From the NCBI RefSeq assembly GCF_900142415.1, contig NZ_FRAU01000005.1:99854-163853 (forward strand): a stretch of 64,000 bases of DNA, read 5' to 3'. Under the pieces are notes generated by a model that was given only the letters and a program-made list of their open reading frames with translations, ran no database searches and was not told where the DNA came from. The translations under genes were made by a program, and so were the position numbers. Positions 1-64,000 of the stretch are shown in pieces. Numbering within the stretch: position 1 is the stretch's first letter; every line of letters begins with the position of its first letter. This DNA is from Rhodothermus profundi. Its GTDB lineage: Bacteria; Bacteroidota; Rhodothermia; Rhodothermales; Rhodothermaceae.

Positions 1-88
1 AATACTTGTACTGCCCACGTCCCGGCAGCAGATGAAAGGAAAAACCCTCCGGCGCCGCTTTCCAGAATGCCTTCAGCTTCTCGTACAT
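1..88 (-). CDS. Hypothetical protein, N-terminal part only
   Basis: An open frame reads leftward off the window edge from an ATG at 86-88. Only 29 residues are visible, beginning MYEKLKAFWKAAPEGFSFHL. A purine-rich AAGAAGG lies about 11 bases upstream, and a perfect 7-3-7 palindrome sits just ahead of it, as expected for a regulated start. The visible part has no signal peptide or recognisable motif. The palindrome resembles a DtxR/MntR-type metal-regulator box, so a role in metal or haem handling is possible but is inference only. The frame stays open for several codons upstream of the ATG, so the start is not fully fixed. Confidence 0.5.
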   Translation of the reverse strand, partial: MYEKLKAFWKAAPEGFSFHLLPGRGQYKY

Positions 89-104
89 CTTACCACCGGC
101 CTTC

Positions 105-121
105 TTTAGACGTTGTCTAAA
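105..121. promoter_or_regulatory. Perfect palindrome TTTAGACgttGTCTAAA, likely operator
   Basis: Two 7-base arms are separated by 3 bases and lie 17-33 bases ahead of the start of the truncated leftward gene. The flanks are AT-rich. The size and the TTTAGAC/GTCTAAA arms resemble operators of DtxR/MntR-type metal regulators. The position next to the ribosome binding site fits repression of the leftward gene. The regulator assignment is inference. Confidence 0.5.
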
Positions 122-205
122 TTAACAAATTTCTCTGACAGAAAGTGCCGGCAGGATGTGAAGTTTGTATGGGTTCTGAGGAAGGAGGCCGGTGCGCGTT
201 CTATC

Positions 206-238
206 AACAAAAAAACCGCTCTCCGAGGAGAGCGGTTT
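206..238 (-). terminator. Rho-independent terminator of the FKBP isomerase gene
   Basis: An 11-bp perfect stem (213-223 with 228-238) with a 4-base loop is followed, reading leftward, by a run of seven T interrupted only afterwards. It lies 25 bases past the stop codon of the isomerase gene. Confidence 0.88.
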
Positions 239-262
239 GCTGGCAAACAGCACAGAGACCTA

Positions 263-691
263 TCAGTCGATAGCGATTAGTTCGATTTCGAAGGTCAGAT
301 CTTCGCCAGCCAGCGGATGGTTCGCATCAATGGTTACGGTTTCGTCCGTCAGAGCGGCTACCGTAACCGGAATGACGCGGCCGTCCTGCAGCCGAAGCTG
401 TAGTTGTTGCCCGACAGCCAGTTCCAGATCCGGCGCTACCTGATCGCGTCCGACCTCAATGAGCAGATCTTCGCGCCGAGGGCCATAGGCGTCTTCGGCC
501 GCAATGGTGACCGTCTTGGTCTCGCCGGGCTCCATGCCGATAACCGCCTGTTCGAAGCCGGGGATGACCTCGCCTTCGCCCAGGGTGAATTCGAGCGGCT
601 CACGGTCCCGAGACGAGTCGAAGATGGTGCCGTCCTGAAGGCGACCGGTGTAGTGAACCTTGACGTGGTCGCCTGCTTTTGCCTGTGCCAC
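263..691 (-). CDS. slyD: FKBP-type peptidyl-prolyl cis-trans isomerase, SlyD-like
   Basis: The 142-residue product is a SlyD-type FKBP that isomerises X-Pro bonds and acts as a folding chaperone in the cytoplasm. The N-terminal FKBP half is clear (GDHVKVHYTGRLQDGTIFDS, then GEGEVIPGFEQAVIGM). The middle is an IF/flap chaperone insert (EDAYGPRREDLLIEV) and the chain ends with the returning strand NHPLAGEDLTFEIELI. I chose the GTG at 689-691 because AGGAGC lies at 699-704 and the conserved fold starts right there; a longer reading frame upstream has no family similarity. The C-terminal His-rich metal tail of E. coli SlyD is absent, as in many bacteria. The gene is monocistronic with its own terminator. 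Confidence 0.92.
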   Translation of the reverse strand: MAQAKAGDHVKVHYTGRLQDGTIFDSSRDREPLEFTLGEGEVIPGFEQAVIGMEPGETKTVTIAAEDAYGPRREDLLIEVGRDQVAPDLELAVGQQLQLRLQDGRVIPVTVAALTDETVTIDANHPLAGEDLTFEIELIAID

Positions 692-794
692 GATGTACGC
701 TCCTGATTTGCGTGTGAGGGTTGGATACTTTTGAGTCCAAACGGGTTGTGCCTTAAAAAGTTCACTGCCCGCTGCATTTTCCTGGCAAGCGTCG

Positions 795-1412
795 ATGGAA
801 GAACGCCTCAATACCCTGACCCATGGTATCGGATTGCTACTAAGTCTCCTGGGAACAGGCTGGCTCTGGCAATCAAACGGCAGCGGTACCCTTCCGCAAC
901 GGATCGCCAGTATGGTCTTCGGTTTTAGCCTGATCCTGCTGTATCTGGCCTCTACGCTTTACCACGGCGTGCGCCAGCCGGCCTGTAAGCAGCGGCTGCG
1001 CGTTGTTGACCATGTGGCGATTTATCTGCTTATTGCCGGCACCTACACGCCCTTTCTGGTGGCTTACGTGCCCATGCCCTGGCGCCTGGTGCTGCTTAGC
1101 GTGGTCTGGACGCTGGCTCTGAGCGGGATGATTTTCGAGGGGCTGTTCACCGGACGTTTTCCCCGTCTTTCTACTGCGTTCTACGTGGCCCTGGGCTGGC
1201 TGGCCGTACTGATGCTCCCGTTGCTGTGGCGCCATTTACCGCCAGGAGCCCTGGAGCTGATCATAGCTGGTGGTCTGGTTTACACGGGCGGTGTATTGTT
1301 CTATCGCTGGCACCGCCTGCCTTTTCATCACACTATCTGGCACCTGTTCGTACTGGCGGGCAGTGCCTTGCATTACGTAGCCGTGCTGCGCTACGGAGCT
1401 CCGGGTTCCTGA
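795..1412 (+). CDS. trhA: Hemolysin III family (PAQR-like) membrane protein
   Basis: The 205-residue integral membrane protein has about seven hydrophobic segments. It carries the family's conserved polar residues: THGIG near residue 9, STLYHG near residue 53, DHVAIYLLIAGTYTPF near residue 75, and the C-terminal HTIWHLFVLAGSALHY. In the PAQR/HlyIII superfamily these His, Asp and Ser residues form a metal site associated with a hydrolase-like activity. Bacterial members have been linked to membrane homeostasis. The gene is divergent from the isomerase, and its last 22 bases overlap the 3' end of the opposing lipoprotein gene. No strong ribosome binding site is visible before the ATG. Confidence 0.88.
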   Translation: MEERLNTLTHGIGLLLSLLGTGWLWQSNGSGTLPQRIASMVFGFSLILLYLASTLYHGVRQPACKQRLRVVDHVAIYLLIAGTYTPFLVAYVPMPWRLVLLSVVWTLALSGMIFEGLFTGRFPRLSTAFYVALGWLAVLMLPLLWRHLPPGALELIIAGGLVYTGGVLFYRWHRLPFHHTIWHLFVLAGSALHYVAVLRYGAPGS

Positions 1413-2293
1413 AGCACCGTGTCCGGTGGTAAAGGGCGCAACAGCGTATCCGCGGGCAGCAGACCGTTGGGTCCGCTGCCCCGTAACACGATATCGCCGT
1501 GCTCTGTCTGGAGCATCACGCGCGCGCGTCCCTGTCCGAGCCGCCCATCGAAGCGCGCGCCGGCAACACCGCGGGGGTGCAGTTGTCGTTCGGTAAAACG
1601 CAACCCTTCGACGCGCACGGCACCGGCTTCCGTTTCGGCGCGCACCTGCACGTCGGCGTTCGGCGGAAGCGTCAGCCACAGGTCTCCGTTTGCGGTCTGG
1701 ACCGTTACGATCGCATCAACTGGCACCCGCCGGAAATGCACCGAAACCGATCCATTTTGGAGGTGGACGTCCAGACTGTCAGCCGCTCCGCGCACATGCA
1801 CCTCGCCTGCCGCCAGCCTTATCTGCAGAGGACCTTCGAGGCCTACCAGCTGCACGTTGCCCCCGGAGCGTCTGACGACGACCCGAGCGTTGCGCGGCAC
1901 ACGGCCCGTCACATGCACCTGTGCCAGCGCAGGTTGCCGGGCTTCCATTCGATACCGGAAAACGCGCGCTGTGCCTTCCTCATGCAGCTTTATCTCGCGC
2001 AGCGTCCGGCGGGCGGCGGCCTCACTGGCGCCTCGCCCTATCCGAATAAAGGTAAGGCGGGCCACCTCTTCAGGGGTTCCTCGGAGCACAACCCGTCCGC
2101 TCAGCCCTTCCAGCACCAGCGCACGGCCGGCCAGCAAAACACCGCGCTGGAGCGTGTCGGTTGCCTGGGCCACGCCAGGCAGGAGCGTCCCCTCTTCCGT
2201 CTGGCCTACGCCGGGTGATTGCCGACAGGCCATCACCCCTACCAGCAAGCCCAGCAGACCGGCCTGCACCATGGAAGCGTGTGCCTTGCTCAT
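1391..2293 (-). CDS. DUF4097-type beta-helical lipoprotein
   Basis: The 300-residue protein begins with a lipoprotein signal ending in VMAC, making Cys23 the lipidated residue. The body is a series of short beta repeats (GNVQLVGLEGPLQIRLAAG, then SLDVHLQNGSVSVHF, then TANGDLWLTLPPNADVQV), typical of the DUF4097/DUF4098 adhesin-like beta-helix found in cell-surface proteins of Bacteroidota-related phyla. No catalytic residues are evident. It is the last gene of the leftward run from mrdA, 80 bases behind ftsX, and its 3' end overlaps the converging hemolysin III gene by 22 bases. A structural envelope role is the most that can be said. Confidence 0.75.
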   Translation of the reverse strand: MSKAHASMVQAGLLGLLVGVMACRQSPGVGQTEEGTLLPGVAQATDTLQRGVLLAGRALVLEGLSGRVVLRGTPEEVARLTFIRIGRGASEAAARRTLREIKLHEEGTARVFRYRMEARQPALAQVHVTGRVPRNARVVVRRSGGNVQLVGLEGPLQIRLAAGEVHVRGAADSLDVHLQNGSVSVHFRRVPVDAIVTVQTANGDLWLTLPPNADVQVRAETEAGAVRVEGLRFTERQLHPRGVAGARFDGRLGQGRARVMLQTEHGDIVLRGSGPNGLLPADTLLRPLPPDTVLQEPGAP

Positions 2294-2373
2294 GATAGGG
2301 GCCCCGGTGTGTGCGTCTGGAAAGATACGCCCGGATCGATAAGCTTACAATGCCAGAGAGCCTTTCTGCTGCT

Positions 2374-3255
2374 TCAGTGCAGGGGCACCCTCCGGATGAA
2401 GCGGCGCGCGGCCCAGGCGGCCCCGAACCAGCCCAGCATCACTCCGGCCAGCACAATACTTCCGAGCAGGCCAAGCAGGAACGGTCCGTGATCCCCTTCA
2501 AGCTGAGGCAAGTAGCCTGCTACCAACTGATAGCACAACGCCACAATCCCGGCAGCCAGCAGACCCGCCACAAGCCCCTGTACCATGCCTTCAATCACAA
2601 AAGGCCGTCGGATAAAACGGTCTGTGGCGCCCACCAGCTTCATGGTGCGAATAAGCAACCGCCGCGCATAGACCGTCAGACGAATTGTATTGGCTACCAG
2701 AAAGATAGCCGCCAGCACCACCAGAAGCCCCAGGGCCAGCCCGACCAGAGAGATCAGCCGCAGATTTTGCTGCACCTTGAGCAGCAGGGGCTGGTTAAAG
2801 ACCACCTCATCAACATGATTCCAGGTTGACAGCCAGGCGACCATGCGGGCCAGCGTATCGGGCGCGGCCATGGAAGGTTCAAAGCGCACGCGAATGGAAG
2901 CAGGTAGAAAAGGCTCGTCCAGAAACACTTCCCCTTCCTCGCCAAATTCTTCCAGAAAAATCTGCCGGGCTTCTTCGCGTGAGATGTAGCGGGCTTCGGC
3001 CACGCCAGGAATCGCCTGCACGCGGGCGTAGAGCGCGCGCGCTACGTTTTCGTCTACGTCGTCTTCCAGAAAGATTTCAATTTCCCCGACGCGCTGGCGC
3101 AGCCAGTTTGTTACCTGGTGCGCATGATAGCCCACAGCGGCGAACAGTCCGATCAGTACCAGCGCCACCGTCATCGCACTTGTGGCAGCCACGGTGGCAA
3201 AGCGCGCCCGACGCAGTCCGGCCAGTCCTTCGCGTATGCTATACGCTAACGACAT
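2374..3255 (-). CDS. ftsX: Cell-division ABC transporter permease FtsX
   Basis: The 293-residue membrane protein has the FtsX plan: a cytoplasmic N-terminus, a first membrane helix at about 22-42, and an extracellular domain carrying the IEIFLEDDVDE strand and the ARYISREEAR segment. Three C-terminal helices follow, with the conserved loop RRLLIRTMKLVGATDRFIRRPF that contacts the ATPase FtsE. With FtsE it couples division to activation of peptidoglycan hydrolases. No ftsE is in this window, so the partner must be encoded elsewhere, as in other bacteria of this group. The gene is 9 bases downstream of pheA and probably co-transcribed with it. Confidence 0.92.
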   Translation of the reverse strand: MSLAYSIREGLAGLRRARFATVAATSAMTVALVLIGLFAAVGYHAHQVTNWLRQRVGEIEIFLEDDVDENVARALYARVQAIPGVAEARYISREEARQIFLEEFGEEGEVFLDEPFLPASIRVRFEPSMAAPDTLARMVAWLSTWNHVDEVVFNQPLLLKVQQNLRLISLVGLALGLLVVLAAIFLVANTIRLTVYARRLLIRTMKLVGATDRFIRRPFVIEGMVQGLVAGLLAAGIVALCYQLVAGYLPQLEGDHGPFLLGLLGSIVLAGVMLGWFGAAWAARRFIRRVPLH

Positions 3256-3264
3256 CGCCTTCGC

Positions 3265-4122
3265 TCAGTCGACACGTCTACCCCGGGGGTACGAGCCCAG
3301 CACGCGCACAAAGGCTGCCACCTCGGCCAGATGATCCAGTGCGCGTTGCACGGCTTGTTCGTGCACAGAGCCCGCCACATCCAGATAAAACAGATAGCTA
3401 CCGGGCATCCCTACCAGAGGGCGGCTCTCAATCTTATACAGGTCCAGATCGCGCAACGCGAACACAGCTAAGCTCTTGAACAGGGCGCCTGGCACGTTCT
3501 CGCGCAGGGCAAACACAATCGATGTTTTCATCGTTCCCGGAGGCCCTTTGGGGGGCTCGATGTCAGCGCGCGCCAGCACCAGAAAACGCGTATAGTTCTG
3601 CGGGTGGCTCTCAATGCCCGAAGCCAGCACCTCCAGCCCATATTTGGCCGCTGCCCGTAATCCAGCAATGGCCGCCGCCTTCGGGTCGTTCATTTCGGCC
3701 ACCATGCGGGCAGCTCCGGCCGTGTCATACGCGGGGATCGCTTCTGCATGGTGCAGGTGGGTGCGCAAATAGGCCTGGCACTGGCCAAGTGCCTGGGGAT
3801 GCGAGTAAACCCGTTGAATCTGCTTGATGCGACTGCCCGGCAGTCCCAGCAGGTGATGCCGAATGCGCAGCTCCAGCTCGCCGACAATGCTTACGGCATG
3901 CGCCCGCAGCAGGTCGTAGTTGACGTGCACGCTGCCAAACAGCGAGTTTTCGATCGGAATCATGGCCCGGTCTACCTGACCCTTTTCCAGCGTTTCGAAG
4001 ACCGCCTCGAAGTCTGGCAGCGGTACCGGTTCAACCTGCGCCGCGCCAAAGTAGGCCCAGATCGCCTCTTCGCTGAAGGCGCCTGGTTCCCCCTGGAAGG
4101 CTACGGTGAGTTTGCGTGCCAT
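3265..4122 (-). CDS. pheA: Prephenate dehydratase
   Basis: The 285-residue monofunctional enzyme converts prephenate to phenylpyruvate in phenylalanine synthesis. The catalytic domain shows GEPGAFSEEA at the N-terminus, the MIPIENSLFGSV segment, and the Thr-Arg-Phe triad in NYTRFLVLA, whose Thr is catalytic. The C-terminal third is an ACT regulatory domain with the phenylalanine-binding ESRP in KIESRPLVGMPGSYLFYLD, so feedback inhibition by Phe is expected. No chorismate mutase domain is fused. The start lies 1 base after the argS stop, and ftsX follows after 9 bases. Confidence 0.96.
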   Translation of the reverse strand: MARKLTVAFQGEPGAFSEEAIWAYFGAAQVEPVPLPDFEAVFETLEKGQVDRAMIPIENSLFGSVHVNYDLLRAHAVSIVGELELRIRHHLLGLPGSRIKQIQRVYSHPQALGQCQAYLRTHLHHAEAIPAYDTAGAARMVAEMNDPKAAAIAGLRAAAKYGLEVLASGIESHPQNYTRFLVLARADIEPPKGPPGTMKTSIVFALRENVPGALFKSLAVFALRDLDLYKIESRPLVGMPGSYLFYLDVAGSVHEQAVQRALDHLAEVAAFVRVLGSYPRGRRVD

Positions 4123-4123
4123 G

Positions 4124-5818
4124 CTACATGCGTTCCGGTGCGGAGATGCCCAGCACGTTCAGGCCGTTTGCCAGGACCAGGCGCGTTGCCCGCGCCAGCG
4201 CCAGACGCGCCTGCGCCAGCGGCTCAGGCTCCCCAATGATGCGGCAGTGGTCATAGAATTTTGTGAAGGCAACCGCTACCTCACGCAAATACGTGGCCAC
4301 GCGGTGCGGCTCGTACGTCCGTGCCGCCTCCTGAATGACCTCCGGGAAACGCATCAGCTCCTTGATCAGTCCCGTTTCGGCTTCGTGGCGGAGCAGCGTC
4401 AGGTCTGGATTCGGACGTTCCGTCAACCCCACCTCGCTGGCCTTCCGCATGATAGAGCAAATGCGCGCATGCGCATATTGCAAGTAGAAGACCGGATTTT
4501 TTTCACTGACCTCGCGCGCCAGGTCCAGATCAAACTCCAGATGCGTGTTCGGGGAGCGCATCAAAAAGAAGAAGCGGGTAACGTCTTCGCCCACCTCATC
4601 CATCAATTCGTCAAGCGTTACATAAGTAGCCCGGCGGGTAGACATCTTCACCGGTTCCCCTCCTCGCACCAGCGTAACAAACTGATAGATGACCACATCC
4701 ACCTTTCGTACGTCGTAGCCGAGCACCTCCAGCGCCCGGAGCACATCGGGATACGTGGCGATGTGGTCGGCGCCAAAGACATCGACGATACGCTCAAATC
4801 CTCGCTCAAATTTGGTTATATGATAGGCAATGTCGGGCAGCCGATACGTGGGCTCGCCCGTCCGCTTGACCAGCACCGTGTCCTGGTGCTTACCCAGCGC
4901 GCTGGTGCGGAACCAGACCGCTCCGTCTTTCTCATAAACATACCCCTTTTCGCGAAGCGCCTCGACAACTTCCCATACGCTGCCGTTCTCGTAGAGCGTA
5001 TGCTCGTTGAAGAAGCTATCCATATGAATGCCCAGACGGGCAAGCGTGCGTCGAATCTCTTCAAAGATGGCCTTTTCAGCCGCTTCTTTGAAGGGCGTCA
5101 GGTCTTCCACATCACGCAGCGCGTCGCCGCATTGCTCATAGAGGCGCCGGGCAATGTCAATGATGTAATCGCCCAGATATCCGTCTTCGGGAAAGGGTTC
5201 GGGCACTTCTACCCATTCTCCTTCGGCCACCTGGATTTTTTTAGTGGGAAGCTGGGGATCGACCAGCGCCAGGTAGCGCGCCCGCACCGACGCGCCGAGC
5301 ACGCGCATCTGGCGACCGGCGTCGTTGTAGTAGTACTCGCGCGTTACGCGGTAGCCGATCCACTCAAGCAAATTCGCAATGGTGTCGCCCAGCACGGCGT
5401 TCCGACCATGTCCCACCGTGAGCGGCCCGGTGGGGTTAGCACTGACGTACTCCACGATGGCAGGCCGTCCCTCTCCCAGGTTGCTCCGGCCATATTGCTC
5501 ACCGGCTTCCAGGATATCGGCCAGCACCTGGATCAGGTAGTCCGAGGCAAAGCGGAAGTTCAGAAAACCAGGACCGGCCACTTCCACGGAGGCAACGCGC
5601 CGCGGGTCGAGCGGCAGCGCCCGCAACCGCTCCGCAATTTCCTCGGCGATCTGGCGCGGAGGCCGTTTCAGATATCGGGCCAACTGCATGGCCGCATTCG
5701 TGGCCAGATCACCGTGCGCGGGATTATTGGGTTTTTCTAGTTCCGGCCGGAAATCTTCCGGCACGCCCTCAAGGGTGCGCAACACCTGGCGGAGCGCTGC
5801 TTCAATGTATGCTTTCAT
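4124..5818 (-). CDS. argS: Arginyl-tRNA synthetase
   Basis: The 564-residue class Ia synthetase attaches arginine to its tRNA. The N-terminal Add1 domain is followed by the HIGH-type motif in ANPTGPLTVGHGRN (His of the usual GPLHVGH is Thr here). The KMSKS counterpart is EPVKMSTRR, and the C-terminal DALR anticodon-binding domain starts near YAHARICSIMRKA. The start at MKAYIEAALR was chosen because it matches the usual ArgRS N-terminus and has GAGGAAAA upstream; a 38-residue longer frame has no family similarity. It sits between rodA (64 bases upstream) and pheA (1 base downstream). Confidence 0.96.
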   Translation of the reverse strand: MKAYIEAALRQVLRTLEGVPEDFRPELEKPNNPAHGDLATNAAMQLARYLKRPPRQIAEEIAERLRALPLDPRRVASVEVAGPGFLNFRFASDYLIQVLADILEAGEQYGRSNLGEGRPAIVEYVSANPTGPLTVGHGRNAVLGDTIANLLEWIGYRVTREYYYNDAGRQMRVLGASVRARYLALVDPQLPTKKIQVAEGEWVEVPEPFPEDGYLGDYIIDIARRLYEQCGDALRDVEDLTPFKEAAEKAIFEEIRRTLARLGIHMDSFFNEHTLYENGSVWEVVEALREKGYVYEKDGAVWFRTSALGKHQDTVLVKRTGEPTYRLPDIAYHITKFERGFERIVDVFGADHIATYPDVLRALEVLGYDVRKVDVVIYQFVTLVRGGEPVKMSTRRATYVTLDELMDEVGEDVTRFFFLMRSPNTHLEFDLDLAREVSEKNPVFYLQYAHARICSIMRKASEVGLTERPNPDLTLLRHEAETGLIKELMRFPEVIQEAARTYEPHRVATYLREVAVAFTKFYDHCRIIGEPEPLAQARLALARATRLVLANGLNVLGISAPERM

Positions 5819-5882
5819 TGCTGTTGGACAGTTTTCCTCAACCGACACCGGCGCGAATCTACAAAAAAGCGGCCCCGCAAGT

Positions 5883-7139
5883 TCAGACAAAGATTGAAAA
5901 GTCGTCGCGCCGCAGATGCAGATTGAGCACAACCGCTAACATCAAGGTATTGGCCAGAAGCGACGACCCTCCATAGGACAGGAAAGGCAGGGGAATGCCG
6001 ATTACGGGCAATAGCCCTGTTGCCATCCCGATGTTGATGAACACGTGCACCAGAATCACCCCCGCCACACCGGCTGCCACCATCAGCCCGAAAGGATGGC
6101 GGCATTGCGTGCCAAGCTGAATGAGCCGCACCAGCAACAGCCCAAAAAGCACCAGCACCAGCGCCGCCCCGACGAAACCAAACTCTTCTCCGATCACACT
6201 GAAGATGAAGTCGGTGGACTGTTCGGGCACGTAGGCTCCCTGCGTCTGCGTACCCTGCATAAATCCTTTACCCCAGAGGCCACCCGAACCAATGGCAGCT
6301 TTGGACTGCACCAGGTGAAAACCGTACGTCTGACGATAGGCTTCGGCTTCAGGATTGGTAAACGAAAGCACACGGGCCAACTGATAGGGCTTCAGCACAT
6401 AGGCCAGCGCGAAGGACGCCACAGCGGCCGTTCCCCCGGTAAAGAGTCCTGCAAGCGCGCCCATGTACGTTTCGCGCGTATGCCAGAAGATGCCCAGCGT
6501 AAAGAGCACGGCAAATGCCACGGCCGCCGGCCAGGAGATAAGCGTCAGGTAGCCTGCTACCGCAGGCGAGATCACCAGCAGCACTGTGGCAACCGGAAGG
6601 CCGCTCCAGAAGAGCATAATGGGAACCAGGGCCAGAAAGACCAGCGCCGTTCCCATGTCGTTCTGCCCGATGATAAGGGCAGCAGGCACCAGGATAAGCC
6701 CTACAGCGCCCAGAGCGTAACGGACCGTGTCGATGCGTGCCTGACGGGTTGACAGTAAGCGGGCAACCGCCAGCACGGTCCCTACTTTGGCCAGTTCAGA
6801 CGTCTGGAAACCGATGGGACCAAGGTAGAGCCAGGCTTTTGCCCCATTGATTTCGCGTCCAACGGCCAGCGTGAGCAGCAGTAGCGCAATGGTTGCGCCA
6901 TAAATGGGATAGGCCATGCTCTGGAAAAAGCGGGCGGGCAACAACAATACGACGCCCAGCGCAGCCAGTGAAAGACCGGCCCAGAGGAGCTGCCGTTCAA
7001 AGTTATCCTGCACGTTCTGTGAAAGAAATTCGGCAGCAGGGCCGTGCGTCGTGCTATAAAGAGCGACCAGCCCCGCTATTACCAGGGCGGCCCATAGGAG
7101 CATAAGCAGCACATCCGGTTTACGAGCAAGACGAGCCAT
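5883..7139 (-). CDS. rodA: Rod-shape-determining glycosyltransferase RodA
   Basis: The 418-residue SEDS-family protein has about ten membrane helices. It polymerises lipid II glycan strands for side-wall growth together with the transpeptidase PBP2. SEDS signatures are visible: SELAKVGTVLA early, IIGQNDMGTALVF (the E/D-x-D-x-G-T segment), QSTDFIFSVIGEEFGFVGA, and the C-terminal VIGIPLPFLSYGGSSLLANT. The start MARLARKPD lies 4 bases after the mrdA stop, which implies translational coupling. Pairing with mrdA rather than ftsI marks it as RodA and not FtsW. Confidence 0.95.
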   Translation of the reverse strand: MARLARKPDVLLMLLWAALVIAGLVALYSTTHGPAAEFLSQNVQDNFERQLLWAGLSLAALGVVLLLPARFFQSMAYPIYGATIALLLLTLAVGREINGAKAWLYLGPIGFQTSELAKVGTVLAVARLLSTRQARIDTVRYALGAVGLILVPAALIIGQNDMGTALVFLALVPIMLFWSGLPVATVLLVISPAVAGYLTLISWPAAVAFAVLFTLGIFWHTRETYMGALAGLFTGGTAAVASFALAYVLKPYQLARVLSFTNPEAEAYRQTYGFHLVQSKAAIGSGGLWGKGFMQGTQTQGAYVPEQSTDFIFSVIGEEFGFVGAALVLVLFGLLLVRLIQLGTQCRHPFGLMVAAGVAGVILVHVFINIGMATGLLPVIGIPLPFLSYGGSSLLANTLMLAVVLNLHLRRDDFSIFV

Positions 7140-7143
7140 AGGA

Positions 7144-8994
7144 CTATTGCGAAGCGGCCTGGGTAAGGGCGGGTGCGTCCAGCGGTTGACTTCGTTGGCG
7201 GAGCACGTGCTCAAGCATATAGCGGCGCTGAGGCGTAGCAGCCACCTTTCCCGTCAGGTACAGTTCCGCCATAAGGCTGGCGATAGGAGCCGCAACGGTA
7301 GCGCCAAAACCTGCATTTTCCACCAGCACGGCAATGGCTATTTGCGGATCATCATAGGGAGCAAACATGATAAAGAGCGAGTGGTCCTTACGGCCGCCGG
7401 GAGCCTGCGCGGTACCCGTCTTCCCTCCACTTGGAATGCCGGGGATCTGCACCCACCGGGCCGTCCCTTTTTCCATCACGCGCCGCATGCCTTCCCGGAC
7501 AACCTGAAAGTGTTCGGGTTTAATGGGGATGGGTTCAGGAGGGGGCAACTGCGGTTTCAGCACTTCGCCGGTCTCCGGATGCACAAGCTCGCGGACCAGA
7601 TGAGGGGGGTAGAGCGTACCGCCGTTGGCGATAGCAGCCACGTAGCGGGCCAGTTGCATCGGCGTTACGGTCATGTCGCCCTGCCCGATGCCCAGGTTGA
7701 TCGTGTAGCCGGCCGTCCAGCCGTTAGGATAGCGCCGGTTGTAATAGGCTGAGTCGGGAATCAGGCCAGGATTTTGCTCTGCAATATCCATAGGAATGGG
7801 CACGCCAAACCCAAAACGATTGGCCCAGCGCCGGAGCGTGTTTACATCAAGGCGCATCATTACCGTAAAAAAGAAGGTGTTGCAGGACTTTTCAATGGCT
7901 TCACGCACGCTGAGCGATCCGTGCGCCCCTCCATGACACCGGAAAAATCGTCGCCCCAGCCGATAGCCGCCTGGGCAGTAGATGGTGCTGCGCGCCGTAA
8001 TTACGCCTTCTTGCAACCCCACCAGTGCCATAAAGGGCTTCCAGGTTGACCCGGGCGGGACGCCGCTCATTGTGGCCCGGTTGAACAGCGGCTTTTCAGG
8101 ACTCATGGTCAGGTAGCGCCAGGTTTCCGGATCAATAGGCCCGGAGAGCAATGCAGGGTCGAAGTCCGGCATGCTCACCAGGGCAATGATCTCCCCGCTG
8201 TTCGGATCGAGCGCTACCGCAGCCCCTCGTTTACCGACAAAGAGGGTCTCGGCGAGAGCCTGCACGCGATAATCCAGCCCCAGGTATAAGTCGTAGCCGC
8301 TGATCGGCGGCACATCCTCGGCTCCTTCGCGGTAGGGCTTGATCTCCTGCCCATGGATATTGACCAGCTTAAAGGCGCGTCCTGGCACGCCCCGAAGCGC
8401 CTTTTCGTAGAACTTCTCCAGCCCTGCCTTGCCGATACGATCCCCCATCACATAGCCCTCGCTTCGAAGCTGCTCCAGTTCGGTGCGGGTAATCTCGCGC
8501 ACGTAACCCAGGGCGTGCGCTGCGCGGGCGGGCGTATGGTAGCGTCGACGCTGGTCAATTTCGTACTGGACGCCAGGCAGGCGGTACAGGTTTTCAACCA
8601 CCCGACTGAACGTCTCGAACGACAGGTCCGTAAACACCCGGCTGGGACGATAGGCGCTCCAGGCGCGAGCCTGCGCTAGCCGACGGGCTACTACCGAGTC
8701 AGGCACTTCCAACAACCGGGCCAGCAGGGGAATATTCCTGGGGTCAAAATACCGGGGCGTAATCAACAGCGAATAGGCGGGCGCATTGTCAACAAGCAAC
8801 ACGCCGTTACGGTCGTAGATGGCACCCCGGGCCGGCATGACGCGCTGCTCGCGCACGGCATTGTTGCGCGACTCACCTGCATACAGCTCGGCCTGCCAGA
8901 GCTGCATCTGGGCCAGCCGAAGCAGCAATAGCCCGAGCAGCAGAACAATCACCCCGGCAAAAATTCGTGCCCGAACCCGGTAGTCTACCATCAT
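7144..8994 (-). CDS. mrdA: Penicillin-binding protein 2, elongation transpeptidase
   Basis: The 616-residue class B PBP cross-links peptidoglycan during elongation. It has one N-terminal membrane anchor (about residues 9-28), a pedestal domain starting RVMPARGAIYDRNG, and the transpeptidase domain with nucleophile Ser316 in PPGSTWKPF (SxxK), SCN at about 370-372, and KTGTA near residue 530. The start is one of two adjacent ATG codons. mreC and mreD, often just upstream, are absent; instead an intergenic region with a 17-bp palindrome separates it from a divergent peptidase gene. It forms a unit with rodA and probably the following argS-pheA-ftsX. Confidence 0.96.
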   Translation of the reverse strand: MMVDYRVRARIFAGVIVLLLGLLLLRLAQMQLWQAELYAGESRNNAVREQRVMPARGAIYDRNGVLLVDNAPAYSLLITPRYFDPRNIPLLARLLEVPDSVVARRLAQARAWSAYRPSRVFTDLSFETFSRVVENLYRLPGVQYEIDQRRRYHTPARAAHALGYVREITRTELEQLRSEGYVMGDRIGKAGLEKFYEKALRGVPGRAFKLVNIHGQEIKPYREGAEDVPPISGYDLYLGLDYRVQALAETLFVGKRGAAVALDPNSGEIIALVSMPDFDPALLSGPIDPETWRYLTMSPEKPLFNRATMSGVPPGSTWKPFMALVGLQEGVITARSTIYCPGGYRLGRRFFRCHGGAHGSLSVREAIEKSCNTFFFTVMMRLDVNTLRRWANRFGFGVPIPMDIAEQNPGLIPDSAYYNRRYPNGWTAGYTINLGIGQGDMTVTPMQLARYVAAIANGGTLYPPHLVRELVHPETGEVLKPQLPPPEPIPIKPEHFQVVREGMRRVMEKGTARWVQIPGIPSGGKTGTAQAPGGRKDHSLFIMFAPYDDPQIAIAVLVENAGFGATVAAPIASLMAELYLTGKVAATPQRRYMLEHVLRQRSQPLDAPALTQAASQ

Positions 8995-9064
8995 GCGCGT
9001 CCGCTAATCTGCCCTTTCAAGATCTGACCGGTACTCCTGTTCCATTTTTGCTACATCCTATTGT

Positions 9065-9081
9065 ATACTTTAAGAAAGTAT
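9065..9081. promoter_or_regulatory. Perfect palindrome ATACTTTaagAAAGTAT between divergent genes
   Basis: Two 7-base arms with a 3-base centre lie 71 bases ahead of mrdA and 171 bases ahead of the rightward peptidase gene. This is the only strongly symmetric element in the 257-base divergent spacer. It could be an operator, or a chance symmetric AT-rich promoter region, since TATACA/TACAAT-like hexamers overlap it. No regulator can be assigned. Confidence 0.35.
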
Positions 9082-9251
9082 CGGCTATACTACCAGGCGC
9101 TCCAATAGCGCGGCGCATCTTTTGCTGCTAAGTAAGTTATGGTAGGAGATCGGAAGAACCGATTGACCGCTCCTACGTTTGGACATAGAGAAGTCCGTGC
9201 AGACTTCGCCCCCTGGTCCGTACCGTGCCGCCGCCAGACTGGAGAAGGATT

Positions 9252-12200
9252 ATGCATGCCTTTCGAATCGCCGGCCTGTTGCTCCTGCTCATAGGCTGGA
9301 CCCTTCCTGCCTGGGCCCAGTACTTCGGCCGCAACAAGGTGCAGTACGAAACCTTCGACTGGAAGGTGCTGCGTACGCCCCACTTTGAAATCTACTACTA
9401 TCCCCAGGAAGAGGTCGCTGTGCGAGATGCGGCCCGTATGGCTGAGCGATGGTACCAGCGCCACAGCCGCACCTTTCTGCATGAGTTTGGCGAGCGCAAA
9501 CCTATCATTTTTTATGCAGATGACGCCGACTTCCATCAAACCAATGCAATCAGTGGGGAAATCGGCGAAGGCACAGGCGGCGTAACAGAATCCATCAAAG
9601 AGCGCGTGATCATGCCGTTTACGGGAATCTATCGGGAAAATGATCACGTGCTCGGTCACGAGCTGGTCCATTCCTTTCAGTATGACATTGCGCTGAACCG
9701 TTCCGATAGCCTGAGCCGCTTCGCGCTGGCGTTGTTGCCGCTGTGGCTTGTCGAAGGCATGGCAGAGTACCTGTCGGTGGGACGCCATGACCCCCACACG
9801 GCTATGTGGTTGCGCGATGCGGCGCTGCGCGACGATCTTCCTACCATCCGCCAGCTTACGCGTGACTTGCGCTATTTTCCTTACCGCTACGGCCAGGCCT
9901 ACCTGGCATACATTGGTGGCAAATACGGTGATCAAGCGGTTACCGATCTGTACAAGCTGGGCGGTATTGTAGGCGTCGATACAGCTATCGTCCTCACCCT
10001 GGGCATTACGCCCGACTCGCTCTCTCGGGAATGGATTCAAGCCGTCAAGCAGACCTACCTTCCGCTGCTGAAGGATCGCACTCCTCCGGAACAGGCCGGT
10101 CGGAAGGTGCTGGCACCCGACCTTGATGCCGGTGAAATCAACCTGGCTCCCGCCCTTAGCCCTGACGGACGCTACGTGGCCTTCCTTTCCGAGCGCGATC
10201 TGTTCACAATCGACCTGTTTGTGGCCGATGCCGAAACAGGCAAAGTGCTGCGCCGCCTGAGCAGCAGTGCCAGCGATCCGCACTTCGATGCAATCCGTTT
10301 CATCAATTCCTCGGGCTCCTGGTCGCCCGACGGCCAGCGTTTCGCCTTCATTACGTTCGCACGGGGCAACAACGAAATTGCCATCTGGAACCTGCGCAAA
10401 GGGAAACTGGAACGCCGCATTGCCGTCGAGGGAGTAGGGGCCATTCACAACCTGGCCTGGTCACCTGACGGCCGCACCATCGCCTTTTCTGGGCTTTCGG
10501 GAGGCATCAGCGACCTGTACCTGCTGGATCTGAAGACAAACCAGGTGCGCAAGCTCACCGACGACCGCTACGCCGATCTGCAACCCGCCTGGTCACCTGA
10601 CGGCCGCACCATCGCCTTTGTATCCGACCGAGGACCCGACGGCACCGACTTCGAAATCTTACGCTACGGCCACGAGCGACTGGCACTGCTGGACCTGGAA
10701 ACGGGCAACGTGCGCGTGCTGCGCCCCTTCCAGCATGGGCAGCAGATCAATCCGCAATTTTCACCGGATGGCCGAAGCCTGTACTTCATCTCCAACCATG
10801 ATGGCTTCAAAGACATCTACCGAATGGATCTGTCGACCGGAGCCGTTTATCGCATCACCAAGCTGCAAACAGGCGTCAGTGGCATTACCAGCATCTCTCC
10901 GGCCATGAGCGTGGCCGCTCAAAACGGCCGCATGGTCTTTTCAGTCTTCACCGACAACAAGTACCTGGTTTTTGCTTTAGAGCCCCATGAGCTACAGGGT
11001 GATCCAGTAACCCCGGGCACTGATCAGGGCATCGCCAGCGCCGGTGTGCTGCCTCCCTTGCAACCCCCTACACAGGGACTGGTCAGCAACTACCTGAATG
11101 ATCCGCTGACCGGACTGCCCGATGAACTGACGCTTCGCCCTCAGCCCTACCGACGCCGCCTGCAACTGGACTATATCGCACCCCCCACGTTTGGCGCTAC
11201 CGTAGGCGGTCCCTTCGGCACCCTGATTGCCGGTGGCGTAGGCTTTTTCTTCAGCGACATGCTGGGCGACCAGCAACTGGCCGTTGTGGCACAGGCCAAC
11301 GGCACCTTCAAGGATATCGGAGGCCAGATTGTCTATATCAACCAGGGCGGGCGAATGAACTATGGCTTGCTGGGAAGCCATATTCCCTTACTATTCGGAT
11401 ATGCGTACTTCCGGCCAGCCTGCTTCGATCCGGCTACTGAACTGACCGTCCCCTGCTACGTCCAGATACTGCAACGCATTTATATCCAACAGGTCAGCGC
11501 GCTGGGCTACTATCCCCTGAACTCTACCCAACGCTTTGAGCTCCAGATTGGCTTTCAGCGCTATGGCTTCGATTATGATGCCGAAATTTATTACCTCTAC
11601 GGCGCAGGATTCCGACGCGACACGGAAAATCTGGATGCTCCCAAGCCCATTTATTTCTTCCAGGTATCGGGCGCATTTGTAGGCGATTTCTCTTTCTTTG
11701 GCTTTACCTCACCAGTACGCGGTTCACGCTACCGTCTTGAAATTTCGCCCCTTACGGGCACCGAACGTTTCGTACGCGTGCTCATCGACGGACGCAAGTA
11801 TTTCTTTTTCCGTCCGTTGACTTTTGCTGTCCGCCTGACCCACGTAGGTAACTACGGCGCTCGCCCCCAACGCCCTGGCGAGCTCTCCTTTGCCCAGGAG
11901 TACCTGGGTTATGGAAGTACTCCGACCTTTGTGCGAGGCTACAGTTTCTATTCGCTGGAGCCCGACGAATGCACCCCCGCTCGCAACGGGGAAACGCTCT
12001 GCGCCGAAGCTCTTCGGCTTATCGGAACGCACGTAGCCGTCGCCAGCGCGGAGCTGCGCATTCCGCTATTTGGAACCGAACGTTTCGGGTTGTTTAACTT
12101 TCCCTACCTACCCACTGAATTGTCGCTGTTTGCCGATGCCGGCGTAGCCTGGTCGAAAGGAGACCTGCCTACCTGGAAGTTTGCGCGTTACTCGCCGGAT

Positions 12201-12341
12201 CGGGTCCCGGTTTTCAGCACCGGTATCTCTACCCGGTTCAACATCCTGGGCGCCATGGTACTGGAGCTGTTCTACGTGTATCCGTTCCAGCGCCCGTACA
12301 AAGGATGGCATCTGGGGGCTCAGCTCGTGCCCGGATGGTAG
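9252..12341 (+). CDS. Secreted HExxH peptidase-like, beta-propeller and outer-membrane barrel fusion
   Basis: The 1029-residue protein has three apparent parts. A signal peptide ends at PAWAQ (about residue 23). Residues about 30-290 hold a zincin-type domain with HELVH at 136-140 and a candidate glutamate ligand in WLVEGMAEY (Glu168 or Glu172). The middle contains TolB/PD40-type propeller repeats (LAWSPDGRTIAF, PAWSPDGRTIAFVSDR, PQFSPDGRSLYFISN). From about residue 640 the chain is rich in alternating aromatic and glycine strands and ends in GWHLGAQLVPGW, like surface-antigen/BamA-type barrels. It probably works in the outer membrane with its soluble domains on one face. The start ATG at 9252 has GGAGAAGG at 9241-9248. 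The stop overlaps the opposing phzF-like gene by 22 bases. Substrate unknown. Confidence 0.72.
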   Translation: MHAFRIAGLLLLLIGWTLPAWAQYFGRNKVQYETFDWKVLRTPHFEIYYYPQEEVAVRDAARMAERWYQRHSRTFLHEFGERKPIIFYADDADFHQTNAISGEIGEGTGGVTESIKERVIMPFTGIYRENDHVLGHELVHSFQYDIALNRSDSLSRFALALLPLWLVEGMAEYLSVGRHDPHTAMWLRDAALRDDLPTIRQLTRDLRYFPYRYGQAYLAYIGGKYGDQAVTDLYKLGGIVGVDTAIVLTLGITPDSLSREWIQAVKQTYLPLLKDRTPPEQAGRKVLAPDLDAGEINLAPALSPDGRYVAFLSERDLFTIDLFVADAETGKVLRRLSSSASDPHFDAIRFINSSGSWSPDGQRFAFITFARGNNEIAIWNLRKGKLERRIAVEGVGAIHNLAWSPDGRTIAFSGLSGGISDLYLLDLKTNQVRKLTDDRYADLQPAWSPDGRTIAFVSDRGPDGTDFEILRYGHERLALLDLETGNVRVLRPFQHGQQINPQFSPDGRSLYFISNHDGFKDIYRMDLSTGAVYRITKLQTGVSGITSISPAMSVAAQNGRMVFSVFTDNKYLVFALEPHELQGDPVTPGTDQGIASAGVLPPLQPPTQGLVSNYLNDPLTGLPDELTLRPQPYRRRLQLDYIAPPTFGATVGGPFGTLIAGGVGFFFSDMLGDQQLAVVAQANGTFKDIGGQIVYINQGGRMNYGLLGSHIPLLFGYAYFRPACFDPATELTVPCYVQILQRIYIQQVSALGYYPLNSTQRFELQIGFQRYGFDYDAEIYYLYGAGFRRDTENLDAPKPIYFFQVSGAFVGDFSFFGFTSPVRGSRYRLEISPLTGTERFVRVLIDGRKYFFFRPLTFAVRLTHVGNYGARPQRPGELSFAQEYLGYGSTPTFVRGYSFYSLEPDECTPARNGETLCAEALRLIGTHVAVASAELRIPLFGTERFGLFNFPYLPTELSLFADAGVAWSKGDLPTWKFARYSPDRVPVFSTGISTRFNILGAMVLELFYVYPFQRPYKGWHLGAQLVPGW

Positions 12342-13135
12342 CTGATGAGCTTCCCCTGTAATATGGTAATGGCGCGCCCGCCCAGGTGCACGCGCTCACC
12401 GCGCACGGCCACCTCTACGCGTCCCCCTCGGGCCGATACCTGAAACCCGCTCAGGCGCACGCGTCCCAGCCGCATCGCCCAGAACGGTCCCAGACAGCAG
12501 TGCGCTGAGCCTGTTACAGGATCTTCAGGAACGCCCACGCGCGGCGCAAAAAAACGCGAGACAAAGTCCGCCGGCACGTCTTCGGCTGGCGCTGTGACAA
12601 TCAGGCCGCGCATGTCGAGCTGTCGCAACCGTTCCAGATCCGGCTTTAGCTTTCGCACCGTAGCCTCGCGATCTAGCAGTACCAGGTAGTCCATCCGGTT
12701 GCGCCCGATGTACTGAATCGGCACATCCCCCAGCACACGCAGCAGCTCGGCAGGTGGCTCACAGGGCTCCGGCATTTCGGTCGGAAAATCCATCCAGATC
12801 GTTCCGTCTTCTGCCCGCCAGGCCGTCAGTTGTCCACTCTTTGTAAAAAAAACAGCAGGCTCATCCGGCTGCAAACACGCAATCTCCCACAGCACATGCG
12901 CACTGGCCAACGTGGCATGGCCACACAGATCTACCTCCTGCGTCGGCGTAAACCAGCGCAGTGAAAATCCCTCGCCGGCAGGCAGCAGAAACGCTGTTTC
13001 CGACCAGTTCATCTCAGCCGCCACCGTCTGCATCCACCCCTCCGACCGCGGGCGATCCAGCAAGCACACGGCCGCCGGGTTACCGGTGAAAGGCTGCTCG
13101 GCAAACGCGTCAACCAGAAAGAGTGGAAGTTTCAT
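12320..13135 (-). CDS. PhzF-family isomerase
   Basis: The 271-residue protein belongs to the PhzF/diaminopimelate-epimerase fold family. Typical segments are LFLVDAFAEQPFTGNPAAVC at the N-terminus with MNWSETAFLLP about 40 residues on (the Glu is the catalytic acid/base of PhzF), RWFTPTQEVDLCGHATLASA, and the late FAPRVGVPEDPVTGSAHCCL. PhzF itself isomerises a phenazine precursor, but no other phenazine genes are near, so the substrate is unknown and 'PhzF' is a family label only. It converges with and overlaps the end of the preceding peptidase gene and is divergent from pyrD. Confidence 0.88.
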   Translation of the reverse strand: MKLPLFLVDAFAEQPFTGNPAAVCLLDRPRSEGWMQTVAAEMNWSETAFLLPAGEGFSLRWFTPTQEVDLCGHATLASAHVLWEIACLQPDEPAVFFTKSGQLTAWRAEDGTIWMDFPTEMPEPCEPPAELLRVLGDVPIQYIGRNRMDYLVLLDREATVRKLKPDLERLRQLDMRGLIVTAPAEDVPADFVSRFFAPRVGVPEDPVTGSAHCCLGPFWAMRLGRVRLSGFQVSARGGRVEVAVRGERVHLGGRAITILQGKLISYHPGTS

Positions 13136-13244
13136 ACGCGGCTCAGACTTCGGATGGATTATTCGGACTATTTTGCAGAAGGCCCCGACTCACCGCATCA
13201 CTCACACCGGGGATCCTGAAGGCACCGTTGATCTTTGAAGGCTG

Positions 13245-14357
13245 ATGTTGCCCACGTTTGCCATGTATCGCTTGTTCCGCCCTCTGCTGTTTCATCTGGA
13301 AGCCGAACGTGCCCATCGGCTTACGCTGGCTGTTGCTCGTCTGGTACAACCCTGGGGACTGTGGGCACTGACGCCTTACTTCAACTATGAACATCCAGCG
13401 CTCACTGTACAGTGCTGGCATCTTACCTTTCCGAATCCAGTCGGCCTGGCTGCTGGACTGGACAAAAACGCACGCCTGGTACGCTTCTGGGAAGCGCTGG
13501 GCTTTGGATTCGTAGAGGTAGGATCCATTAGCGCCCGCCCGTGCTCCGGGAATCCGCCTCCACGTCTGTTTCGCCTGCCCGAAGACCGCGCGTTAATCAA
13601 CCGCATGGGCCTGAACAACGATGGGGCTGAGCAGGTAGCCCGGCGTCTGCAACGCATGCGTCATCGGCGTCCCCTGGGCATTAACCTGGCCAAAACGCAT
13701 GACCCTTCCATTCTCGGAGAAGCGGCCATTGCCGACTTCTGCGAAAGCTTCCGCCGCCTGGCACCGCTGGCCGACTACGTAACCCTGAACATTTCATGTC
13801 CCAACACAGCCGAAGGTAAAACCTTCGAAGACCCCAAGGCGCTCGACGCTTTACTACGCGCCATCTTTGCAGTGCGTCGGGAGCTGAAGTTATCAATCCC
13901 CGTATTGCTTAAGCTATCGCCTCCTCCCTCCAACCGCACCATCTTCGATAGTCAGCTTGAAGAAATTGTTGCGGTGGCCCAGACGCACGGCATAGCCGGC
14001 TTTGTAGCCATCAACACCGCCTCCGACCGGGCCGAGCTGCGCACCAGTCCAGCCATACTCACCCGAATTGGTCCCGGCGGACTGAGCGGCCGCCCCCTTG
14101 CCACGCGCGCTCGCTGCCTGCTTTTTTACCTCTATCGCTTGACTGAAGGGAAACTGCCGCTGATCAGCGTAGGCGGTATTGACTCGGTCGAAGAGGCGTA
14201 TGCCCGCATCCGCGCCGGCGCTTCTCTGGTGCAGCTTTATACGGGTCTCATCTACGAAGGACCCGGCCTGGTGCGGCGCATCAAACAGGGACTCGTTGAA
14301 AAGCTTGAACAAGACGGCTTCGATTCCGTTCAGGCAGCCATCGGCATTGATGCCTGA
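13245..14357 (+). CDS. pyrD: Dihydroorotate dehydrogenase, class 2-like
   Basis: The 370-residue flavoenzyme oxidises dihydroorotate to orotate in pyrimidine synthesis. Its N-terminus (MYRLFRPLLFHLEAERAHRL) is the amphipathic quinone-side extension of class 2 enzymes. FMN-site motifs include GLAAGLDKNA, EVGSISARPCSGNPPPRLFR, LINRMGLNNDGA and LPLISVGGIDS. The catalytic-base segment reads NISCPNT, with Cys at the position where class 2 enzymes carry Ser, which is more like class 1. The start is uncertain: ATG 13245 has GAAGG only 3 bases before it, while ATG 13263 fits the family N-terminus better. The gene is monocistronic. Confidence 0.92.
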   Translation: MLPTFAMYRLFRPLLFHLEAERAHRLTLAVARLVQPWGLWALTPYFNYEHPALTVQCWHLTFPNPVGLAAGLDKNARLVRFWEALGFGFVEVGSISARPCSGNPPPRLFRLPEDRALINRMGLNNDGAEQVARRLQRMRHRRPLGINLAKTHDPSILGEAAIADFCESFRRLAPLADYVTLNISCPNTAEGKTFEDPKALDALLRAIFAVRRELKLSIPVLLKLSPPPSNRTIFDSQLEEIVAVAQTHGIAGFVAINTASDRAELRTSPAILTRIGPGGLSGRPLATRARCLLFYLYRLTEGKLPLISVGGIDSVEEAYARIRAGASLVQLYTGLIYEGPGLVRRIKQGLVEKLEQDGFDSVQAAIGIDA

Positions 14358-14445
14358 ACGCTTTCATTTGCCTGTTGCCCCAAATTGTTTTTTCATCCGC
14401 TAGCCTGTAGTTTGTATGCTGGGACGTAATCGGTACGGAAGCACT

Positions 14446-16347
14446 ATGCCTGCCATCGTTGCCTTTGAAACCATCCCACAGCTTTTTAACCGGCTGTTGG
14501 ACCACTATCGCGGTCAGCAACGGCCGGTATTGAGCTACAAGGATAAACGCACCAAGACCTGGATCGACATTAGCTGGGAAGAGCTGGAGCAACGCGTCCA
14601 TGCCCTGGCCGGCTATCTGTACAAGCAGGGCGTGCGCCCGGGCGATCGCGTCGCTATTCTTTCAGAAAACCGTCCGGAGTGGGCCATCACAGACCTGGCC
14701 ACGCAAATTCTGGGCGGCGTCAACGTCGCGCTGTACACCTCGTTGCCGGCCTCGCAAGTAGGCTACATCGTCAAGGACTCCGGCGCGCGCATTCTGGTGG
14801 TCTCTTCCGCCGTACAACTTCGCAAAGCCGAGGCGATTTTTGACGACTGTCCAGATCTGCAGGAAATCATCACCCTGAGCACCATGCGAAAGGATCATCC
14901 GCCCTATGTGCGGGCCTGGGAGGACGTGCTGGCGGAAGGGGCTGCTTACTGGACCGAACATGAAGCCGAACTGGCAAAGCTGGCCGATCAGGTGCAGCCA
15001 GATGACCTGAGCGCCCTTATCTATACCAGCGGGACCACCGGTCTGCCCAAAGGCGTCATGCTCACCCACCGCAACTTCTGCTCGAACGTGCAGGCCGCGC
15101 TGGAACGGGTCGATTTTGGTCCCAACGACCATCACCTGTCCTTTCTGCCACTATGCCACTCCTTTGAGCGCACGGCAGGCTACACGGCCGTACTGGCCTG
15201 TGGCGCCCGCATCTCCTATGCCGAAAGCATTGAAGCCCTGAGCCAGAACCTGCTTGAAGTGCGGCCTACCGTAATGATCTCGGTACCACGCCTGTTTGAA
15301 CGCGTCTACAACGCCATCCATAAATCCGTCGAAAAGGGATCGCCCCTCCAGCAAAAAATCTTTCACTGGGCTGTTTCGGTAGGTCGGCGCATGGCCGCGT
15401 ACCGCCTGGAAGGCCGCACGCCCGGTCCTCTTCTCTCGCTGCAGCATCGCCTGGCCCACCGCCTGGTGTTTCAGAAACTCCATAATCGACTGGGCGGCAA
15501 TCTCCGCTTTGCCGTCTCCGGTGGGGCAGCTCTTCCATCCTATATCGGCGAGTTTTTTCTGGCAGCCGGCATTACCATTGTCGAAGGCTATGGCCTGACG
15601 GAAACGGCCCCTGTCCTGACCGTCAATCCAATGGACCGCCCTCGCTTCGGAACCGTTGGTTATGTACTGCCCGGTGTAACTATCGCTATCCAGCGGTTGA
15701 CCGACGGCAAGATTATCGGACAACTCTCTGGCGACGACTATCCCAGCGATCTTACCACCGAAGAGGGAGAAATTCTGGTCAAAGGCCCTAACGTGATGAA
15801 GGGCTACTGGAACAACGAAAAAGCTACTCGGGAAGTGTTTGACGCCGATGGCTGGTTCCATACCGGCGACGTGGGCCGCTTCGATCAGGGCTACCTGGTC
15901 ATCACCGATCGCATCAAGCATATGATCGTCTCCCGCGGCGGGAAAAACATCTACCCGGGTCCCATCGAAGACCAGCTCAAGCAGGAGCCCTGGATCGACC
16001 AGATTGTTGTCATTGGAGAGGGACGCGAATTTCTGACGGCGCTCATTGTGCCTGATTTCGAGGCGCTTCGCCAGTACGCACAGGAGCACAACCTGCCCGC
16101 TGAAACCGACGAAGCTCTGTGCCGCCATCCCAAAATTCAGACGCTCTTCGAGCAAAGCCTGCGCCGCTATAACCGCCACGCTCCCGCCCATGAACGCATC
16201 CGCGCTTTCCGGCTGCTCACGGAGCCGTTTACCATCGAAAATGGGCTGCTCACGCCCACGCTCAAACCCCGACGCCGCCAGATCGAAACGCATTACGCCG
16301 ATCTGATCGAGGCCATGTACGCCGAATTTGGCAATGAACCCAATTAA
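14446..16347 (+). CDS. Long-chain acyl-CoA synthetase (AMP-binding)
   Basis: The 633-residue protein of the FadD15/ACSL-like group activates fatty acids to acyl-CoA through an acyl-adenylate. The AMP-binding P-loop is LIYTSGTTGLPKGVMLTHRN, the adenylate motif is VEGYGLTETAPV, and the hinge region is GWFHTGDVGRFDQGYLVITDRIKHMIVSRGG read as consecutive shorter blocks. The C-terminal subdomain begins about NIYPGPIEDQLK. The start at 14446 (MPAIVAFETIP) was preferred over an ATG 30 bases upstream because CGGAAG precedes it at the right distance. It stands alone between pyrD and the tRNA and may feed phospholipid or wax ester metabolism. The chain length preferred cannot be told. Confidence 0.92.
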   Translation: MPAIVAFETIPQLFNRLLDHYRGQQRPVLSYKDKRTKTWIDISWEELEQRVHALAGYLYKQGVRPGDRVAILSENRPEWAITDLATQILGGVNVALYTSLPASQVGYIVKDSGARILVVSSAVQLRKAEAIFDDCPDLQEIITLSTMRKDHPPYVRAWEDVLAEGAAYWTEHEAELAKLADQVQPDDLSALIYTSGTTGLPKGVMLTHRNFCSNVQAALERVDFGPNDHHLSFLPLCHSFERTAGYTAVLACGARISYAESIEALSQNLLEVRPTVMISVPRLFERVYNAIHKSVEKGSPLQQKIFHWAVSVGRRMAAYRLEGRTPGPLLSLQHRLAHRLVFQKLHNRLGGNLRFAVSGGAALPSYIGEFFLAAGITIVEGYGLTETAPVLTVNPMDRPRFGTVGYVLPGVTIAIQRLTDGKIIGQLSGDDYPSDLTTEEGEILVKGPNVMKGYWNNEKATREVFDADGWFHTGDVGRFDQGYLVITDRIKHMIVSRGGKNIYPGPIEDQLKQEPWIDQIVVIGEGREFLTALIVPDFEALRQYAQEHNLPAETDEALCRHPKIQTLFEQSLRRYNRHAPAHERIRAFRLLTEPFTIENGLLTPTLKPRRRQIETHYADLIEAMYAEFGNEPN

Positions 16348-16383
16348 TTAACCTTGAACTCCCATCCTCAGCCCGTAAACCGC

Positions 16384-16412
16384 TGGAACCCTTATCACCT
16401 GTGGCGTATATT
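16384..16412 (+). promoter_or_regulatory. Candidate sigma-70 promoter of tRNA-Pro
   Basis: A -10-like TATATT at 16407-16412 lies 15 bases before the tRNA, with TGGAAC 17 bases further upstream as a weak -35. Spacing is ideal but the -35 matches only 3 of 6 bases. Confidence 0.45.
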
Positions 16413-16426
16413 TGGGGCTGACCTTT

Positions 16427-16500
<74 letters not shown>

Positions 16501-16515
16501 CATGCAAACTAACCA

Positions 16516-16580
16516 GCCCGGCTGGTAGCGCGTCCCGCCCGAGGCGGGAAGATCGCCAGTTCAAATCCAACCGCCCGACA
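16516..16580 (+). pseudogene. Decayed tRNA copy next to tRNA-Pro
   Basis: This stretch repeats the layout of the preceding tRNA from the D-loop onward: GCCCGGctGGTAGCGC, a 5-bp anticodon-type stem TCCCG/CGGGA, a 5-base variable loop AGATC, then GCCAG, TTCAAAT, CCAAC and CGCCCGA. The T-stem no longer pairs (only its two end pairs survive), the anticodon loop lacks U33, and no matching 5' acceptor strand is present. It is therefore a non-functional partial duplicate, perhaps left by tandem duplication or by an excised element that used the tRNA gene as a target. Confidence 0.65.
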
Positions 16581-16585
16581 CCCTG

Positions 16586-16614
16586 AAGCCGTGCCCTAAA
16601 CGCACGGCTTTTTT
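16586..16614 (+). terminator. Rho-independent terminator after the tRNA region
   Basis: A 9-bp stem AAGCCGTGC/GCACGGCTT with a 7-base loop (16595-16601) runs directly into six T. It would end the tRNA-Pro transcript after the decayed copy. Confidence 0.9.
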
Positions 16615-16747
16615 ACTGGCATACCACGTTCAGATCGCTCCCAAAGCTCTCCTCGACTCGGTCTCCGATCTGCCTGGTTTTCCCTCCCGGGGACGCCTCA
16701 ATGCCGGTTACCCGTCTGCAGACGACCGGCTTGCCCATGCCGCTGGC

Positions 16748-17401
16748 TCAAAGCCCCAACCGATGCAGCAGGTATTCCAGACGGCTGCGCCAGCCCAGAC
16801 CGTAGCCGTAGCGAGCAGCCGTGCCACGCCCCAGATGATGCACGTACGTCTCGATAGGAAAGGAAACCAGCCGATAGCCTGCCTGTTCAGCCGCACGAAA
16901 ATTCTGCAGGGTTGGCAGCCCGTGATGAATAAACGGCGGCAACCTGAAGTAAAAAGCGCGCCGAAGCAGCAGGTAGGGCGTTGCCAGTACCGGCAGGCCA
17001 CCTGCCTTGCGAAACCCTCGACGTCGATCAACCTCCACAATCCTGCCAGCACCATAAGCCTGCGGATCGGCCTCCAGCGCCGCGATCATCGGCTCCAGAA
17101 AGCCGCCTCGCCGCGTCTCCGTGTCGCTGTCAAAAAAGTATACGTAAGGGGTTGTGATTGCCTCCATGGCCCGATGCATGGCAGGGCCATGATAGATGTT
17201 TTCAGGTAACCAGAGCGCCCGGACGGCCGCGTGTCCTTCCGCAATTAACTGCTCGATAACCTGCCGGGAGTGATCGCGCGAGCCGTTATCGACAATGAGC
17301 AACGGCACCATCGGATAGTACCGCCGAAAAGAGCGCACGGCCACTTCCAGCAGATCAGGCGTCTGGTAGTTGATCACAACAGCCGTAACAGGCAGTTTCA
17401 T
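16748..17401 (-). CDS. Family 2 glycosyltransferase
   Basis: The 217-residue GT-A fold enzyme transfers a sugar from a nucleotide donor. Signatures are VTAVVINYQTPDLLEVAVRS, LLIVDNGSRDHS and the metal-binding DxD in VYFFDSDTETRRGGF. The start follows AGGAGGG by 4 bases. The protein is short for GT2 and has no membrane helix, so it probably acts at the cytoplasmic face. The gene trails the three membrane-protein genes by 46 bases and could be part of their transcript, but functional linkage is not evident. Acceptor unknown. Between its 3' end and the tRNA terminator (16615-16747) I see no gene. Confidence 0.85.
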   Translation of the reverse strand: MKLPVTAVVINYQTPDLLEVAVRSFRRYYPMVPLLIVDNGSRDHSRQVIEQLIAEGHAAVRALWLPENIYHGPAMHRAMEAITTPYVYFFDSDTETRRGGFLEPMIAALEADPQAYGAGRIVEVDRRRGFRKAGGLPVLATPYLLLRRAFYFRLPPFIHHGLPTLQNFRAAEQAGYRLVSFPIETYVHHLGRGTAARYGYGLGWRSRLEYLLHRLGL

Positions 17402-17447
17402 AGAGCCCTCCTGCACCGCTTGCTTGCAATAAAATACGCCCTAACGC

Positions 17448-17855
17448 TCAGGCGCCGCGACGCTGCTGCGCAACCCGGATGCGTGGCCAGAGAAGTCGCG
17501 CCCAGAGCACAACGGCTATAAGCTCCATCGTCCGCCCGACTACCTGCACTCCCTGCATCATACTCACCGCTCCAATGCCTACCAGCCACACGCCCCCTAC
17601 CAGTATCCCCCCTGCTACCCAGGCTCCCTGATCTGAAGGACGCACGCCTCCCCTTCGCGGCAGAATCCACCAGGCCACCGACACCGCAAATAACACCATG
17701 AAACCCAGCAATACCAGTTCCACGTGCATCAGCCGTAAGCCTGGCCAGGCCGGCAACCAGCCCGTCTTATGGACCAACAGCCAGGATCCCATCGTAAAGC
17801 CCAGCAACAGGTGGCCCAGGGCCAGACGAATCAACCAACAACTCACGGACGGCAT
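17448..17855 (-). CDS. Small four-helix membrane protein with H-x-Gf-PR motif
   Basis: The 135-residue integral membrane protein has four hydrophobic segments. The second helix reads LRLMHVELVLLGFMVLFAVS and ends in AWWILPRRGG. A similar arrangement of a helix-buried His, Gly-aromatic and terminal Pro-Arg occurs in the next upstream gene, suggesting the two are paralogues. The pattern recalls haem-bearing helices of haem-copper oxidase/nitric oxide reductase subunit I, but the protein is far too short for such an enzyme. It lies 3 bases after the preceding gene and is thus in one operon with it. A haem or copper role linked to respiration or NO is inference. Confidence 0.6.
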   Translation of the reverse strand: MPSVSCWLIRLALGHLLLGFTMGSWLLVHKTGWLPAWPGLRLMHVELVLLGFMVLFAVSVAWWILPRRGGVRPSDQGAWVAGGILVGGVWLVGIGAVSMMQGVQVVGRTMELIAVVLWARLLWPRIRVAQQRRGA

Positions 17856-17858
17856 GGT

Positions 17859-18278
17859 TTAGCGCCGTTTGACTCGTGTCCACAGATAACTGACCATGAA
17901 AAGGCCGGCTGTCCACTGGAGCAAAGCGGAAAGCATCAGCAATCCGCGCCACCAGACCGAGGCGGTCCAGGTAATCGCCGGCTCGGACAGGATACGTAGC
18001 ACAATCCCGGCATTGAGCAGAGGGTAAGCGGCTCGGGCCAGTGCCTGGGGACCATACGGACGCGCGCGCGAATGCCGCGGAAACAACCAGAATGCCACCC
18101 CAAAAATCAGTTGGGTTAGCCAGCCCACGGTCAGCAAATGAATCCACGCAGGCCAGAATACTCCCTGCCAGCGCTGCAACCCACCTTCTGCAGGCCATAC
18201 AATGACGATCCCCAGCAGCAATGCTAGCGCCAGATAGGCCAGGGCTGTTTTTACGTACCAGCGCGATAAATCAGGCAT
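17859..18278 (-). CDS. Small four-helix membrane protein, oxidase subunit I-like
   Basis: The 139-residue membrane protein has four hydrophobic segments. Its key helix is WIHLLTVGWLTQLIFGVAFW ending LFPRHSR, which resembles His-bearing helices of cbb3 oxidase/NO reductase subunit I and parallels the helix in the downstream neighbour. The start at MPDLSRWYVK was chosen over an upstream in-frame ATG because the longer version adds a charged, non-family stretch inside the previous gene. The chosen start overlaps the previous gene by 8 bases, and the next gene starts 3 bases after its stop, so all three are tightly coupled. Confidence 0.62.
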   Translation of the reverse strand: MPDLSRWYVKTALAYLALALLLGIVIVWPAEGGLQRWQGVFWPAWIHLLTVGWLTQLIFGVAFWLFPRHSRARPYGPQALARAAYPLLNAGIVLRILSEPAITWTASVWWRGLLMLSALLQWTAGLFMVSYLWTRVKRR

Positions 18279-19368
18279 ATCGGTCCCTGTGGGTTTGCGT
18301 ACGCGTCCGCCGATGCGCTGCCCAGGTTGTCCCAAGAGTAACCATCAGAAAGACCAGGATTGCCAGGGCATTTACCAGGCCCCCCCATCGCCGCCACACA
18401 AGCATCTCTGTTACATCTCCGATCACGCGCATCAGCAGCCCGCCATGCAGTAATACCAGATGTCCATAAAAAAACGACCGGTACGCTACAGGAACGCCCA
18501 GCACGGCCGGAAAAATGATAGGCGCATGCCCGAAAACCATGCTGAAAACAAATCCTACGAATATCGAATGCAACGCCGCATCGTACCAGGGTCCAGCCAT
18601 CAGTTGTCCGTAAACAAGCATGATGAATCCCCCCACTCCAAGCCAACCATATCCTGATAGCAGACACCAGGCAATAAAGCGCGTCAGCCCACGCTGTCGC
18701 ACCGTATACCGGGCTATATCGTAGCGCAGCAGCCAGAGCATGAGCAGTAGCAGCGCCGCTCCTGTCAGACGCCAGGCCAGCGTCCCCTGGACAAAGGTAA
18801 GCCCCAATCCCAGTCCAAGCAGCCCCACAATCCCCAGAAATCTGCGCGCTACCTGCGCGTCATGCAGCAGGATACGACTGAGCTCAAGCCGCTCACCAGC
18901 AATGGTCAGTACCAGAAAAGCCATCCACCAGGGCGTCACCAGCGATGCCGGCTGTCCTGCTGCCCAGGCAACCGTTCCCACCAGTAACGCAAGCGCTCCG
19001 GCCGCCATAACCTGCAAGGAAAGGTGTCGCTGCCGGCGCCATGCCACGTTTAACATACCCACCAGTCCCAGGCTTGCCAGGATGAGCAGCAGGGGGCCTG
19101 CCCACGTGCTACCCATCAGGATCAATAGCGCCCCTCCTCCAAAGGCCGCTGGCACGACATAGCCTTCTCGTCGGTCCAGCGCTACAGCTCGCTCCAGGCT
19201 GATTAGCGTGCCAAAAAAACCGGGTACCATAAGCAGGCCGTGCAGCGTGCCCCACCAAACCTGCTGCCCGAGCTGCCAGCCCAGTCGTTCCACTCCCGCA
19301 GCCAGTCCGGCCAGCAGCGCCACAACGCCAGGTACCAGAAGTGGCAGGCGGTGCAAGAAGTGCTTCAT
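18271..19368 (-). CDS. Polytopic membrane protein, NnrS/oxidase-like
   Basis: The 365-residue protein has about ten to twelve membrane helices. Histidines sit in helices with conserved-looking glycine and aromatic context: WWGTLHGLLMVPGFFGTLIS near residue 40, ALHSIFVGFVFSMVFGHAPI near residue 270, and FFYGHLVLLHGGLLMR near 300. Such buried histidines occur in NnrS (a haem-copper protein tied to nitric oxide metabolism) and in oxidase subunit I, but I cannot place it firmly in either family. It heads the three-gene unit with 18278-17859 and 17855-17448 and lies downstream of cupin, CopD-like and ric genes. A role in NO or haem/copper homeostasis is inferred from company. Confidence 0.6.
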   Translation of the reverse strand: MKHFLHRLPLLVPGVVALLAGLAAGVERLGWQLGQQVWWGTLHGLLMVPGFFGTLISLERAVALDRREGYVVPAAFGGGALLILMGSTWAGPLLLILASLGLVGMLNVAWRRQRHLSLQVMAAGALALLVGTVAWAAGQPASLVTPWWMAFLVLTIAGERLELSRILLHDAQVARRFLGIVGLLGLGLGLTFVQGTLAWRLTGAALLLLMLWLLRYDIARYTVRQRGLTRFIAWCLLSGYGWLGVGGFIMLVYGQLMAGPWYDAALHSIFVGFVFSMVFGHAPIIFPAVLGVPVAYRSFFYGHLVLLHGGLLMRVIGDVTEMLVWRRWGGLVNALAILVFLMVTLGTTWAAHRRTRTQTHRDRYA

Positions 19369-19478
19369 CTCCTCAAAAATGTTCGGCCACCTGTCCGGCC
19401 AGGTAAGGCCCTCGCCGCACCAATACAGCCATCCGTCCGGATGACCATTGTATTTCGACGATGTACGAACATAAGCGT

Positions 19479-19844
19479 TTAAGCGGCTCGATGATTCAAA
19501 GCGGCTTCTATCTCTTCGTAGTCGGCTGCCCGTGAAGGCGGAGACACCACCGCCAGCGCCACCAACCGCGTATGGGCCCGAATGCTTCGGGCCACATCGG
19601 CGGGCACGAAGACCACAGAGCCTGGGCCGACTACCCCTTCCTTTTCGCCGGCAACGACTAGTCCGTGCCCTTCCAGGATTGTCAACACCAGATCCTCTTC
19701 CGGCTGGTGCAGCGGAATCTGCTGGCCGGGTTCAAAGCACACAAGCTGCACCTTCAGGCGCTCATTTTGCGCCAGCAAAACCGGTCGTAACTGATGGCGG
19801 TCGCACTGCACCCACTCTGCAGCTTTAAGGATGAATGGTTCCAT
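19479..19844 (-). CDS. Small single-domain cupin protein
   Basis: The 121-residue protein is one beta-barrel cupin. Motif 1 is present in reduced form (QQIPLHQPEEDLVLTILEGHG), followed by GPGSVVFVPADVARSIRAHT as motif 2. The metal-ligand set is incomplete: His and Glu are seen in motif 1 and the motif 2 His is replaced by Arg-Ala, so catalytic metal binding is doubtful. AAAAAGGGGCG precedes the ATG. It is 27 bases downstream of the CopD-like gene. Small cupins of this kind commonly accompany NO/anaerobic-respiration clusters, but a function cannot be assigned. Confidence 0.75.
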   Translation of the reverse strand: MEPFILKAAEWVQCDRHQLRPVLLAQNERLKVQLVCFEPGQQIPLHQPEEDLVLTILEGHGLVVAGEKEGVVGPGSVVFVPADVARSIRAHTRLVALAVVSPPSRAADYEEIEAALNHRAA

Positions 19845-19871
19845 CGCCCCTTTTTATTTACGGTTACTTCG

Positions 19872-20375
19872 CTATCTACCCCCACCACGCACCAGCAATA
19901 CGGCCAATGCCAGAATCACCAGCGACAGCAGCGTCATGAGCCGGCCCAGATAGCTGGCTGTTCGACGCAACCGCTCGGCTGACGCTGCTCCGCGTTCCAG
20001 TAGTTGCATGGTGCGCGGCCCCAGATAAAAGTCGTGCACCGCACTGATACCCATCACCAGAAGCACCAGCACGAGTTTCCAGGCCAGCGTACGCCCCCAC
20101 GGCCCCTGCCAGAGCGCCCCCGACCATAAATCATCCCATCCATAGCCACGATACCCAATGTTCACAATGCCTGTCCCCACCAGGAGCAGCAGCACCGCCC
20201 ACCCGATCCACCGAAAGCGCAGACCAAGCCGGTAAAGCAGTGCCGTCCGAACCGATGCAAACTCTGGCCGCCGCAGCAGCGGCACTACCGCCACGCCCAG
20301 AAAAATCATGGACCCAATCCAGACCGTAGCGGCCAGAATATGTAGCCAGACGGAAAACAGATACCAGCCAGACAT
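19872..20375 (-). CDS. CopD-domain membrane protein
   Basis: The 167-residue integral membrane protein has four hydrophobic segments. The opening WLHILAATVWIGSMIFLGVA is characteristic of the CopD/YcnJ domain, with His and Trp in the first helix, and MGISAVHDFYLGPRTMQ adds a further His. CopD-type domains are associated with copper passage across the inner membrane. The neighbouring oxidase-like and NO-related genes would fit copper or haem supply for a respiratory enzyme. A -35/-10-like pair (TTGCTT, 18 bases, TAATCT) lies in the 170-base space upstream, so it may start a separate transcript from the ric operon. Confidence 0.75.
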   Translation of the reverse strand: MSGWYLFSVWLHILAATVWIGSMIFLGVAVVPLLRRPEFASVRTALLYRLGLRFRWIGWAVLLLLVGTGIVNIGYRGYGWDDLWSGALWQGPWGRTLAWKLVLVLLVMGISAVHDFYLGPRTMQLLERGAASAERLRRTASYLGRLMTLLSLVILALAVLLVRGGGR

Positions 20376-20545
20376 CCTACTGCGCCTTTACTGCACCCCA
20401 GATTACCGTTCGCGTTATGACCCAAGCAATGGTTTTTAAAGCGACCAGTTCATGCTTTTGCGTGCGTTGCCCCTGAAGCCAAGAAAGTAGGCCGCTCGGC
20501 TACGACCAGTCCCGGATCGACAACCATAACGATTGAAGCAACGCG

Positions 20546-20863
20546 TCACCCTGAGCCCTCGAAGTCGGCCAGCCGATAGAACCATATTTCCCAGTCTTCG
20601 TCCTGCCCGTGCGCAATCCAGTGCGCCCAGCCTTTCTGGTGCATCACCCCCAGCAGCGGCACCGGCTTAAACGTCGCGCGCAGGCGCAGCACATGCCCGG
20701 GAGGCATGCGTTCGACCGTTTCCATGATACGGGAGAAAGGCTCCCCACCGCTCTGCAGAATTGGCCGCACGTCCAGCTCAACAAAGCGGGTTGCCGGAAG
20801 TCTGGCCAGAAAAGTCGGAGGTGAAGTCATTGCCTTTGTCATGGTTTTGCCAGGTTTCAACAT
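20546..20863 (-). CDS. DUF2249 protein
   Basis: The 105-residue protein has the DUF2249 pattern: VELDVRPILQSGGEPFSRIM, then VLRLRATFKPVPLLGVMHQK and WEIWFYRL at the end. The domain has a TusA/IF3-C-like alpha/beta fold and is repeatedly found next to hemerythrin-type and nitric-oxide-response genes. Its biochemical role is unknown. Its ATG shares one base with the stop of the DUF59 gene (TAATG), so translation is coupled. Internal ATG codons 8 and 12 residues in are alternatives. It ends the ric unit. Confidence 0.85.
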   Translation of the reverse strand: MLKPGKTMTKAMTSPPTFLARLPATRFVELDVRPILQSGGEPFSRIMETVERMPPGHVLRLRATFKPVPLLGVMHQKGWAHWIAHGQDEDWEIWFYRLADFEGSG

Positions 20864-21174
20864 TACAAAAACCTGTTGTGCCGCACTTCAGGGTCAATCA
20901 TGTGCGGCGACCAGGGAGGATCCCACACCAGCTCAATGACGCCACGCCGGACGCCCGGGGTGCGCTGCAGCACACGGGCCACTTCCTGCTGGATATAGCG
21001 CGCCAGCGGACAGGCTGGCGTGGTCATGGTGAGTTTGACCATTACCGTACCATCCGGCGACACCTGGAGATCGTAAATCAGGCCTAAATCGACAATGTTC
21101 AGGCCTATCTCCGAGTCGATTATGGTCCGCAGCCGACCAGCCAGCGCCAGGCGAGACGGTACAGGCGTGCTCAT
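20863..21174 (-). CDS. DUF59/MIP18-family Fe-S assembly protein
   Basis: The 103-residue protein is a DUF59 (MIP18/SufT/PaaD-like) domain, a family that helps deliver or assemble Fe-S clusters. Visible features are SEIGLNIVDLGLIYDLQVSP and MTTPACPLARYIQQEV, which carries the conserved Cys after TxxxCP, and ELVWDPPWSPHMID at the C-terminus. It overlaps the upstream small gene as ATGA and the downstream DUF2249 gene as TAATG. Placement directly behind ric suggests rebuilding Fe-S clusters damaged by nitric oxide or oxidation. Confidence 0.9.
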   Translation of the reverse strand: MSTPVPSRLALAGRLRTIIDSEIGLNIVDLGLIYDLQVSPDGTVMVKLTMTTPACPLARYIQQEVARVLQRTPGVRRGVIELVWDPPWSPHMIDPEVRHNRFL

Positions 21175-21311
21175 AAACGCTTCGCATTTTCGCCGGGACG
21201 CGTCAGCTCACCAGGGCAGCCCAAATGTTCAAGCCACTCCGTCTCGTCGTTGGGCCAAGCATCTGCCTGTTTGCCTTCCCCTGAGGGTGCTGCCTCTCCC
21301 GGCTCTGTCAT
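21171..21311 (-). CDS. 46-residue acidic small protein in the ric operon
   Basis: This short frame begins at ATG 21309-21311, 9 bases after the ric stop, with GAAGGGC 5 bases before the start. It ends in an ATGA overlap with the DUF59 gene. The product starts MTEPGEAAPSGEGKQADAWP and continues with an EWLEHLGCPGELTRPGENA segment. It is strongly acidic with one Cys in a Leu-Gly-Cys-Pro-Gly context and has no membrane helix. Ribosome binding site, precise overlap and lack of any other gene in this 146-base space support it as real. No family recognised. A scaffold or partner of the DUF59 protein is a guess. Confidence 0.6.
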   Translation of the reverse strand: MTEPGEAAPSGEGKQADAWPNDETEWLEHLGCPGELTRPGENAKRL

Positions 21312-21320
21312 AGATGCCCT

Positions 21321-22031
21321 TCAGGCAGCCGCTTCCGCCAACAGGCGACGCGCCCGCGGAAACAGAATATTGTTCTCCCGATGCACGTGGCGATGCATAT
21401 CAGACGCCAGGGCCCGAAGCCCTGCAAGCAGAGCCCGGAAGCTATGGCAAGCTCCTTCGGGAGGCTGATAATTGTTGGACAGCTCTTTCAATCGATGCAG
21501 CGCCTCACCTGCAGCATCGTGCTCCTGCTCGGCCTGCTGTAGCAACGGCTCTAGTTCGAGGCCGGCCTCTGTCGATCCCTGCTCTAACGCCCGTATCCGA
21601 GAGAAAATCATTTCCTCTTCGCAGTGCATGTGCGCCTCCAGCGCCGACTTGAGTCGCTCGAAGACCTCCTGTCCTTCGCGCAGCCAGGGATTTCGGTCGC
21701 CATGTACCGCCACCACGCGTTTCAGGAGCGCGCTCAGGCGAGGTAGTTCACGCCGCAGGTAAGCGTGATGTGTCGCCACAATATGATCGATCAGGTTCGA
21801 CAGGGGTTGCGTCCGCCAGTCGATGACTGGTTCACTGACGGCTTCGGTCGTTCCCAGCGCCTCCAGCACAGCAGCTACCGTCGCAGGATCCAGGCCGCGC
21901 GCGCGGCAGGCCTCTTCCAGCGTGCGGCTCCCTCCACAGCAGTAATCCAGACCCAGTTGATCAAACAGCCTGGCGCGCCGTTCGTCGGCCGCCACCAGTT
22001 CTCCCAGGGTCTGATGGATCCATGGATGCAT
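21321..22031 (-). CDS. ric: Iron-sulfur cluster repair di-iron protein RIC (YtfE/ScdA)
   Basis: The 236-residue protein repairs Fe-S clusters damaged by nitric oxide or oxidants and can reduce NO. The N-terminal ScdA_N domain ends in DYCCGGSRTLEEAC (Cys31, Cys32). The hemerythrin-like four-helix bundle follows with the expected carboxylate/His ligands: HIVATHHAYLRRELPRL, AHMHCEEEMIF, AEQEHDAAGEAL, and SDMHRHVHRENNILFPR. The start MHPWIHQTLG has GGAGGA 3 bases upstream; a 19-residue longer frame lacks support. It heads a leftward unit with a small gene, DUF59 and DUF2249 and is divergent from a SufR-like regulator. Confidence 0.95.
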   Translation of the reverse strand: MHPWIHQTLGELVAADERRARLFDQLGLDYCCGGSRTLEEACRARGLDPATVAAVLEALGTTEAVSEPVIDWRTQPLSNLIDHIVATHHAYLRRELPRLSALLKRVVAVHGDRNPWLREGQEVFERLKSALEAHMHCEEEMIFSRIRALEQGSTEAGLELEPLLQQAEQEHDAAGEALHRLKELSNNYQPPEGACHSFRALLAGLRALASDMHRHVHRENNILFPRARRLLAEAAA

Positions 22032-22092
22032 GACTCCTCCGTGCAGTTGTTGCAATTTGTGCCCATTCCAATTTAGGACAAATGACAACTTA

Positions 22093-22122
22093 AATGTATT
22101 TCCTTGGATGGATGACTGTCAA
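22093..22122 (-). promoter_or_regulatory. Candidate promoter of the ric operon
   Basis: Reading leftward, a perfect -35 TTGACA (22117-22122) is followed after 18 bases by TACATT (22093-22098). The ric ATG is about 62 bases further on. The -35 is the mirror image of the -35 of the divergent regulator gene, separated by 26 bases. Confidence 0.55.
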
Positions 22123-22148
22123 GTTTTTGAAGGAAGAAATCTTCTTTA

Positions 22149-22177
22149 TTGACAGAAGCTCCATGATCCTGTAGTTT
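22149..22177 (+). promoter_or_regulatory. Candidate promoter of the SufR-like regulator
   Basis: A perfect -35 TTGACA (22149-22154) and a 17-base spacer lead to TAGTTT (22172-22177); the ATG is at 22210. Between this -35 and the divergent one is a short GAAGA-aa-TCTTC symmetry, which could be the regulator's operator. Confidence 0.55.
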
Positions 22178-22209
22178 TAAAGGGAGTCCTGATAGGAAGA
22201 GGCCGCTTA

Positions 22210-22857
22210 ATGGAGACCTGGACGCTGCTTGGTTCCGATACGAAGCGCCAGTTGCTGCATCTGCTCAAGCGGCGCGGGCAGCTCACCTTGAACGAAGCAG
22301 TTGCGGCAACCGGTTTGACGCGTCCTACCCTTCGAGAGCACCTGGTGCAACTGGAGCGGGATGGCCTGGTGTACCACACGACTGCGCGTCAGCGACGCGG
22401 CCGTCCGTTTCTGCTTTACCGCCTGACGTCGGCGGGCGCGCAGCTTTTTCCTAATCGGGACGGGTCGCTGCTGGGCCGTCTGCTCTGTTTTTTGCAGAAG
22501 GAAGGCGCTGACGATCTACTGCAGCGCTTTTTTGAGCAGTACTGGGAGGAGCGTCTGCAAGCTGCGCAGCAACGACTGCAAGCTGCGGACACGCTGGAGA
22601 AGCGGTTGGCGGTGCTGCGCGCATTCCTGGAAGAGGAGGGATTTATGCCTGAGATTGTCTGCTCCGCGCAGGGCATTGAAATTCGCGCGTGCAACTGTCC
22701 GTTTTGGGAAACGGTCCGGCATACGCGTTTGCCCTGTTACCTGGAAGCTCGCTTTTTTGAACAGCTCCTTGGACAAAAAGCAGTTCGCGTCACCTATATT
22801 CCTGAGGGGAGTCCGGCGTGCCGTTACCTGTTTGAGAGGCGCCAGTCCAGCCGTTAA
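22210..22857 (+). CDS. SufR-like winged-helix regulator with Cys cluster
   Basis: The 215-residue protein has an N-terminal winged helix (residues about 8-72: NEAVAATGLTRPTLREHLVQ as recognition region, then the RRGRPFLLYRLT wing), a helical middle, and a C-terminal Cys-rich part. Cysteines lie at 151, 161, 163, 176 and 204; the Cys163-x12-Cys176 spacing with a later Cys in GSPACRYLF resembles the Fe-S-binding region of SufR-type repressors. It is divergent from ric, so sensing of Fe-S status or NO through a labile cluster and control of ric and itself is a strong inference. No suf genes are nearby. An ArsR/DeoR label alone would understate the C-terminal part. Confidence 0.8.
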   Translation: METWTLLGSDTKRQLLHLLKRRGQLTLNEAVAATGLTRPTLREHLVQLERDGLVYHTTARQRRGRPFLLYRLTSAGAQLFPNRDGSLLGRLLCFLQKEGADDLLQRFFEQYWEERLQAAQQRLQAADTLEKRLAVLRAFLEEEGFMPEIVCSAQGIEIRACNCPFWETVRHTRLPCYLEARFFEQLLGQKAVRVTYIPEGSPACRYLFERRQSSR

Positions 22858-22870
22858 GTTGCTCTATAGG

Positions 22871-22914
22871 GGAAGATGCCCGTATCTTCCAGGCGTTCGG
22901 CGCATCCCGAACGC
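22871..22914 (+). other. Two tandem hairpins in a leader region
   Basis: GGAAGA (22871-22876) pairs with TCTTCC (22885-22890), and GCGTTCGG (22893-22900) pairs with CCGAACGC (22907-22914). They fill most of the 90 bases between the regulator and the next gene. No T-run follows, so they are not classic terminators. They may act as an mRNA processing or stability element, or as a Rho-dependent attenuation site. Confidence 0.4.
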
Positions 22915-22947
22915 TTCTCGTTATGTTGTAGCTTAATTGGTTCCATC

Positions 22948-23613
22948 ATGTCAACACAGTTTTCCTGGCATAACTGGGTGGCGCGCTCATTTGCCCGCGT
23001 CTTTACGCGGCGGCTGGGCGTTCTTTTTCGTCGGTACACCAACGGTGCGGTGCTGAACCGGCATGCGCTCCATGAGGAGGCGGAGCAACTCCGGCAATCA
23101 AACCAGGACCTGGCCCTTGATCCCCCTGCCCAGGTGCATTTGCTCATGACGTCCTACGTGCTGGCTGGCTATCGCATTCTGCAAGACCACGGGCTTTCTC
23201 CGGAAGCAGCCAGAGCACTCCTGCAGCAGGCTTTTGCTGGAATGGGCAGACGATGGATCTGGCTGTTCACCTGGCTGCAAATGCGCCTGGCTCGCAATCC
23301 TCTGGAAATGCTGCGTCAGACAGCCCGGCGACGGGCACGCACCGATTATGGCGCCACGTTTCATTTTTCAGAAACCGGAAATGCGGAGGCCTTTACCCTG
23401 CTCGTGCATCGCTGCTTTTATTACGACTTCTTCCGGCGAAATGGGCATCCAGAGCTGACCCTTATCTTCTGCGCCTGGGATCGCAACTGGGCCGATGCCA
23501 TCCGTCCCGAGCGGGACGGCGTGCGTTTCGAGCGCCCCACGACCCTGGCTGAAGGGCAGGATGCCTGTCGTTTCGTTTTTCGACGAGACACGCGTCCGCA
23601 AAATCCAGCTTGA
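22948..23613 (+). CDS. ATC-hydrolase family (L-2-amino-thiazoline-4-carboxylate hydrolase-like) protein
   Basis: The 221-residue protein shows the ATC_hydrolase family ending: LVHRCFYYDFFRRNGHPEL, LIFCAWDRNWADAI, then FERPTTLAEGQDACRFVFRR. In Pseudomonas the founding enzyme opens the thiazoline ring during cysteine formation, but most family members are uncharacterised and the Cys-rich C-terminus could serve other chemistry. The start MSTQFSWHNW was preferred over a 24-residue longer frame that would run through the leader hairpins. It follows the SufR-like gene on the same strand and might link sulfur supply to Fe-S repair, which is inference. Confidence 0.72.
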   Translation: MSTQFSWHNWVARSFARVFTRRLGVLFRRYTNGAVLNRHALHEEAEQLRQSNQDLALDPPAQVHLLMTSYVLAGYRILQDHGLSPEAARALLQQAFAGMGRRWIWLFTWLQMRLARNPLEMLRQTARRRARTDYGATFHFSETGNAEAFTLLVHRCFYYDFFRRNGHPELTLIFCAWDRNWADAIRPERDGVRFERPTTLAEGQDACRFVFRRDTRPQNPA

Positions 23614-23688
23614 AAAAAAGCGCCTCTTCACTCCAACTTATTGTTTATATTCCACCAAAAGCGCCTTCGCACCATCCCTCCCTCCAAC

Positions 23689-24699
23689 ATGATAAAGGTT
23701 CTGCGCATTGCGTGGCTTCCGGTGCTGCTGGGAGTAGGAGGTGCCTGCCGGCCTGCCCCGGTTCCAGCAATTCCTGAGCCTCAGTACCACCTGACGGCCG
23801 AGCAAACCCACAACAAATTCAGCCGCCGAATCGCACCGGTATTGCGCGTTCCATCGGGCGCAATTATTGAGCTGGAGCTGAAAGAAGCAACCGATGGGCA
23901 GTTAACGCCTGCTTCTACCGCTGACGACATTCCTCAGGTCAGTTTCGATCCGATCCATCCGCTTACGGGCCCGATTTACGTGGAAGGTGCAGAGCCCGGC
24001 GACGTGCTGGCGGTTACTATCCATCAAATCGAGCTGGAAGGATGGGGTTGGGCTGGCATCTTCCCGGGCTTTGGTTTTCTGGCCGACACGTTCACCGAGC
24101 CGTTTCTGAAAATTTTCCAGTTTGATCCGGCCGCTCAGACCGTCGATTTCGGGCGCGGATTTCGCATTCCCCTGCGCCCCTTTCCCGGAGTGATTGGCGT
24201 AGCTCCCGATACCGACTCGCTGCTTTCTACGATTCCTCCGCGGGCCAATGGCGGCAACATGGACAATCCGTTTTTAACGGTCGGGACGACAGTTTACCTG
24301 CCTGTGTTTGTGGAAGGTGCCTTGCTATCGCTGGGCGACCCGCACGCGGCTCAGGGATTGGGGGAAGTCAGTGGAACCGCCATCGAGGCTCCGATGCGGG
24401 TGGTGATTGAAGTGCGCGTGTTAAAGGATCGCTCCATTCCAGAACCGCAGTATGAAACCGATGCGTATTATGCTGTCACGGCTTTTGCAACCACGCTGGA
24501 CGAAGCAGCCCGCAAAGCCACCCGCTACATGATCGACCACCTGGTGCAGACTTATGGGCTGGCTCCTGAAGAAGCCTATGTGCTTTGTTCACTGGCCGGC
24601 GAGCTGCACATTGCCGAAGTGGTTGATGTGCCACATGTGCTGGTGGCCATGCACCTGCCCAAGACCGTTCTGCCTGCCCCCGAAACGCGCGCTGAGTGA
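23689..24699 (+). CDS. Acetamidase/formamidase family lipoprotein
   Basis: The 336-residue protein has a lipoprotein signal ending VGGAC (Cys20), then the acetamidase/formamidase (FmdA_AmdA) fold: THNKFSRRIAPVLRVPSGAI, LTGPIYVEGAEPGDVLAVTI, IPPRANGGNMDNPFLTVGTT, PVFVEGALLSLGDPHAAQGL and AYVLCSLAGELHIAEVVD. Those enzymes hydrolyse short amides to ammonia and acid. Being lipid-anchored it would act in the periplasm or at the surface. The start was moved to ATG 23689 so that the signal peptide is complete. No Shine-Dalgarno is evident. Its stop abuts the 3' end of the opposing guanine deaminase gene with no base between. Confidence 0.87.
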   Translation: MIKVLRIAWLPVLLGVGGACRPAPVPAIPEPQYHLTAEQTHNKFSRRIAPVLRVPSGAIIELELKEATDGQLTPASTADDIPQVSFDPIHPLTGPIYVEGAEPGDVLAVTIHQIELEGWGWAGIFPGFGFLADTFTEPFLKIFQFDPAAQTVDFGRGFRIPLRPFPGVIGVAPDTDSLLSTIPPRANGGNMDNPFLTVGTTVYLPVFVEGALLSLGDPHAAQGLGEVSGTAIEAPMRVVIEVRVLKDRSIPEPQYETDAYYAVTAFATTLDEAARKATRYMIDHLVQTYGLAPEEAYVLCSLAGELHIAEVVDVPHVLVAMHLPKTVLPAPETRAE

Positions 24700-25170
24700 T
24701 CAGTACGCAACCCGTTCTGGGTGGTCGAGCCACACCTGAAAAGGGATCCAGGCGTCGCGATCGGGCACATGGATGAAAGGAATGCGGCGTTGCGGTCCCG
24801 GCTGCTCCAGTTCTTCATAGATCAGCGCATCGTCAAAACCGGCCCGCGCCGCATCGTGCCGCGTGGCCGCATAGAACACACGAGCCGGCCGCGCCCAGTA
24901 GATGGCTCCCAGGCACATGGGGCATGGTTCACAGGAGGTGTACAGGTCGCAACCCGTAAGCTGAAAATGCCCCAGTCGCCGACACGCCTCACGAATCGCC
25001 ACAATCTCGGCGTGCGCTGTCGGGTCGTTATCCGTGGTTACTCGGTTTGTCCCAATCGCCAGAATTTCCCCTTCACGCACGACCAGCGCAGCAAAAGGGC
25101 CGCCTCCTTCCCGGACGTTTGCCGCGGCCCGGCGAATCACCTCACGGATAAAAGTTTCGGGCTCGGTCAT
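24700..25170 (-). CDS. guaD: Guanine deaminase (cytidine-deaminase fold)
   Basis: The 156-residue zinc enzyme of the CDA fold converts guanine to xanthine. Zinc ligands are in THAEIVAIREA (His and catalytic Glu as PTAHAE) and SCEPCPMCLGAIYWARP (two Cys). The tail AGFDDALIYEELEQPGPQRR and the closing IPFQVWLDHPERVAY match the B. subtilis GuaD type closely rather than tRNA adenosine deaminase TadA. It could assist purine salvage or nitrogen supply alongside the convergent amidase. Confidence 0.9.
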   Translation of the reverse strand: MTEPETFIREVIRRAAANVREGGGPFAALVVREGEILAIGTNRVTTDNDPTAHAEIVAIREACRRLGHFQLTGCDLYTSCEPCPMCLGAIYWARPARVFYAATRHDAARAGFDDALIYEELEQPGPQRRIPFIHVPDRDAWIPFQVWLDHPERVAY

Positions 25171-25348
25171 TTTCGCATGTCATTGCCCTGTCATCCTGGA
25201 CCCATAGGAGTGCCCTTCCACATGCCTTCTCCCCCACTTCCACATTCCGCCTTACGATACGACAGCCTGGACTTTTCCGCCAGTAAACGGGAGCTTTCGC
25301 CAATCCTGACGGTAACTCTTTACAAAATGATCGCATTCAGGCATTGTC

Positions 25349-27709
25349 ATGGGAAAGGCTACCCCGGGAAGCTGCTGGAGGGCGCTGCTATGGGGGGCAC
25401 TGCTTCTGCCGGGAGTCCTCTACGCCCAGTCGGCTGCCCAGCTTGTCGATGAAGGAGACCACTGGCTGGCTCGTGGTGCGTATCAAGAAGCCGAAAAGAC
25501 CTATCAAGAAGCACTGGCGCAAGACGCCACCTATCTGCCTGCCTATCTGGGCATGGTACGGCTGGCAATGGCGCGCAAAAACTGGCGACAGGCCAGCACG
25601 TGGGCCCGCAAGGCGCTCCGCATCGATTCGAGCAGCCTGGCCGCCCATTACTTTCTGGCCATCAGCGAGCGCGAGCGGGCGCAATATCAGACGCCGTTTC
25701 AATTTATGCACCGCAAGACGTCCCGCAAGCATTTCGAATGGGTCCTGGCCCGTGATAGCCTGTATCGCGATGTGCTCTACCAGTATGCATTGCTCTACCG
25801 CCAGGATACCAACTATGCCCGGGCCATTACGCTCGCGGAGGCGCAGGTGCGGCTGCGCCCGGATCTGGACGAGGCCGCAATAGGGCTCTTTCGACTGTAC
25901 CACTCTTTCCTTAACCACACCGACCTGGAAAAAGCCGGCCGCTGGCTGGCGCAGCATCCGACAGGCTATGCCCGCTTCTTTGAAGCGGAACGCCTGCGAC
26001 GGCTCGGGCAGCTCCAGGAAGCCGACCGTGCCTTCCGCAGGCTGCAACAAACGGACGTTGGCTGGCCGCCCCAGGCTATTGCCCTGGCCCGCGCACGGAT
26101 CTGGACCGCACTCAACCGTCCAGACTCGGTGCAGGCAATCATTGACCGGGCCATTCACACCATCAGCAGCGCCCTGGACGCCCGCTTTCTGTTTGAAGAT
26201 TTCAAATACATCTTCAACCTGCAGGAGCTGGCCACCTACCGACACCTGCAAGCGCCCGAGGCCTACCGCACGTTTTTTCAGGCCTTCTGGGAGCGACGCG
26301 ATCCCATGCCCGGCCGCCCCATCAACATGCGACTGGTCGCGCATTACCGGCGGTTGCTGGTAGCCGAACGCGACTACGTCTACGACGGCCCGCGCCTCTG
26401 GCACAGCAATCCAGATAAGTTTGGCGAGCTCAAGCTTCCCCCCACATACTTTCTCAATCAGGAATTCAACGACAAGGGTCTGATCTTCATTCGGCATGGC
26501 GCTCCGGACGATCGGATTGTGACCGTTCGGGGCGAAGTTAATCCCTTTCGTTCGGGTTCGCTGTGGCGGGAGCGGGAGTTTGGCATGGGCTGGGTGCCGA
26601 ACGAGTCGTGGCGCTACTACCAGCCGCGCATGGACTTCCACTTCGTGATTGACGAAGGCGCCACCGGCAACAACTGGCGGTTGACCCCTGTGCTGGCCAA
26701 TGCGCAAATGATCGAAGACCGAGAAATCTGGGGACCGCCGTATTCTCGCATTATGAGCACGCTCCGGACAAAATGGGAAGTCGAAGCCGGGTTGCGTCCG
26801 CCTCAGCCTACCACGTTGGAGCTGTTTGAATTGCGCGAAGCCCTGGTGGCGCAAAGCCAGGCAGCTTACACGCGAGGGTTAACTTCGGATCAGTACCGCT
26901 GGCCGGCTAACCTGGTTGTGCTTCCGCTGGAAGTGCTCCCGGTAGCCTTTCGGGGCCCTGCCGACAGCACGCAGGTATATCTGTACTATGCCCTGCCGGC
27001 TGCCCCTTTCCGAAAAGTTACCGGTCGTCGCAGCGGCTATACGCGAGCTGAAGTCGGCTTTGCCGTCCATGATACGGCCTGGCAACCGCTGGTAACCCAG
27101 CTCCAGCAGCGCACCCTGCCTATTTTGCCTGATCCAACGGCTGCCCTTAACGATTTCATGGTAGTAACGCTGCAGCCTGGCACCTACCGTTTGACGCTGC
27201 ACGGCCGCTCGCTGGAGTCCGAGCGTTTGCAGGGGCGCGTGCAAATGGAGCTGACCGTACCCGACCTGCGCGAACCGGGTCTGCAAATGAGCGACCTGCT
27301 TCCTGCCTGGCGTATCCTGCCGGCCTCAGGGCCCAGCCGCTTCGTACGTAATGGCTGGCATCTGTGGCCTAATCCCTTGCGTCGCTTTTCGGTGAGCCAG
27401 CCTGTGCATCTGTATTTTGAAATTTACGGGCTCACGCCCGACGCGCAGGGACGCACCCGCTATACTGTCGAGTACATCCTGCGTCCTATCAAACCCCGGA
27501 AGAAGTTCTTTGGCCTTTTTGGCCGCGACGACCGCCCGGTGCTGCGGCTAAAAAGTACCCACGAAGACCCCCATACAGAACTCAGCGAGCATGCCGAACT
27601 CGACGTCCACCGCGTTGATCCGGGGGATTATGTGCTGGAGGTTCGCATCACAGACGCCCGCACCGGCGCTACCATCAGCCGCACGCTCGCGCTCACCTTA
27701 ACGGAATAG
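25349..27709 (+). CDS. Secreted TPR protein with GWxTD-like domain
   Basis: The 786-residue protein has a signal peptide ending at LYAQS (about residue 28), then TPR-like helical repeats over residues about 30-230 (EGDHWLARGAYQEAEKTYQE, AYLGMVRLAMARKNWRQA). Around residue 370 the segment YFLNQEFNDKGLIFIRHGAP resembles the RG-x-YI-x-GxP-Dx part of GWxTD-domain proteins common in Bacteroidota-like and Acidobacterial genomes, but the GWxTD signature itself is absent. The C-terminal half is beta-rich and closes with an Ig-like stretch. Exported and probably periplasmic. Function unknown. In 25171-25348, between it and the deaminase, I see no gene. Confidence 0.72.
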   Translation: MGKATPGSCWRALLWGALLLPGVLYAQSAAQLVDEGDHWLARGAYQEAEKTYQEALAQDATYLPAYLGMVRLAMARKNWRQASTWARKALRIDSSSLAAHYFLAISERERAQYQTPFQFMHRKTSRKHFEWVLARDSLYRDVLYQYALLYRQDTNYARAITLAEAQVRLRPDLDEAAIGLFRLYHSFLNHTDLEKAGRWLAQHPTGYARFFEAERLRRLGQLQEADRAFRRLQQTDVGWPPQAIALARARIWTALNRPDSVQAIIDRAIHTISSALDARFLFEDFKYIFNLQELATYRHLQAPEAYRTFFQAFWERRDPMPGRPINMRLVAHYRRLLVAERDYVYDGPRLWHSNPDKFGELKLPPTYFLNQEFNDKGLIFIRHGAPDDRIVTVRGEVNPFRSGSLWREREFGMGWVPNESWRYYQPRMDFHFVIDEGATGNNWRLTPVLANAQMIEDREIWGPPYSRIMSTLRTKWEVEAGLRPPQPTTLELFELREALVAQSQAAYTRGLTSDQYRWPANLVVLPLEVLPVAFRGPADSTQVYLYYALPAAPFRKVTGRRSGYTRAEVGFAVHDTAWQPLVTQLQQRTLPILPDPTAALNDFMVVTLQPGTYRLTLHGRSLESERLQGRVQMELTVPDLREPGLQMSDLLPAWRILPASGPSRFVRNGWHLWPNPLRRFSVSQPVHLYFEIYGLTPDAQGRTRYTVEYILRPIKPRKKFFGLFGRDDRPVLRLKSTHEDPHTELSEHAELDVHRVDPGDYVLEVRITDARTGATISRTLALTLTE

Positions 27710-27712
27710 GTG

Positions 27713-28324
27713 CTATAATCCAAGTTGCCGCAGAAAAATTGGCAGGGCTCGTGGTTCCAGCAAAAGCGTCAGGAGCAATCCTCCCAGGGCACCTCCCAGG
27801 TGCGCTTCGTGGGCAATGCCTCCCTCTTCAATGCCACGCCGCACCGCATAAATGGACAGCACTACATATCCAATAGCAAACAGCACGGCCGGAATACCCA
27901 CCGGGAAAAAGAAAAGGTATATGCGGTCAAAGGGAAAAAACAGGCAGTACCCGAAAAGGAGTCCACTGATGGCCCCTGACGCGCCCACTGCTGCATACGT
28001 AGGCCGATTGCGATGCAGCCATAGTGAAAGTCCATGCCCGGCCAGCTCGGCCCCAAAGTAAACGAGCAGAAATCGCACCGGACCCAGCAGCACCTCCATG
28101 GGGCGTCCGAAGAAAAAGAGCGTAATCAGATTGAACGCCAGGTGAGCCCACCCTACATGTACAAAACCGGCCGTGATCATCCGATAATACTGGCGACCCT
28201 GCAAAATATGCAGCGGGCGAAATGCCCACCGATCCATCAGAGACGGATCGACCAGCAGCGCATACCCGCTGACCAGCAGATTGAGCAACAGCAGCAGCGT
28301 AGTCCAGGGAGTTTCCAGAAACAT
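27713..28324 (-). CDS. Rhomboid-family intramembrane serine protease
   Basis: The 203-residue, six-helix membrane protein carries the rhomboid features: AGFVHVGWAHLAFNLITLFF (His/Asn oxyanion region), the nucleophile motif AAVGASGAISGLLFG with Ser in GASG, and the catalytic His in EEGGIAHEAHLGGALGG. It cleaves transmembrane substrates in or near the bilayer; its substrate is unknown. No Shine-Dalgarno is seen before the ATG. Its 3' end lies 3 bases from that of the converging TPR gene. Confidence 0.92.
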   Translation of the reverse strand: MFLETPWTTLLLLLNLLVSGYALLVDPSLMDRWAFRPLHILQGRQYYRMITAGFVHVGWAHLAFNLITLFFFGRPMEVLLGPVRFLLVYFGAELAGHGLSLWLHRNRPTYAAVGASGAISGLLFGYCLFFPFDRIYLFFFPVGIPAVLFAIGYVVLSIYAVRRGIEEGGIAHEAHLGGALGGLLLTLLLEPRALPIFLRQLGL

Positions 28325-28423
28325 TGAGCGACAGCAGTTGATTTCAGCGAGCCTTTAAAAGATGATCGCTCAACGCCCGAACAGACCCTTCGGATTCGGC
28401 CTGTCCATCGTATCTTTGCTACC

Positions 28424-29713
28424 ATGGATATGGGAACGCCCCTGACGTTTGAGGCGCTGGCGCTTCGGCTGGGAACGGCGCTGGCCATTGGATTGATGGT
28501 GGGACTGCAGCGTGAGTTTGCCCACCGCCAGGAGCAAAACTCCCGGGCCGGGTTGTTTGCCGGTGCCCGCACCTTTACGCTTATCAGTCTGCTGGGCGCC
28601 ACCTCCGGGCTGGCAGCCGATCTATTACAGGCGCCGTTTATTGTGCTCCTTACGCTGGCAGGTGTAGGAGCGTTGCTGACGGTAGCCCACTACATTGGCG
28701 CGCAGCGCGGCGATATTGGCCTGACCACCGAAATGGCCGGTCTGCTAACCTTTCTGATTGGACTGCTCTGCTACCTGAATCGACTGGTGCTGGCGGCTGC
28801 ACTGGGCGTAGGTCTGACCTGGTTGCTTGCCCTTAAGCCGCAAACGCGTTTGCTGGCCGAACGCATCTCGCGCGAGGATGTCTATGCCACGCTGAAGTTT
28901 GGCCTGATTACAGTAATTTTGCTACCCCTGCTGCCCGACCGGAGCTACGGTCCCCCGCCGTTTGACGTGCTCGTGCCGCGTCAGATCTGGCTCATGGTCG
29001 TGTTCATTTCGGCCATCAGCTTCCTGGGATACGTGCTGACGCAGGTGCTCGGAGCCCGCCGCGGCCTTGGCCTGACCGGCCTGCTGGGCGGCCTTGCCTC
29101 CAGCACAGCGCTGACGCTCAGCATGGCGCGCCGCAGCCATGAGTGGACCCGACTGGCGCCTACGGTAGCTGCTGCCATTCTCCTAGCCTGGGCTACCATG
29201 ATACTGCGTCTGATCCTTATTCTAGCCGTGCTGGCCCCTGCGCTCCTTGAACCCACCGCTTTACCCTTAGGAGGTGCCCTGCTGGCAGGTCTGGCCTACA
29301 GCGCCCTTTTGTACCGCCAGCAGCAGTCGCGCCCTTCTCAGGCCGAAACGCCCCTGAAAAACCCCTTTGAACTGAAACCTGCTCTCCTGTTCGGCCTGCT
29401 CTATGCCCTTATCTTACTGCTAGCTAACGCGGCCCGCCTGCACCTGGGCGCTTCGGGCCTGTACGTGTCCAGCCTGCTTGGCGGCGCTGCCGACAGTGAT
29501 GCCGTGGTACTCTCCGTAGCCCAGCTCAGCCAGACCGACATGGGGCTACCGCTCGAGGTGGCTGCCCGGGCCGTTATTCTAGCCGCCATTGCCAATACGT
29601 TCGTCAAAGCAGGTCTGGTCTGGATGCTTGGCGCGCCCGCGCTGCGCCGACCCATTCTGATCGGGCTGCTGACCTACACGTTGCCTGCCCTTCTCCTGAT
29701 CGGGTTTATATAG
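28424..29713 (+). CDS. MgtC/SapB-DUF4010 membrane protein
   Basis: The 429-residue polytopic membrane protein combines an N-terminal MgtC/SapB domain (ALRLGTALAIGLMVGLQREF, RTFTLISLLGATSGL) with a C-terminal DUF4010 domain (LVPRQIWLMVVFISAISFLG, GLTGLLGGLASSTALTLSMA, GGAADSDAVVLSVAQ). About twelve hydrophobic segments are visible. The fusion is common across bacteria. Ion-related roles have been suggested for MgtC proteins but the substrate is unproven. It stands alone, converging with purQ. Confidence 0.88.
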   Translation: MDMGTPLTFEALALRLGTALAIGLMVGLQREFAHRQEQNSRAGLFAGARTFTLISLLGATSGLAADLLQAPFIVLLTLAGVGALLTVAHYIGAQRGDIGLTTEMAGLLTFLIGLLCYLNRLVLAAALGVGLTWLLALKPQTRLLAERISREDVYATLKFGLITVILLPLLPDRSYGPPPFDVLVPRQIWLMVVFISAISFLGYVLTQVLGARRGLGLTGLLGGLASSTALTLSMARRSHEWTRLAPTVAAAILLAWATMILRLILILAVLAPALLEPTALPLGGALLAGLAYSALLYRQQQSRPSQAETPLKNPFELKPALLFGLLYALILLLANAARLHLGASGLYVSSLLGGAADSDAVVLSVAQLSQTDMGLPLEVAARAVILAAIANTFVKAGLVWMLGAPALRRPILIGLLTYTLPALLLIGFI

Positions 29714-29716
29714 CTT

Positions 29717-30424
29717 TCAGACCGAAACGCCGGCCACGTGCCGGATTAGCGACTGAAAAATGCCCAGGCCATCCTCACTGCCCAGCAGCGCTTCTACGCA
29801 GCGCTCCGGATGGGGCATCATACCAAGCACATTCCGCTGCTCGTTCACAATGCCTGCGATGTTGCGCGCCGATCCATTGGGATTGGCCGCCTCCGTAAGC
29901 CGCCCATCGGGCTCGCAGTAGCGAAACACCACCTGCCCATTGGCCTCCAGGCGATTCAGCACCTCCGGAGGGGCATAATAGTTACCTTCGCCATGTGCAA
30001 TGGGGATGCGCAGCACTTGTCCGGGCTGCAGCGCGTTTGTAAAAGGCGTGTCGGTCTGCTCTACGCGGACGTGCACGTACTTGCAGATAAACCGCAATGA
30101 GGCGTTCCGCAACAGCACGCCTGGCAGCAGGCCACTTTCACAGAGCACCTGAAAGCCGTTACAGATGCCGATCACAGGCCCTCCCTCACGAGCAAACCGG
30201 ATGACGTCCTGCATAATGGGCGAAAACCGGGCAATGGCTCCCGGACGCAAATAGTCGCCATAGGAGAAGCCGCCGGGCACAATCACGACGTCCACATCTC
30301 CCAGCTTCGTCTCCTTGTGCCAGATAAAGCGCGCTTCCTGTCCGGCCACATGCTTTGCAGCATGGTAAGCGTCATGATCGCAGTTAGACCCCGGAAAAAC
30401 CAGAATACCGAATCGAACGGCCAT
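29717..30424 (-). CDS. purQ: Phosphoribosylformylglycinamidine synthase, glutaminase subunit
   Basis: The 235-residue class I glutamine amidotransferase subunit hydrolyses glutamine and supplies ammonia to PurL in purine synthesis. The N-terminus [19 protein letters not shown] is diagnostic. The nucleophile is Cys88 in [12 protein letters not shown] and the His/Glu pair is in [19 protein letters not shown] precedes the ATG by 7 bases. purL and purS are not in this window. It is divergent from folC across a long non-coding stretch. Confidence 0.96.
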
Positions 30425-31101
30425 GCGAATGCCTCACATTGTGGATGCCACCTCGGACGAACCGCTTCGTGCAACGCCTGATTGACAAACGGGTTCGGTA
30501 TCCAGTCAAACGCCAGTTTACCCTGTGAGCCAGGCAGGCATTTGGTCCGGCCTTGTATGCTCAGATGCCTTTCTGAACGGCTTCCATAGCGATCGGTAGC
30601 CAGACCACAACGATCACACTCCCGCCTCAGTAAGCCGGCTTCGGTGCAATCCATAATCAAAGCGATCCATCCTGCCCCGGGCTGTAAACGCTGCCTGCCA
30701 CTTTGCTGACCTAACGGATCTCCGGGTATTTCTCTGCGTCGAAGAAACCGGGGGATCGCAGATCCGCGGGATCAACCGGCAGGATGGCCTCGCCTTACGG
30801 ACACCGTTGACGATGCCCAGATGGCCTACCCGAAAGCCAGGGGCGGTGCGCCCTGTCGGTGGCCCAGCAAAGAACATCGGCAGCGGGCGCTTTCGGCCGC
30901 CGGAGTTGGCTGTAGAAATTTGGCCGGTGCTCCCGGGCCGGCACCAGCAGAAGAAAGCTACGCATAGCTGCTCCTTCGAGGAGTTCAGGGCTCGCTAAAC
31001 CAAGCGGGATGCGCGAACAACACTGGAACGATGTCGCCCCGACGGAAGCTGACCGGCCGGCCTGCACCGCATAGCCGGTATAACCAACTACGGTAACCTG
31101 T
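30425..31101 (+). other. 677-base spacer without convincing genes
   Basis: Divergent purQ and folC are separated by this long stretch. Short open frames exist on both strands but none has a ribosome binding site with plausible protein composition, and none is recognisable. A small hairpin CTCCT-tcg-AGGAG occurs near 30970-30982. A degraded gene or an unstructured regulatory region are both possible. Confidence 0.5.
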
Positions 31102-32427
31102 ATGGAAGCATTGCGCTATTTACTTTCATTGCCCCGGTTTGCGGATCAGGGACGGACAGCGTACCGGCCCGGACTGGCCCGTATGGAGGCGTTGTTAGCG
31201 GCCATGGGATGCCCCCATCAGGCGTATCCGTGCGTGCACATTGCCGGCACCAATGGCAAGGGCTCGACGGCCTCCCTGTTAGCAGCTATTGCGCAGGCAG
31301 CCGGCTATCGCGTGGGACTGCACACCTCTCCCCATCTCTGGGAAGTAGGCGAGCGCATGCGGATTAACGGGGTGCCGGCTTCTGCGGCGTGGTTGGAGCG
31401 CGCGGTTGCCCGTTACCGTCCGCTTTTTGAGCGCGTGCAACCCAGCTTTTTTGAGGCTACGGTCGCGCTCAGCTTGCTGTACTTTGCCGAGCAGCAGGTT
31501 GACCTGGCCGTTGTGGAAGTGGGGTTAGGGGGGCGGCTTGATGCCACCAACATTGTGCACCCCCGTCTGGCCATCATCACGTCGATCGGGCTGGACCATA
31601 CCGACATCCTGGGCGGCACGCTGGCTGCCATTGCCCGCGAAAAAGCCGGGATCATCAAGCCAGGTGTGCCCGTGCTGACAGCCGCACAGCAGCCAGACGC
31701 CCTGAAGGTTATCCGCCAGACGGCAGCTCGGCAGCAGGCTCCGTTTCACCATCTACGGGACGAAGTTCACCTGGAGGCAGCGGTTCCTGCTGTCTCTCGC
31801 ATGCGGCTGACGGTTCGCACGCCGGTGCGGCGCTACGTTGATCTGGAGTTAGGCCTATCTGGCCCCCACCAGGCGACCAATGCGCTGCTGGCTCTTCGGG
31901 CAGCTGAACTGACGCTCCCGGAGGTATTAGACGATCCACGCCCGATCTGGCAGGGACTGCGCGACGTCAAACGCCTGAGCGGCTTGCGCGGCCGGTTTGA
32001 TGTCTTGCAGACCCATCCGCTCATTGTAGCCGACGTGGCCCACAATCCAGACGGACTGGCGGCCGTACTGAAGACCGTTGACCAGTTCCATCCGCCTGGC
32101 ACAGGGCGTCGCTATGCACTCTGGGGGGCGCTGCGCGACAAAGATGCGCCCACCATGGCCCGCCAGTTGGTTCAGGCCGGCTTTGCCGTGTACGTCGCCG
32201 CGTTTGAGAATCCGCGTGCCTGGTCGGCTGTCGAGCTGGTCGCCCTGGTACAGCAGGCTGGAGGACAGGTGGTGGGCGCCGGAACTGTCCGGGATGGCTG
32301 GCATTTATTGCAACAGCGCCTGGATGCTAGCGATGTGCTGTTAATCACAGGTTCGCATCAGGTGGTGGCCGCCCTTCCACCGGTTCTGTGGCTGCATGCA
32401 TATGCCTCACCGGCGCAGATAGGTTAA
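31102..32427 (+). CDS. folC: Bifunctional folylpolyglutamate/dihydrofolate synthase
   Basis: The 441-residue Mur-ligase-like enzyme adds glutamate to dihydropteroate and to reduced folates using ATP. Motifs are VHIAGTNGKGSTASLLAAIA (P-loop), HTSPHLWEVGERMRING, VEVGLGGRLDATNIV, ITSIGLDHTDILGGTLAAIA and REKAGIIKPGVPVL. The C-terminal substrate domain includes DVAHNPDGLAAVL. It is single, about 230 bases ahead of rho and with its own upstream space. accD, which often precedes folC elsewhere, is not here. Confidence 0.96.
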   Translation: MEALRYLLSLPRFADQGRTAYRPGLARMEALLAAMGCPHQAYPCVHIAGTNGKGSTASLLAAIAQAAGYRVGLHTSPHLWEVGERMRINGVPASAAWLERAVARYRPLFERVQPSFFEATVALSLLYFAEQQVDLAVVEVGLGGRLDATNIVHPRLAIITSIGLDHTDILGGTLAAIAREKAGIIKPGVPVLTAAQQPDALKVIRQTAARQQAPFHHLRDEVHLEAAVPAVSRMRLTVRTPVRRYVDLELGLSGPHQATNALLALRAAELTLPEVLDDPRPIWQGLRDVKRLSGLRGRFDVLQTHPLIVADVAHNPDGLAAVLKTVDQFHPPGTGRRYALWGALRDKDAPTMARQLVQAGFAVYVAAFENPRAWSAVELVALVQQAGGQVVGAGTVRDGWHLLQQRLDASDVLLITGSHQVVAALPPVLWLHAYASPAQIG

Positions 32428-32455
32428 TTTTTTCCAAAATGCCTTAGATCCGCAG

Positions 32456-32483
32456 TTGACTTTCTGCTGAAAGATTCTAATTT
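32456..32483 (+). promoter_or_regulatory. Candidate promoter of rho
   Basis: TTGACT at 32456-32461 and TAATTT at 32478-32483 are spaced by 16 bases. Transcription from here would give a leader of about 145 bases before the rho ATG. Confidence 0.55.
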
Positions 32484-32491
32484 TGGTACCG

Positions 32492-32549
32492 GTGGTCGTG
32501 CGGATCCCAGCCTGCCCAGCCGGTCTGCCTTTCTCAGCAGGCCGACCAC
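32492..32549 (+). other. Nested inverted repeats in the rho leader
   Basis: GTGGTCG (32492-32498) pairs with CGACCAC (32543-32549), enclosing CCTGC (32511-32515) that pairs with GCAGG (32537-32541). The leader RNA can thus fold into a nested hairpin. rho genes are known to be autoregulated by attenuation in long leaders in other bacteria; a similar role here is inference. Confidence 0.4.
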
Positions 32550-32636
32550 AGACAGCAAGCCCCCCGGACATTGGAAATTAACCAGCCTGCCTCACATAAG
32601 TAAATCTTCACCAGCATTCAAACCAGCGCTTTTCTT

Positions 32637-34205
32637 ATGAAGATCTCCGAACTTCAAGCCAAGAAGATCAGTGAACTGCGCGAACTGGCCCGCGAGTTGG
32701 GCCTTACCGGATACTCGACGCTCCGCAAGCAGGATCTGATTTATCGCATCCTGGAAGCTCAGGCAGAAGCCGAAGCCGGAGGTCCTAACGGAACCGCTCA
32801 CGCTGCTTCCGAGACGGCCGAAGAAACGGCGGCCGAAGAAGCGAAGGCGGAGCTTTCGGAGGAGCCAGCGTCCGAGGCACCCCCGGCAGTGGCGTCCGCT
32901 TCCGAGGCCGAAGTTGAAACGTCGGAGGCAGAAGCGCTCCCGGCCCGAGAAGACCGGCGTGGCTGGCGCGATCGGCGTAGCCGGCGGGTGCGCATGGAAA
33001 TGCGCTATGCCGACTGGGAAGAACGCCGGCGCCGCATCTATGAGGGGCGCCCGGCCTACATGGCCACCTACGATCCCAGCAAAACCGAGCTGGAGGGCAT
33101 GATCATCAAAAGCGGAGTGCTGGAAATCATGCCCGACGGCTACGGTTTCCTGCGCTCGCACGAGTACAATTACCTGCCGGGGCCCGACGACATCTACGTG
33201 TCGCCTTCTCAGATTAAGCGCTTCAGCCTGCGTCTGGGCGACACGATCGAAGGGCTGGTGCGTCCTCCCAAGGAGGGCGAGCGGTTCTTCGCTCTTATCC
33301 AGGTGCACAAGGTCAACGGTCGGCCTCCAGAAGAAATGGAAGAGCGGCAAAGCTTTGACTATCTCACGCCGCTCTATCCCACCGAGCAGATCCGGCTGGA
33401 GACCACTCCCAATGAGTACAGCACCCGCATCCTGGATCTCTTTTCGCCGATTGGCAAGGGACAGCGCGGACTGATCGTCGCGCCGCCTAAAACCGGCAAA
33501 ACGATTCTGTTGCAGAAAATCGCCAACGCAATTACGACGAACCATCCGGAAATCTACCTGATCATCCTGCTGGTGGACGAGCGCCCTGAGGAGGTCACCG
33601 ACATGGAGCGCAACGTCAAGGCCGAGGTGATCTCCTCCACGTTCGACCAGGATCCTGAGCGGCATGTTGAAGTAGCCGATATTGTGCTGGAAAAGGCCAA
33701 ACGGCTGGTCGAGGCCAAACAGGACGTGGTCATTCTGCTCGATTCGATCACGCGCCTGGCCCGCGCGCATAACGCGGTAACGCCCAGTACGGGTAAGACG
33801 CTCTCAGGAGGTATCGAAGCTGGGGCCCTGCGTGGTCCTAAGCGCTTTTTTGGCGCGGCCCGCAACGTCGAAGAGGGCGGATCGCTAACCATCATTGGCA
33901 CCGCACTGATTGAGACCGGTAGCCGCATGGATGAGGTGATCTTTGAAGAGTTTAAAGGCACCGGAAACATGGAACTGGTGCTCGACCGCCAACTGGCCGA
34001 CCGGCGCATCTTTCCGGCCATTCACCTGATCAAGTCGGGCACGCGCCGCGAAGAGCTGCTGATTCCCGAAGCCAAGCTGCACCGCATCTGGCTGCTGCGT
34101 AAGATTCTGGCCGATATGGACCCTGTGGAAGCTATGACCTTCCTGCTGGAGAAGATGCGGGGCACGCGCAGCAACGATGAGTTCCTGGTAACCATGAACT
34201 CCTGA
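32637..34205 (+). CDS. rho: Transcription termination factor Rho
   Basis: The 522-residue hexameric RNA translocase ends transcription. The N-terminal Rho-N helix region ([20 protein letters not shown]) is followed by an insert of about 60 residues rich in Ala, Glu and Ser, then a short Arg-rich piece, as in many high-GC and Bacteroidota-type Rho proteins. The cold-shock-like RNA-binding domain contains [20 protein letters not shown]. ATPase motifs are [18 protein letters not shown] (Walker A), [17 protein letters not shown] (Walker B) and the Q-loop region [21 protein letters not shown] strong terminator follows the stop. Confidence 0.97.
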
Positions 34206-34226
34206 GCACCTCTGGCCACGCTACAG

Positions 34227-34258
34227 AGGGCTCCGCCCTGTAGGGCGGAGCCCTTTTT
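34227..34258 (+). terminator. Strong rho-independent terminator after rho
   Basis: A 13-bp perfect stem (34227-34239 with 34242-34254) with a minimal loop is followed by TTTTT. It insulates rho from the Tricorn gene. Confidence 0.93.
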
Positions 34259-34338
34259 GTTGAATTCAAAAAGTAAAAAGCGCTTCCGATTGGAAATTTC
34301 GTATCTTACAACAACCTGTAGTTGATCCCCAGACGGCG

Positions 34339-37300
34339 ATGGGAAGCCTGTTGGTTCTGCTACTTGCGTTCCTGGCGCTCGACCCCAAACCCTTTCCTCG
34401 CTACCCTGCCATCGACCCAACCGGACAGCAGATCGTCTTCTCCTATCAAGGAGACCTGTGGCTGGTCCCGGTTACCGGTGGTCTGGCCCAACGCCTGACC
34501 GTGCATCCCGCCTACGAAGCCTACCCGCGATGGAGCCCGGACGGCCAGCGCATTGCGTTCACCAGCGACCGGTACGGCCACGACGACCTGTTCGTTATGG
34601 AGCTGACCGGAGGCCCTCCCCGGCGCCTCACTTACCATTCTGCCGACGATATCCTGACCGATTGGACGCGCGACGGGCACCTGCTCTTCCATACGCGCCG
34701 CCTGTTCGTTCAGGTCGAACGCGAAGCCGAAATCCATGCCATTCCCGACACCGGCGGCACCCCGGTACGCATCCTTGATGCAACAGGCTTCCAGGCTACG
34801 CGCTCGCCGGACGGCCGCTTCCTGGCCTTTGAACGGGGCTCCAACGCGGTCTGGCGCAAAGGTTACCGCGGAGCAGCCAATCGCGACATCTGGCTGTTCG
34901 ATGCGCAGCAGCGCATCTTCCGCCGCCTTACCGACTTTGACGGCAACGACTACCTGCCAGCCTGGGCGGGCCCCCGCACGCTGCTATTCCTCAGCGAACG
35001 GGACGGCACCTACAACCTGTATCGCCTGCAACTCACCGAAGACGGCATTCCTGCACGCGCTCCAGAGCAGCTCACGCACTTTAAAGGAGACGGCATTCGC
35101 TACTTCACCGTCAGCGCAGACGGTCAGACTATCGCCTTTGAGCGTCAAACCGATCTCTACGTGCTCGCTCTGCCCGAAGGCACGCCGCGCCGACTGGAAA
35201 TTCAGGTTCCCTACGACGAGCGTTTCGACCCGGTCGAGCGCCGCACGTTTACGTCCAATGCAACCGAATATGCTCTTTCACCTGACGGCCAGTACGTTGC
35301 TTTTGTCGTACGCGGCGAACTGTTTTTGCGTCGCAATGACCCTGACGACCGCCGCACGGTGCGCCTGACGCGCCACCCGTGGCGAGACCGGGAACCTGCC
35401 TGGCTGAATGACTCAACGCTCGTATTCGTCTCAGACCGGGCCGGTCAGTACGATCTGTACCTGCTCCGCGCAGCAGATGCCGAAACCTCCGACCTGTTCG
35501 AAAGCCTCACCTATACCGTCGTGCGCCTGACCGACACGCCGGAAGACGAGCGTGCGCCGGTCGTGGCACCAGACGGCCAGCATCTGGTCTTTCGCCGGGG
35601 CCGCGGAACCCTCCTGCTGGCTCGCATCACAGGCGATCAGCTTCAGATTACACGCACGCTTCTGGATGGATGGGCCACCCCCGAAGACATCGCCTGGAGC
35701 CCCGACAGCCGTTGGATCGCCTACAGTTTACCCGATCTGGACTTTAACACAGAAGTTTACATCCAACCTATCGACGGGAGCCATCCTCCTGTCAATATCA
35801 GCCAGCATCCTAAACCGGACACCCATCCGGTCTGGAGTCCAGACGGATCTAAACTGGCGTTCCTGTCGCCGCGCAGCTCCGGCGATGTGGACGTATGGTT
35901 TGCCTGGCTCCGTCGGTCCGATTGGGAACGCACCGAAGAAGAATGGGAAGCACTGCAACAAACCCGACGCAAACGTGCCGACACACTCACAGGGCCGCTC
36001 CAGATCGATCTGGAGCGCATTCATGAACGGCTGCGCCGCGTAACGGCCTTGCCGGGCAACGAAGCAGAGCTGGCTATCTCTAAAGATGGGGAAACGTTCT
36101 ACTTCGTGGCCAACCGGGGCGGCCGCACCCAGAACTATGAAGCCGAGGTCGATCTGTATCGCATCCGCTGGGATGGTACGGAGCTGAAACGGCTCACCGA
36201 GAACGATACCGATCCGCGTCAACTGCGGCTCAGCCGCGATGGGAAGTACCTGTTTTTCCTCCGTCCCTCAGGCCAGATTGTGCGACTCAATCCCGAAAAT
36301 GGCCGTCAGGAGACGCTTCGCTTCGAAGCCCGCATGACCATTGACTATCGAGAAGAACGCCGGCAGATTTTTGAAGAAGCCTGGCGCACGCTGGCGCAGG
36401 GCTTCTACGATCCCCAGTTTCATGGCGTCGACTGGCAGGCCCTGCACGACAAGTACCTCCCCTGGGCCCTGCAGGCTTCGACAAACCGGGACTTCCGAGA
36501 CGTTTTTTCCTGGATGCTGGGCGAGCTGAACGCCAGCCACCTGGGTCTCTTTGGACCAGACCGCACCGAAACGCAGCGCGAGCGCACCGGGTTGCTGGGC
36601 GTAGAGGTCGAGCCGGTGCCCGAGGGGGTGCGCATTCGGCACGTCGTGCCGGGCGCTCCTGCCGACCGTGAGGACAGCCGCCTGCACGTCGGCGAAATCA
36701 TCACAGCCGTCGATGGTACCCCGGTATCTGAAGTGGACAACTTCTACCGCCTGCTGGTCGATAAGGTGGACCAGCGCGTGCGGCTGACCGTGCGTGCGCG
36801 GGACGGCCAACGTCGCACGGTGGTTATCCGACCGGTCGGCTCGCTGCGCCAGGCACTCTACGAGGAATGGGTAGCCAAGCGGCGCGCGTTAACAGAACGC
36901 TACAGCAACGGCCGCCTGGGCTACATTCACGTGCAGGGCATGAACTGGCCCAGTTTCGAGCGCTTCGAGCGAGAGCTGGTGGCCAGTGGCCAGGGCAAAG
37001 AAGGGTTAATTATTGACGTGCGCTACAACGGAGGCGGTTGGACCACCGACTATCTGTTGACGGTCCTGACCGTACGCCGCCATGCGTACACGATTCCGCG
37101 GGGAGCGGCTGCCCGGCTGGACCTTCCCCATCGCCGTGCATTTCGCGCCCACTATCCCTTCGGCGAACGTCTTCCCTTTGCAGCTTGGACCAAACCGGTG
37201 GCGGCCCTCTGCAATCAGAACAGTTTTTCCAATGCGGAAATTTTCTCCCATGCTTTTAAAAACCTGGGGCTGGGACCGCTGGTAGGTACGCCTACCTTTG

Positions 37301-37539
37301 GCGCAGTCATTTCGACCGGCGGCGTGCGGCTCATAGACGGCTCGTTTGTTCGCCTTCCGTTCCGTGGCTGGTTCGTCTACGCTGACGACACCAACATGGA
37401 AAACGGTCCGGCTATTCCGGACATCATCGTCGAAGAAGCCCCTGATAGTAAAGCGCGGGGTGAAGACCCCCAGCTTCGGGCCGCCGTCGAAGCTCTGCTG
37501 GCCCGCATCGATGCTCGCCCGACCAATCCCGCTCACTAA
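34339..37539 (+). CDS. Tricorn protease homologue
   Basis: The 1066-residue protein has a short hydrophobic N-terminus (export likely), a six- and a seven-bladed propeller region with PD40-type repeats (RWSPDGQRIAFTSDRY, AWSPDSRWIAYSLPD, VWSPDGSKLAFLSPR) up to about residue 660, then the tricorn core: a helical C1 region ending in LNASHLG with the catalytic His, a PDZ domain (GVRIRHVVPGAPADREDSRL), and an S41-type C2 domain with nucleophile Ser in LCNQNSFSNAEIFSH and a C-terminal Glu in MENGPAIPDI. It degrades oligopeptides, here probably in the periplasm. A HAD gene follows after 15 bases. Confidence 0.93.
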   Translation: MGSLLVLLLAFLALDPKPFPRYPAIDPTGQQIVFSYQGDLWLVPVTGGLAQRLTVHPAYEAYPRWSPDGQRIAFTSDRYGHDDLFVMELTGGPPRRLTYHSADDILTDWTRDGHLLFHTRRLFVQVEREAEIHAIPDTGGTPVRILDATGFQATRSPDGRFLAFERGSNAVWRKGYRGAANRDIWLFDAQQRIFRRLTDFDGNDYLPAWAGPRTLLFLSERDGTYNLYRLQLTEDGIPARAPEQLTHFKGDGIRYFTVSADGQTIAFERQTDLYVLALPEGTPRRLEIQVPYDERFDPVERRTFTSNATEYALSPDGQYVAFVVRGELFLRRNDPDDRRTVRLTRHPWRDREPAWLNDSTLVFVSDRAGQYDLYLLRAADAETSDLFESLTYTVVRLTDTPEDERAPVVAPDGQHLVFRRGRGTLLLARITGDQLQITRTLLDGWATPEDIAWSPDSRWIAYSLPDLDFNTEVYIQPIDGSHPPVNISQHPKPDTHPVWSPDGSKLAFLSPRSSGDVDVWFAWLRRSDWERTEEEWEALQQTRRKRADTLTGPLQIDLERIHERLRRVTALPGNEAELAISKDGETFYFVANRGGRTQNYEAEVDLYRIRWDGTELKRLTENDTDPRQLRLSRDGKYLFFLRPSGQIVRLNPENGRQETLRFEARMTIDYREERRQIFEEAWRTLAQGFYDPQFHGVDWQALHDKYLPWALQASTNRDFRDVFSWMLGELNASHLGLFGPDRTETQRERTGLLGVEVEPVPEGVRIRHVVPGAPADREDSRLHVGEIITAVDGTPVSEVDNFYRLLVDKVDQRVRLTVRARDGQRRTVVIRPVGSLRQALYEEWVAKRRALTERYSNGRLGYIHVQGMNWPSFERFERELVASGQGKEGLIIDVRYNGGGWTTDYLLTVLTVRRHAYTIPRGAAARLDLPHRRAFRAHYPFGERLPFAAWTKPVAALCNQNSFSNAEIFSHAFKNLGLGPLVGTPTFGAVISTGGVRLIDGSFVRLPFRGWFVYADDTNMENGPAIPDIIVEEAPDSKARGEDPQLRAAVEALLARIDARPTNPAH

Positions 37540-37554
37540 ATACAGCAAACGGCT

Positions 37555-38295
37555 ATGCCTGCGATGATTCGGGTCATCTTATTCGATATGGATGGCGTGC
37601 TGGTCGATGTGTCGCGCTCCTACCGACGCGCCATTGAGGAAACGGTTGAGCACTTTACGGGACGTAAAATTACGCCCGCCACGATTCAGCGTTATAAAAA
37701 CGCAGGCGGCTTCAATGACGACTGGAAACTGACGCACACGATTATCCTCGACATTGGCATGCAAGTGCCCTTCAGCCGCGTGGTGCAGGAGTTCCAGCGT
37801 CGCTATCGGGGCGAGCACTGGGACGGATTTATTGCCCAGGAGCCTCCCTTGATACGGACCCAGACGCTTCAGCACCTGCGTAAGCAGGGCTACCTCATGG
37901 GCATTGTTACGGGACGGCCGGAAGCAGAGGCGCGTTGGACGATCGAACGCTTTGGATGGCAGCCCTACTTTCCGTTACTGGTAGCGATGGAACACCAGGA
38001 TGGCCGTGGGAAACCCGATCCGTACCCGATCCGACGCGCGCTGGCCATGCTCGAAGCCGTCGGGTTGGACATTACCCCCGCTGCGGTGGTCTATGTGGGA
38101 GATTCAGTGGACGACATGGTGGCTGCTCAGGCGGCTGGCGTCTTGCCCATTGGGGTTATTCCACCCTATTTAGACGCGGAAACGCACGGAGCTCTGCTCC
38201 GCGAACGAGGCGCCCGCTACCTGCTCTCCCGCACCGACGATCTGCCAGAGCTACTGGCCGAACTGGAAACGGCCCCTATGCGCCGCGCTTCTTAA
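37555..38295 (+). CDS. HAD-superfamily phosphatase
   Basis: The 246-residue protein has the HAD subfamily IA set: motif I VILFDMDGVLVDVS with nucleophile Asp, motif II GIVTGRP, motif III GRGKPDPYP and motif IV VVYVGDSVDDMVAAQAAG. The cap domain between I and II is alpha-helical. The Gly-Val-Leu start and cap resemble the group related to imidazole-glycerol-phosphate and phosphoglycolate phosphatases, but the substrate is unknown. It follows the Tricorn gene and is probably co-transcribed. Confidence 0.88.
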   Translation: MPAMIRVILFDMDGVLVDVSRSYRRAIEETVEHFTGRKITPATIQRYKNAGGFNDDWKLTHTIILDIGMQVPFSRVVQEFQRRYRGEHWDGFIAQEPPLIRTQTLQHLRKQGYLMGIVTGRPEAEARWTIERFGWQPYFPLLVAMEHQDGRGKPDPYPIRRALAMLEAVGLDITPAAVVYVGDSVDDMVAAQAAGVLPIGVIPPYLDAETHGALLRERGARYLLSRTDDLPELLAELETAPMRRAS

Positions 38296-38354
38296 ACAGC
38301 GCTGTTCCTTAGCGGCCCACCTGAGCACCCGGCAAGCAGCAGCATGGCCACCGC

Positions 38355-38852
38355 TCAGTCGTCTTCCTCCTCGCCTGCCTCGGGCCGGGGTAGCAGGGGC
38401 CGACCGTCTTCCGTCTGGACCGCATCGTTCCTGATTTCGGGATGGCTGATGCGGCCTCCCTGGTTGGCTGCATAGCCTACCACGCCGAATACCACGGCAG
38501 CCAGCACAAGCAGGGCGGTGCGCCAGGCCGGTGCAATCGGACCGCGGCGCACCAGAGTGCCCAGCGAAAGCACGCCCAGCGCAATGGTCAGGTAGGCCGC
38601 CAGCGATCCACTTTCCTCATGGGCTTCTAAAGCGGCTTCGGAGCGCCCCAGCGTTTCCACCAGTTCCTCAGCCGCCTCTCCAGAGAAATACGCAGCGACA
38701 GCTCCCAGGCCTGCCAGCACAAACAACATCAGCGCCACCCGCACAATGGACTCTTCCCGACGCCAGGCCCCATAGAGCCCCACAAGCAGTCCCAGCAATA
38801 CCGCAAACAACGGCAGGTGGTTTGTTAGCAGGTGTAAATGCGCAGCGTTCAT
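38355..38852 (-). CDS. Small four-helix membrane protein with N-terminal HLHLLTNHLP
   Basis: The 165-residue membrane protein has four hydrophobic segments. Three His (His5, His7 and His12) cluster at the start in MNAAHLHLLTNHLPLF, another occurs in EAHEESGSLAA, and the C-terminal soluble tail contains GGRISHPEIR followed by acidic residues. The pattern suggests haem or metal binding in the membrane, but no family can be named with confidence. It lies 11 bases downstream of the TolC-type efflux gene, so it may belong to the metal efflux operon. Confidence 0.55.
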   Translation of the reverse strand: MNAAHLHLLTNHLPLFAVLLGLLVGLYGAWRREESIVRVALMLFVLAGLGAVAAYFSGEAAEELVETLGRSEAALEAHEESGSLAAYLTIALGVLSLGTLVRRGPIAPAWRTALLVLAAVVFGVVGYAANQGGRISHPEIRNDAVQTEDGRPLLPRPEAGEEEDD

Positions 38853-38863
38853 GGCTCAACGTA

Positions 38864-40117
38864 TTAAGGGTTCGTGAAGGTTAACTCGCGTCCCAGGAAT
38901 CGCTCCAGTTCAATAAGCTGTTGGTAGTAGTCGCGAAGCGCCTCATAATAGCGCTGCTCGCTTTCCAGCACGAGCCGCTGCGCGTCCAGCAGTTCGATCA
39001 GACTGACCTCCCCCAGGCGGTATCCTTGCCGGAGCCGCCGCAACAGCTCGTGAGATCGGCTGCGAATCTGGCGCGCGTACCGCTCAACCACAATGCGAGC
39101 TGCTTCATAGCCATGCCATGCCTGCTCCGCCTGCTGTTTGAGCTGGAGCCGCAGGTCCTGCAGCTCCCATTGTCGCGTGGTGTACTGAGCTCGCGCTTCC
39201 TGCACCCGCCCTCGATACCCGGGCAAAAACCCCAGCGGCAACGAAAACCCGACCTGCACCCCAAAAAATCGATACCCGTGGCCATAGTCCTGGGGATAGA
39301 GGTCCAGTTGCAACTGCGGCAGCAGAGAAGCACGCGCTTGCCGAACCGTCATGCGCGCAGCATGCACGCGGGCCTGTTGGCGCCGGAGCTCAGGCAGTCG
39401 GTCCAGCCGGGCCAGTACTTCCTCCTGGGGGATAGTCACGGCCACGTACCGCAGCGTATCGGGAAAAACAAGGTCATACCGCTGGGCTTCGGGATCAAGC
39501 CCGATTGCCCGAAACAGCGCATAGCGCGCCTGCAAAAAGTCGCGCCGTGCGATTTCCAGCCGCGAGTGCGCGTCGGCCAGTTGAATTTCGGTGCGCCCCA
39601 CTTCCAGATCGGTAGCCAGCCCGGCTGCCACCCGAGCCTGAGCGGCCTCTTTAAGCTGGCTGAGGAGCGCTACCTCTTCCTCCCGCAGATGCACCAGCTC
39701 CTGGGCATAAAGCACTTCGGTATAGGCACGCTTTACCTGCGCCCGGATATGCGCAGCCAGGGCCTGCAGCTCGGCCTCCAGCGCCTGGCCTTCCAACCGA
39801 TTGGTTTGCAATCGATAATAGACAACCAGAGGAAAGTCAAACCGTTGCACCAACGTCCAGCGCTGTTCGGCAAACGTGCGGTCACTTCCTATTCCCTCGC
39901 GAAAGAAGTAAAGCTGCGGACTTTCGATGCCGTACGCCTGCAGCCGGCGTCCGCGCAGCACATCCTGCCGGGCGCGAAGCGCTTGCAGTTGGGGATGGTG
40001 CTGCAACGCCAGGGTCAGGGCTTCTCGAATGCCCAGCGTATCTGGAGCGTCGTCTGCTGCCGACCAATCAGGTGCAGCGCTGAGCAGTATCCCCAATCCA
40101 AACAGCCAGGCTAACAT
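38864..40117 (-). CDS. TolC-family outer-membrane efflux protein
   Basis: The 417-residue protein has a signal peptide (MLAWLFGLGILLSAAPD) and two structural repeats of the TolC/OEP fold: long helices such as EAEVALLSQLKEAAQARVAA-type segments, LATDLEVGRTEIQLADAHSR, and the C-terminal GYRLGEVSLIELLDAQRLVL. It forms the outer-membrane channel for the adjacent CusA/CusB-type pump. The start is the ATG at 40115-40117 with CCGGAG 6 bases upstream; a 39-residue longer frame is unlikely. It starts 13 bases after the RND pump gene. Confidence 0.92.
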   Translation of the reverse strand: MLAWLFGLGILLSAAPDWSAADDAPDTLGIREALTLALQHHPQLQALRARQDVLRGRRLQAYGIESPQLYFFREGIGSDRTFAEQRWTLVQRFDFPLVVYYRLQTNRLEGQALEAELQALAAHIRAQVKRAYTEVLYAQELVHLREEEVALLSQLKEAAQARVAAGLATDLEVGRTEIQLADAHSRLEIARRDFLQARYALFRAIGLDPEAQRYDLVFPDTLRYVAVTIPQEEVLARLDRLPELRRQQARVHAARMTVRQARASLLPQLQLDLYPQDYGHGYRFFGVQVGFSLPLGFLPGYRGRVQEARAQYTTRQWELQDLRLQLKQQAEQAWHGYEAARIVVERYARQIRSRSHELLRRLRQGYRLGEVSLIELLDAQRLVLESEQRYYEALRDYYQQLIELERFLGRELTFTNP

Positions 40118-40130
40118 TACCATCTCCGGG

Positions 40131-43100
40131 TTACGTCCGAGCATGAGCAGGCGAAGGCGTAGCCACCTGCCCGTCTTCCTCCCATTCCGGTTCGGGGCCA
40201 CGGGGCGGCCGGTCGTCGCGCTCAAGCCAATCATAGATGGTCGGCAACACGCGCAGCGTGAGCAGCGTGGCCGTAATCAGCCCACCGATTACGACGGTCG
40301 CCAGCGGCCGCTGCACTTCAGAGCCCGGCCCGGTATTAAAAGCCATCGGGACAAAACCCAGGCTAGCTACCAGAGCTGTCATCAGCACCGGCCGCAGCCG
40401 ATCTGTAGCCCCCTGCAGTACGGCCGCTCGCACGCCCATTCCCTGCCGTCGGAGGGCATTTAAATGGGCAACCAGCACCACGCCGTTCAGCACAGCTACT
40501 CCGAAAAGGGCAATGAAACCAACGGCTGCCGAAATCGACAGATACATGCCCCGCAACCATAAGGCAAACACGCCACCGGCCAGCGCCAGCGGCAGCACGG
40601 AGAGAATCATCAGAGGGTAGCGCATCTGCCCGAACATCAAGTAGAGCAGCCCGATAATGATGAGCAGCGCAAGCGGCACCGCCACATACAAGTGGCGCAT
40701 GGCCCGTTGCTGGTTTTCAAACGTGCCGCCATACTCCAGAAAAACCCCGGGAGGTAGTTGCACCTGCGTTTCAATAGCCCGCTTCAGATTCGACACATAG
40801 GTTCCTATATCGATGTCTTTGATGTTGATGCCCACAACCAACCGCCGCCAGCCATTTTCACGGGCGATCTCCCGGGGGCCTTCTTCGGCTCGGATATGGG
40901 CCACCCGGCGCAGGGCAATAGTACCACCGCCCGGCAGCGCTACCGGCGCTTCCATGATCGCCTCAAAGTTATTCCGATAGGCTTCCGGAAAGCGCACCAC
41001 AATGTCAAACCGTCGCTGCCCTTCAAACACCTGTCCGGCCGGTGCACCGCCCAGGCCGGCTTCAATGACCTGCTGCACCTCTTCGACGTTCAGGCCAAAG
41101 GCGGCAATGGCTTCGCGGTCAATTTCAATGTTCAGATAGGGTTGCCCGGCAAACTTCTCCACGTAGAAATTATCCGTACCTGGCAGATCGGGTAGCAACC
41201 GCGCGATGCGCGCTGCTATCGCCGCCAGGGTGTCCAGATTTTCGCCGTACAGCTTGACGGCAATGTCGCTTTTGACGCCCGAGGTCAGCTCATCGACGCG
41301 CATGGCGATTGGTTGCGTGAAGTTATAGGCCAGGCCAGGCTCCGTCTCAAGGAAGGGCCGAATCTGTTCGATAATTTTCTCCTTGGTCATACCGGGCCGC
41401 CACTGGTCGCGGGGCTTGAGAATGATCCAGACATCGGTCTGGTGCACGCCCATCCAGTCGTTGGCCAGATCACTGCGACCGGTTTTGGGGACAACGGTTT
41501 GAATTTCTGGAATATGCCGAATCAGCTGTCCGGCCAGCCAGTTGGCATTTTCCACCGAGGTTTCGAGCGTAACGCTGGGCATGCGCACTTCCTCAATCAA
41601 AATGGAGCCTTCATCCAGCTCGGGCAGAAATTCAGTCCCCAGAAAGGGCAGCAATGCCAGGGCTCCCCCGAATACCAGCAACGCAACGGCCAGGGTTGTC
41701 TTGCGGCGATCCAGACTCTTTTCCAGAAAGCGTCGGCAGCGCGGGCGCAGCCAGTCCATTACGTAGTTGCGCCGCAGGCGCACGCCTTTCCTAAACACCA
41801 GTGTGGCAACGGCCGGCACGTACACCAGTGCCAGCAGAAGTGAGCCAAATACCGCCGATGCCACGGTAATCGCCATGGGCCGGTAGAGAATGCCCTCCAT
41901 GCCGCGGAAGGTGGCAATCGGCACATAGACCATCAGAATTATCAGCACCCCGAAAAAGATCGGCCGGGCCACCTCATGCGCTGCCTGACGCAAAACCGCC
42001 CATCGCCTCTGCCCTTTAGGCTCCTGCTCTAGCCGGTGCACCATGTGCTCGATCATCACAACCGAGCCGTCGACGATCATGCCAAAATCAATGGCGCCCA
42101 GGCTCATCAGATTGGCAGCCAGCCCAAAAGCCCGCATGCCAATAAAGGCAAACAGCATGGAAAGCGGAATGACCGAGGCAACGATCAGCGCGCCCTTGAT
42201 TTCTCCTAACAACAACAGCAGTACAGCAATGACCAGAAAGCCGCCTTCCAGCAGGTTCTCTGTGATTGTGCTCGTTGTGCGTTGAATCAGGTCGGACTGG
42301 TCGTAGAATTTTTCGATGCGAACGCCCGGAGGCAGCCGGGGATTGATTTCCTCAATCTTTGCTTCGACGCGTCGTATGACTTCGCGGCCATTTTCACCCC
42401 GCAGCATCATCACGATGCCCGTGACGACTTCTCCCTTTCCATCCTGCGTAACCGCTCCCTGACGGATCTGCCGTCCCAGGCGCACCTGGGCCACATCCCG
42501 CAGGTAGATCGGCCGTTTGCCGCGTCGCGCTACAATAATGCGTTCTAAATCGTCCGTGCTTCGGATTTGCCCGAAACCGCGAATAATGTACTGCTCTTGA
42601 TTATGCTCCAGGTAGTTCCCACCCGAAACACTATTATTGCGCGCAATAGCCTCAATGATGTCGCGCAGGCTTAAGCGAAGCGCGCGGAGCTGCTCTGGAT
42701 CAACAATGACCTCATATTGCTTAACGAATCCCCCAAAACTGTTTACTTCAGTTACCCCAGGCACCGCCCGAAGCTGGGGCGCAATGATCCAGTCCTGGAT
42801 TTCCCGTAGTTCGGTGAGCGAATAGCCGTCGCCGCGCACCACGTACTGGTAGATTTCACCCAGCGCTGTTGAGATGGGTCCTAACTGGGGTGGGGAGACA
42901 TCAGGGGGAAGCTGATCGCGCACGTCCTGCAACCGCTGGGCCACCAGTTGACGCGCAAAGTAAATGTCGGTCCCCTCTTCAAACTCAACCGTAACCGCCG
43001 ACAGGCCAAACTGGCTGATCGAGCGCACCTCCCGGACGCGCGGCAGCCCTGTCATGGCGGTCTCAATCGGAAAACTGACCAGTTGCTCCACATCGTAAGG

Positions 43101-43271
43101 AGAGTAGCGACCGGCCTTGGTGATAATGAGCACCTGGACCGGCGTTACATCCGGCAGCGAGTTAATGGGAATGCGCTGAAGCGCTACCACTCCTCCAAAG
43201 GCCATCAAGGCCACCAGGCTCAACGCGACGAACCGTTGCCGAAAGCTAAAGTCGATCAGGCGGTGCAGCAT
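40131..43271 (-). CDS. Heavy-metal RND efflux pump, CusA/CzcA type
   Basis: The 1046-residue inner-membrane proton antiporter has twelve helices and two large periplasmic loops. The HME signature is AIDFGMIVDGSVVMIEHMVH in TM4, with the Asp pair of the proton relay; INSLPDVTPVQVLIITKAGR and FPIETAMTGLPRVREVRS at the N-terminus are family-typical. It exports divalent or monovalent metals (cobalt-zinc-cadmium or copper-silver) from the periplasm. The metal cannot be decided by eye. It lies 3 bases after the adaptor and 13 before the TolC gene. Confidence 0.95.
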   Translation of the reverse strand: MLHRLIDFSFRQRFVALSLVALMAFGGVVALQRIPINSLPDVTPVQVLIITKAGRYSPYDVEQLVSFPIETAMTGLPRVREVRSISQFGLSAVTVEFEEGTDIYFARQLVAQRLQDVRDQLPPDVSPPQLGPISTALGEIYQYVVRGDGYSLTELREIQDWIIAPQLRAVPGVTEVNSFGGFVKQYEVIVDPEQLRALRLSLRDIIEAIARNNSVSGGNYLEHNQEQYIIRGFGQIRSTDDLERIIVARRGKRPIYLRDVAQVRLGRQIRQGAVTQDGKGEVVTGIVMMLRGENGREVIRRVEAKIEEINPRLPPGVRIEKFYDQSDLIQRTTSTITENLLEGGFLVIAVLLLLLGEIKGALIVASVIPLSMLFAFIGMRAFGLAANLMSLGAIDFGMIVDGSVVMIEHMVHRLEQEPKGQRRWAVLRQAAHEVARPIFFGVLIILMVYVPIATFRGMEGILYRPMAITVASAVFGSLLLALVYVPAVATLVFRKGVRLRRNYVMDWLRPRCRRFLEKSLDRRKTTLAVALLVFGGALALLPFLGTEFLPELDEGSILIEEVRMPSVTLETSVENANWLAGQLIRHIPEIQTVVPKTGRSDLANDWMGVHQTDVWIILKPRDQWRPGMTKEKIIEQIRPFLETEPGLAYNFTQPIAMRVDELTSGVKSDIAVKLYGENLDTLAAIAARIARLLPDLPGTDNFYVEKFAGQPYLNIEIDREAIAAFGLNVEEVQQVIEAGLGGAPAGQVFEGQRRFDIVVRFPEAYRNNFEAIMEAPVALPGGGTIALRRVAHIRAEEGPREIARENGWRRLVVGINIKDIDIGTYVSNLKRAIETQVQLPPGVFLEYGGTFENQQRAMRHLYVAVPLALLIIIGLLYLMFGQMRYPLMILSVLPLALAGGVFALWLRGMYLSISAAVGFIALFGVAVLNGVVLVAHLNALRRQGMGVRAAVLQGATDRLRPVLMTALVASLGFVPMAFNTGPGSEVQRPLATVVIGGLITATLLTLRVLPTIYDWLERDDRPPRGPEPEWEEDGQVATPSPAHART

Positions 43272-43274
43272 GGC

Positions 43275-44459
43275 TTACTCCTCGGCAAATTCAGCATAGC
43301 GCATCAGCGCTTTCAGACTGAAGACCGGATGGACGGCTACCACCTCCCCTGCTCGAACTCCTTCCAGCAGCAGCGCCTGTCGCGCATCGGTACGCCACAC
43401 GGTAACGGGGCGCACTTCATAGGCGCCGGGCGCCTGCTGCACAAAAACAATGGCCTGCTGCCCGTCGTACGTCAGGGCCTCCAGCGGTACGATATAGACC
43501 GGGCGAGGCGTCCGCAGCCGAATCCACAGGCGCACGCTCTGTCCGGGCCGCGGCCATCCCTGCCGGGTGTCCGCCAGAATGTTGACAACCACCGCGCGAT
43601 TCTCTGGATCAAGAGCCGGATTGATGGTATGCACCTCTGCCTGGAGGGTCAGTGAATCAGGAACTTCTAGCACCAGGGTGACGGAGTCGCCAGGCTGCAG
43701 CCCGAGTGCATCGTCGGGTGACAGAAAGCCTCGAATGTGCACGCGGGTCGGATTAACCAGGGTCATGAGGGTCTGATGCGCACGAACCGCCTGCCCTAAC
43801 TCCACCTGGTGCTGGTCTACGTAGCCATCAATGGGAGCGCGAAGCGGGAGCAGAGGTCGCTCATGCTGTCCCCACTGCTGAGCGGCTTCGGGTGTAATAC
43901 CCAGCGCCCGCAACCGCACCGCAGCCGCCTGGCGACGCGCCTGCGCACGCAAATAGTCGGCTTCAGTCTGATCCAGCGTGCTCTGGGGCGTAAGTTGTTC
44001 GGCCACCAGTTGGCGAAGGCGCGCCACCTGACGTTTTAGATAGGTCTCTTCTGCTTGCGCCTGCAGAAAAGCCGAGACCAGCTCGGCAAACGAAAGGCTC
44101 TCCAGCTCCAGCAGCACCTGACCGGCTTCTACCCACTCGCCATCGTGAACATGTAGGCGCACAACCCGCCCGTCGATAGGCGTAGCTACCTGAGCCATCC
44201 GACCCGGCGCCGGATATACTTCACCCGGTATGCTGACCGTGTACGTAGCATGCCGATAGGCCACCGGAACGGTCTGCACCTGCAGCACGCGCCGCTGCGC
44301 CGAATCAAGCCGCACAATGCGCGGGGCGGCCGTCTCTGCAGCCGACTGCAGGGAAGGGGGGACGCCAATGGTCCCTGGAAGCAACGCCTCCACCGGTGCC
44401 TTCTGGCAGGCACTCACGCTCCACAGCAACAGCAACCACGTAAAGCCTGATGTACGCAT
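43275..44459 (-). CDS. RND efflux periplasmic adaptor lipoprotein, CusB/CzcB type
   Basis: The 394-residue membrane fusion protein has a lipoprotein signal ending VSAC (Cys18). A barrel-sandwich lipoyl domain (MAQVATPIDGRVVRLHVHDG, LLPLRAPIDGYVDQHQVELG) flanks a coiled coil rich in Gln and Arg (about residues 130-200); beta-barrel and membrane-proximal domains follow. It bridges the RND pump to the TolC channel. It is the first gene of the leftward efflux operon and is divergent from the two-component genes. In CusB an N-terminal Met motif binds Cu; none is apparent here, which argues against Cu but does not exclude it. Confidence 0.93.
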   Translation of the reverse strand: MRTSGFTWLLLLWSVSACQKAPVEALLPGTIGVPPSLQSAAETAAPRIVRLDSAQRRVLQVQTVPVAYRHATYTVSIPGEVYPAPGRMAQVATPIDGRVVRLHVHDGEWVEAGQVLLELESLSFAELVSAFLQAQAEETYLKRQVARLRQLVAEQLTPQSTLDQTEADYLRAQARRQAAAVRLRALGITPEAAQQWGQHERPLLPLRAPIDGYVDQHQVELGQAVRAHQTLMTLVNPTRVHIRGFLSPDDALGLQPGDSVTLVLEVPDSLTLQAEVHTINPALDPENRAVVVNILADTRQGWPRPGQSVRLWIRLRTPRPVYIVPLEALTYDGQQAIVFVQQAPGAYEVRPVTVWRTDARQALLLEGVRAGEVVAVHPVFSLKALMRYAEFAEE

Positions 44460-44630
44460 TGAAAGGTCACTTCAATACCATAAACAATGTGCTACTAGAA
44501 TCGAAAAATTTTCTCTTTTAGTTCTTAGAAAACCCTTAAGGACACCTGAGCCTTTTTTTAAAAGTGGGCGACACGAGGTCTAAGACAAGCGCTCTGCGTA
44601 TAACACAAAAAACAGCCAGCTTTTACGGCA
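44460..44630. promoter_or_regulatory. Divergent control region of efflux operon and two-component genes
   Basis: The 171-base AT-rich spacer separates the adaptor gene from the response regulator gene. Leftward, TTCGAT and TATGGT at 17-base spacing could be a promoter close to the adaptor. TTAG/CTTAAG-type short repeats near 44519-44540 are candidate response-regulator half-sites. None is decisive. Confidence 0.4.
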
Positions 44631-45317
44631 ATGGTGACCCCCATCCTTCTGGTTGAAGACGAAGCCGAGATGGCTTCTTTGCTCCAACAGGGGCTGGAGG
44701 AAGAGGGCTATACGGTTGAATGGGTGCTTACCGGCGAGGAGGCGTTGGCGCGTCTGGAGCGCAAGCAACCGGCCTTGCTGGTGCTGGACGTCCGGTTACC
44801 GGGCATGGACGGCGTCGAGGTATGCCGTCAGGTACGCAGCCGCTGGCCAGCCCTGCCTATTCTGATGCTAACCGCGCTCGATGCGGTAGAGGATCGGGTT
44901 CGAGGTCTGCGGGCAGGGGCCGACGACTACCTGCCCAAGCCTTTTGCTTTTGAAGAACTGCTGGCCCGCATGGAAGCCCTTTTGCGTCGAAGTGCGCATT
45001 CCCCGTCTCGCCACGTGCTCCGCGACGGTTCGCTGGTGCTCGACCTGCGCGCCCGCACGGCTTCCTGTGGCACTCATCCGCTTTCTCTGTCCCCGCGCGA
45101 ATTCGATCTGCTGGCGCACTTCATGCAGCATCCGCGCCAGGCCCTTTCGCGCCTGCAACTGTACCGCGAAGTGTGGGGCCACGACTTCGACCATGGCACC
45201 AATCTGGTTGAAGTCTACGTCAGCTACCTGCGCCGAAAACTGCAGGAGGCAGGTTGCCGGAGTCGCATTGTGACCGTCTGGGGTAGAGGCTATCGGTACG
45301 AACCGGCTGAAGAATAA
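44631..45317 (+). CDS. OmpR/PhoB-family response regulator
   Basis: The 228-residue regulator has a receiver domain with Asp53 (LLVLDVRLPGMDGVEV), acidic pocket in ILLVEDEAEM, Thr in ILMLTALDAVEDR and Lys in DDYLPKPFAFEELL. The C-terminal winged helix is PLSLSPREFDLLAHFMQHP to VEVYVSYLRRKLQEAG. The gene is divergent from the heavy-metal pump and 3 bases ahead of the sensor kinase gene, like cusR/czcR systems, so metal-induced control of the efflux operon is the likely role. Confidence 0.93.
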   Translation: MVTPILLVEDEAEMASLLQQGLEEEGYTVEWVLTGEEALARLERKQPALLVLDVRLPGMDGVEVCRQVRSRWPALPILMLTALDAVEDRVRGLRAGADDYLPKPFAFEELLARMEALLRRSAHSPSRHVLRDGSLVLDLRARTASCGTHPLSLSPREFDLLAHFMQHPRQALSRLQLYREVWGHDFDHGTNLVEVYVSYLRRKLQEAGCRSRIVTVWGRGYRYEPAEE

Positions 45318-45320
45318 CTC

Positions 45321-46796
45321 ATGCAGACACGCGCGCGTCCATCCTTTCATCGGCGGCTGCTTGTGCAAAGCGGCGGCACGCTGATCGGCGCCCTGGCTTT
45401 GCTGGGCTTGCTGGCCTGGTTTGTCGCCTACAGTTGGATCAATGAAATGGCGCGGCTTCCGCTGCGCACGGAAATTCAGCTCGTTGCCAGTCGCATTGTT
45501 CAAAAAGGGAAGTTAGTCGTTACGGCCTATTACTGGGACGAGCCGCATCATCGGCTGCTTGAGCGGCACGTGGATCCCTACTTCTTGCAGGTCTTCGATG
45601 CCCGAGGGCGCCTGGTGCATCAATCAGAGAATATTTCGCGGCTGTCCGATCGCTATCCGGAAGTGCTGCTGCATCCTCCTGTTGCGCACGAACCCTTCTG
45701 GCAGCCGCTGCGCACGTTTCAAGTAGACACCTATCGACTGTACTATCTGGTCTATCCGCTATATGATGCCGAGCAACGCTATCTGGGAGCGATTCAGGTA
45801 GCCCGCCTGGAGCCAGGTTTCATCTCGCTATATCGTCAGCTTGGCGTGGGCATTTTTGTGATCTGGCTGCTACTCTCCGGCCTGATCCTGGGAACACTGA
45901 GCGTCACCAGCCGGCGCGTTCTTCGTCCGCTAGAACAACTGGCCCAAAAGACGGCCCATCTTTCTGCAGATCGCCTGCATGAGCCAATTCAGCTTCCCGA
46001 ACCCCTTGATCGCGAAACGGCCCAACTGTTGGAAGCACTCAACCAGCTCATGCGCCGCCTGCATCAGGCGTTTGAGGAGCTGCGTCGCTTTACGGCTAAC
46101 GCGGCACATGAACTGAAAACGCCGCTGGCCATCCTGCAGGGCCAGGCCGAACTGGCGCTGCGCCGCCCTCGCTCTGCAGACAGCTACCGGGAAACGCTGC
46201 GCAAGATTCGCCATCAGGCCGAGCAGATGAGCGTCCTGGTGCAACATCTGCTGTTGCTGAGCCGTCTGGATCAACCCGGCACCTCGTTCCCCTTTGCGCC
46301 CGTCGACTTTGCTGCCCTGGTCGCTCGGGAGCACGAACACTTTGCGACCCGGGCTGCCGACCGAGGCGTTGCGCTCACTGCCTCGTTAACGCCCGACGCG
46401 CTGCTTTACGGGGTCGAAACGCTGCTGCAGGAAGTGGTCCGCAACCTCCTGGATAACGCCGTTAAATACACGCCGCACGGACGCATCCACGTTACGGTTC
46501 GAAAAACCAAGACGCAGGTCATCTTTGAAGTTCAGGATACCGGAGTCGGCATTCCACGCGATGCCCTGCCCCACGTCACCGAACGCTTTTACCGGGTGCC
46601 TTCCACCACCACTGGCATCGAGGGACATGGCCTGGGCCTGACCCTGGTTGCCCGTATCGTGGCGTTGCACCGGGGCCAACTCACGCTGGAGGCTGAGCCG
46701 GGCCAGGGGACAACGGTACGCGTTGTTTTGCCGACCGGCGCCGTTGCGGCCCCAGAAGCCCCTGCACCTGTTTCACTGGACGGCAACGCTCGTTGA
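45321..46796 (+). CDS. Membrane sensor histidine kinase, CusS/CzcS-like
   Basis: The 491-residue kinase has two membrane helices (about 17-37 and 178-200) enclosing a periplasmic sensor of about 140 residues, a HAMP linker (TSRRVLRPLEQLAQKTAHLS), the DHp helix with phosphoacceptor His in NAAHELKTPLAILQGQAE, and the ATPase core: NLLDNAVKYTPHG, VQDTGVGIPRDAL and EGHGLGLTLVARIVA. It phosphorylates the response regulator 3 bases upstream. Sensor ligand probably a periplasmic metal ion. Confidence 0.92.
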   Translation: MQTRARPSFHRRLLVQSGGTLIGALALLGLLAWFVAYSWINEMARLPLRTEIQLVASRIVQKGKLVVTAYYWDEPHHRLLERHVDPYFLQVFDARGRLVHQSENISRLSDRYPEVLLHPPVAHEPFWQPLRTFQVDTYRLYYLVYPLYDAEQRYLGAIQVARLEPGFISLYRQLGVGIFVIWLLLSGLILGTLSVTSRRVLRPLEQLAQKTAHLSADRLHEPIQLPEPLDRETAQLLEALNQLMRRLHQAFEELRRFTANAAHELKTPLAILQGQAELALRRPRSADSYRETLRKIRHQAEQMSVLVQHLLLLSRLDQPGTSFPFAPVDFAALVAREHEHFATRAADRGVALTASLTPDALLYGVETLLQEVVRNLLDNAVKYTPHGRIHVTVRKTKTQVIFEVQDTGVGIPRDALPHVTERFYRVPSTTTGIEGHGLGLTLVARIVALHRGQLTLEAEPGQGTTVRVVLPTGAVAAPEAPAPVSLDGNAR

Positions 46797-46837
46797 GCAA
46801 ATCCCGGTTAGAGATCGCTTCAGGAAGTAAAACCCCT

Positions 46838-48121
46838 TCACGTTCCCTGGTACAGCACGCGCCAGATGCGGCCGCGCCGCGAGTCGCTAATGTAAAGCGA
46901 GCCGTCCGGTCCGATCGCCAGCCCCATAGGCCGATGCCGGGCATCCCCTGTGCTTCGGATCGTGTCCGTCCCGGCAAACCCGTCGGCAAACACTTCCCAG
47001 TCGCCGGCCGGCGTACCGTCGGGGTTCATAGGCTGAAAGACGACGTTATACCCGGCCTGGGGCAGGGGCGCACGGTTCCAGGAACCGTGAAAGGCGATGA
47101 AGGCCCCCCCTCGATACCGCTCAGGGAACTGCGTGCCGTCATAAAAGATCAGGTCGTTGGGTGCCCAGTGGGCCGGATACGCCACGATCGGATCCTCAAA
47201 CTGGTCGCAGCGCCCGACCGTTTTTCCGTCGCCTCCATACTCAGGAGCCAGCACCTTCTTGTTCTGGAATGGGTCGTAGTAGCAGTAGGGCCACCCAAAG
47301 TCATCTCCCTCGTCTACCCGGAAAAACTCTTCTGCCGGCAGGTTGGCATTATCTTCAGCGTCAAAATATTCCGGCCAGAGCGTGTTGAGCTGGTCACGCC
47401 CATGCTGCACCACATAAAGCGCGTTGGCAAAAGGATTCCAGGCAATGGCCACTGCATTGCGGATGCCGGTCGCGTACCGCGTACCATCCGCCTGCCGCTG
47501 GCCCAGCACATCGGCGCGAAAACGCCAGATACCGCCGTAGCGCTCTAGAAGGGGACAGGGATCCATGCCGGGTACGCCGCGCTGCCGATCTCGCGCCTGG
47601 CAGGCATTGGAAGGAGCCCCGATGTTTATGTACACATAGCCTGCTTGATCAAAGGCAAAGGTCTTGGCCGCATGCTGCCGCCGCTCCGGCAGCCCTCCAG
47701 CCACCAGCTCCGGAGGCTCCTGGGGCAACAAGGCACCCTCGATAAGCCGGTAGCGCAGCAATGCCGTATCCGGCGCAAAGTAAAGATATCCATTCCAGAT
47801 ATCGATGCCGGTCCCCGGAACCTCCCCGAAATAGGCAATAAGGTCGGCCCGGCCATCGCCCGTGGTATCGCGCAGGGCCGCAATGCCATGGCCGTTCTGC
47901 AGACGCATCAAGGCCACATAGATGTCTCCGTTGTCGCGCACAACAATGTGTCGCGCACGCCCAATGTTGTCGGCGACCACCAGCGCGCAAAACCCTTCGG
48001 GCAACGTGAGGCCGCCATTGTCTGGATCGCACGCCAGGCGTTCTGGAACGGGCTGGCTGTTGGTTCCATTACACCCGGCCAGCAGTAAGCTCAGCCATAG
48101 GTGCACCGCGAAACGTTTCAT
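46838..48121 (-). CDS. PQQ-dependent sugar dehydrogenase-type lipoprotein
   Basis: The 427-residue protein has a lipobox LLAGC (Cys17) and then a six-bladed propeller of the soluble glucose/sorbosone dehydrogenase type. Typical segments are LPEGFCALVVADNIGRARHI, YATGIRNAVAIAWNPF, VVQHGRDQLNTLWPEYFDAE, GDDFGWPYCYYDPFQ, FHGSWNRAPLPQAGYNVVF and the last DSLYISDSRRGRIWRVLY-type strand. It would oxidise a sugar with PQQ outside the cytoplasm, but PQQ synthesis genes are not in this window. The start MKRFAVHLWL was chosen to keep the signal peptide at the N-terminus. It converges with the kinase gene across 41 bases. Confidence 0.85.
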   Translation of the reverse strand: MKRFAVHLWLSLLLAGCNGTNSQPVPERLACDPDNGGLTLPEGFCALVVADNIGRARHIVVRDNGDIYVALMRLQNGHGIAALRDTTGDGRADLIAYFGEVPGTGIDIWNGYLYFAPDTALLRYRLIEGALLPQEPPELVAGGLPERRQHAAKTFAFDQAGYVYINIGAPSNACQARDRQRGVPGMDPCPLLERYGGIWRFRADVLGQRQADGTRYATGIRNAVAIAWNPFANALYVVQHGRDQLNTLWPEYFDAEDNANLPAEEFFRVDEGDDFGWPYCYYDPFQNKKVLAPEYGGDGKTVGRCDQFEDPIVAYPAHWAPNDLIFYDGTQFPERYRGGAFIAFHGSWNRAPLPQAGYNVVFQPMNPDGTPAGDWEVFADGFAGTDTIRSTGDARHRPMGLAIGPDGSLYISDSRRGRIWRVLYQGT

Positions 48122-48592
48122 AACTCCCGGTCTGGTAGGCCATTTATTCCGCTCCAATATACAAATCTTTTGATTAGTGTCCCGGAGCGCCGCCTTGCCA
48201 CGTCTTCCTCTGAATGCGCAGCGCAAAGAATAGCGCGCCTGAGACGCTGCGCCGCCAGCTTACGTTTGCGTTCTTTCCTCGAAAATCTAAACCTTCGTCC
48301 GATAACAGAATCATTGAAGTGGAATACGTGGTGAAACGTCCCCATCTGATAGTGGCTCTCGGCTTAGATGCTCTGCTCACGCAAGCACGCTGCAAAAATT
48401 TATGCATACCAAATTACGTCAAAATCGTCTTCTCTGGCGTCCACGCCAGCGCTGCCTGAACCGACCTTTCGGCAGCGGGCGATTTTCTTCCGGTAGTCTG
48501 GCTGCGCACTGCCCCCAACCCTTGTCCTGTCTCAGCCCAGTTCGTATCCTGACGCGAGAACAGCGGTGCAGCTCTTGAGCCTGCGTGTTGCT
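48122..48592. other. 471-base spacer between divergent lipoprotein genes
   Basis: Open frames of 75-80 codons occur here on both strands but have odd composition, no ribosome binding site and no recognisable features, so I do not call them. Several AT-rich patches near 48150-48175 and 48390-48425 may hold promoters for the flanking genes. Confidence 0.45.
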
Positions 48593-49612
48593 ATGCAGTG
48601 GATGCCAAGGCATTACCTGCTTATACTGCCTGGCCTGCTCCTGTGGGCCGGATGCCTGGGTGACCTGCCCCGAGACAATCCTCTGGATCCGAAATCGGAC
48701 CGTTATGAGCCGCGGGGCCGTCTGGAAGGCTGGGTTACTCGGCTTTATCCGCCCTATCCCCCGCTGGCAGACGTCCCCGTACGCCTGCTCCCCGCTACCG
48801 ACTCGCTCCAGGAAGGAAGGCTGGCCTATACAGGACCAGACGGGCGCTTTGTCTTTGAGGCACTTCCGCCTGGCTCGTACTACCTGCAAGTCCAGGCGCA
48901 AGGTTTTCGGGCGCTCCAGGACACGCTGCGGGTTGCCATCACAGCCGGTCAGACGCGCACCGTAACGCTTCGCCTCAACGCCCTGCCTCGCTTCACTGCG
49001 TACGCAGCCGTTACCGTCCACATCAGCCGCTGGTGGCCTGCCACCGATCTGTACCGTCTGGAAATCGAAGCCATTGTTACCGATCCAGACGACGTGCGCG
49101 ACGTGATGCGCGTGTGGCTGCACATACCTGCGCTAAATTTTGCCGACACGCTTCAGGCCGTCCAACCGGCCGGTCGCTTTTTTAAAGCGTTGCTCCAGCA
49201 AGAGCTGCCGGTAAATTCCTTGCACGACCTGTTAGGCTACCCATTGTACTTGGGTGCCTATGACCGCACAGGAGACACAGTCTACACCCCTGCGTTTCAG
49301 CTCGTCCGAGTCATCGAAGACGTGCCAGTCGCGTTGCGTCCACGCGGGCTGGCTACAGTCGACACTACTCGCCCTGTACTCCGGTGGGAACCTATTGCGC
49401 TACCCTTCTCCTTCACCTACCGCATTGATCTGGTGCGGCGCGAGGCAGACCTGGACATTCCCGTGCTGACCCTTACCGGTCTGCCGGCATCCCAAGATTC
49501 CATACGCGTGCCGCAACCGCTGGCCTCCGGCGTATATTACTGGACGGTTTCTGTGGTCGATACTTTTGGTAATCGTAGTCGCTCTAAGGAAGCAGGATTT
49601 CAGGTGCCATGA
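48593..49612 (+). CDS. Lipoprotein with carboxypeptidase-regulatory-like domain
   Basis: The protein of 339 residues from the chosen ATG has a lipobox ending LLWAGC (Cys21), then DNPLDPKSD and an Ig-like CarboxypepD_reg domain (GRLEGWVTRLYPPYPPLADV, TGPDGRFVFEALPPGSYYLQ, TRTVTLRLNALP). The C-terminal part is beta-rich (a second Ig-like or fibronectin-like region ending YWTVSVVDTFGNRSRSKEAG). A GTG 27 bases upstream is an alternative start. The stop overlaps the next ATG as ATGA, coupling it to the sigma-54 activator. A surface or periplasmic binding/anchoring role is likely. Confidence 0.72.
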   Translation: MQWMPRHYLLILPGLLLWAGCLGDLPRDNPLDPKSDRYEPRGRLEGWVTRLYPPYPPLADVPVRLLPATDSLQEGRLAYTGPDGRFVFEALPPGSYYLQVQAQGFRALQDTLRVAITAGQTRTVTLRLNALPRFTAYAAVTVHISRWWPATDLYRLEIEAIVTDPDDVRDVMRVWLHIPALNFADTLQAVQPAGRFFKALLQQELPVNSLHDLLGYPLYLGAYDRTGDTVYTPAFQLVRVIEDVPVALRPRGLATVDTTRPVLRWEPIALPFSFTYRIDLVRREADLDIPVLTLTGLPASQDSIRVPQPLASGVYYWTVSVVDTFGNRSRSKEAGFQVP

Positions 49613-51102
49613 GCGCTCCCCCGACCTCCCGAACTTCACTGGAAGCCCTGGTCGAAATTGCCCAGACGATCAACACGCTTCGCGATCCGGAAGCGGTGCT
49701 GGAGAAGGTGCTGGAAATTGCCATGGAGACGCTGGAAGCTGAGCGTGGCTTTATTCTGCTGAAGGCTCCGCAGCACCCTGAAGGCTTCGCTATCCGAAGC
49801 CAGCGCAACTTTACCGAACGGCAACTGGGTGAACTGGTACGCATCTCGACCAGCGTAGTGCATGAAGTGCTCCGCCGCGGGGAACCCGTACTGGTCTACG
49901 AAGCCCAGCAAGACGAACGCTACGGAAAGGCGGAAAGCATTGTGGTGCAGCGCATTCAATCAATTGCCTGCGTCCCCTTGCGCATTAAGGAGCGACTGAT
50001 CGGGGCCATTTATCTTGATAGCCTTTCGCAACGTGGCCGCTTTACCCGGGACAACCTGCCTTTTCTCGAAGCCTTTGCCCACCAGGCAGCCATTGCGATT
50101 GAAAATGCCCAGCTCTACCAGAGCCTGCGCGATGAAAACCGACGGCTGCGTAGCGAAATCCAACGGTTGCATGGCTTCGACGAGATTGTGGGCCAGAGCC
50201 CGGCCATGCGGGAGGTGTTCGATACGATGGCGCGCGTGCTGGACACCGACGCGACCATCCTGATTGAAGGGGAAAGCGGCACCGGTAAAGAACTGATCGC
50301 GCGCGCCATCCACTATAACAGCGAACGCAAAAACAAACCTTTCGTCGTTGTTTTCTGCGGCTCCCTCCCCGACGAGCTTCTGGAAAGCGAACTGTTTGGC
50401 TATAAGAAAGGCGCCTTCACGGGCGCGCTGTCCGACAAAAAAGGGCTCTTTGAAGTGGCCGACGGAGGCACGGTGTTTCTGGACGAAGTCGGCGACTTGA
50501 GTCCCCGCATGCAGACGGCCCTGCTGCGCGTGCTTCAGGAAGGTGAGATTCGACGCGTGGGCGACACCCAGGTGCGCCGTGTGGACGTCCGAGTTATCTC
50601 GGCCACCAACAAACCCCTGCGTGAGCTGGTGCAGCAGGGCACCTTCCGCGAAGATCTCTACTACCGGCTGAACACTATCCAGATCACGGTCCCCCCGCTG
50701 CGCCACCGACGGGGTGATATTCCCCTGCTGGCCCATCATTTCCTGGATAAGTATGCCGTCAAAAAACGAGCCCACATTAAAGGGTTTACGCCGGAAGCCC
50801 TGGAACTAATGGAACGCTACCACTGGCCCGGCAACGTTCGCGAACTTGAAAACACCATCGAACGCGCCGTTGTGCTGGCGCGCGGAGAACTGATCACGCC
50901 GGAAGATCTGCGGTTGCCGGAGTTGCCCGACGCGCAGGATCCTTTCGAGCCCGATCTTCCCCTGAAGGAAGTTGAGCGCCGCGTTGTGCTGCGCACGCTC
51001 AAACGACACGGGGGCAACATTTCCGAAACGGCGCGCGTGCTGGGCGTGTCGCGTCGCTGGCTGCATTATAAACTGAAGGAATGGGACGTCCAGAACGCAT
51101 AG
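49609..51102 (+). CDS. GAF-domain sigma-54-dependent transcription activator
   Basis: The 497-residue bacterial enhancer-binding protein has an N-terminal GAF domain (residues about 10-170), an AAA+ domain (about 190-420) and a Fis-type HTH at the end (GNISETARVLGVSRRWLHYK). Walker A is GESGTGKE; the sigma-54 contact loop is GAFTGA in YKKGAFTGALSDKKG; Walker B is GGTVFLDEVGDLSP. It would activate RpoN promoters in response to a small ligand or redox state sensed by GAF. It overlaps its upstream lipoprotein gene by 4 bases and its downstream kinase gene by 22 bases. Confidence 0.95.
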   Translation: MSAPPTSRTSLEALVEIAQTINTLRDPEAVLEKVLEIAMETLEAERGFILLKAPQHPEGFAIRSQRNFTERQLGELVRISTSVVHEVLRRGEPVLVYEAQQDERYGKAESIVVQRIQSIACVPLRIKERLIGAIYLDSLSQRGRFTRDNLPFLEAFAHQAAIAIENAQLYQSLRDENRRLRSEIQRLHGFDEIVGQSPAMREVFDTMARVLDTDATILIEGESGTGKELIARAIHYNSERKNKPFVVVFCGSLPDELLESELFGYKKGAFTGALSDKKGLFEVADGGTVFLDEVGDLSPRMQTALLRVLQEGEIRRVGDTQVRRVDVRVISATNKPLRELVQQGTFREDLYYRLNTIQITVPPLRHRRGDIPLLAHHFLDKYAVKKRAHIKGFTPEALELMERYHWPGNVRELENTIERAVVLARGELITPEDLRLPELPDAQDPFEPDLPLKEVERRVVLRTLKRHGGNISETARVLGVSRRWLHYKLKEWDVQNA

Positions 51103-52799
51103 GTGATCTGCAACCCTTTGCGGAGCTGGCTTCCGGCCCCACGGCCACGGTTTACAAAGCCTATCAGGCGTCGCTGGATCGTTTCGTCCTGCTCAAAATT
51201 CTGCGGCCGGAACTAGCCGACGATGCCACGTTCGTGCAGCGCTTTGAGGAAGAAGCCCGGCTGGCTGCGCGCGTCCAGCACCCAAACGTCGTAGCCGTTT
51301 ATGCTTTTGGACGGGAGGGACCGCACGTCTATTTCGCTACCGAGTTTGTCGAAGGGGTTTCGCTGCGCGAACTCCTTACGCGTGGCCCCCTGCCCCCTGC
51401 CCTGGCCCTATACATCGCTGCCGAAGTTGCCCGTGGCCTGAAGGCGGCGCATGAAAAGGGCGTGCTGCACCGCGACCTCAAACCGGCCAATATCCTGATT
51501 TCCTTCGAAGGCCAGGTCAAGCTGACCGACTTCGGCATGGCTTCCCTGCTTACCCAGGGGGGGCAGGGGGAAATACGAGGCACGCCCGGCTACCTGGCCC
51601 CGGAACAAGTGCTCGGAGAAGCGCCCGGACCGGCTGCTGATCTATTTGCCCTCGGCGCCACGCTTTTTGAAATGCTGACAGGAGTTCCGGCCTTTCCTGG
51701 CGAAGCACCCGGCGAAATCTTCGATGCCTTGCTCCATCACGATCCTATCCCCCGCCTGCGTTCCCTTGCTGCCGTGCCGGAAGAGGTAGTAGCCCTTTGC
51801 GCCCGCTTGCTGGCCAAACGGCCCGAAACGCGCTACGCAGATGCGGCTGCGCTGCTTAAAGACCTGGAAGCCTTGCGCCATCAACCCGACCTGCATGCCA
51901 CCGCCGAAGACCTGGCTGCCTATGTCGAAAATCCCGAAGCCTTTTTCGAGCGAGCTGCCTCGCCTGCTCCTCCGTCAACACCGCCCGCTACTCCCCGTCC
52001 CACACGTCGACGCCAATGGCTGCCAGGCGCCGCTGCCGCTACCATCGTCTTGCTTGGCCTGGTGCTTCTGGTATGGCAACTCCAACCCCCCGATCCGAAC
52101 AATGCGGCCCCTTCCGCGTCGGCTTTTTCTCCCCGACCACCTGCTCCGGCAGAGTCGCTGACGGCTCCGTCCTTTACCGAACCACGGCCGACCGAACAGC
52201 ACCCTCAGCCCGACACCCTGCCCCAACGCATTGCCGAGCAGCCTGCCGCTCCCCCGCCACCTGCTCCCCCTGAAGTGGAGCAATCGACCACCGCAGCCAC
52301 CGACACCGCCCGAGCCACGCTCGGGCCGCCTCCTCCCTCCAATCTATCCCCGGAACCCGCCCGGCTTCGTCTGGAGGTTACGCCATGGGCCTATGTAATG
52401 CTGGAACACGCCGAGGGGCTCGACTCGCTGGGCGCCACGCCCCTGGATTATCCCCTGGAACTTTCTCCCGGCAGCTATACGCTCCACTTCTATAACCCAG
52501 AATTTCCGCCTTATCGACTGAACCTGGCACTTCAGCCAGGCCAGGACACCCTGGTTGCGGTCTCACTCTGGATGCAGGTTGCCCGTCTGTGGCTGGAGGT
52601 CCATCCCTGGGCCCATGTGTACATTGATGATCGGTACTACGACGCTATCCCTCCCCAAGAACAGCCGTTTATCCTGCCGCCCGGATTGCATCGCCTGCGG
52701 CTGGTGCATCCAGAACTGGGTGCCTATGATACGCTGCTCCAGCTTCAGGCGGGTACCGAGCAGACGTTGCGCATCGATCTACTGCAGCGACGTCGATAG
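51081..52799 (+). CDS. Membrane Ser/Thr protein kinase with PEGA-like tail
   Basis: The 572-residue Hanks-type kinase has its kinase domain at about 10-270: the glycine loop is altered to ASGPTATVYKAY, the catalytic Lys is in VLLKILRPE, the catalytic loop is LHRDLKPANIL, followed by DFGMAS and IRGTPGYLAPEQ. A Pro-rich linker and one membrane helix (about 312-333) lead to a Pro/Ala-rich stalk and a C-terminal region with two PEGA-like beta repeats (ATPLDYPLELSPGSYTLHFY, FILPPGLHRLRLVHPELGAY). The C-terminus is probably periplasmic. Overlap with the sigma-54 activator gene suggests the kinase may phosphorylate or sense with it. Confidence 0.93.
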   Translation: MGRPERIGDLQPFAELASGPTATVYKAYQASLDRFVLLKILRPELADDATFVQRFEEEARLAARVQHPNVVAVYAFGREGPHVYFATEFVEGVSLRELLTRGPLPPALALYIAAEVARGLKAAHEKGVLHRDLKPANILISFEGQVKLTDFGMASLLTQGGQGEIRGTPGYLAPEQVLGEAPGPAADLFALGATLFEMLTGVPAFPGEAPGEIFDALLHHDPIPRLRSLAAVPEEVVALCARLLAKRPETRYADAAALLKDLEALRHQPDLHATAEDLAAYVENPEAFFERAASPAPPSTPPATPRPTRRRQWLPGAAAATIVLLGLVLLVWQLQPPDPNNAAPSASAFSPRPPAPAESLTAPSFTEPRPTEQHPQPDTLPQRIAEQPAAPPPPAPPEVEQSTTAATDTARATLGPPPPSNLSPEPARLRLEVTPWAYVMLEHAEGLDSLGATPLDYPLELSPGSYTLHFYNPEFPPYRLNLALQPGQDTLVAVSLWMQVARLWLEVHPWAHVYIDDRYYDAIPPQEQPFILPPGLHRLRLVHPELGAYDTLLQLQAGTEQTLRIDLLQRRR

Positions 52800-52862
52800 C
52801 CGGAACACTAATTGTCTAACCAATGGTGTACATGCCAGCTTTCTTCAGGAAGTACCTTATTT

Positions 52863-52905
52863 TTTGCGCAAAACTTGCGCAGCCGCTGCCACAACGGTGC
52901 GCAAG
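52863..52905. promoter_or_regulatory. GCGCAA-containing inverted repeats upstream of the kelch gene
   Basis: TTTGCGCAAA (52863-52872) is a perfect palindrome; CTTGCGCA (52874-52881) pairs with TGCGCAAG (52898-52905). Three copies of the TGCGCA core in 43 bases lie 14 bases before the kelch start. They could be operator sites or a leader hairpin. Confidence 0.4.
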
Positions 52906-52918
52906 AAATAGACATGCC

Positions 52919-54205
52919 ATGCGGGTCCTGATGTTATGCAGTCTGGTGCTGATCGTGCTGCCGGTGCGCGGGCAGGTCTGGCGCGAAGTGCCCCCGATGC
53001 CAACGCCCCGGTACGCAGCCGCTGCGGCGGTATTGAACGGCTACCTTTACGTAATCGGCGGGATCGGTGCAGACGGTGCCTTGCTAACTACTGTTGAAGC
53101 CTACGATCCGGTTCGCCGCACCTGGATCCGTGACCTGCCCCATCTGGATGACCCGCGGGCCTATGCAGCGGCTGTGGTGCTGAACGGTCGCATCTATCTG
53201 ATCGGCGGACTGGAAGGAGACACGCTGGCCCACGCTGAAGCCACCGACGATGTGCTGGTCTTTCATCCGAAAACAGGTTGGGAAGAGGTGGCGTCGCTGG
53301 AAGAGGCGCGCTACGGCCTAGTAGCCGTAGCTTTCAAAGACCGCATCTATGCAATTGGGGGGCTGTCGCGCGAGGCACAAATGGTTGATCGAGTGGGCAG
53401 GCAACCGGTCCCCCTGAATACGATTGAAGTCTATGATTCGCAACAAGATGAGTGGCAACTTAGAGCCCGTCTACCACATGCCGTTGCGTTTGCAGCCGCA
53501 GCACTTCTGGGCGAAGATATCTATGTTTTTGGCGGGCTCAGCAAAAACATTCCGGTCGCCTTGATTCAACGTTTTCGCCCGACCACCAGCGAGGTCACGC
53601 CTTTAGGCGCTACCCTCCCCCAGGTATGGTGGGCTGGAGCCGCCCTGCCCTATCAGAACAAAATTATTCTGCTTGGAGGACTTGGTGACCGGGAAACCCC
53701 GTTGCCCAACGTTTATGCTGTGCAGTTCATGGAGAGAGCTGCAGAGTTTCGCGAGCGTCCTCCCCTGCTGCAAGCTCGCCTTAGCTTTGCCGCCGTGGTG
53801 CATAACGATACCGTGTTTGTTTTTGGAGGCCTGAATCAGCGCGACGGTTATCCGTTGCGTACGGCTGAAGCCGCCGCTGCGGCCGTCCTGACGCCGCGGG
53901 AAGCTCTTACCTTACCTGCCGACTTTGAGCTGGCGCTGCCTTATCCGCAACCGTTCCGCGAGCAGGTTACCCTGACGTTTCGCGTCAGCACGCGTTTGCC
54001 CGGTGCGCTGGTGCAACTGGAGGTATACGACCTGCTGGGACGCCTGGTCACCCGGCTGCTGAATCAGCCGCTTCCGCCGGGCCAGCACACGCTCTTCTGG
54101 ACAGGTCTTGACGCAGCGGGACATCCCGTGCCCGCCGGCGTTTATCTGGTACGTCTGCGGCAGGGGCCCTACCAACATGAACGTCTGCTGATTCGGACTC
54201 GCTAA
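52919..54205 (+). CDS. Secreted kelch-repeat protein with type IX-style sorting domain
   Basis: The 428-residue protein has a signal peptide ending at PVRGQ and about six kelch repeats making a beta-propeller (AAAAVLNGYLYVIGGIGADG, AAVVLNGRIYLIGGLEGD, DIYVFGGLSKNIP, DTVFVFGGLNQRD). Its last 80 residues are an Ig-like C-terminal domain (LEVYDLLGRLVTRLLNQPLP, AAGHPVPAGVYLVRLRQGPY, closing in Arg-Thr-Arg) of the type used for type IX secretion in Bacteroidota relatives. The start MRVLMLCSLVL was chosen for its signal peptide. It follows the kinase gene by 119 bases. Confidence 0.85.
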   Translation: MRVLMLCSLVLIVLPVRGQVWREVPPMPTPRYAAAAAVLNGYLYVIGGIGADGALLTTVEAYDPVRRTWIRDLPHLDDPRAYAAAVVLNGRIYLIGGLEGDTLAHAEATDDVLVFHPKTGWEEVASLEEARYGLVAVAFKDRIYAIGGLSREAQMVDRVGRQPVPLNTIEVYDSQQDEWQLRARLPHAVAFAAAALLGEDIYVFGGLSKNIPVALIQRFRPTTSEVTPLGATLPQVWWAGAALPYQNKIILLGGLGDRETPLPNVYAVQFMERAAEFRERPPLLQARLSFAAVVHNDTVFVFGGLNQRDGYPLRTAEAAAAAVLTPREALTLPADFELALPYPQPFREQVTLTFRVSTRLPGALVQLEVYDLLGRLVTRLLNQPLPPGQHTLFWTGLDAAGHPVPAGVYLVRLRQGPYQHERLLIRTR

Positions 54206-54209
54206 ACGT

Positions 54210-55022
54210 ATGCGCCGGGCCGTACGCTGTTGGCTATTGATCCTCGCAGGAATGCTGCCGAGCTCATTCGGTTATGCCCAGCCGATTCCCAGGCCGGCGC
54301 AGCTCCTTCAGGCAGTCTGGCAGGCCTATCAGGCGTTGGACTACGACCGGGCCGATAGCCTGGCCCAGCGCGCTCTTGCCAACTACCGCCAGTTTACTCC
54401 AGACCAACTGGTCGAACTGCACACGGTGCTTGCGCTGGTGGCCATTTCGCGCAACGAAACCACCGAAGCGCGGCGCCACTTTGAAGCAGCCCTGTCGTTG
54501 AACCCCGGCCTTCAGCTTGATCCGGTGCTGGCCTCCCCCAAGGTCCGGGCTTTCTTTGAAGAAATTCGCCAGGAAATGCACGCTGCCCCGTCGGTTGCTG
54601 CTTCGCCCGAAGGGGTTATTCGCTACGTAGTGCAGCCAGATCTGCGACCTGCCGCCGCCCTGCGCTCGTTGCTGGTGCCCGGCTGGGGCCAACGCTACAA
54701 AGGGCAACGCCTAAAAGGATGGCTCCTGACCGGAAGCTGGGGGCTGCTGCTCGGAAGCAGCCTTACCGCCCATCTGCAGTACGAACGCGCCCACAACCGC
54801 TACCGGCGCGCAACCAATCCCGATGACATTGAAAAGCGTTATCAGACAGCCAACCGCTGGTTTAAGATCCGCAATGGATTGCTCATGGGGCTGGGCGCTG
54901 TATGGGCATATAGCTATCTGGATGCGCTGCTTTATCCTGTTCCTACCGCTCCCGATGCGCCGGTTGTGCGCCCTCACGTCTCAGCGGCCGGCGCCGGCCT
55001 GAAAATGCGCTGGCACTTCTGA
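54210..55022 (+). CDS. Membrane-linked TPR protein, DUF5683-like
   Basis: The 270-residue protein has a signal peptide ending GYAQP, a TPR-like helical segment (DYDRADSLAQRALANYRQF, ETTEARRHFEAALSLNPGLQ), and a C-terminal hydrophobic region starting LRSLLVPGWGQRYKGQRLKG, which resembles the DUF5683 motif PGxGQxYxGxxxKG, with about three membrane segments. It lies 4 bases after the kelch gene and is likely translated with it. An envelope or secretion-linked accessory role is possible but not shown. Confidence 0.7.
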   Translation: MRRAVRCWLLILAGMLPSSFGYAQPIPRPAQLLQAVWQAYQALDYDRADSLAQRALANYRQFTPDQLVELHTVLALVAISRNETTEARRHFEAALSLNPGLQLDPVLASPKVRAFFEEIRQEMHAAPSVAASPEGVIRYVVQPDLRPAAALRSLLVPGWGQRYKGQRLKGWLLTGSWGLLLGSSLTAHLQYERAHNRYRRATNPDDIEKRYQTANRWFKIRNGLLMGLGAVWAYSYLDALLYPVPTAPDAPVVRPHVSAAGAGLKMRWHF

Positions 55023-55182
55023 AATGCGCACGCGCTGCGCCGCCGCGTTGCTTGTCTGCACAGCCCCCGGTCGGACTATATGCTTTTACATGCCTTCCTG
55101 AATGGCATGCTCTTTGTTTTATCACAGAACAGGGGGGTGATCGACCCGTCCCGCGCCGGAAGCCGGGATGAGGGAGCACGCG

Positions 55183-55211
55183 CAAGGGGATCCCATAACG
55201 GGATCCCCTTG
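55183..55211. terminator. Probable bidirectional terminator
   Basis: A perfect 12-bp stem (55183-55194 with 55200-55211) with a 5-base loop sits between converging genes. Only a partial T-run follows on the plus strand (GTAGCTTTT), so it is probably a weak or bidirectional terminator. Confidence 0.6.
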
Positions 55212-55218
55212 TAGCTTT

Positions 55219-56661
55219 TCATCCCTTGATGCATCCGATGGGTCGAAGTTGCGCCACTTTGCGTGAGATACCTGCCTGATGGCACACCTCAACCACTTCC
55301 GCTACATCCTTATAGGCCTCCGGGATTTCCTCATTAATGGTTCGCAGGCTGGCGCCGCGCACAATGATCCCCTGGGCACGCAGTTCGTCGGCAACGCGGC
55401 GTCCACTGGCTACCTTCTTGGCCTTTCTTCGACTGAGCTGTCGGCCAGCTCCATGACACGTGCTGCCAAAAGTCTCTTGCATGGCCTGTTCCGTGCCGAT
55501 CAGCACATAAGAGTAGCGGCCCATATCGCCAGGTATCAGCACGGGCTGTCCTATGCTTCGATAGGCGGCCGGAATTTGTGGATGCCCTGGCGGAAAGGCC
55601 CGGGTGGCACCCTTGCGATGCACGCAGACGCGCCGCTGCTCGCCATCGATGGTGTGTTCTTCAATCTTGGCAATATTATGGGCGACCTCGTAAACCGTCC
55701 GCAGCCCCACCTCTTCTTCTCGCATGCCCAGCGCTTCGGCAAACGCCTTGCGCGTGTTATGTGCAATGATCTGGCGGTTGGCAAAGGCGAAATTGATGCC
55801 GCAACGCATGGCCGCCAGGTACTGCTGTCCTTCTGGTGAGCGCAGCGGCGCGCAAGCAAGCTGGCGATCGGGCAGGCGAATGTGATATTTGGCCAATGCG
55901 CGGTCCATAATCGCCAGATAGTCATCACAGATCTGATAACCAAAGCCCCGGGATCCCGTGTGAATGATAACGGTCACCTGTCCGGGAAAAAGCCCTAGCA
56001 CCCGGGCGGCTTCGTCATCGAAAATTTGCGCCACGTAGCCGACCTCCAGGAAGTGGTTGCCCGAGCCCAGCGTACCGAGTTGATCGCGACCGCGTTCATA
56101 GGCGCGTTCCGACACAGCATCCGGATCAGCGCCCTCCATGCGTCCGCTTTCCTCAATAAAGGCCAGATCTGTTTCGGAACCGAAGCCCTGACGTACGGCC
56201 CAGTGGGCCCCTTCGACAGCCACGCGCCGCAGCTCCTGGCGCGACACTTTGAGCGCTCCGGCAGCCCCAACCCCTGTAGGAACCCGCCGGAAAAGAATAT
56301 CGACGAGTCGCTCCAGGTGGGGAGCCACCTCCTCATAAGTCAACCGGCTGGCCAGTAGCCGCACGCCGCAGTTAATGTCGTAGCCCACCCCTCCGGGCGA
56401 GATTACCCCTTCTTCCAGATCAAATGCGGCCACGCCGCCAATGGGAAAGCCATAGCCCCAGTGAATGTCGGGCATCGCCAGCGAGTACTTGACAATACCC
56501 GGCAAATGGGCCACGTTGACCGCCTGCTGGGGCGCCTGATCTTCCTTTAGCTCGCGCAAGATCCTTTCGCTCGCATAAATGCGGGCGGGCACCCGCATGC
56601 CACCCGCTTTAGGGATTTCCCAGAGATAGTCGTGCACCTTGACAAAGCGCAATGCCGCCAT
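55219..56661 (-). CDS. rtcB: RNA-splicing ligase RtcB
   Basis: The 480-residue GTP-dependent ligase joins 2',3'-cyclic phosphate and 5'-OH RNA ends through a GMP-histidine intermediate. Metal ligands include Cys98 in GGVGYDINCGVRLL, and LGTLGSGNHFLEVGYV and VTVIIHTGSRGFGYQ. The guanylylated His lies in GSTCHGAGRQLSRRKA. No archease gene is adjacent. Length and motifs are fully normal. RNA repair is the probable role. Confidence 0.97.
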   Translation of the reverse strand: MAALRFVKVHDYLWEIPKAGGMRVPARIYASERILRELKEDQAPQQAVNVAHLPGIVKYSLAMPDIHWGYGFPIGGVAAFDLEEGVISPGGVGYDINCGVRLLASRLTYEEVAPHLERLVDILFRRVPTGVGAAGALKVSRQELRRVAVEGAHWAVRQGFGSETDLAFIEESGRMEGADPDAVSERAYERGRDQLGTLGSGNHFLEVGYVAQIFDDEAARVLGLFPGQVTVIIHTGSRGFGYQICDDYLAIMDRALAKYHIRLPDRQLACAPLRSPEGQQYLAAMRCGINFAFANRQIIAHNTRKAFAEALGMREEEVGLRTVYEVAHNIAKIEEHTIDGEQRRVCVHRKGATRAFPPGHPQIPAAYRSIGQPVLIPGDMGRYSYVLIGTEQAMQETFGSTCHGAGRQLSRRKAKKVASGRRVADELRAQGIIVRGASLRTINEEIPEAYKDVAEVVEVCHQAGISRKVAQLRPIGCIKG

Positions 56662-56721
56662 GGCTGTTTTCTTTCCATTAGAAACGCAGCTTTCTTTTTA
56701 ACAGCCTGGCGGACTTTCCGT

Positions 56722-58080
56722 TCAGGCCACGGCGCGGCGCCGCGTCGAACGCACGCCCCACTGCATCCAGGTAGGCCGACGAGCCAGAAGATCCAACACC
56801 AGCGCTGCTGTCCAGGAAAACTGCTCCGAGCCGTGCCCTTCACCTGTGTACGGATGGTAGTATTCGTAAAAGCCGTGACGCTCGACCAGCAGGCGCACGG
56901 TGCGGCAGAGATGGGCCGCATGTTCTGTGTAGCCGTACCGGGCAAGCCCCTCGATCAGCAGCCAGTTAATGTTGATCCAGACCGGTCCGCGCCAGTATTG
57001 CACGGGTGAAAAGCCCAGTCCATTCGGGTCATAACTGGGCACCGAATATCGTGAACCGTCCCAGTTAAAAAAGCCGGAAGCCTCCAGATGACTGACCAGC
57101 CGGGCCGCCTGGAGTCCATCAGGAATGCTGGCAAACAGGGGCGTAAAGCAGGCGGCCATGCGCACCCAGATTCGCTGGCTCACGCCCAGATCATAGTCGA
57201 AATACAACGCCCGCTGTTCATCCCAGAGGCATCGGTTGACGGCCTCGGCGACCCGACGTGCCCGCTGGCGAAACGGCTCCGGATCTTCGCCCAGCACCGA
57301 CGCAATTTCTGCCAGGTCCTGCTCGGCCTGGCAAAGCAAGGTGTTAAACAGCACGTCTTGCACCAGGAACGGGCACGCTTCCCGAATGCGCGCTTCGTCG
57401 TAGCCTGCTTCGGCGAACAGGCGCACCAGGTATACATAGCGATCGTATTCAGCCCCTGTGGGGCGGTCGGCTTCGGCCACCAGCATGGTATCGACGCGCC
57501 GGTAGCGCGGCCGATCGCTCGGGTTCAGGTGCATTCGCTGTTCGATCCCATCCCACAGCGGCGCATTGTCCATGCCCGACTCCCAGGGATGGCGTATGTA
57601 CACCAGTCCCTCCCCCTGGGGATCACGCTCCCGAAAAAGGTAGTCGTGCCAGGCTACCAGCTTTGGAAAAAGCTCTTCCAGAAAAGCGCGCGCTGCGCTT
57701 CGATCGGTCGCCTGCTGGTAAATAGCCCAGGCCGCCGTCGCATGCAGAGGGGGCTGCACCACGCCAGAAGTTGCCTTGCGAGCCGGAGCGTGCGGGCAAC
57801 GATGGGTTTCCCAGACCTGGGGTCCTGGAAAGTAGCCCCGCGCCCGCCGGTCAAACACAATGTGGGGCACCAGTCCATTGCGCCATTGCGCCCGAAACAA
57901 ATGCCGCAGCTCCTGCTGCGCTCGTTTCTGATCTACATGCGCCCACCCTAATGCAATGAACGCTGCATCCCAGGACCACTGGTGCGGGTACAGACGCGGA
58001 GCCGGCCTGGTAAAACGCCCCGTCCAGTTGGACTCCAGAATTTGACGCGCCTGTTCCCGTAAAGCTGCCGTTGCATTCAT
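56722..58080 (-). CDS. GH63 glucosylglycerate/mannosylglycerate hydrolase
   Basis: The 452-residue (alpha/alpha)6 glycosidase matches GH63 bacterial mannosyl/glucosylglycerate hydrolases, which split mannosylglycerate to mannose and glycerate. Key parts are PHQWSWDAAFIALGWAHV, the acid-site segment RHPWESGMDNAPLWD (Asp171), QYWRGPVWININWLLIEGLA and the base-site region YYHPYTGEGHGSEQFSWTAA. No signal peptide, so cytoplasmic. It is divergent from mpgS-mpgP and would recycle the compatible solute when stress ends. Specificity for mannosyl rather than glucosyl glycerate is inferred from the neighbours. Confidence 0.88.
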   Translation of the reverse strand: MNATAALREQARQILESNWTGRFTRPAPRLYPHQWSWDAAFIALGWAHVDQKRAQQELRHLFRAQWRNGLVPHIVFDRRARGYFPGPQVWETHRCPHAPARKATSGVVQPPLHATAAWAIYQQATDRSAARAFLEELFPKLVAWHDYLFRERDPQGEGLVYIRHPWESGMDNAPLWDGIEQRMHLNPSDRPRYRRVDTMLVAEADRPTGAEYDRYVYLVRLFAEAGYDEARIREACPFLVQDVLFNTLLCQAEQDLAEIASVLGEDPEPFRQRARRVAEAVNRCLWDEQRALYFDYDLGVSQRIWVRMAACFTPLFASIPDGLQAARLVSHLEASGFFNWDGSRYSVPSYDPNGLGFSPVQYWRGPVWININWLLIEGLARYGYTEHAAHLCRTVRLLVERHGFYEYYHPYTGEGHGSEQFSWTAALVLDLLARRPTWMQWGVRSTRRRAVA

Positions 58081-58353
58081 ACGGATACGTCCTGAACAAC
58101 TCCGGGTATGCGCAGCATATGTTATCGGACACTTTCATCAAAGATTAACATGGCGCAAAACAACTTCACCATTGGTTCGAGAAAAGCGGTATTTCTGACG
58201 CAAGAGGCCCCGATACTCTGGCGCATCTGGAAGTCGGAACCTGGACGGTAGGCTATACCGTTTCTGTTTTTAGCAGGCGTTCTCTCACAACGTCAGAACC
58301 TTTGGTCTCATCGGAGCGACCCGGAGACTCGGTCATCAAACAGGAAAGGAACC
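58081..58353. promoter_or_regulatory. Divergent control region of mannosylglycerate genes
   Basis: The 273-base spacer separates the hydrolase and mpgS starts, so both synthesis and breakdown are controlled from one region. AGGAAAGG precedes the mpgS ATG by 5 bases. I see no strong symmetric operator. Confidence 0.45.
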
Positions 58354-59640
58354 ATGCGCATTGAGATACCACGGGAAGCTGAGCGGTTTGGTGCCAATCA
58401 CATCTACGGCGTACAGAAGGTCTATGAACTAGACTCAGGCCTTCGCCAGGATGCACCGGCTTCGGAAAACAGCGTCATCCAGAATCTTCCCTATGAAACC
58501 CTCTATGAGATCGAGCGCGACATGGCCATTGTCGTTCCGATTCGGGACGAACGTCTCAAGCTGCTGGAAGGTGTATTGTTTGGGATCCCTCATCAGTGCA
58601 CTGTAATCATCGTATCGAACAGCCGGCGCGCTCCGGTTGACCGCTTTAAGATGGAGCAGGATGCCATTGAAACCTGGTCGCGTTTCACGCAAAAGCAGTT
58701 GTTGCTGGTCCATCAGAAAGATCCCTTCATCGCCCGCGCCCTGGCCGAAGCCGGTTACCCGTATATCCTGGATGAAAATGATCTGGTGGCCAATGGCAAA
58801 GCAGAAGGAATGATCATCGCCACCCTTCTGGCGCGCATCCTGGGCAAACGGTACATCGGGTTTATTGATGCCGACAACTACTTTCCGGGCGCTGTTTACG
58901 AGTACGTGCATGAATATGCCGCTGGTTTTGCGTTGAGCAAGTCGCCCTATACCATGGTGCGCATTGCCTGGCACAGCAAACCCAAAGTGGTCCAGTCGCA
59001 GCTTTTCTTTGCCAAGTACGGCCGCACGTCGGTCGTTACCAACCGTTTCCTGAATCAGCTTATCAGTTATTACACAGGCTTTGAAACCGAAGTAATCCGC
59101 ACGGGCAATGCGGGCGAGCATGCCATGACGATGGAGCTGGCCATGCTCCTCGACTATGCCACGGGCTACGCCATCGAGCCCTATCACTACATTGATCTGC
59201 TCGAGAAGTATGGCGGCGTCATTGAAAGTGCCCATCCCGAAGTGATGCAGCATCAGGTAAACGTCTTTCAGATTGAGTCGCGCAATCCCCACCTGCACGA
59301 GTCGAAAGGAGAAGAACACATCGACGACATGATTCTTTCTTCGCTGCAGGTAATCTATCATTCCAAGATCTGTCCCGAGCCGATCAAGCGGGAGGTGCTG
59401 CGTGAGCTGTATCGGCGAGGCATCCTGGCCAAAGGAGAAGAGCCGGCCCCGCCACGCATCTATCCGGCCCTGCTACACGTGGATCTGGAAGCCTTCCGAG
59501 ATGCGCTGATGCGCGCGCCCTATGGTGAGCAGTTGGAAACGATTGCGCAGGTGCGGGGTTATCGCCGCCGGCTGCCTCGGCCAACGGCCGTCACGCCTCC
59601 CGAAGGTGATGGATCCGAACAGGTTGCCACCCCTGCATGA
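58354..59640 (+). CDS. mpgS: Mannosyl-3-phosphoglycerate synthase
   Basis: The 428-residue GT55 enzyme transfers mannose from GDP-mannose to 3-phosphoglycerate, the first step of the two-step route to mannosylglycerate. Family blocks are RFGANHIYGVQKVYELDSG, AIVVPIRDERLKLLEGVLFG, KAEGMIIATLLARILGKRYI, and FIDADNYFPGAVYEYVHEYA with the metal-binding Asp-Ala-Asp. The last 40 residues (from about 389) form a charged, Pro/Gly-rich tail not needed for the fold. It overlaps mpgP by 4 bases. The product mannosylglycerate protects proteins against heat and salt. Confidence 0.95.
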   Translation: MRIEIPREAERFGANHIYGVQKVYELDSGLRQDAPASENSVIQNLPYETLYEIERDMAIVVPIRDERLKLLEGVLFGIPHQCTVIIVSNSRRAPVDRFKMEQDAIETWSRFTQKQLLLVHQKDPFIARALAEAGYPYILDENDLVANGKAEGMIIATLLARILGKRYIGFIDADNYFPGAVYEYVHEYAAGFALSKSPYTMVRIAWHSKPKVVQSQLFFAKYGRTSVVTNRFLNQLISYYTGFETEVIRTGNAGEHAMTMELAMLLDYATGYAIEPYHYIDLLEKYGGVIESAHPEVMQHQVNVFQIESRNPHLHESKGEEHIDDMILSSLQVIYHSKICPEPIKREVLRELYRRGILAKGEEPAPPRIYPALLHVDLEAFRDALMRAPYGEQLETIAQVRGYRRRLPRPTAVTPPEGDGSEQVATPA

Positions 59641-60470
59641 ACCGGTTACCCACGCCTCTGCCAGTCGTCTTTACGGATCTGGACGGGACGCTGCTGGACC
59701 TGCATACGTACGATCCCGGTCCAGCCCGTGAAGCTGTAGCGCTGCTGCAGGAACGCCGCATTCCCATTGTGTTCTGCTCCTCTAAAACGCGGGCCGAACA
59801 GCTTGTCTACCGGCGCCTGCTGCGCATTCAAGATCCTTTCATTGTGGAAAACGGAGCCGCCATCTTTATCCCTAAGGGTTATTTCACAGTACCCCACGAA
59901 GCACGCCCCACCTCGCATGGCCTGGAAGTCATCGAACTGGGCCGTCCAGCAGCGGCCATTCGCCGCGCCCTTCGGGAAATCCGCAAAGAGACCGGGCTGT
60001 CATTCCAGGGCTACCACGAAATGACCCTTGAAGAAGTATCTCGACTGACTGGCCTGCCGCCAGAAGCAGCGCGCCGCGCCACGGCTCGCGAGTATAGTGA
60101 AACCATTGTCGTGGACTTCGGCCCGGCCGACTGGCAGCGATTCAATGCGGCCCTGGTTGCGCATGGCCTGGTATGCTTTGCAGGTGGCCGTTTTCACACC
60201 GTTGTGGGCCTCGGCACCGATAAAGGTCGCGCCGTCCATCTGTTGGCCGAGCTGTACCGCCGGCAATACGGCTCCATTCTTACGATCGGGCTGGGCGACA
60301 GCCCCAACGACGTTCCCATGCTTCGCGCTGTCGAACGCCCCTTTCTGGTACAGCGACCCGACGGAAGCTGGGAGTCGGTCGATGTGCCGGGCCTGGTACC
60401 TGTTCCAGCTCCTGGCCCTGAAGGCTGGCGCATGGCTATCGAACAACTCCTGACCCAGCTTGCCGTTTAA
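59637..60470 (+). CDS. mpgP: Mannosyl-3-phosphoglycerate phosphatase
   Basis: The 277-residue HAD Cof-type phosphatase removes the phosphate from mannosyl-3-phosphoglycerate to give mannosylglycerate. Motifs are VVFTDLDGTLLDLH (nucleophile Asp), IVFCSSKTRAEQLVYRRLLR, and GLGDSPNDVPMLRAVERPF. VENGAAIFIPKGYF and GRFHTVVGLGTDKGRAV are typical of the family. Its ATG overlaps the mpgS stop (ATGA). Its 3' end overlaps the opposing unknown gene by 4 bases. Confidence 0.95.
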   Translation: MNRLPTPLPVVFTDLDGTLLDLHTYDPGPAREAVALLQERRIPIVFCSSKTRAEQLVYRRLLRIQDPFIVENGAAIFIPKGYFTVPHEARPTSHGLEVIELGRPAAAIRRALREIRKETGLSFQGYHEMTLEEVSRLTGLPPEAARRATAREYSETIVVDFGPADWQRFNAALVAHGLVCFAGGRFHTVVGLGTDKGRAVHLLAELYRRQYGSILTIGLGDSPNDVPMLRAVERPFLVQRPDGSWESVDVPGLVPVPAPGPEGWRMAIEQLLTQLAV

Positions 60471-61300
60471 GCTGGCCTGCTGCGTGCCAGCACAATCGCC
60501 ATCTTGCTCCTGAATTGCTGGAATGACTTGCCATTGATCAGGGGCATTGCTTCCCAGGCTGCATGCCAGGGCGGCAGTAGCAACCGCGCTGGAATGTACT
60601 TGACAGTCACCCCGGGCATCTCTACCTGACGCGCCGGAAAGTGCTTCAGAAAATGCCAGAACTGGACAAAGACGTTCGGCAAAAGCTGCTCCCGTCTCCA
60701 TCCCCGCAACAGTAATCCCTTTAGCAAGGCCGGCGTGCAGACGTCCTCCGGCACCACGCTGGTTTGCAACGCGCGGCAGCTCATCACCTGCCGGGGAATA
60801 CGTTTTGCCTCAGCCCCCGGGTAACGCTGCTGGCGAAGGGTCAGATCAATTACCTGAAAAGGTGGCGCCACTACCCACGCATGTGGAACCTCCAGCGGCT
60901 GCAAATCAAACAGGTAAAAGACGCGTGGACGCACATTAGCCGGTACAAAGGATAGCACACATCCGCCGGCCACCACATAGTTCCAGATGCCCAGATCTTC
61001 CAGCAATCGGCTCAGCAACGCACTGGCCTGCACACAGAGCCCCGGACGTCCATCAGCGGCCAGTTCCGCTCCGAGCCACCGAACCAGACGCGGCACAACC
61101 TGCCGAACATGCTGCAAATAATCTTTCGAATAGCTCCGCGCTTCCACATGCCGTGCGTAAAGCTGCAATGCCGTCGGATAACGCGCCAGCAGCTCCTGGA
61201 AGGCAGCCGTGCGATAGCAGCCCGGCACGTCAAACGAGAACCCGTCGTCTTTGGGGACAGCATGTATGTCGGACAGGCGCGAAGGCATGACAGGCAGCAT
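60467..61300 (-). CDS. Unrecognised protein with Cys-His-Asp (transglutaminase-like) layout
   Basis: The 277-residue cytoplasmic protein has no signal peptide. The order CVQASALLSRLLEDLGIWNY, then HAWVVAPPFQVIDLTLRQQR resembles the Cys-His-Asp arrangement of transglutaminase-like or lasso-peptide-protease-like folds, but I cannot name a family. A downstream ATG at 61288 is an alternative start. It converges with and overlaps mpgP. It could be part of the stress locus or unrelated. Confidence 0.5.
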   Translation of the reverse strand: MLPVMPSRLSDIHAVPKDDGFSFDVPGCYRTAAFQELLARYPTALQLYARHVEARSYSKDYLQHVRQVVPRLVRWLGAELAADGRPGLCVQASALLSRLLEDLGIWNYVVAGGCVLSFVPANVRPRVFYLFDLQPLEVPHAWVVAPPFQVIDLTLRQQRYPGAEAKRIPRQVMSCRALQTSVVPEDVCTPALLKGLLLRGWRREQLLPNVFVQFWHFLKHFPARQVEMPGVTVKYIPARLLLPPWHAAWEAMPLINGKSFQQFRSKMAIVLARSRPA

Positions 61301-61355
61301 TTGTCCGAACAGATTATTTCTGGAATCGGCCTGTAAAGGAGCAGCTTAAATATCC

Positions 61356-62606
61356 TCACGAGCTCCACCGATCGGCTCGTAGCAGCGCCGGATCAATTGG
61401 AGGCGTGTCTTCTCCAACAAGCGCTGCCACCAGCTCACCGGTCACAGCCGCCAGTGAAATGCCCAGCATGGCATGGCCGGTGGCCAGCCAGAGGTTGTCG
61501 GTACCGGGCACCCGATCAACTACCGGCAGGCCATCCGGGGTGCAGGGACGCAGCCCCGCCCAGATCTCAGCCTGCTCTATTGGAGGCAAGGGTAGCGCTG
61601 GCAGGTACCGTTGAGCAGCTCGGTAAATGGCCTGCACGCGTCGCTGTCGAATAGACAGCTCCAGCCCGGACAGCTCCAGCGTTCCAGCCAGGCGAAATGC
61701 CTCCCGGAATGGGGTTACTGCCACTTTGGTCTCAGTCAGGAGCAGCGGACGCCGGGGCACCAGCTCTGGTGGCGGCGTGAAGGTTAAACTATACCCCTTG
61801 GCCGGCTGCAACGGCAACCGGTATCCGACTGCCCGTACCAGACGGGCCGACCAGGCGCCGGCAGCCACCACCACCTGATCGGCGGCCAGCGTGCCATTAG
61901 ACGTCTGCACCTCGGTTACCTGGCGTCCTCGACGCACCAGTCCGGTAACCTCTGTCTCTGGCAAAAACTGCACGCCCTGCCGTTCCAGATAGCGGTGCAG
62001 CGCTGCCGTAAATCGATCGGGCCGCAGATGGGCATCTCCCGGAAAGAACAGACCGCCTATCGCGCGCACCTCCATGCCCGCCAGCTCATTCAACCGATCC
62101 ACCGGAACCCACTCATGGGTCATGCCCAACCGCGCTGCCTCTCGGGCCAGTTGTTCACACTCGCCTCGCCCTTCTTCACTCTGGTAAGGCATCAGCAGGC
62201 CGTCCTGACGCAACTCAAAATCCTCCGTTACGTCCTGGATCTGGGCTGTCAGATCGCGACTGCGCTCCAGCAGCGCCTGCAATACCGGAGCACTGCGCGT
62301 TACATGCGTTGCCGTGGCCGACCGGCGAAAGCGCCAGAGCCACCGGAAAAGCTCCAGATCCCATCGAGGCCGAATATAGAAAGGGCTTTCTGGATCCAGC
62401 AGCCAGCGCAATCCTTTTCCAATCACGCCAGGTGCTGCAAGCGGTACCATGTGACTCGGACTCAAAAATCCGGCGTTCCCGTAGGAACAGCCATTGCCAA
62501 TAGGGCCCTGGTCCAGTACCGTAATGGAAAAAACTCCCCGTCGATGCAGAAAAAAGGCGGACGCCAACCCGATAGCGCCGCCTCCTACAATAACAACCGA
62601 TGCCAT
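61356..62606 (-). CDS. FAD-dependent D-amino acid (D-hydroxyproline) dehydrogenase
   Basis: The 416-residue DAO-family flavoprotein has the dinucleotide site VVIVGGGAIGLASAFFLHRR at the N-terminus, the GNGCSYGNAGFLSPSHMVPL segment, and the late GLRPCTPDGLPVVDRVPGTD with WLATGHAMLGISLAAVTGEL. DadA and D-hydroxyproline dehydrogenases share this form. Being 53 bases downstream of a 4-hydroxyproline epimerase gene it most likely oxidises cis-4-hydroxy-D-proline to the pyrroline. No membrane helix is visible beyond the hydrophobic edge. Confidence 0.87.
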   Translation of the reverse strand: MASVVIVGGGAIGLASAFFLHRRGVFSITVLDQGPIGNGCSYGNAGFLSPSHMVPLAAPGVIGKGLRWLLDPESPFYIRPRWDLELFRWLWRFRRSATATHVTRSAPVLQALLERSRDLTAQIQDVTEDFELRQDGLLMPYQSEEGRGECEQLAREAARLGMTHEWVPVDRLNELAGMEVRAIGGLFFPGDAHLRPDRFTAALHRYLERQGVQFLPETEVTGLVRRGRQVTEVQTSNGTLAADQVVVAAGAWSARLVRAVGYRLPLQPAKGYSLTFTPPPELVPRRPLLLTETKVAVTPFREAFRLAGTLELSGLELSIRQRRVQAIYRAAQRYLPALPLPPIEQAEIWAGLRPCTPDGLPVVDRVPGTDNLWLATGHAMLGISLAAVTGELVAALVGEDTPPIDPALLRADRWSS

Positions 62607-62659
62607 ATCCTGCCAATCGGATGGTTACCTCTAGCTTCTTTTTATCATTTTAATTTAAT

Positions 62660-63661
62660 TTAGAGCACCTGAAAGCCATGACAGTATGGATCAGCTTCAT
62701 CAATGAAAATCGTGTTGAATCCGATCACCCGGGCCCATCCTTCAATGCTGGGAATGATGGCAGGGTATTCTCCCACGCGCGCCGTCGCTTCAACACGCCC
62801 GATGAACAGGCTGCCGATAATGCTCTCGTGCACAAAGCTGTCCCCTACGTTCAGCTTCCCTTTCGCGTAGAGCTGGGCCATCCGAGCTGACGTGCCCGTC
62901 CCACAGGGCGACCGGTCGATGGCTCTCCTGCCGTAAAAGACCGCGTTGCGGGCATTGGCTTCCGGATGACGCGGCGGACCGGTCCACATGACATGACTGA
63001 GCCCCGAAATGCGTGGATCTTCAGGGTGCACAAAACGGTGCGCGGCATTCAACCGCTCCCGAATCACCGGACTCCAGCGCAGTATGTCCAGCGCCGAGAT
63101 GGCCTCCAGGCCCGGATAGTTCTCCTGGGGATCAATAATCGCGTAGAAGTTCCCGCCATAAGCCACGTCTACCCGTAACACGCCCAGCTCCGGACACTCC
63201 ACGCAAAGGCCCTCTGCATAGAGAAACGAAGGCACGTTGACAATGCGCACCGCCTCCACATAGTCACCGACCTTCCGATAGTAGGCCTCTACGCGGCCAG
63301 CAGGTACTTCAAGCGCCACGACCCCTTCCCTTCGGGGACGCACCAGACCATGTTCCAGCAGCACCGTGACCGTTCCGATCGTTCCATGCCCGCACATGGG
63401 CAGGCAACCGCTTGTCTCAATAAAGACCAGCCCTATATCGCAGTCAGGCCGTTGCGTCGGGTAAAGCAGACTGCCCGACATCATGTCGTGGCCGCGCGGC
63501 TCAAACATTAACCCGGTGCGAATCCAGTCGTAACGTGCCATAAAATCCAGCCGCTTTTCGGCCATCGTATCGCCCTGCAACGGGGGCGCTCCCCCTACCA
63601 CAACCCGCACCGGATTGCCACAGGTGTGCGCATCAATGCACCAGAACGTGTAGCGCGCCAT
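62660..63661 (-). CDS. 4-Hydroxyproline 2-epimerase (proline racemase family)
   Basis: The 333-residue enzyme interconverts trans-4-hydroxy-L-proline and cis-4-hydroxy-D-proline. Both catalytic Cys are present: Cys90 in LPMCGHGTIGTV and Cys253 in DRSPCGTGTSARMAQL. Their presence excludes the trans-3-hydroxyproline dehydratase subgroup, in which one Cys is replaced by Thr. Signature DAHTCGNPVRVVVGG opens the protein. It precedes the FAD dehydrogenase in the same direction and follows the GntR regulator gene, which suggests an inducible hydroxyproline catabolic operon. The later enzymes (deaminase and semialdehyde dehydrogenase) are not in view. Confidence 0.93.
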   Translation of the reverse strand: MARYTFWCIDAHTCGNPVRVVVGGAPPLQGDTMAEKRLDFMARYDWIRTGLMFEPRGHDMMSGSLLYPTQRPDCDIGLVFIETSGCLPMCGHGTIGTVTVLLEHGLVRPRREGVVALEVPAGRVEAYYRKVGDYVEAVRIVNVPSFLYAEGLCVECPELGVLRVDVAYGGNFYAIIDPQENYPGLEAISALDILRWSPVIRERLNAAHRFVHPEDPRISGLSHVMWTGPPRHPEANARNAVFYGRRAIDRSPCGTGTSARMAQLYAKGKLNVGDSFVHESIIGSLFIGRVEATARVGEYPAIIPSIEGWARVIGFNTIFIDEADPYCHGFQVL

Positions 63662-63724
63662 CTTTCCGCTGCCTTGCTCAGCCTACTGGCGGACGTGCTG
63701 CCACATGCCCCGCCAGGCAGTCGC

Positions 63725-64000
63725 TCAGGGCGCAACCGTTCGCTGAATCACCCGATGCGTAAAACGCTCCATCGCCCGAATTAATTCCTCAGAAGCTGCT
63801 TCGGCCGCCTCAACCGCCTCTTCTGCAATGCACTCCATCAATTGCGTATGCAGTTGAATGGCCTCTTCCAGGTCGCCTTCATGATGATAGGCATACCAGA
63901 AACGGCGGCTCAGCGTATGCAGCGGCGCTACTGCCCGAACCGCAAACCGGTTGTGGCAGGCCGCCTCAACCAGATGATCAAATCGACGGTCTAACTGCAT
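63725..64000 (-). CDS. GntR-family regulator, C-terminal FCD domain (partial)
   Basis: The frame runs leftward into the window from beyond 64000; 91 C-terminal residues are visible. MQLDRRFDHLVEAACHNRFA, LHTLSRRFWYAYHH and DLEEAIQLHTQLMECIAEEA match the FCD ligand domain with metal-binding Asp and His. The N-terminal winged helix lies outside the window. It is the likely regulator of the hydroxyproline genes 63 bases downstream. Confidence 0.82.
   Translation of the reverse strand: MQLDRRFDHLVEAACHNRFAVRAVAPLHTLSRRFWYAYHHEGDLEEAIQLHTQLMECIAEEAVEAAEAASEELIRAMERFTHRVIQRTVAP

Follow-up and report, generated by a model that had tools for sequence, protein, structure and literature searches.

A SufR-like regulator, a ric island and membrane proteins of the heme-copper-oxidase fold in Rhodothermus profundi

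Which signal governs the iron-sulfur cluster repair gene ric in Rhodothermus profundi, and what do the genes beside it do? These questions are raised by a locus in the 64,000-nucleotide stretch of DNA analysed here (the window), in which a gene for a SufR-like winged-helix regulator of 215 aa, labelled REG (22210..22857, plus strand), is divergent from a minus-strand block of ric, DUF59, DUF2249, CopD-like and cupin genes and three membrane protein genes (M365, M139 and M135). The genes of this block were confirmed. We consider that the island is probably (at about 0.58) a compact operon for the repair of NO damage and the protection of respiration under a local SufR-type repressor.

The whole of 16748-23613 had been taken as the island. 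The block from ric to the membrane genes and REG can be retained, whereas a glycosyltransferase gene (16748-17416) and a 245-aa ORF matching PF14196 (22876-23613) are absent from the R. marinus locus and are therefore neighbours rather than parts. A 46-aa ORF (21171-21311), previously counted as a gene, is dropped: it has no homologue in the sister genomes, the closest included, and its position is occupied by a DUF2249 gene in R. marinus. A defence-system reading of the locus was also rejected, as PADLOC matches were confined to the surroundings of the HTH in REG.

The di-iron repair protein RIC (21321..22031, minus strand) scored 236.3 against TIGR03652, above the curated cut-off of 204.7, and its alignment includes the N-terminal CCGG motif and all six His/Glu di-iron ligands, at positions that we take to be those of YtfE. 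The DUF59 or SufT-like protein (20863..21174, minus strand), with a TPAC cysteine motif, exceeded the PF01883 cut-off (58.5 vs. 23.5) and missed the equivalog cut-offs of TIGR02945 (88.7 vs. 143.4) and TIGR03406 (77.8 vs. 202.6). The TusA-like DUF2249 protein (20546..20842, minus strand) scored 58.9 against PF10006 (gathering cut-off 29.5); the R. marinus locus has three such genes and the window one. The gene for the CopD/DUF4149 membrane protein (19872..20375, minus strand; PF05425, PF13664) is present in loci of Rhodothermaceae, Salinibacteraceae and Balneolaceae and in less than half of all REG loci, while that for the Cupin_2 protein (19479..19844, minus strand; PF07883) is conserved within Rhodothermus and found only there.

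In REG, an HTH_5 domain was identified by Pfam profile search (33.8 bits), and the cyanobacterial SufR model TIGR02702 matched over the full length (E 9e-16, 58.2 bits), below its curated cut-off of 178.8. The cluster-ligand set of SufR is kept exactly, as C163-X12-C176-X27-C204, with spacing identical to that of C203/C216/C244 in Mycobacterium tuberculosis SufR. These three cysteines are invariant in all eight homologues and C161 is present in seven of the eight. Cysteines 151, 161, 163, 176 and 204 had been correctly positioned in the initial annotation, but C151 is private to Rhodothermus profundi, and C93, a further species-specific cysteine, had been overlooked. No Rrf2 domain was found in profile searches at E up to 1, indicating that REG is not an NsrR/Rrf2 protein, and the REG sequence matched solved structures only in the HTH. 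The earlier proposal of iron-sulfur sensing gains from the unchanged spacing of the SufR ligands, from which we infer cluster binding itself. REG probably senses an iron-sulfur cluster, and it is probably sensitive to NO.

REG shares the winged helix, the C-terminal C-X12-C-X27-C pattern and full-length similarity with SufR (COG2345/TIGR02702) of cyanobacteria, Mycobacterium and Streptomyces, but falls below the equivalog cut-off and is placed with ric rather than suf. The SUF operon lies apart (sufB at C1:327555, REG on contig C5), and the putative operator occurs at the ric island; regulation of suf by REG was rejected because the SUF region has no match to the Rhodothermus site. The 4Fe-4S cluster of M. 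tuberculosis SufR is reported to mediate a response of this protein to NO (Anand et al., 2021, as cited in PMC9045647). The Corynebacterium regulator ArnR, also a winged-helix protein with three cysteines, is a [4Fe-4S] repressor of nar and hmp that controls nitrate respiration and NO detoxification; NO abolishes its DNA binding, and it was reported to lack significant homology to known families of NO-sensitive regulators (PMC12343034). Compared by description, ArnR differs from REG in its cysteine spacing (X13/X29) and its targets. In ric loci controlled by NsrR/Rrf2, an Fe-S-type regulator likewise adjoins ric, but it belongs to an unrelated family, in the place of which a SufR-like protein is found here. 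A 2022 review of ric regulation named NsrR, FNR/Fur (indirect), DnrD, NorR, SrrAB and Staphylococcus aureus SarV/MgrA/SarA, with no SufR-type regulator among them (PMC9268430). On our best reading of the sequence, REG would be a SufR-type [4Fe-4S] repressor and would control the ric island in the way that ric is controlled elsewhere by Rrf2/NsrR regulators.

Two putative promoters, whose -35/-10 pairs are conserved in the aligned Rhodothermus loci, lie between the divergent genes. That of REG (22149..22177, plus strand) consists of TTGACA (22149-22154), a 17-bp spacer and TAGTTT (22172-22177), and that of the ric operon (22093..22122, minus strand) of TTGACA (complement of 22117-22122), an 18-bp spacer and TACATT (complement of 22093-22098). 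The inverted repeat noted earlier at 22117-22154 is real: in the genus alignment the two divergent -35 boxes form its outer arms and flank a genus-conserved inner dyad, GAAGGAAGAAATCTTC (22129-22144), within a putative REG operator of the Rhodothermus variant (22127..22150, unstranded). The dyad AAAACGGT-N4-ACCGTTTT is present upstream in 37 of 50 REG loci, with 2 matches in 1.18 Mb of control loci; across 58 genomes not selected for REG, 16 of the 29 loci with a dyad site adjoin REG. Of the seven Rhodothermus genomes, five have a single match to the Rhodothermus variant each, whereas the fragmented genome G395 has two and G394 none. The variant is degenerate and scores low on the general matrix; the site in the window, with a score of 15.6, is the best there and below the threshold of 20. 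A PWM scan found no recognisable site in the Salinibacteraceae REG loci. Additional operator targets in Balneolaceae were rejected: most of the inspected sites at a distance from REG fell within or next to unrelated genes, and a reversed-pattern control gave a comparable count.

The island is conserved in content within Rhodothermus, and comparison of ric neighbourhoods identified rearranged versions in Salinibacteraceae and Balneolaceae, most of which also contain a ferredoxin gene. These relatives are salt-loving bacteria. The initial view that a single regulator governs one co-conserved system has good support, provided by the gene content common to the three families, by the co-occurrence of REG with ric (28 of 29 REG genomes) and by the dedicated putative operator conserved at REG across loci. 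In Balneolaceae, REG adjoins a ric paralogue that, in alignment, has no iron ligands. Fodinibius blocks hold CcoN and CcoO/P (cbb3-oxidase) genes divergent from REG; a 476-aa heme-copper oxidase there, considered as a candidate NorB, is CcoN-like with a CcoO/P partner. Other Bacteroidota have blocks of Rrf2, ric, DUF2249, oxidase-like and DUF59 genes.

The Rhodothermus genome encodes nirK, nosZ and a heme-copper oxidase with the Tyr-to-Gln substitution of eNOR, a probable eNOR, and NO production is therefore possible. A nitrosative-stress role would fit the presence of ric, these same-genome genes, and one relative's locus (L041) in which the same genes stand beside nirK and nosZ. The Thermus DUF2249 protein DrpA is also tied to denitrification (PMC6282519; PMC11218638), but differs from the DUF2249 protein of the island in being proposed as a periplasmic nitrate sensor.

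The membrane proteins, which had been described as uncharacterised, can now be placed on the fold of heme-copper oxidase subunit I (CcoN/NorB) as new families, with either the whole fold or single thirds of it. The AF2 model of M365 (18271..19368, minus strand; pLDDT 88.6) matched CcoN with a Z of 28.2 over 350 aa (rmsd 3.6), consistent with the complete 12-helix fold. Alignment identified H43 and H267 as the invariant low-spin heme His pair of helices 2 and 10, with the same H267-to-Pro spacing as in CcoN helix 10 of locus L102, as well as one extra conserved His. Unlike subunit I, M365 lacks the copper-site (CuB) histidines, as alignment and model have no conserved His in helices 6-7; residue 265, at the position of the high-spin heme His (HxH), is not His. 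M365 matched no Pfam family, its sequence matched no solved structure, and no relatives were found in viral contigs. Identity with NnrS (PF05940) was rejected, as none of 15 members matched the Pfam model at E up to 5, although HMMER filters may drop weak matches. M139 (17859..18278, minus strand) is modelled as a single four-helix third (pLDDT 90.6; Z about 14 against oxidase thirds) with a conserved H47, and its HMM matches three successive repeats of CcoN and likewise of a 430-aa Bacteroidota protein. M135 (17448..17855, minus strand), a paralogue of M139 with a conserved H44-x-E46, is placed on the fold by homology to modelled M139. In contrast to subunit I, the thirds are separate paralogous genes; in a tree of oxidase repeats they form two clades with an unresolved root, M135 being a separate ancient clade. 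It is tempting, though rather doubtful, to see in the copper-less protein and the two single-repeat thirds a heme-b complex, an undescribed NO-handling or electron-transfer module that a SufR-type NO sensor would turn on.

In the mechanism that we propose, the REG dimer of a resting cell would hold a [4Fe-4S] cluster via C163, C176 and C204, possibly with C161, and repress its own gene and the ric operon; bound at the dyad between or at the -35 boxes, it would block both promoters. NO produced by the NirK of the same cell, or loss of the cluster, would nitrosylate or strip the cluster, and the dimer would leave the DNA. RIC could then free iron or nitrosyl from damaged clusters, the DUF59 protein could help to rebuild them, and the DUF2249 protein (with ferredoxin in most relatives) may handle sulfur or electrons. 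The weakest step concerns the oxidase-fold proteins, which probably bind heme b and might serve as NO-binding or electron-transfer parts, or in the assembly or protection of heme-copper enzymes.

Several observations count against this explanation, namely the degenerate, low-scoring operator in Rhodothermus, the Salinibacteraceae REG loci without a recognisable site, the extra conserved His and missing copper site of M365, and the ligand-less ric paralogue in Balneolaceae. This paralogue, together with the cbb3-oxidase genes of the Fodinibius block, makes O2 or general Fe-S signals possible. Like SufR, REG might respond to the overall Fe-S state of the cell, as affected by a shortage of iron or sulfur or by oxidative damage, with NO not the main signal and RIC and the DUF59 protein acting in general Fe-S maintenance. 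The SufR ligand set, the DUF59/SufT member and the response of M. tuberculosis SufR to several stresses favour this reading, yet we regard it as unlikely: the SUF operon is elsewhere and without a matching site, and denitrification is indicated both by the partners of REG (ric, DUF2249 and the oxidase-fold proteins) and by nirK and nosZ in L041.

Sensitivity to O2 is common among [4Fe-4S] clusters. Together with the oxidase genes divergent from REG in Fodinibius, this is consistent with REG acting in microaerobic respiration as a switch that responds to oxygen or redox state; its real targets would be the oxidase-fold proteins and the cbb3 oxidase, with ric a passenger. We consider this less likely still, given that the island is kept in Rhodothermus, where no cbb3 oxidase was found, that ric is so constant a partner of REG, and that the similar protein ArnR reportedly does not sense O2. 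The HTH_5 family of REG and the CopD-like gene could also suggest an ArsR-type sensor of Cu or Zn, with the island (CopD-like protein, cupin) handling copper for NirK/NosZ and the oxidases; the SufR spacing of the ligands, the restriction of the cupin to Rhodothermus and the patchy occurrence of CopD make this highly improbable.

As most Rhodothermus genomes have a single predicted operator, the locus is a clean test system for a SufR-type cluster protein that may have come to serve as an NO sensor. In addition, a membrane family that has no entry in Pfam now has a predicted fold. If the heme-b complex reading is true, M139 and M135 would be naturally occurring instances of the four-helix unit that builds oxidase subunit I. 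The stand-alone one-third units, retained as an ancient gene pair, bear on how heme-copper oxidases are built.

The window forms part of contig C5. Its genome measures 3.14 Mb, and the genus search included six congeners. The block reads ric (the di-iron iron-sulfur cluster repair protein gene), DUF59, DUF2249, CopD-like, cupin and three membrane proteins of 365, 139 and 135 aa (M365, M139 and M135) at 22031-17448 on the minus strand, and is divergent from REG, a SufR-like winged-helix regulator of 215 aa (22210-22857). A 46-aa gene that the initial annotation included has been dropped, as this ORF has no homologue in the sister genomes. One relative, G008, we take to be R. marinus DSM 4252. 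The locus that we assign to R. marinus (L033) has a longer block, in the order DUF2249c, a 231-aa gene, ric, DUF2249a, DUF59, DUF2249b, ferredoxin, CopD, cupin, M365, M139 and M135; of these, the window species no longer has the ferredoxin gene, the 231-aa gene or two of the DUF2249 genes. The ferredoxin is still present in sister genome G395, and 20376-20545 of the window is where both it and L033 carry the gene. The 231-aa protein (L033 10417-11109, minus strand) is kept in the R. marinus and Salinibacteraceae islands and has no significant Pfam or NCBIfam match.

REG is most likely a SufR-type [4Fe-4S] repressor. It aligns over its full length with the SufR model TIGR02702 (E 9e-16), with a score far below the equivalog cut-off, and is the one full-length member in this genome. 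C163, C176 and C204 are kept in all eight aligned homologues, at identities down to 29%, and C161 in seven of the eight, while C151 and C93 are private to this species. The X12/X27 spacing of the conserved cysteines is that of Mycobacterium tuberculosis SufR, in which C203, C216 and C244 are required for function and C242 is dispensable (PMC6034842).

The REG/ric intergenic DNA is well conserved across Rhodothermus, reading TGTCAA-GTTTTnGAAGGAAnAAAnCTTnTTTA-TTGACA in the genus alignment. The outer arms are putative -35 boxes of divergent promoters, with candidate -10 boxes TAGTTT at 17-bp and TACATT at 18-bp spacing, and an inner dyad lies between them. At the equivalent position in Balneolaceae, there is a clear palindrome, AAAACGGT-N4-ACCGTTTT, followed by TATTGA. 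With a matrix built from Balneolaceae-type sites, a site scoring at least 20 was found within 1.4 kb at 37 of the 50 REG loci having enough upstream DNA, against two such matches in 97 control loci (1.18 Mb); at a threshold of 17, Markov-simulated loci gave 3 matches versus 87. Because the training sites came from the same REG loci, the independent test is a whole-genome scan of 58 Balneolaceae-family genomes chosen without regard to REG, in which 16 of 29 fetched site loci sit at the REG operon. The inspected sites away from REG lie mostly within or beside unrelated genes, and a reversed-pattern control gave a comparable number. The Rhodothermus form of the site occurs once per genome in five of seven genomes and twice in the fragmented G395; in G394, neither this form nor a REG match was found. 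The matrix scan found no site of this kind at Salinibacteraceae REG loci.

Scanning about 85,000 species genomes yielded 44 REG homologues, nearly all in Rhodothermaceae, Salinibacteraceae and Balneolaceae, with family names of whole genomes read from named relatives in the same families. A ric or ric-like gene is present at 31 of the 44 loci, along with DUF59 (18), M139/M135-type (17), CopD (16), DUF2249 (16) and M365 (15) genes, as counted on contigs many of which are short. When the lists of two surveys were compared, ric was found in 28 of 29 REG genomes and, within the order, REG in 11 of 20 ric genomes and in none of the 20 listed ric-less genomes. In other Bacteroidota, an Rrf2 regulator stands in REG's stead with ric, DUF2249, a 430-aa oxidase-like protein and DUF59. 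At L041 (Salinibacteraceae), nirK and nosZ adjoin REG, ric, CopD and M365.

Balneolaceae loci have further features. A ric paralogue lies immediately before REG in the Fodinibius locus L102 (9174-9974) and in L105, L118, L057 and L133; it no longer has the CCGG motif, retains few or none of the di-iron ligands, and is possibly a ligand-less partner of REG. The Fodinibius block also carries CcoN and CcoO/P-like cbb3-oxidase genes divergent from REG (L102 4101-6557, minus strand). Conserved 604-aa and 406-aa proteins without a significant Pfam match adjoin ric at L063 (7630-9441 and 6343-7560, both minus strand), and the latter, judged by an HxH motif, looks like another oxidase-fold protein.

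Confident predicted models cover M365 (pLDDT 88.6) and M139 (pLDDT 90.6). The window's M365 sequence has no Pfam match, nor is there a significant one among 15 members; the M365 model aligns with CcoN over 350 residues (Z 28.2) and with NorB (Z 26.5). Its low-spin heme positions are kept at H43 (helix 2) and H267 (helix 10), the latter followed 20 residues on by the Pro that ends the helix, a spacing shared with CcoN of the Fodinibius locus L102; the high-spin heme and copper-site His are absent from the alignment. The M139 model fits each of the three four-helix oxidase units (Z about 14), and its HMM matches three successive repeats in both the 430-aa Bacteroidota protein and CcoN. The aligned His is retained in M139, and M135 has H-x-E at the equivalent position. 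These membrane proteins are predicted to bind heme. In a tree in which some M139-type rows, missed by the motif rule, carry the label U, M139 and M135 form separate, well-supported clades, each in all three families, indicating that the pair is old.

What our analysis shows is which genes the block contains, that they are conserved together, that the cysteine ligands and the putative operator are conserved, and which folds are predicted; the cluster, its signal, the direction of regulation and the role of the membrane proteins are inferred. REG with its [4Fe-4S] cluster would keep both divergent promoters shut, NO or loss of the cluster would open them, and RIC with the DUF59 protein would carry out cluster repair. 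There are precedents: M. tuberculosis SufR is described as responding to NO (Anand et al., 2021, as cited in PMC9045647), and ArnR, a three-Cys winged-helix [4Fe-4S] protein, releases DNA on nitrosylation (PMC12343034). A SufR-type regulator is missing from the regulators in a 2022 review of ric regulation (PMC9268430). NirK scores above the cut-off in all seven Rhodothermus genomes, and in the window's genome nosZ and the nos genes immediately precede the suf operon (L202, C1:320000-336000). A third heme-copper enzyme there (L193 664-2376, C4:279 kb), matched weakly to cytochrome c oxidase by general models, carries the GHGSQQ motif, the Tyr-to-Gln substitution by which eNOR, a heme-copper NO reductase type, is defined. 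Together, nirK, nosZ and the eNOR-type enzyme indicate that this cell normally forms NO as an intermediate.
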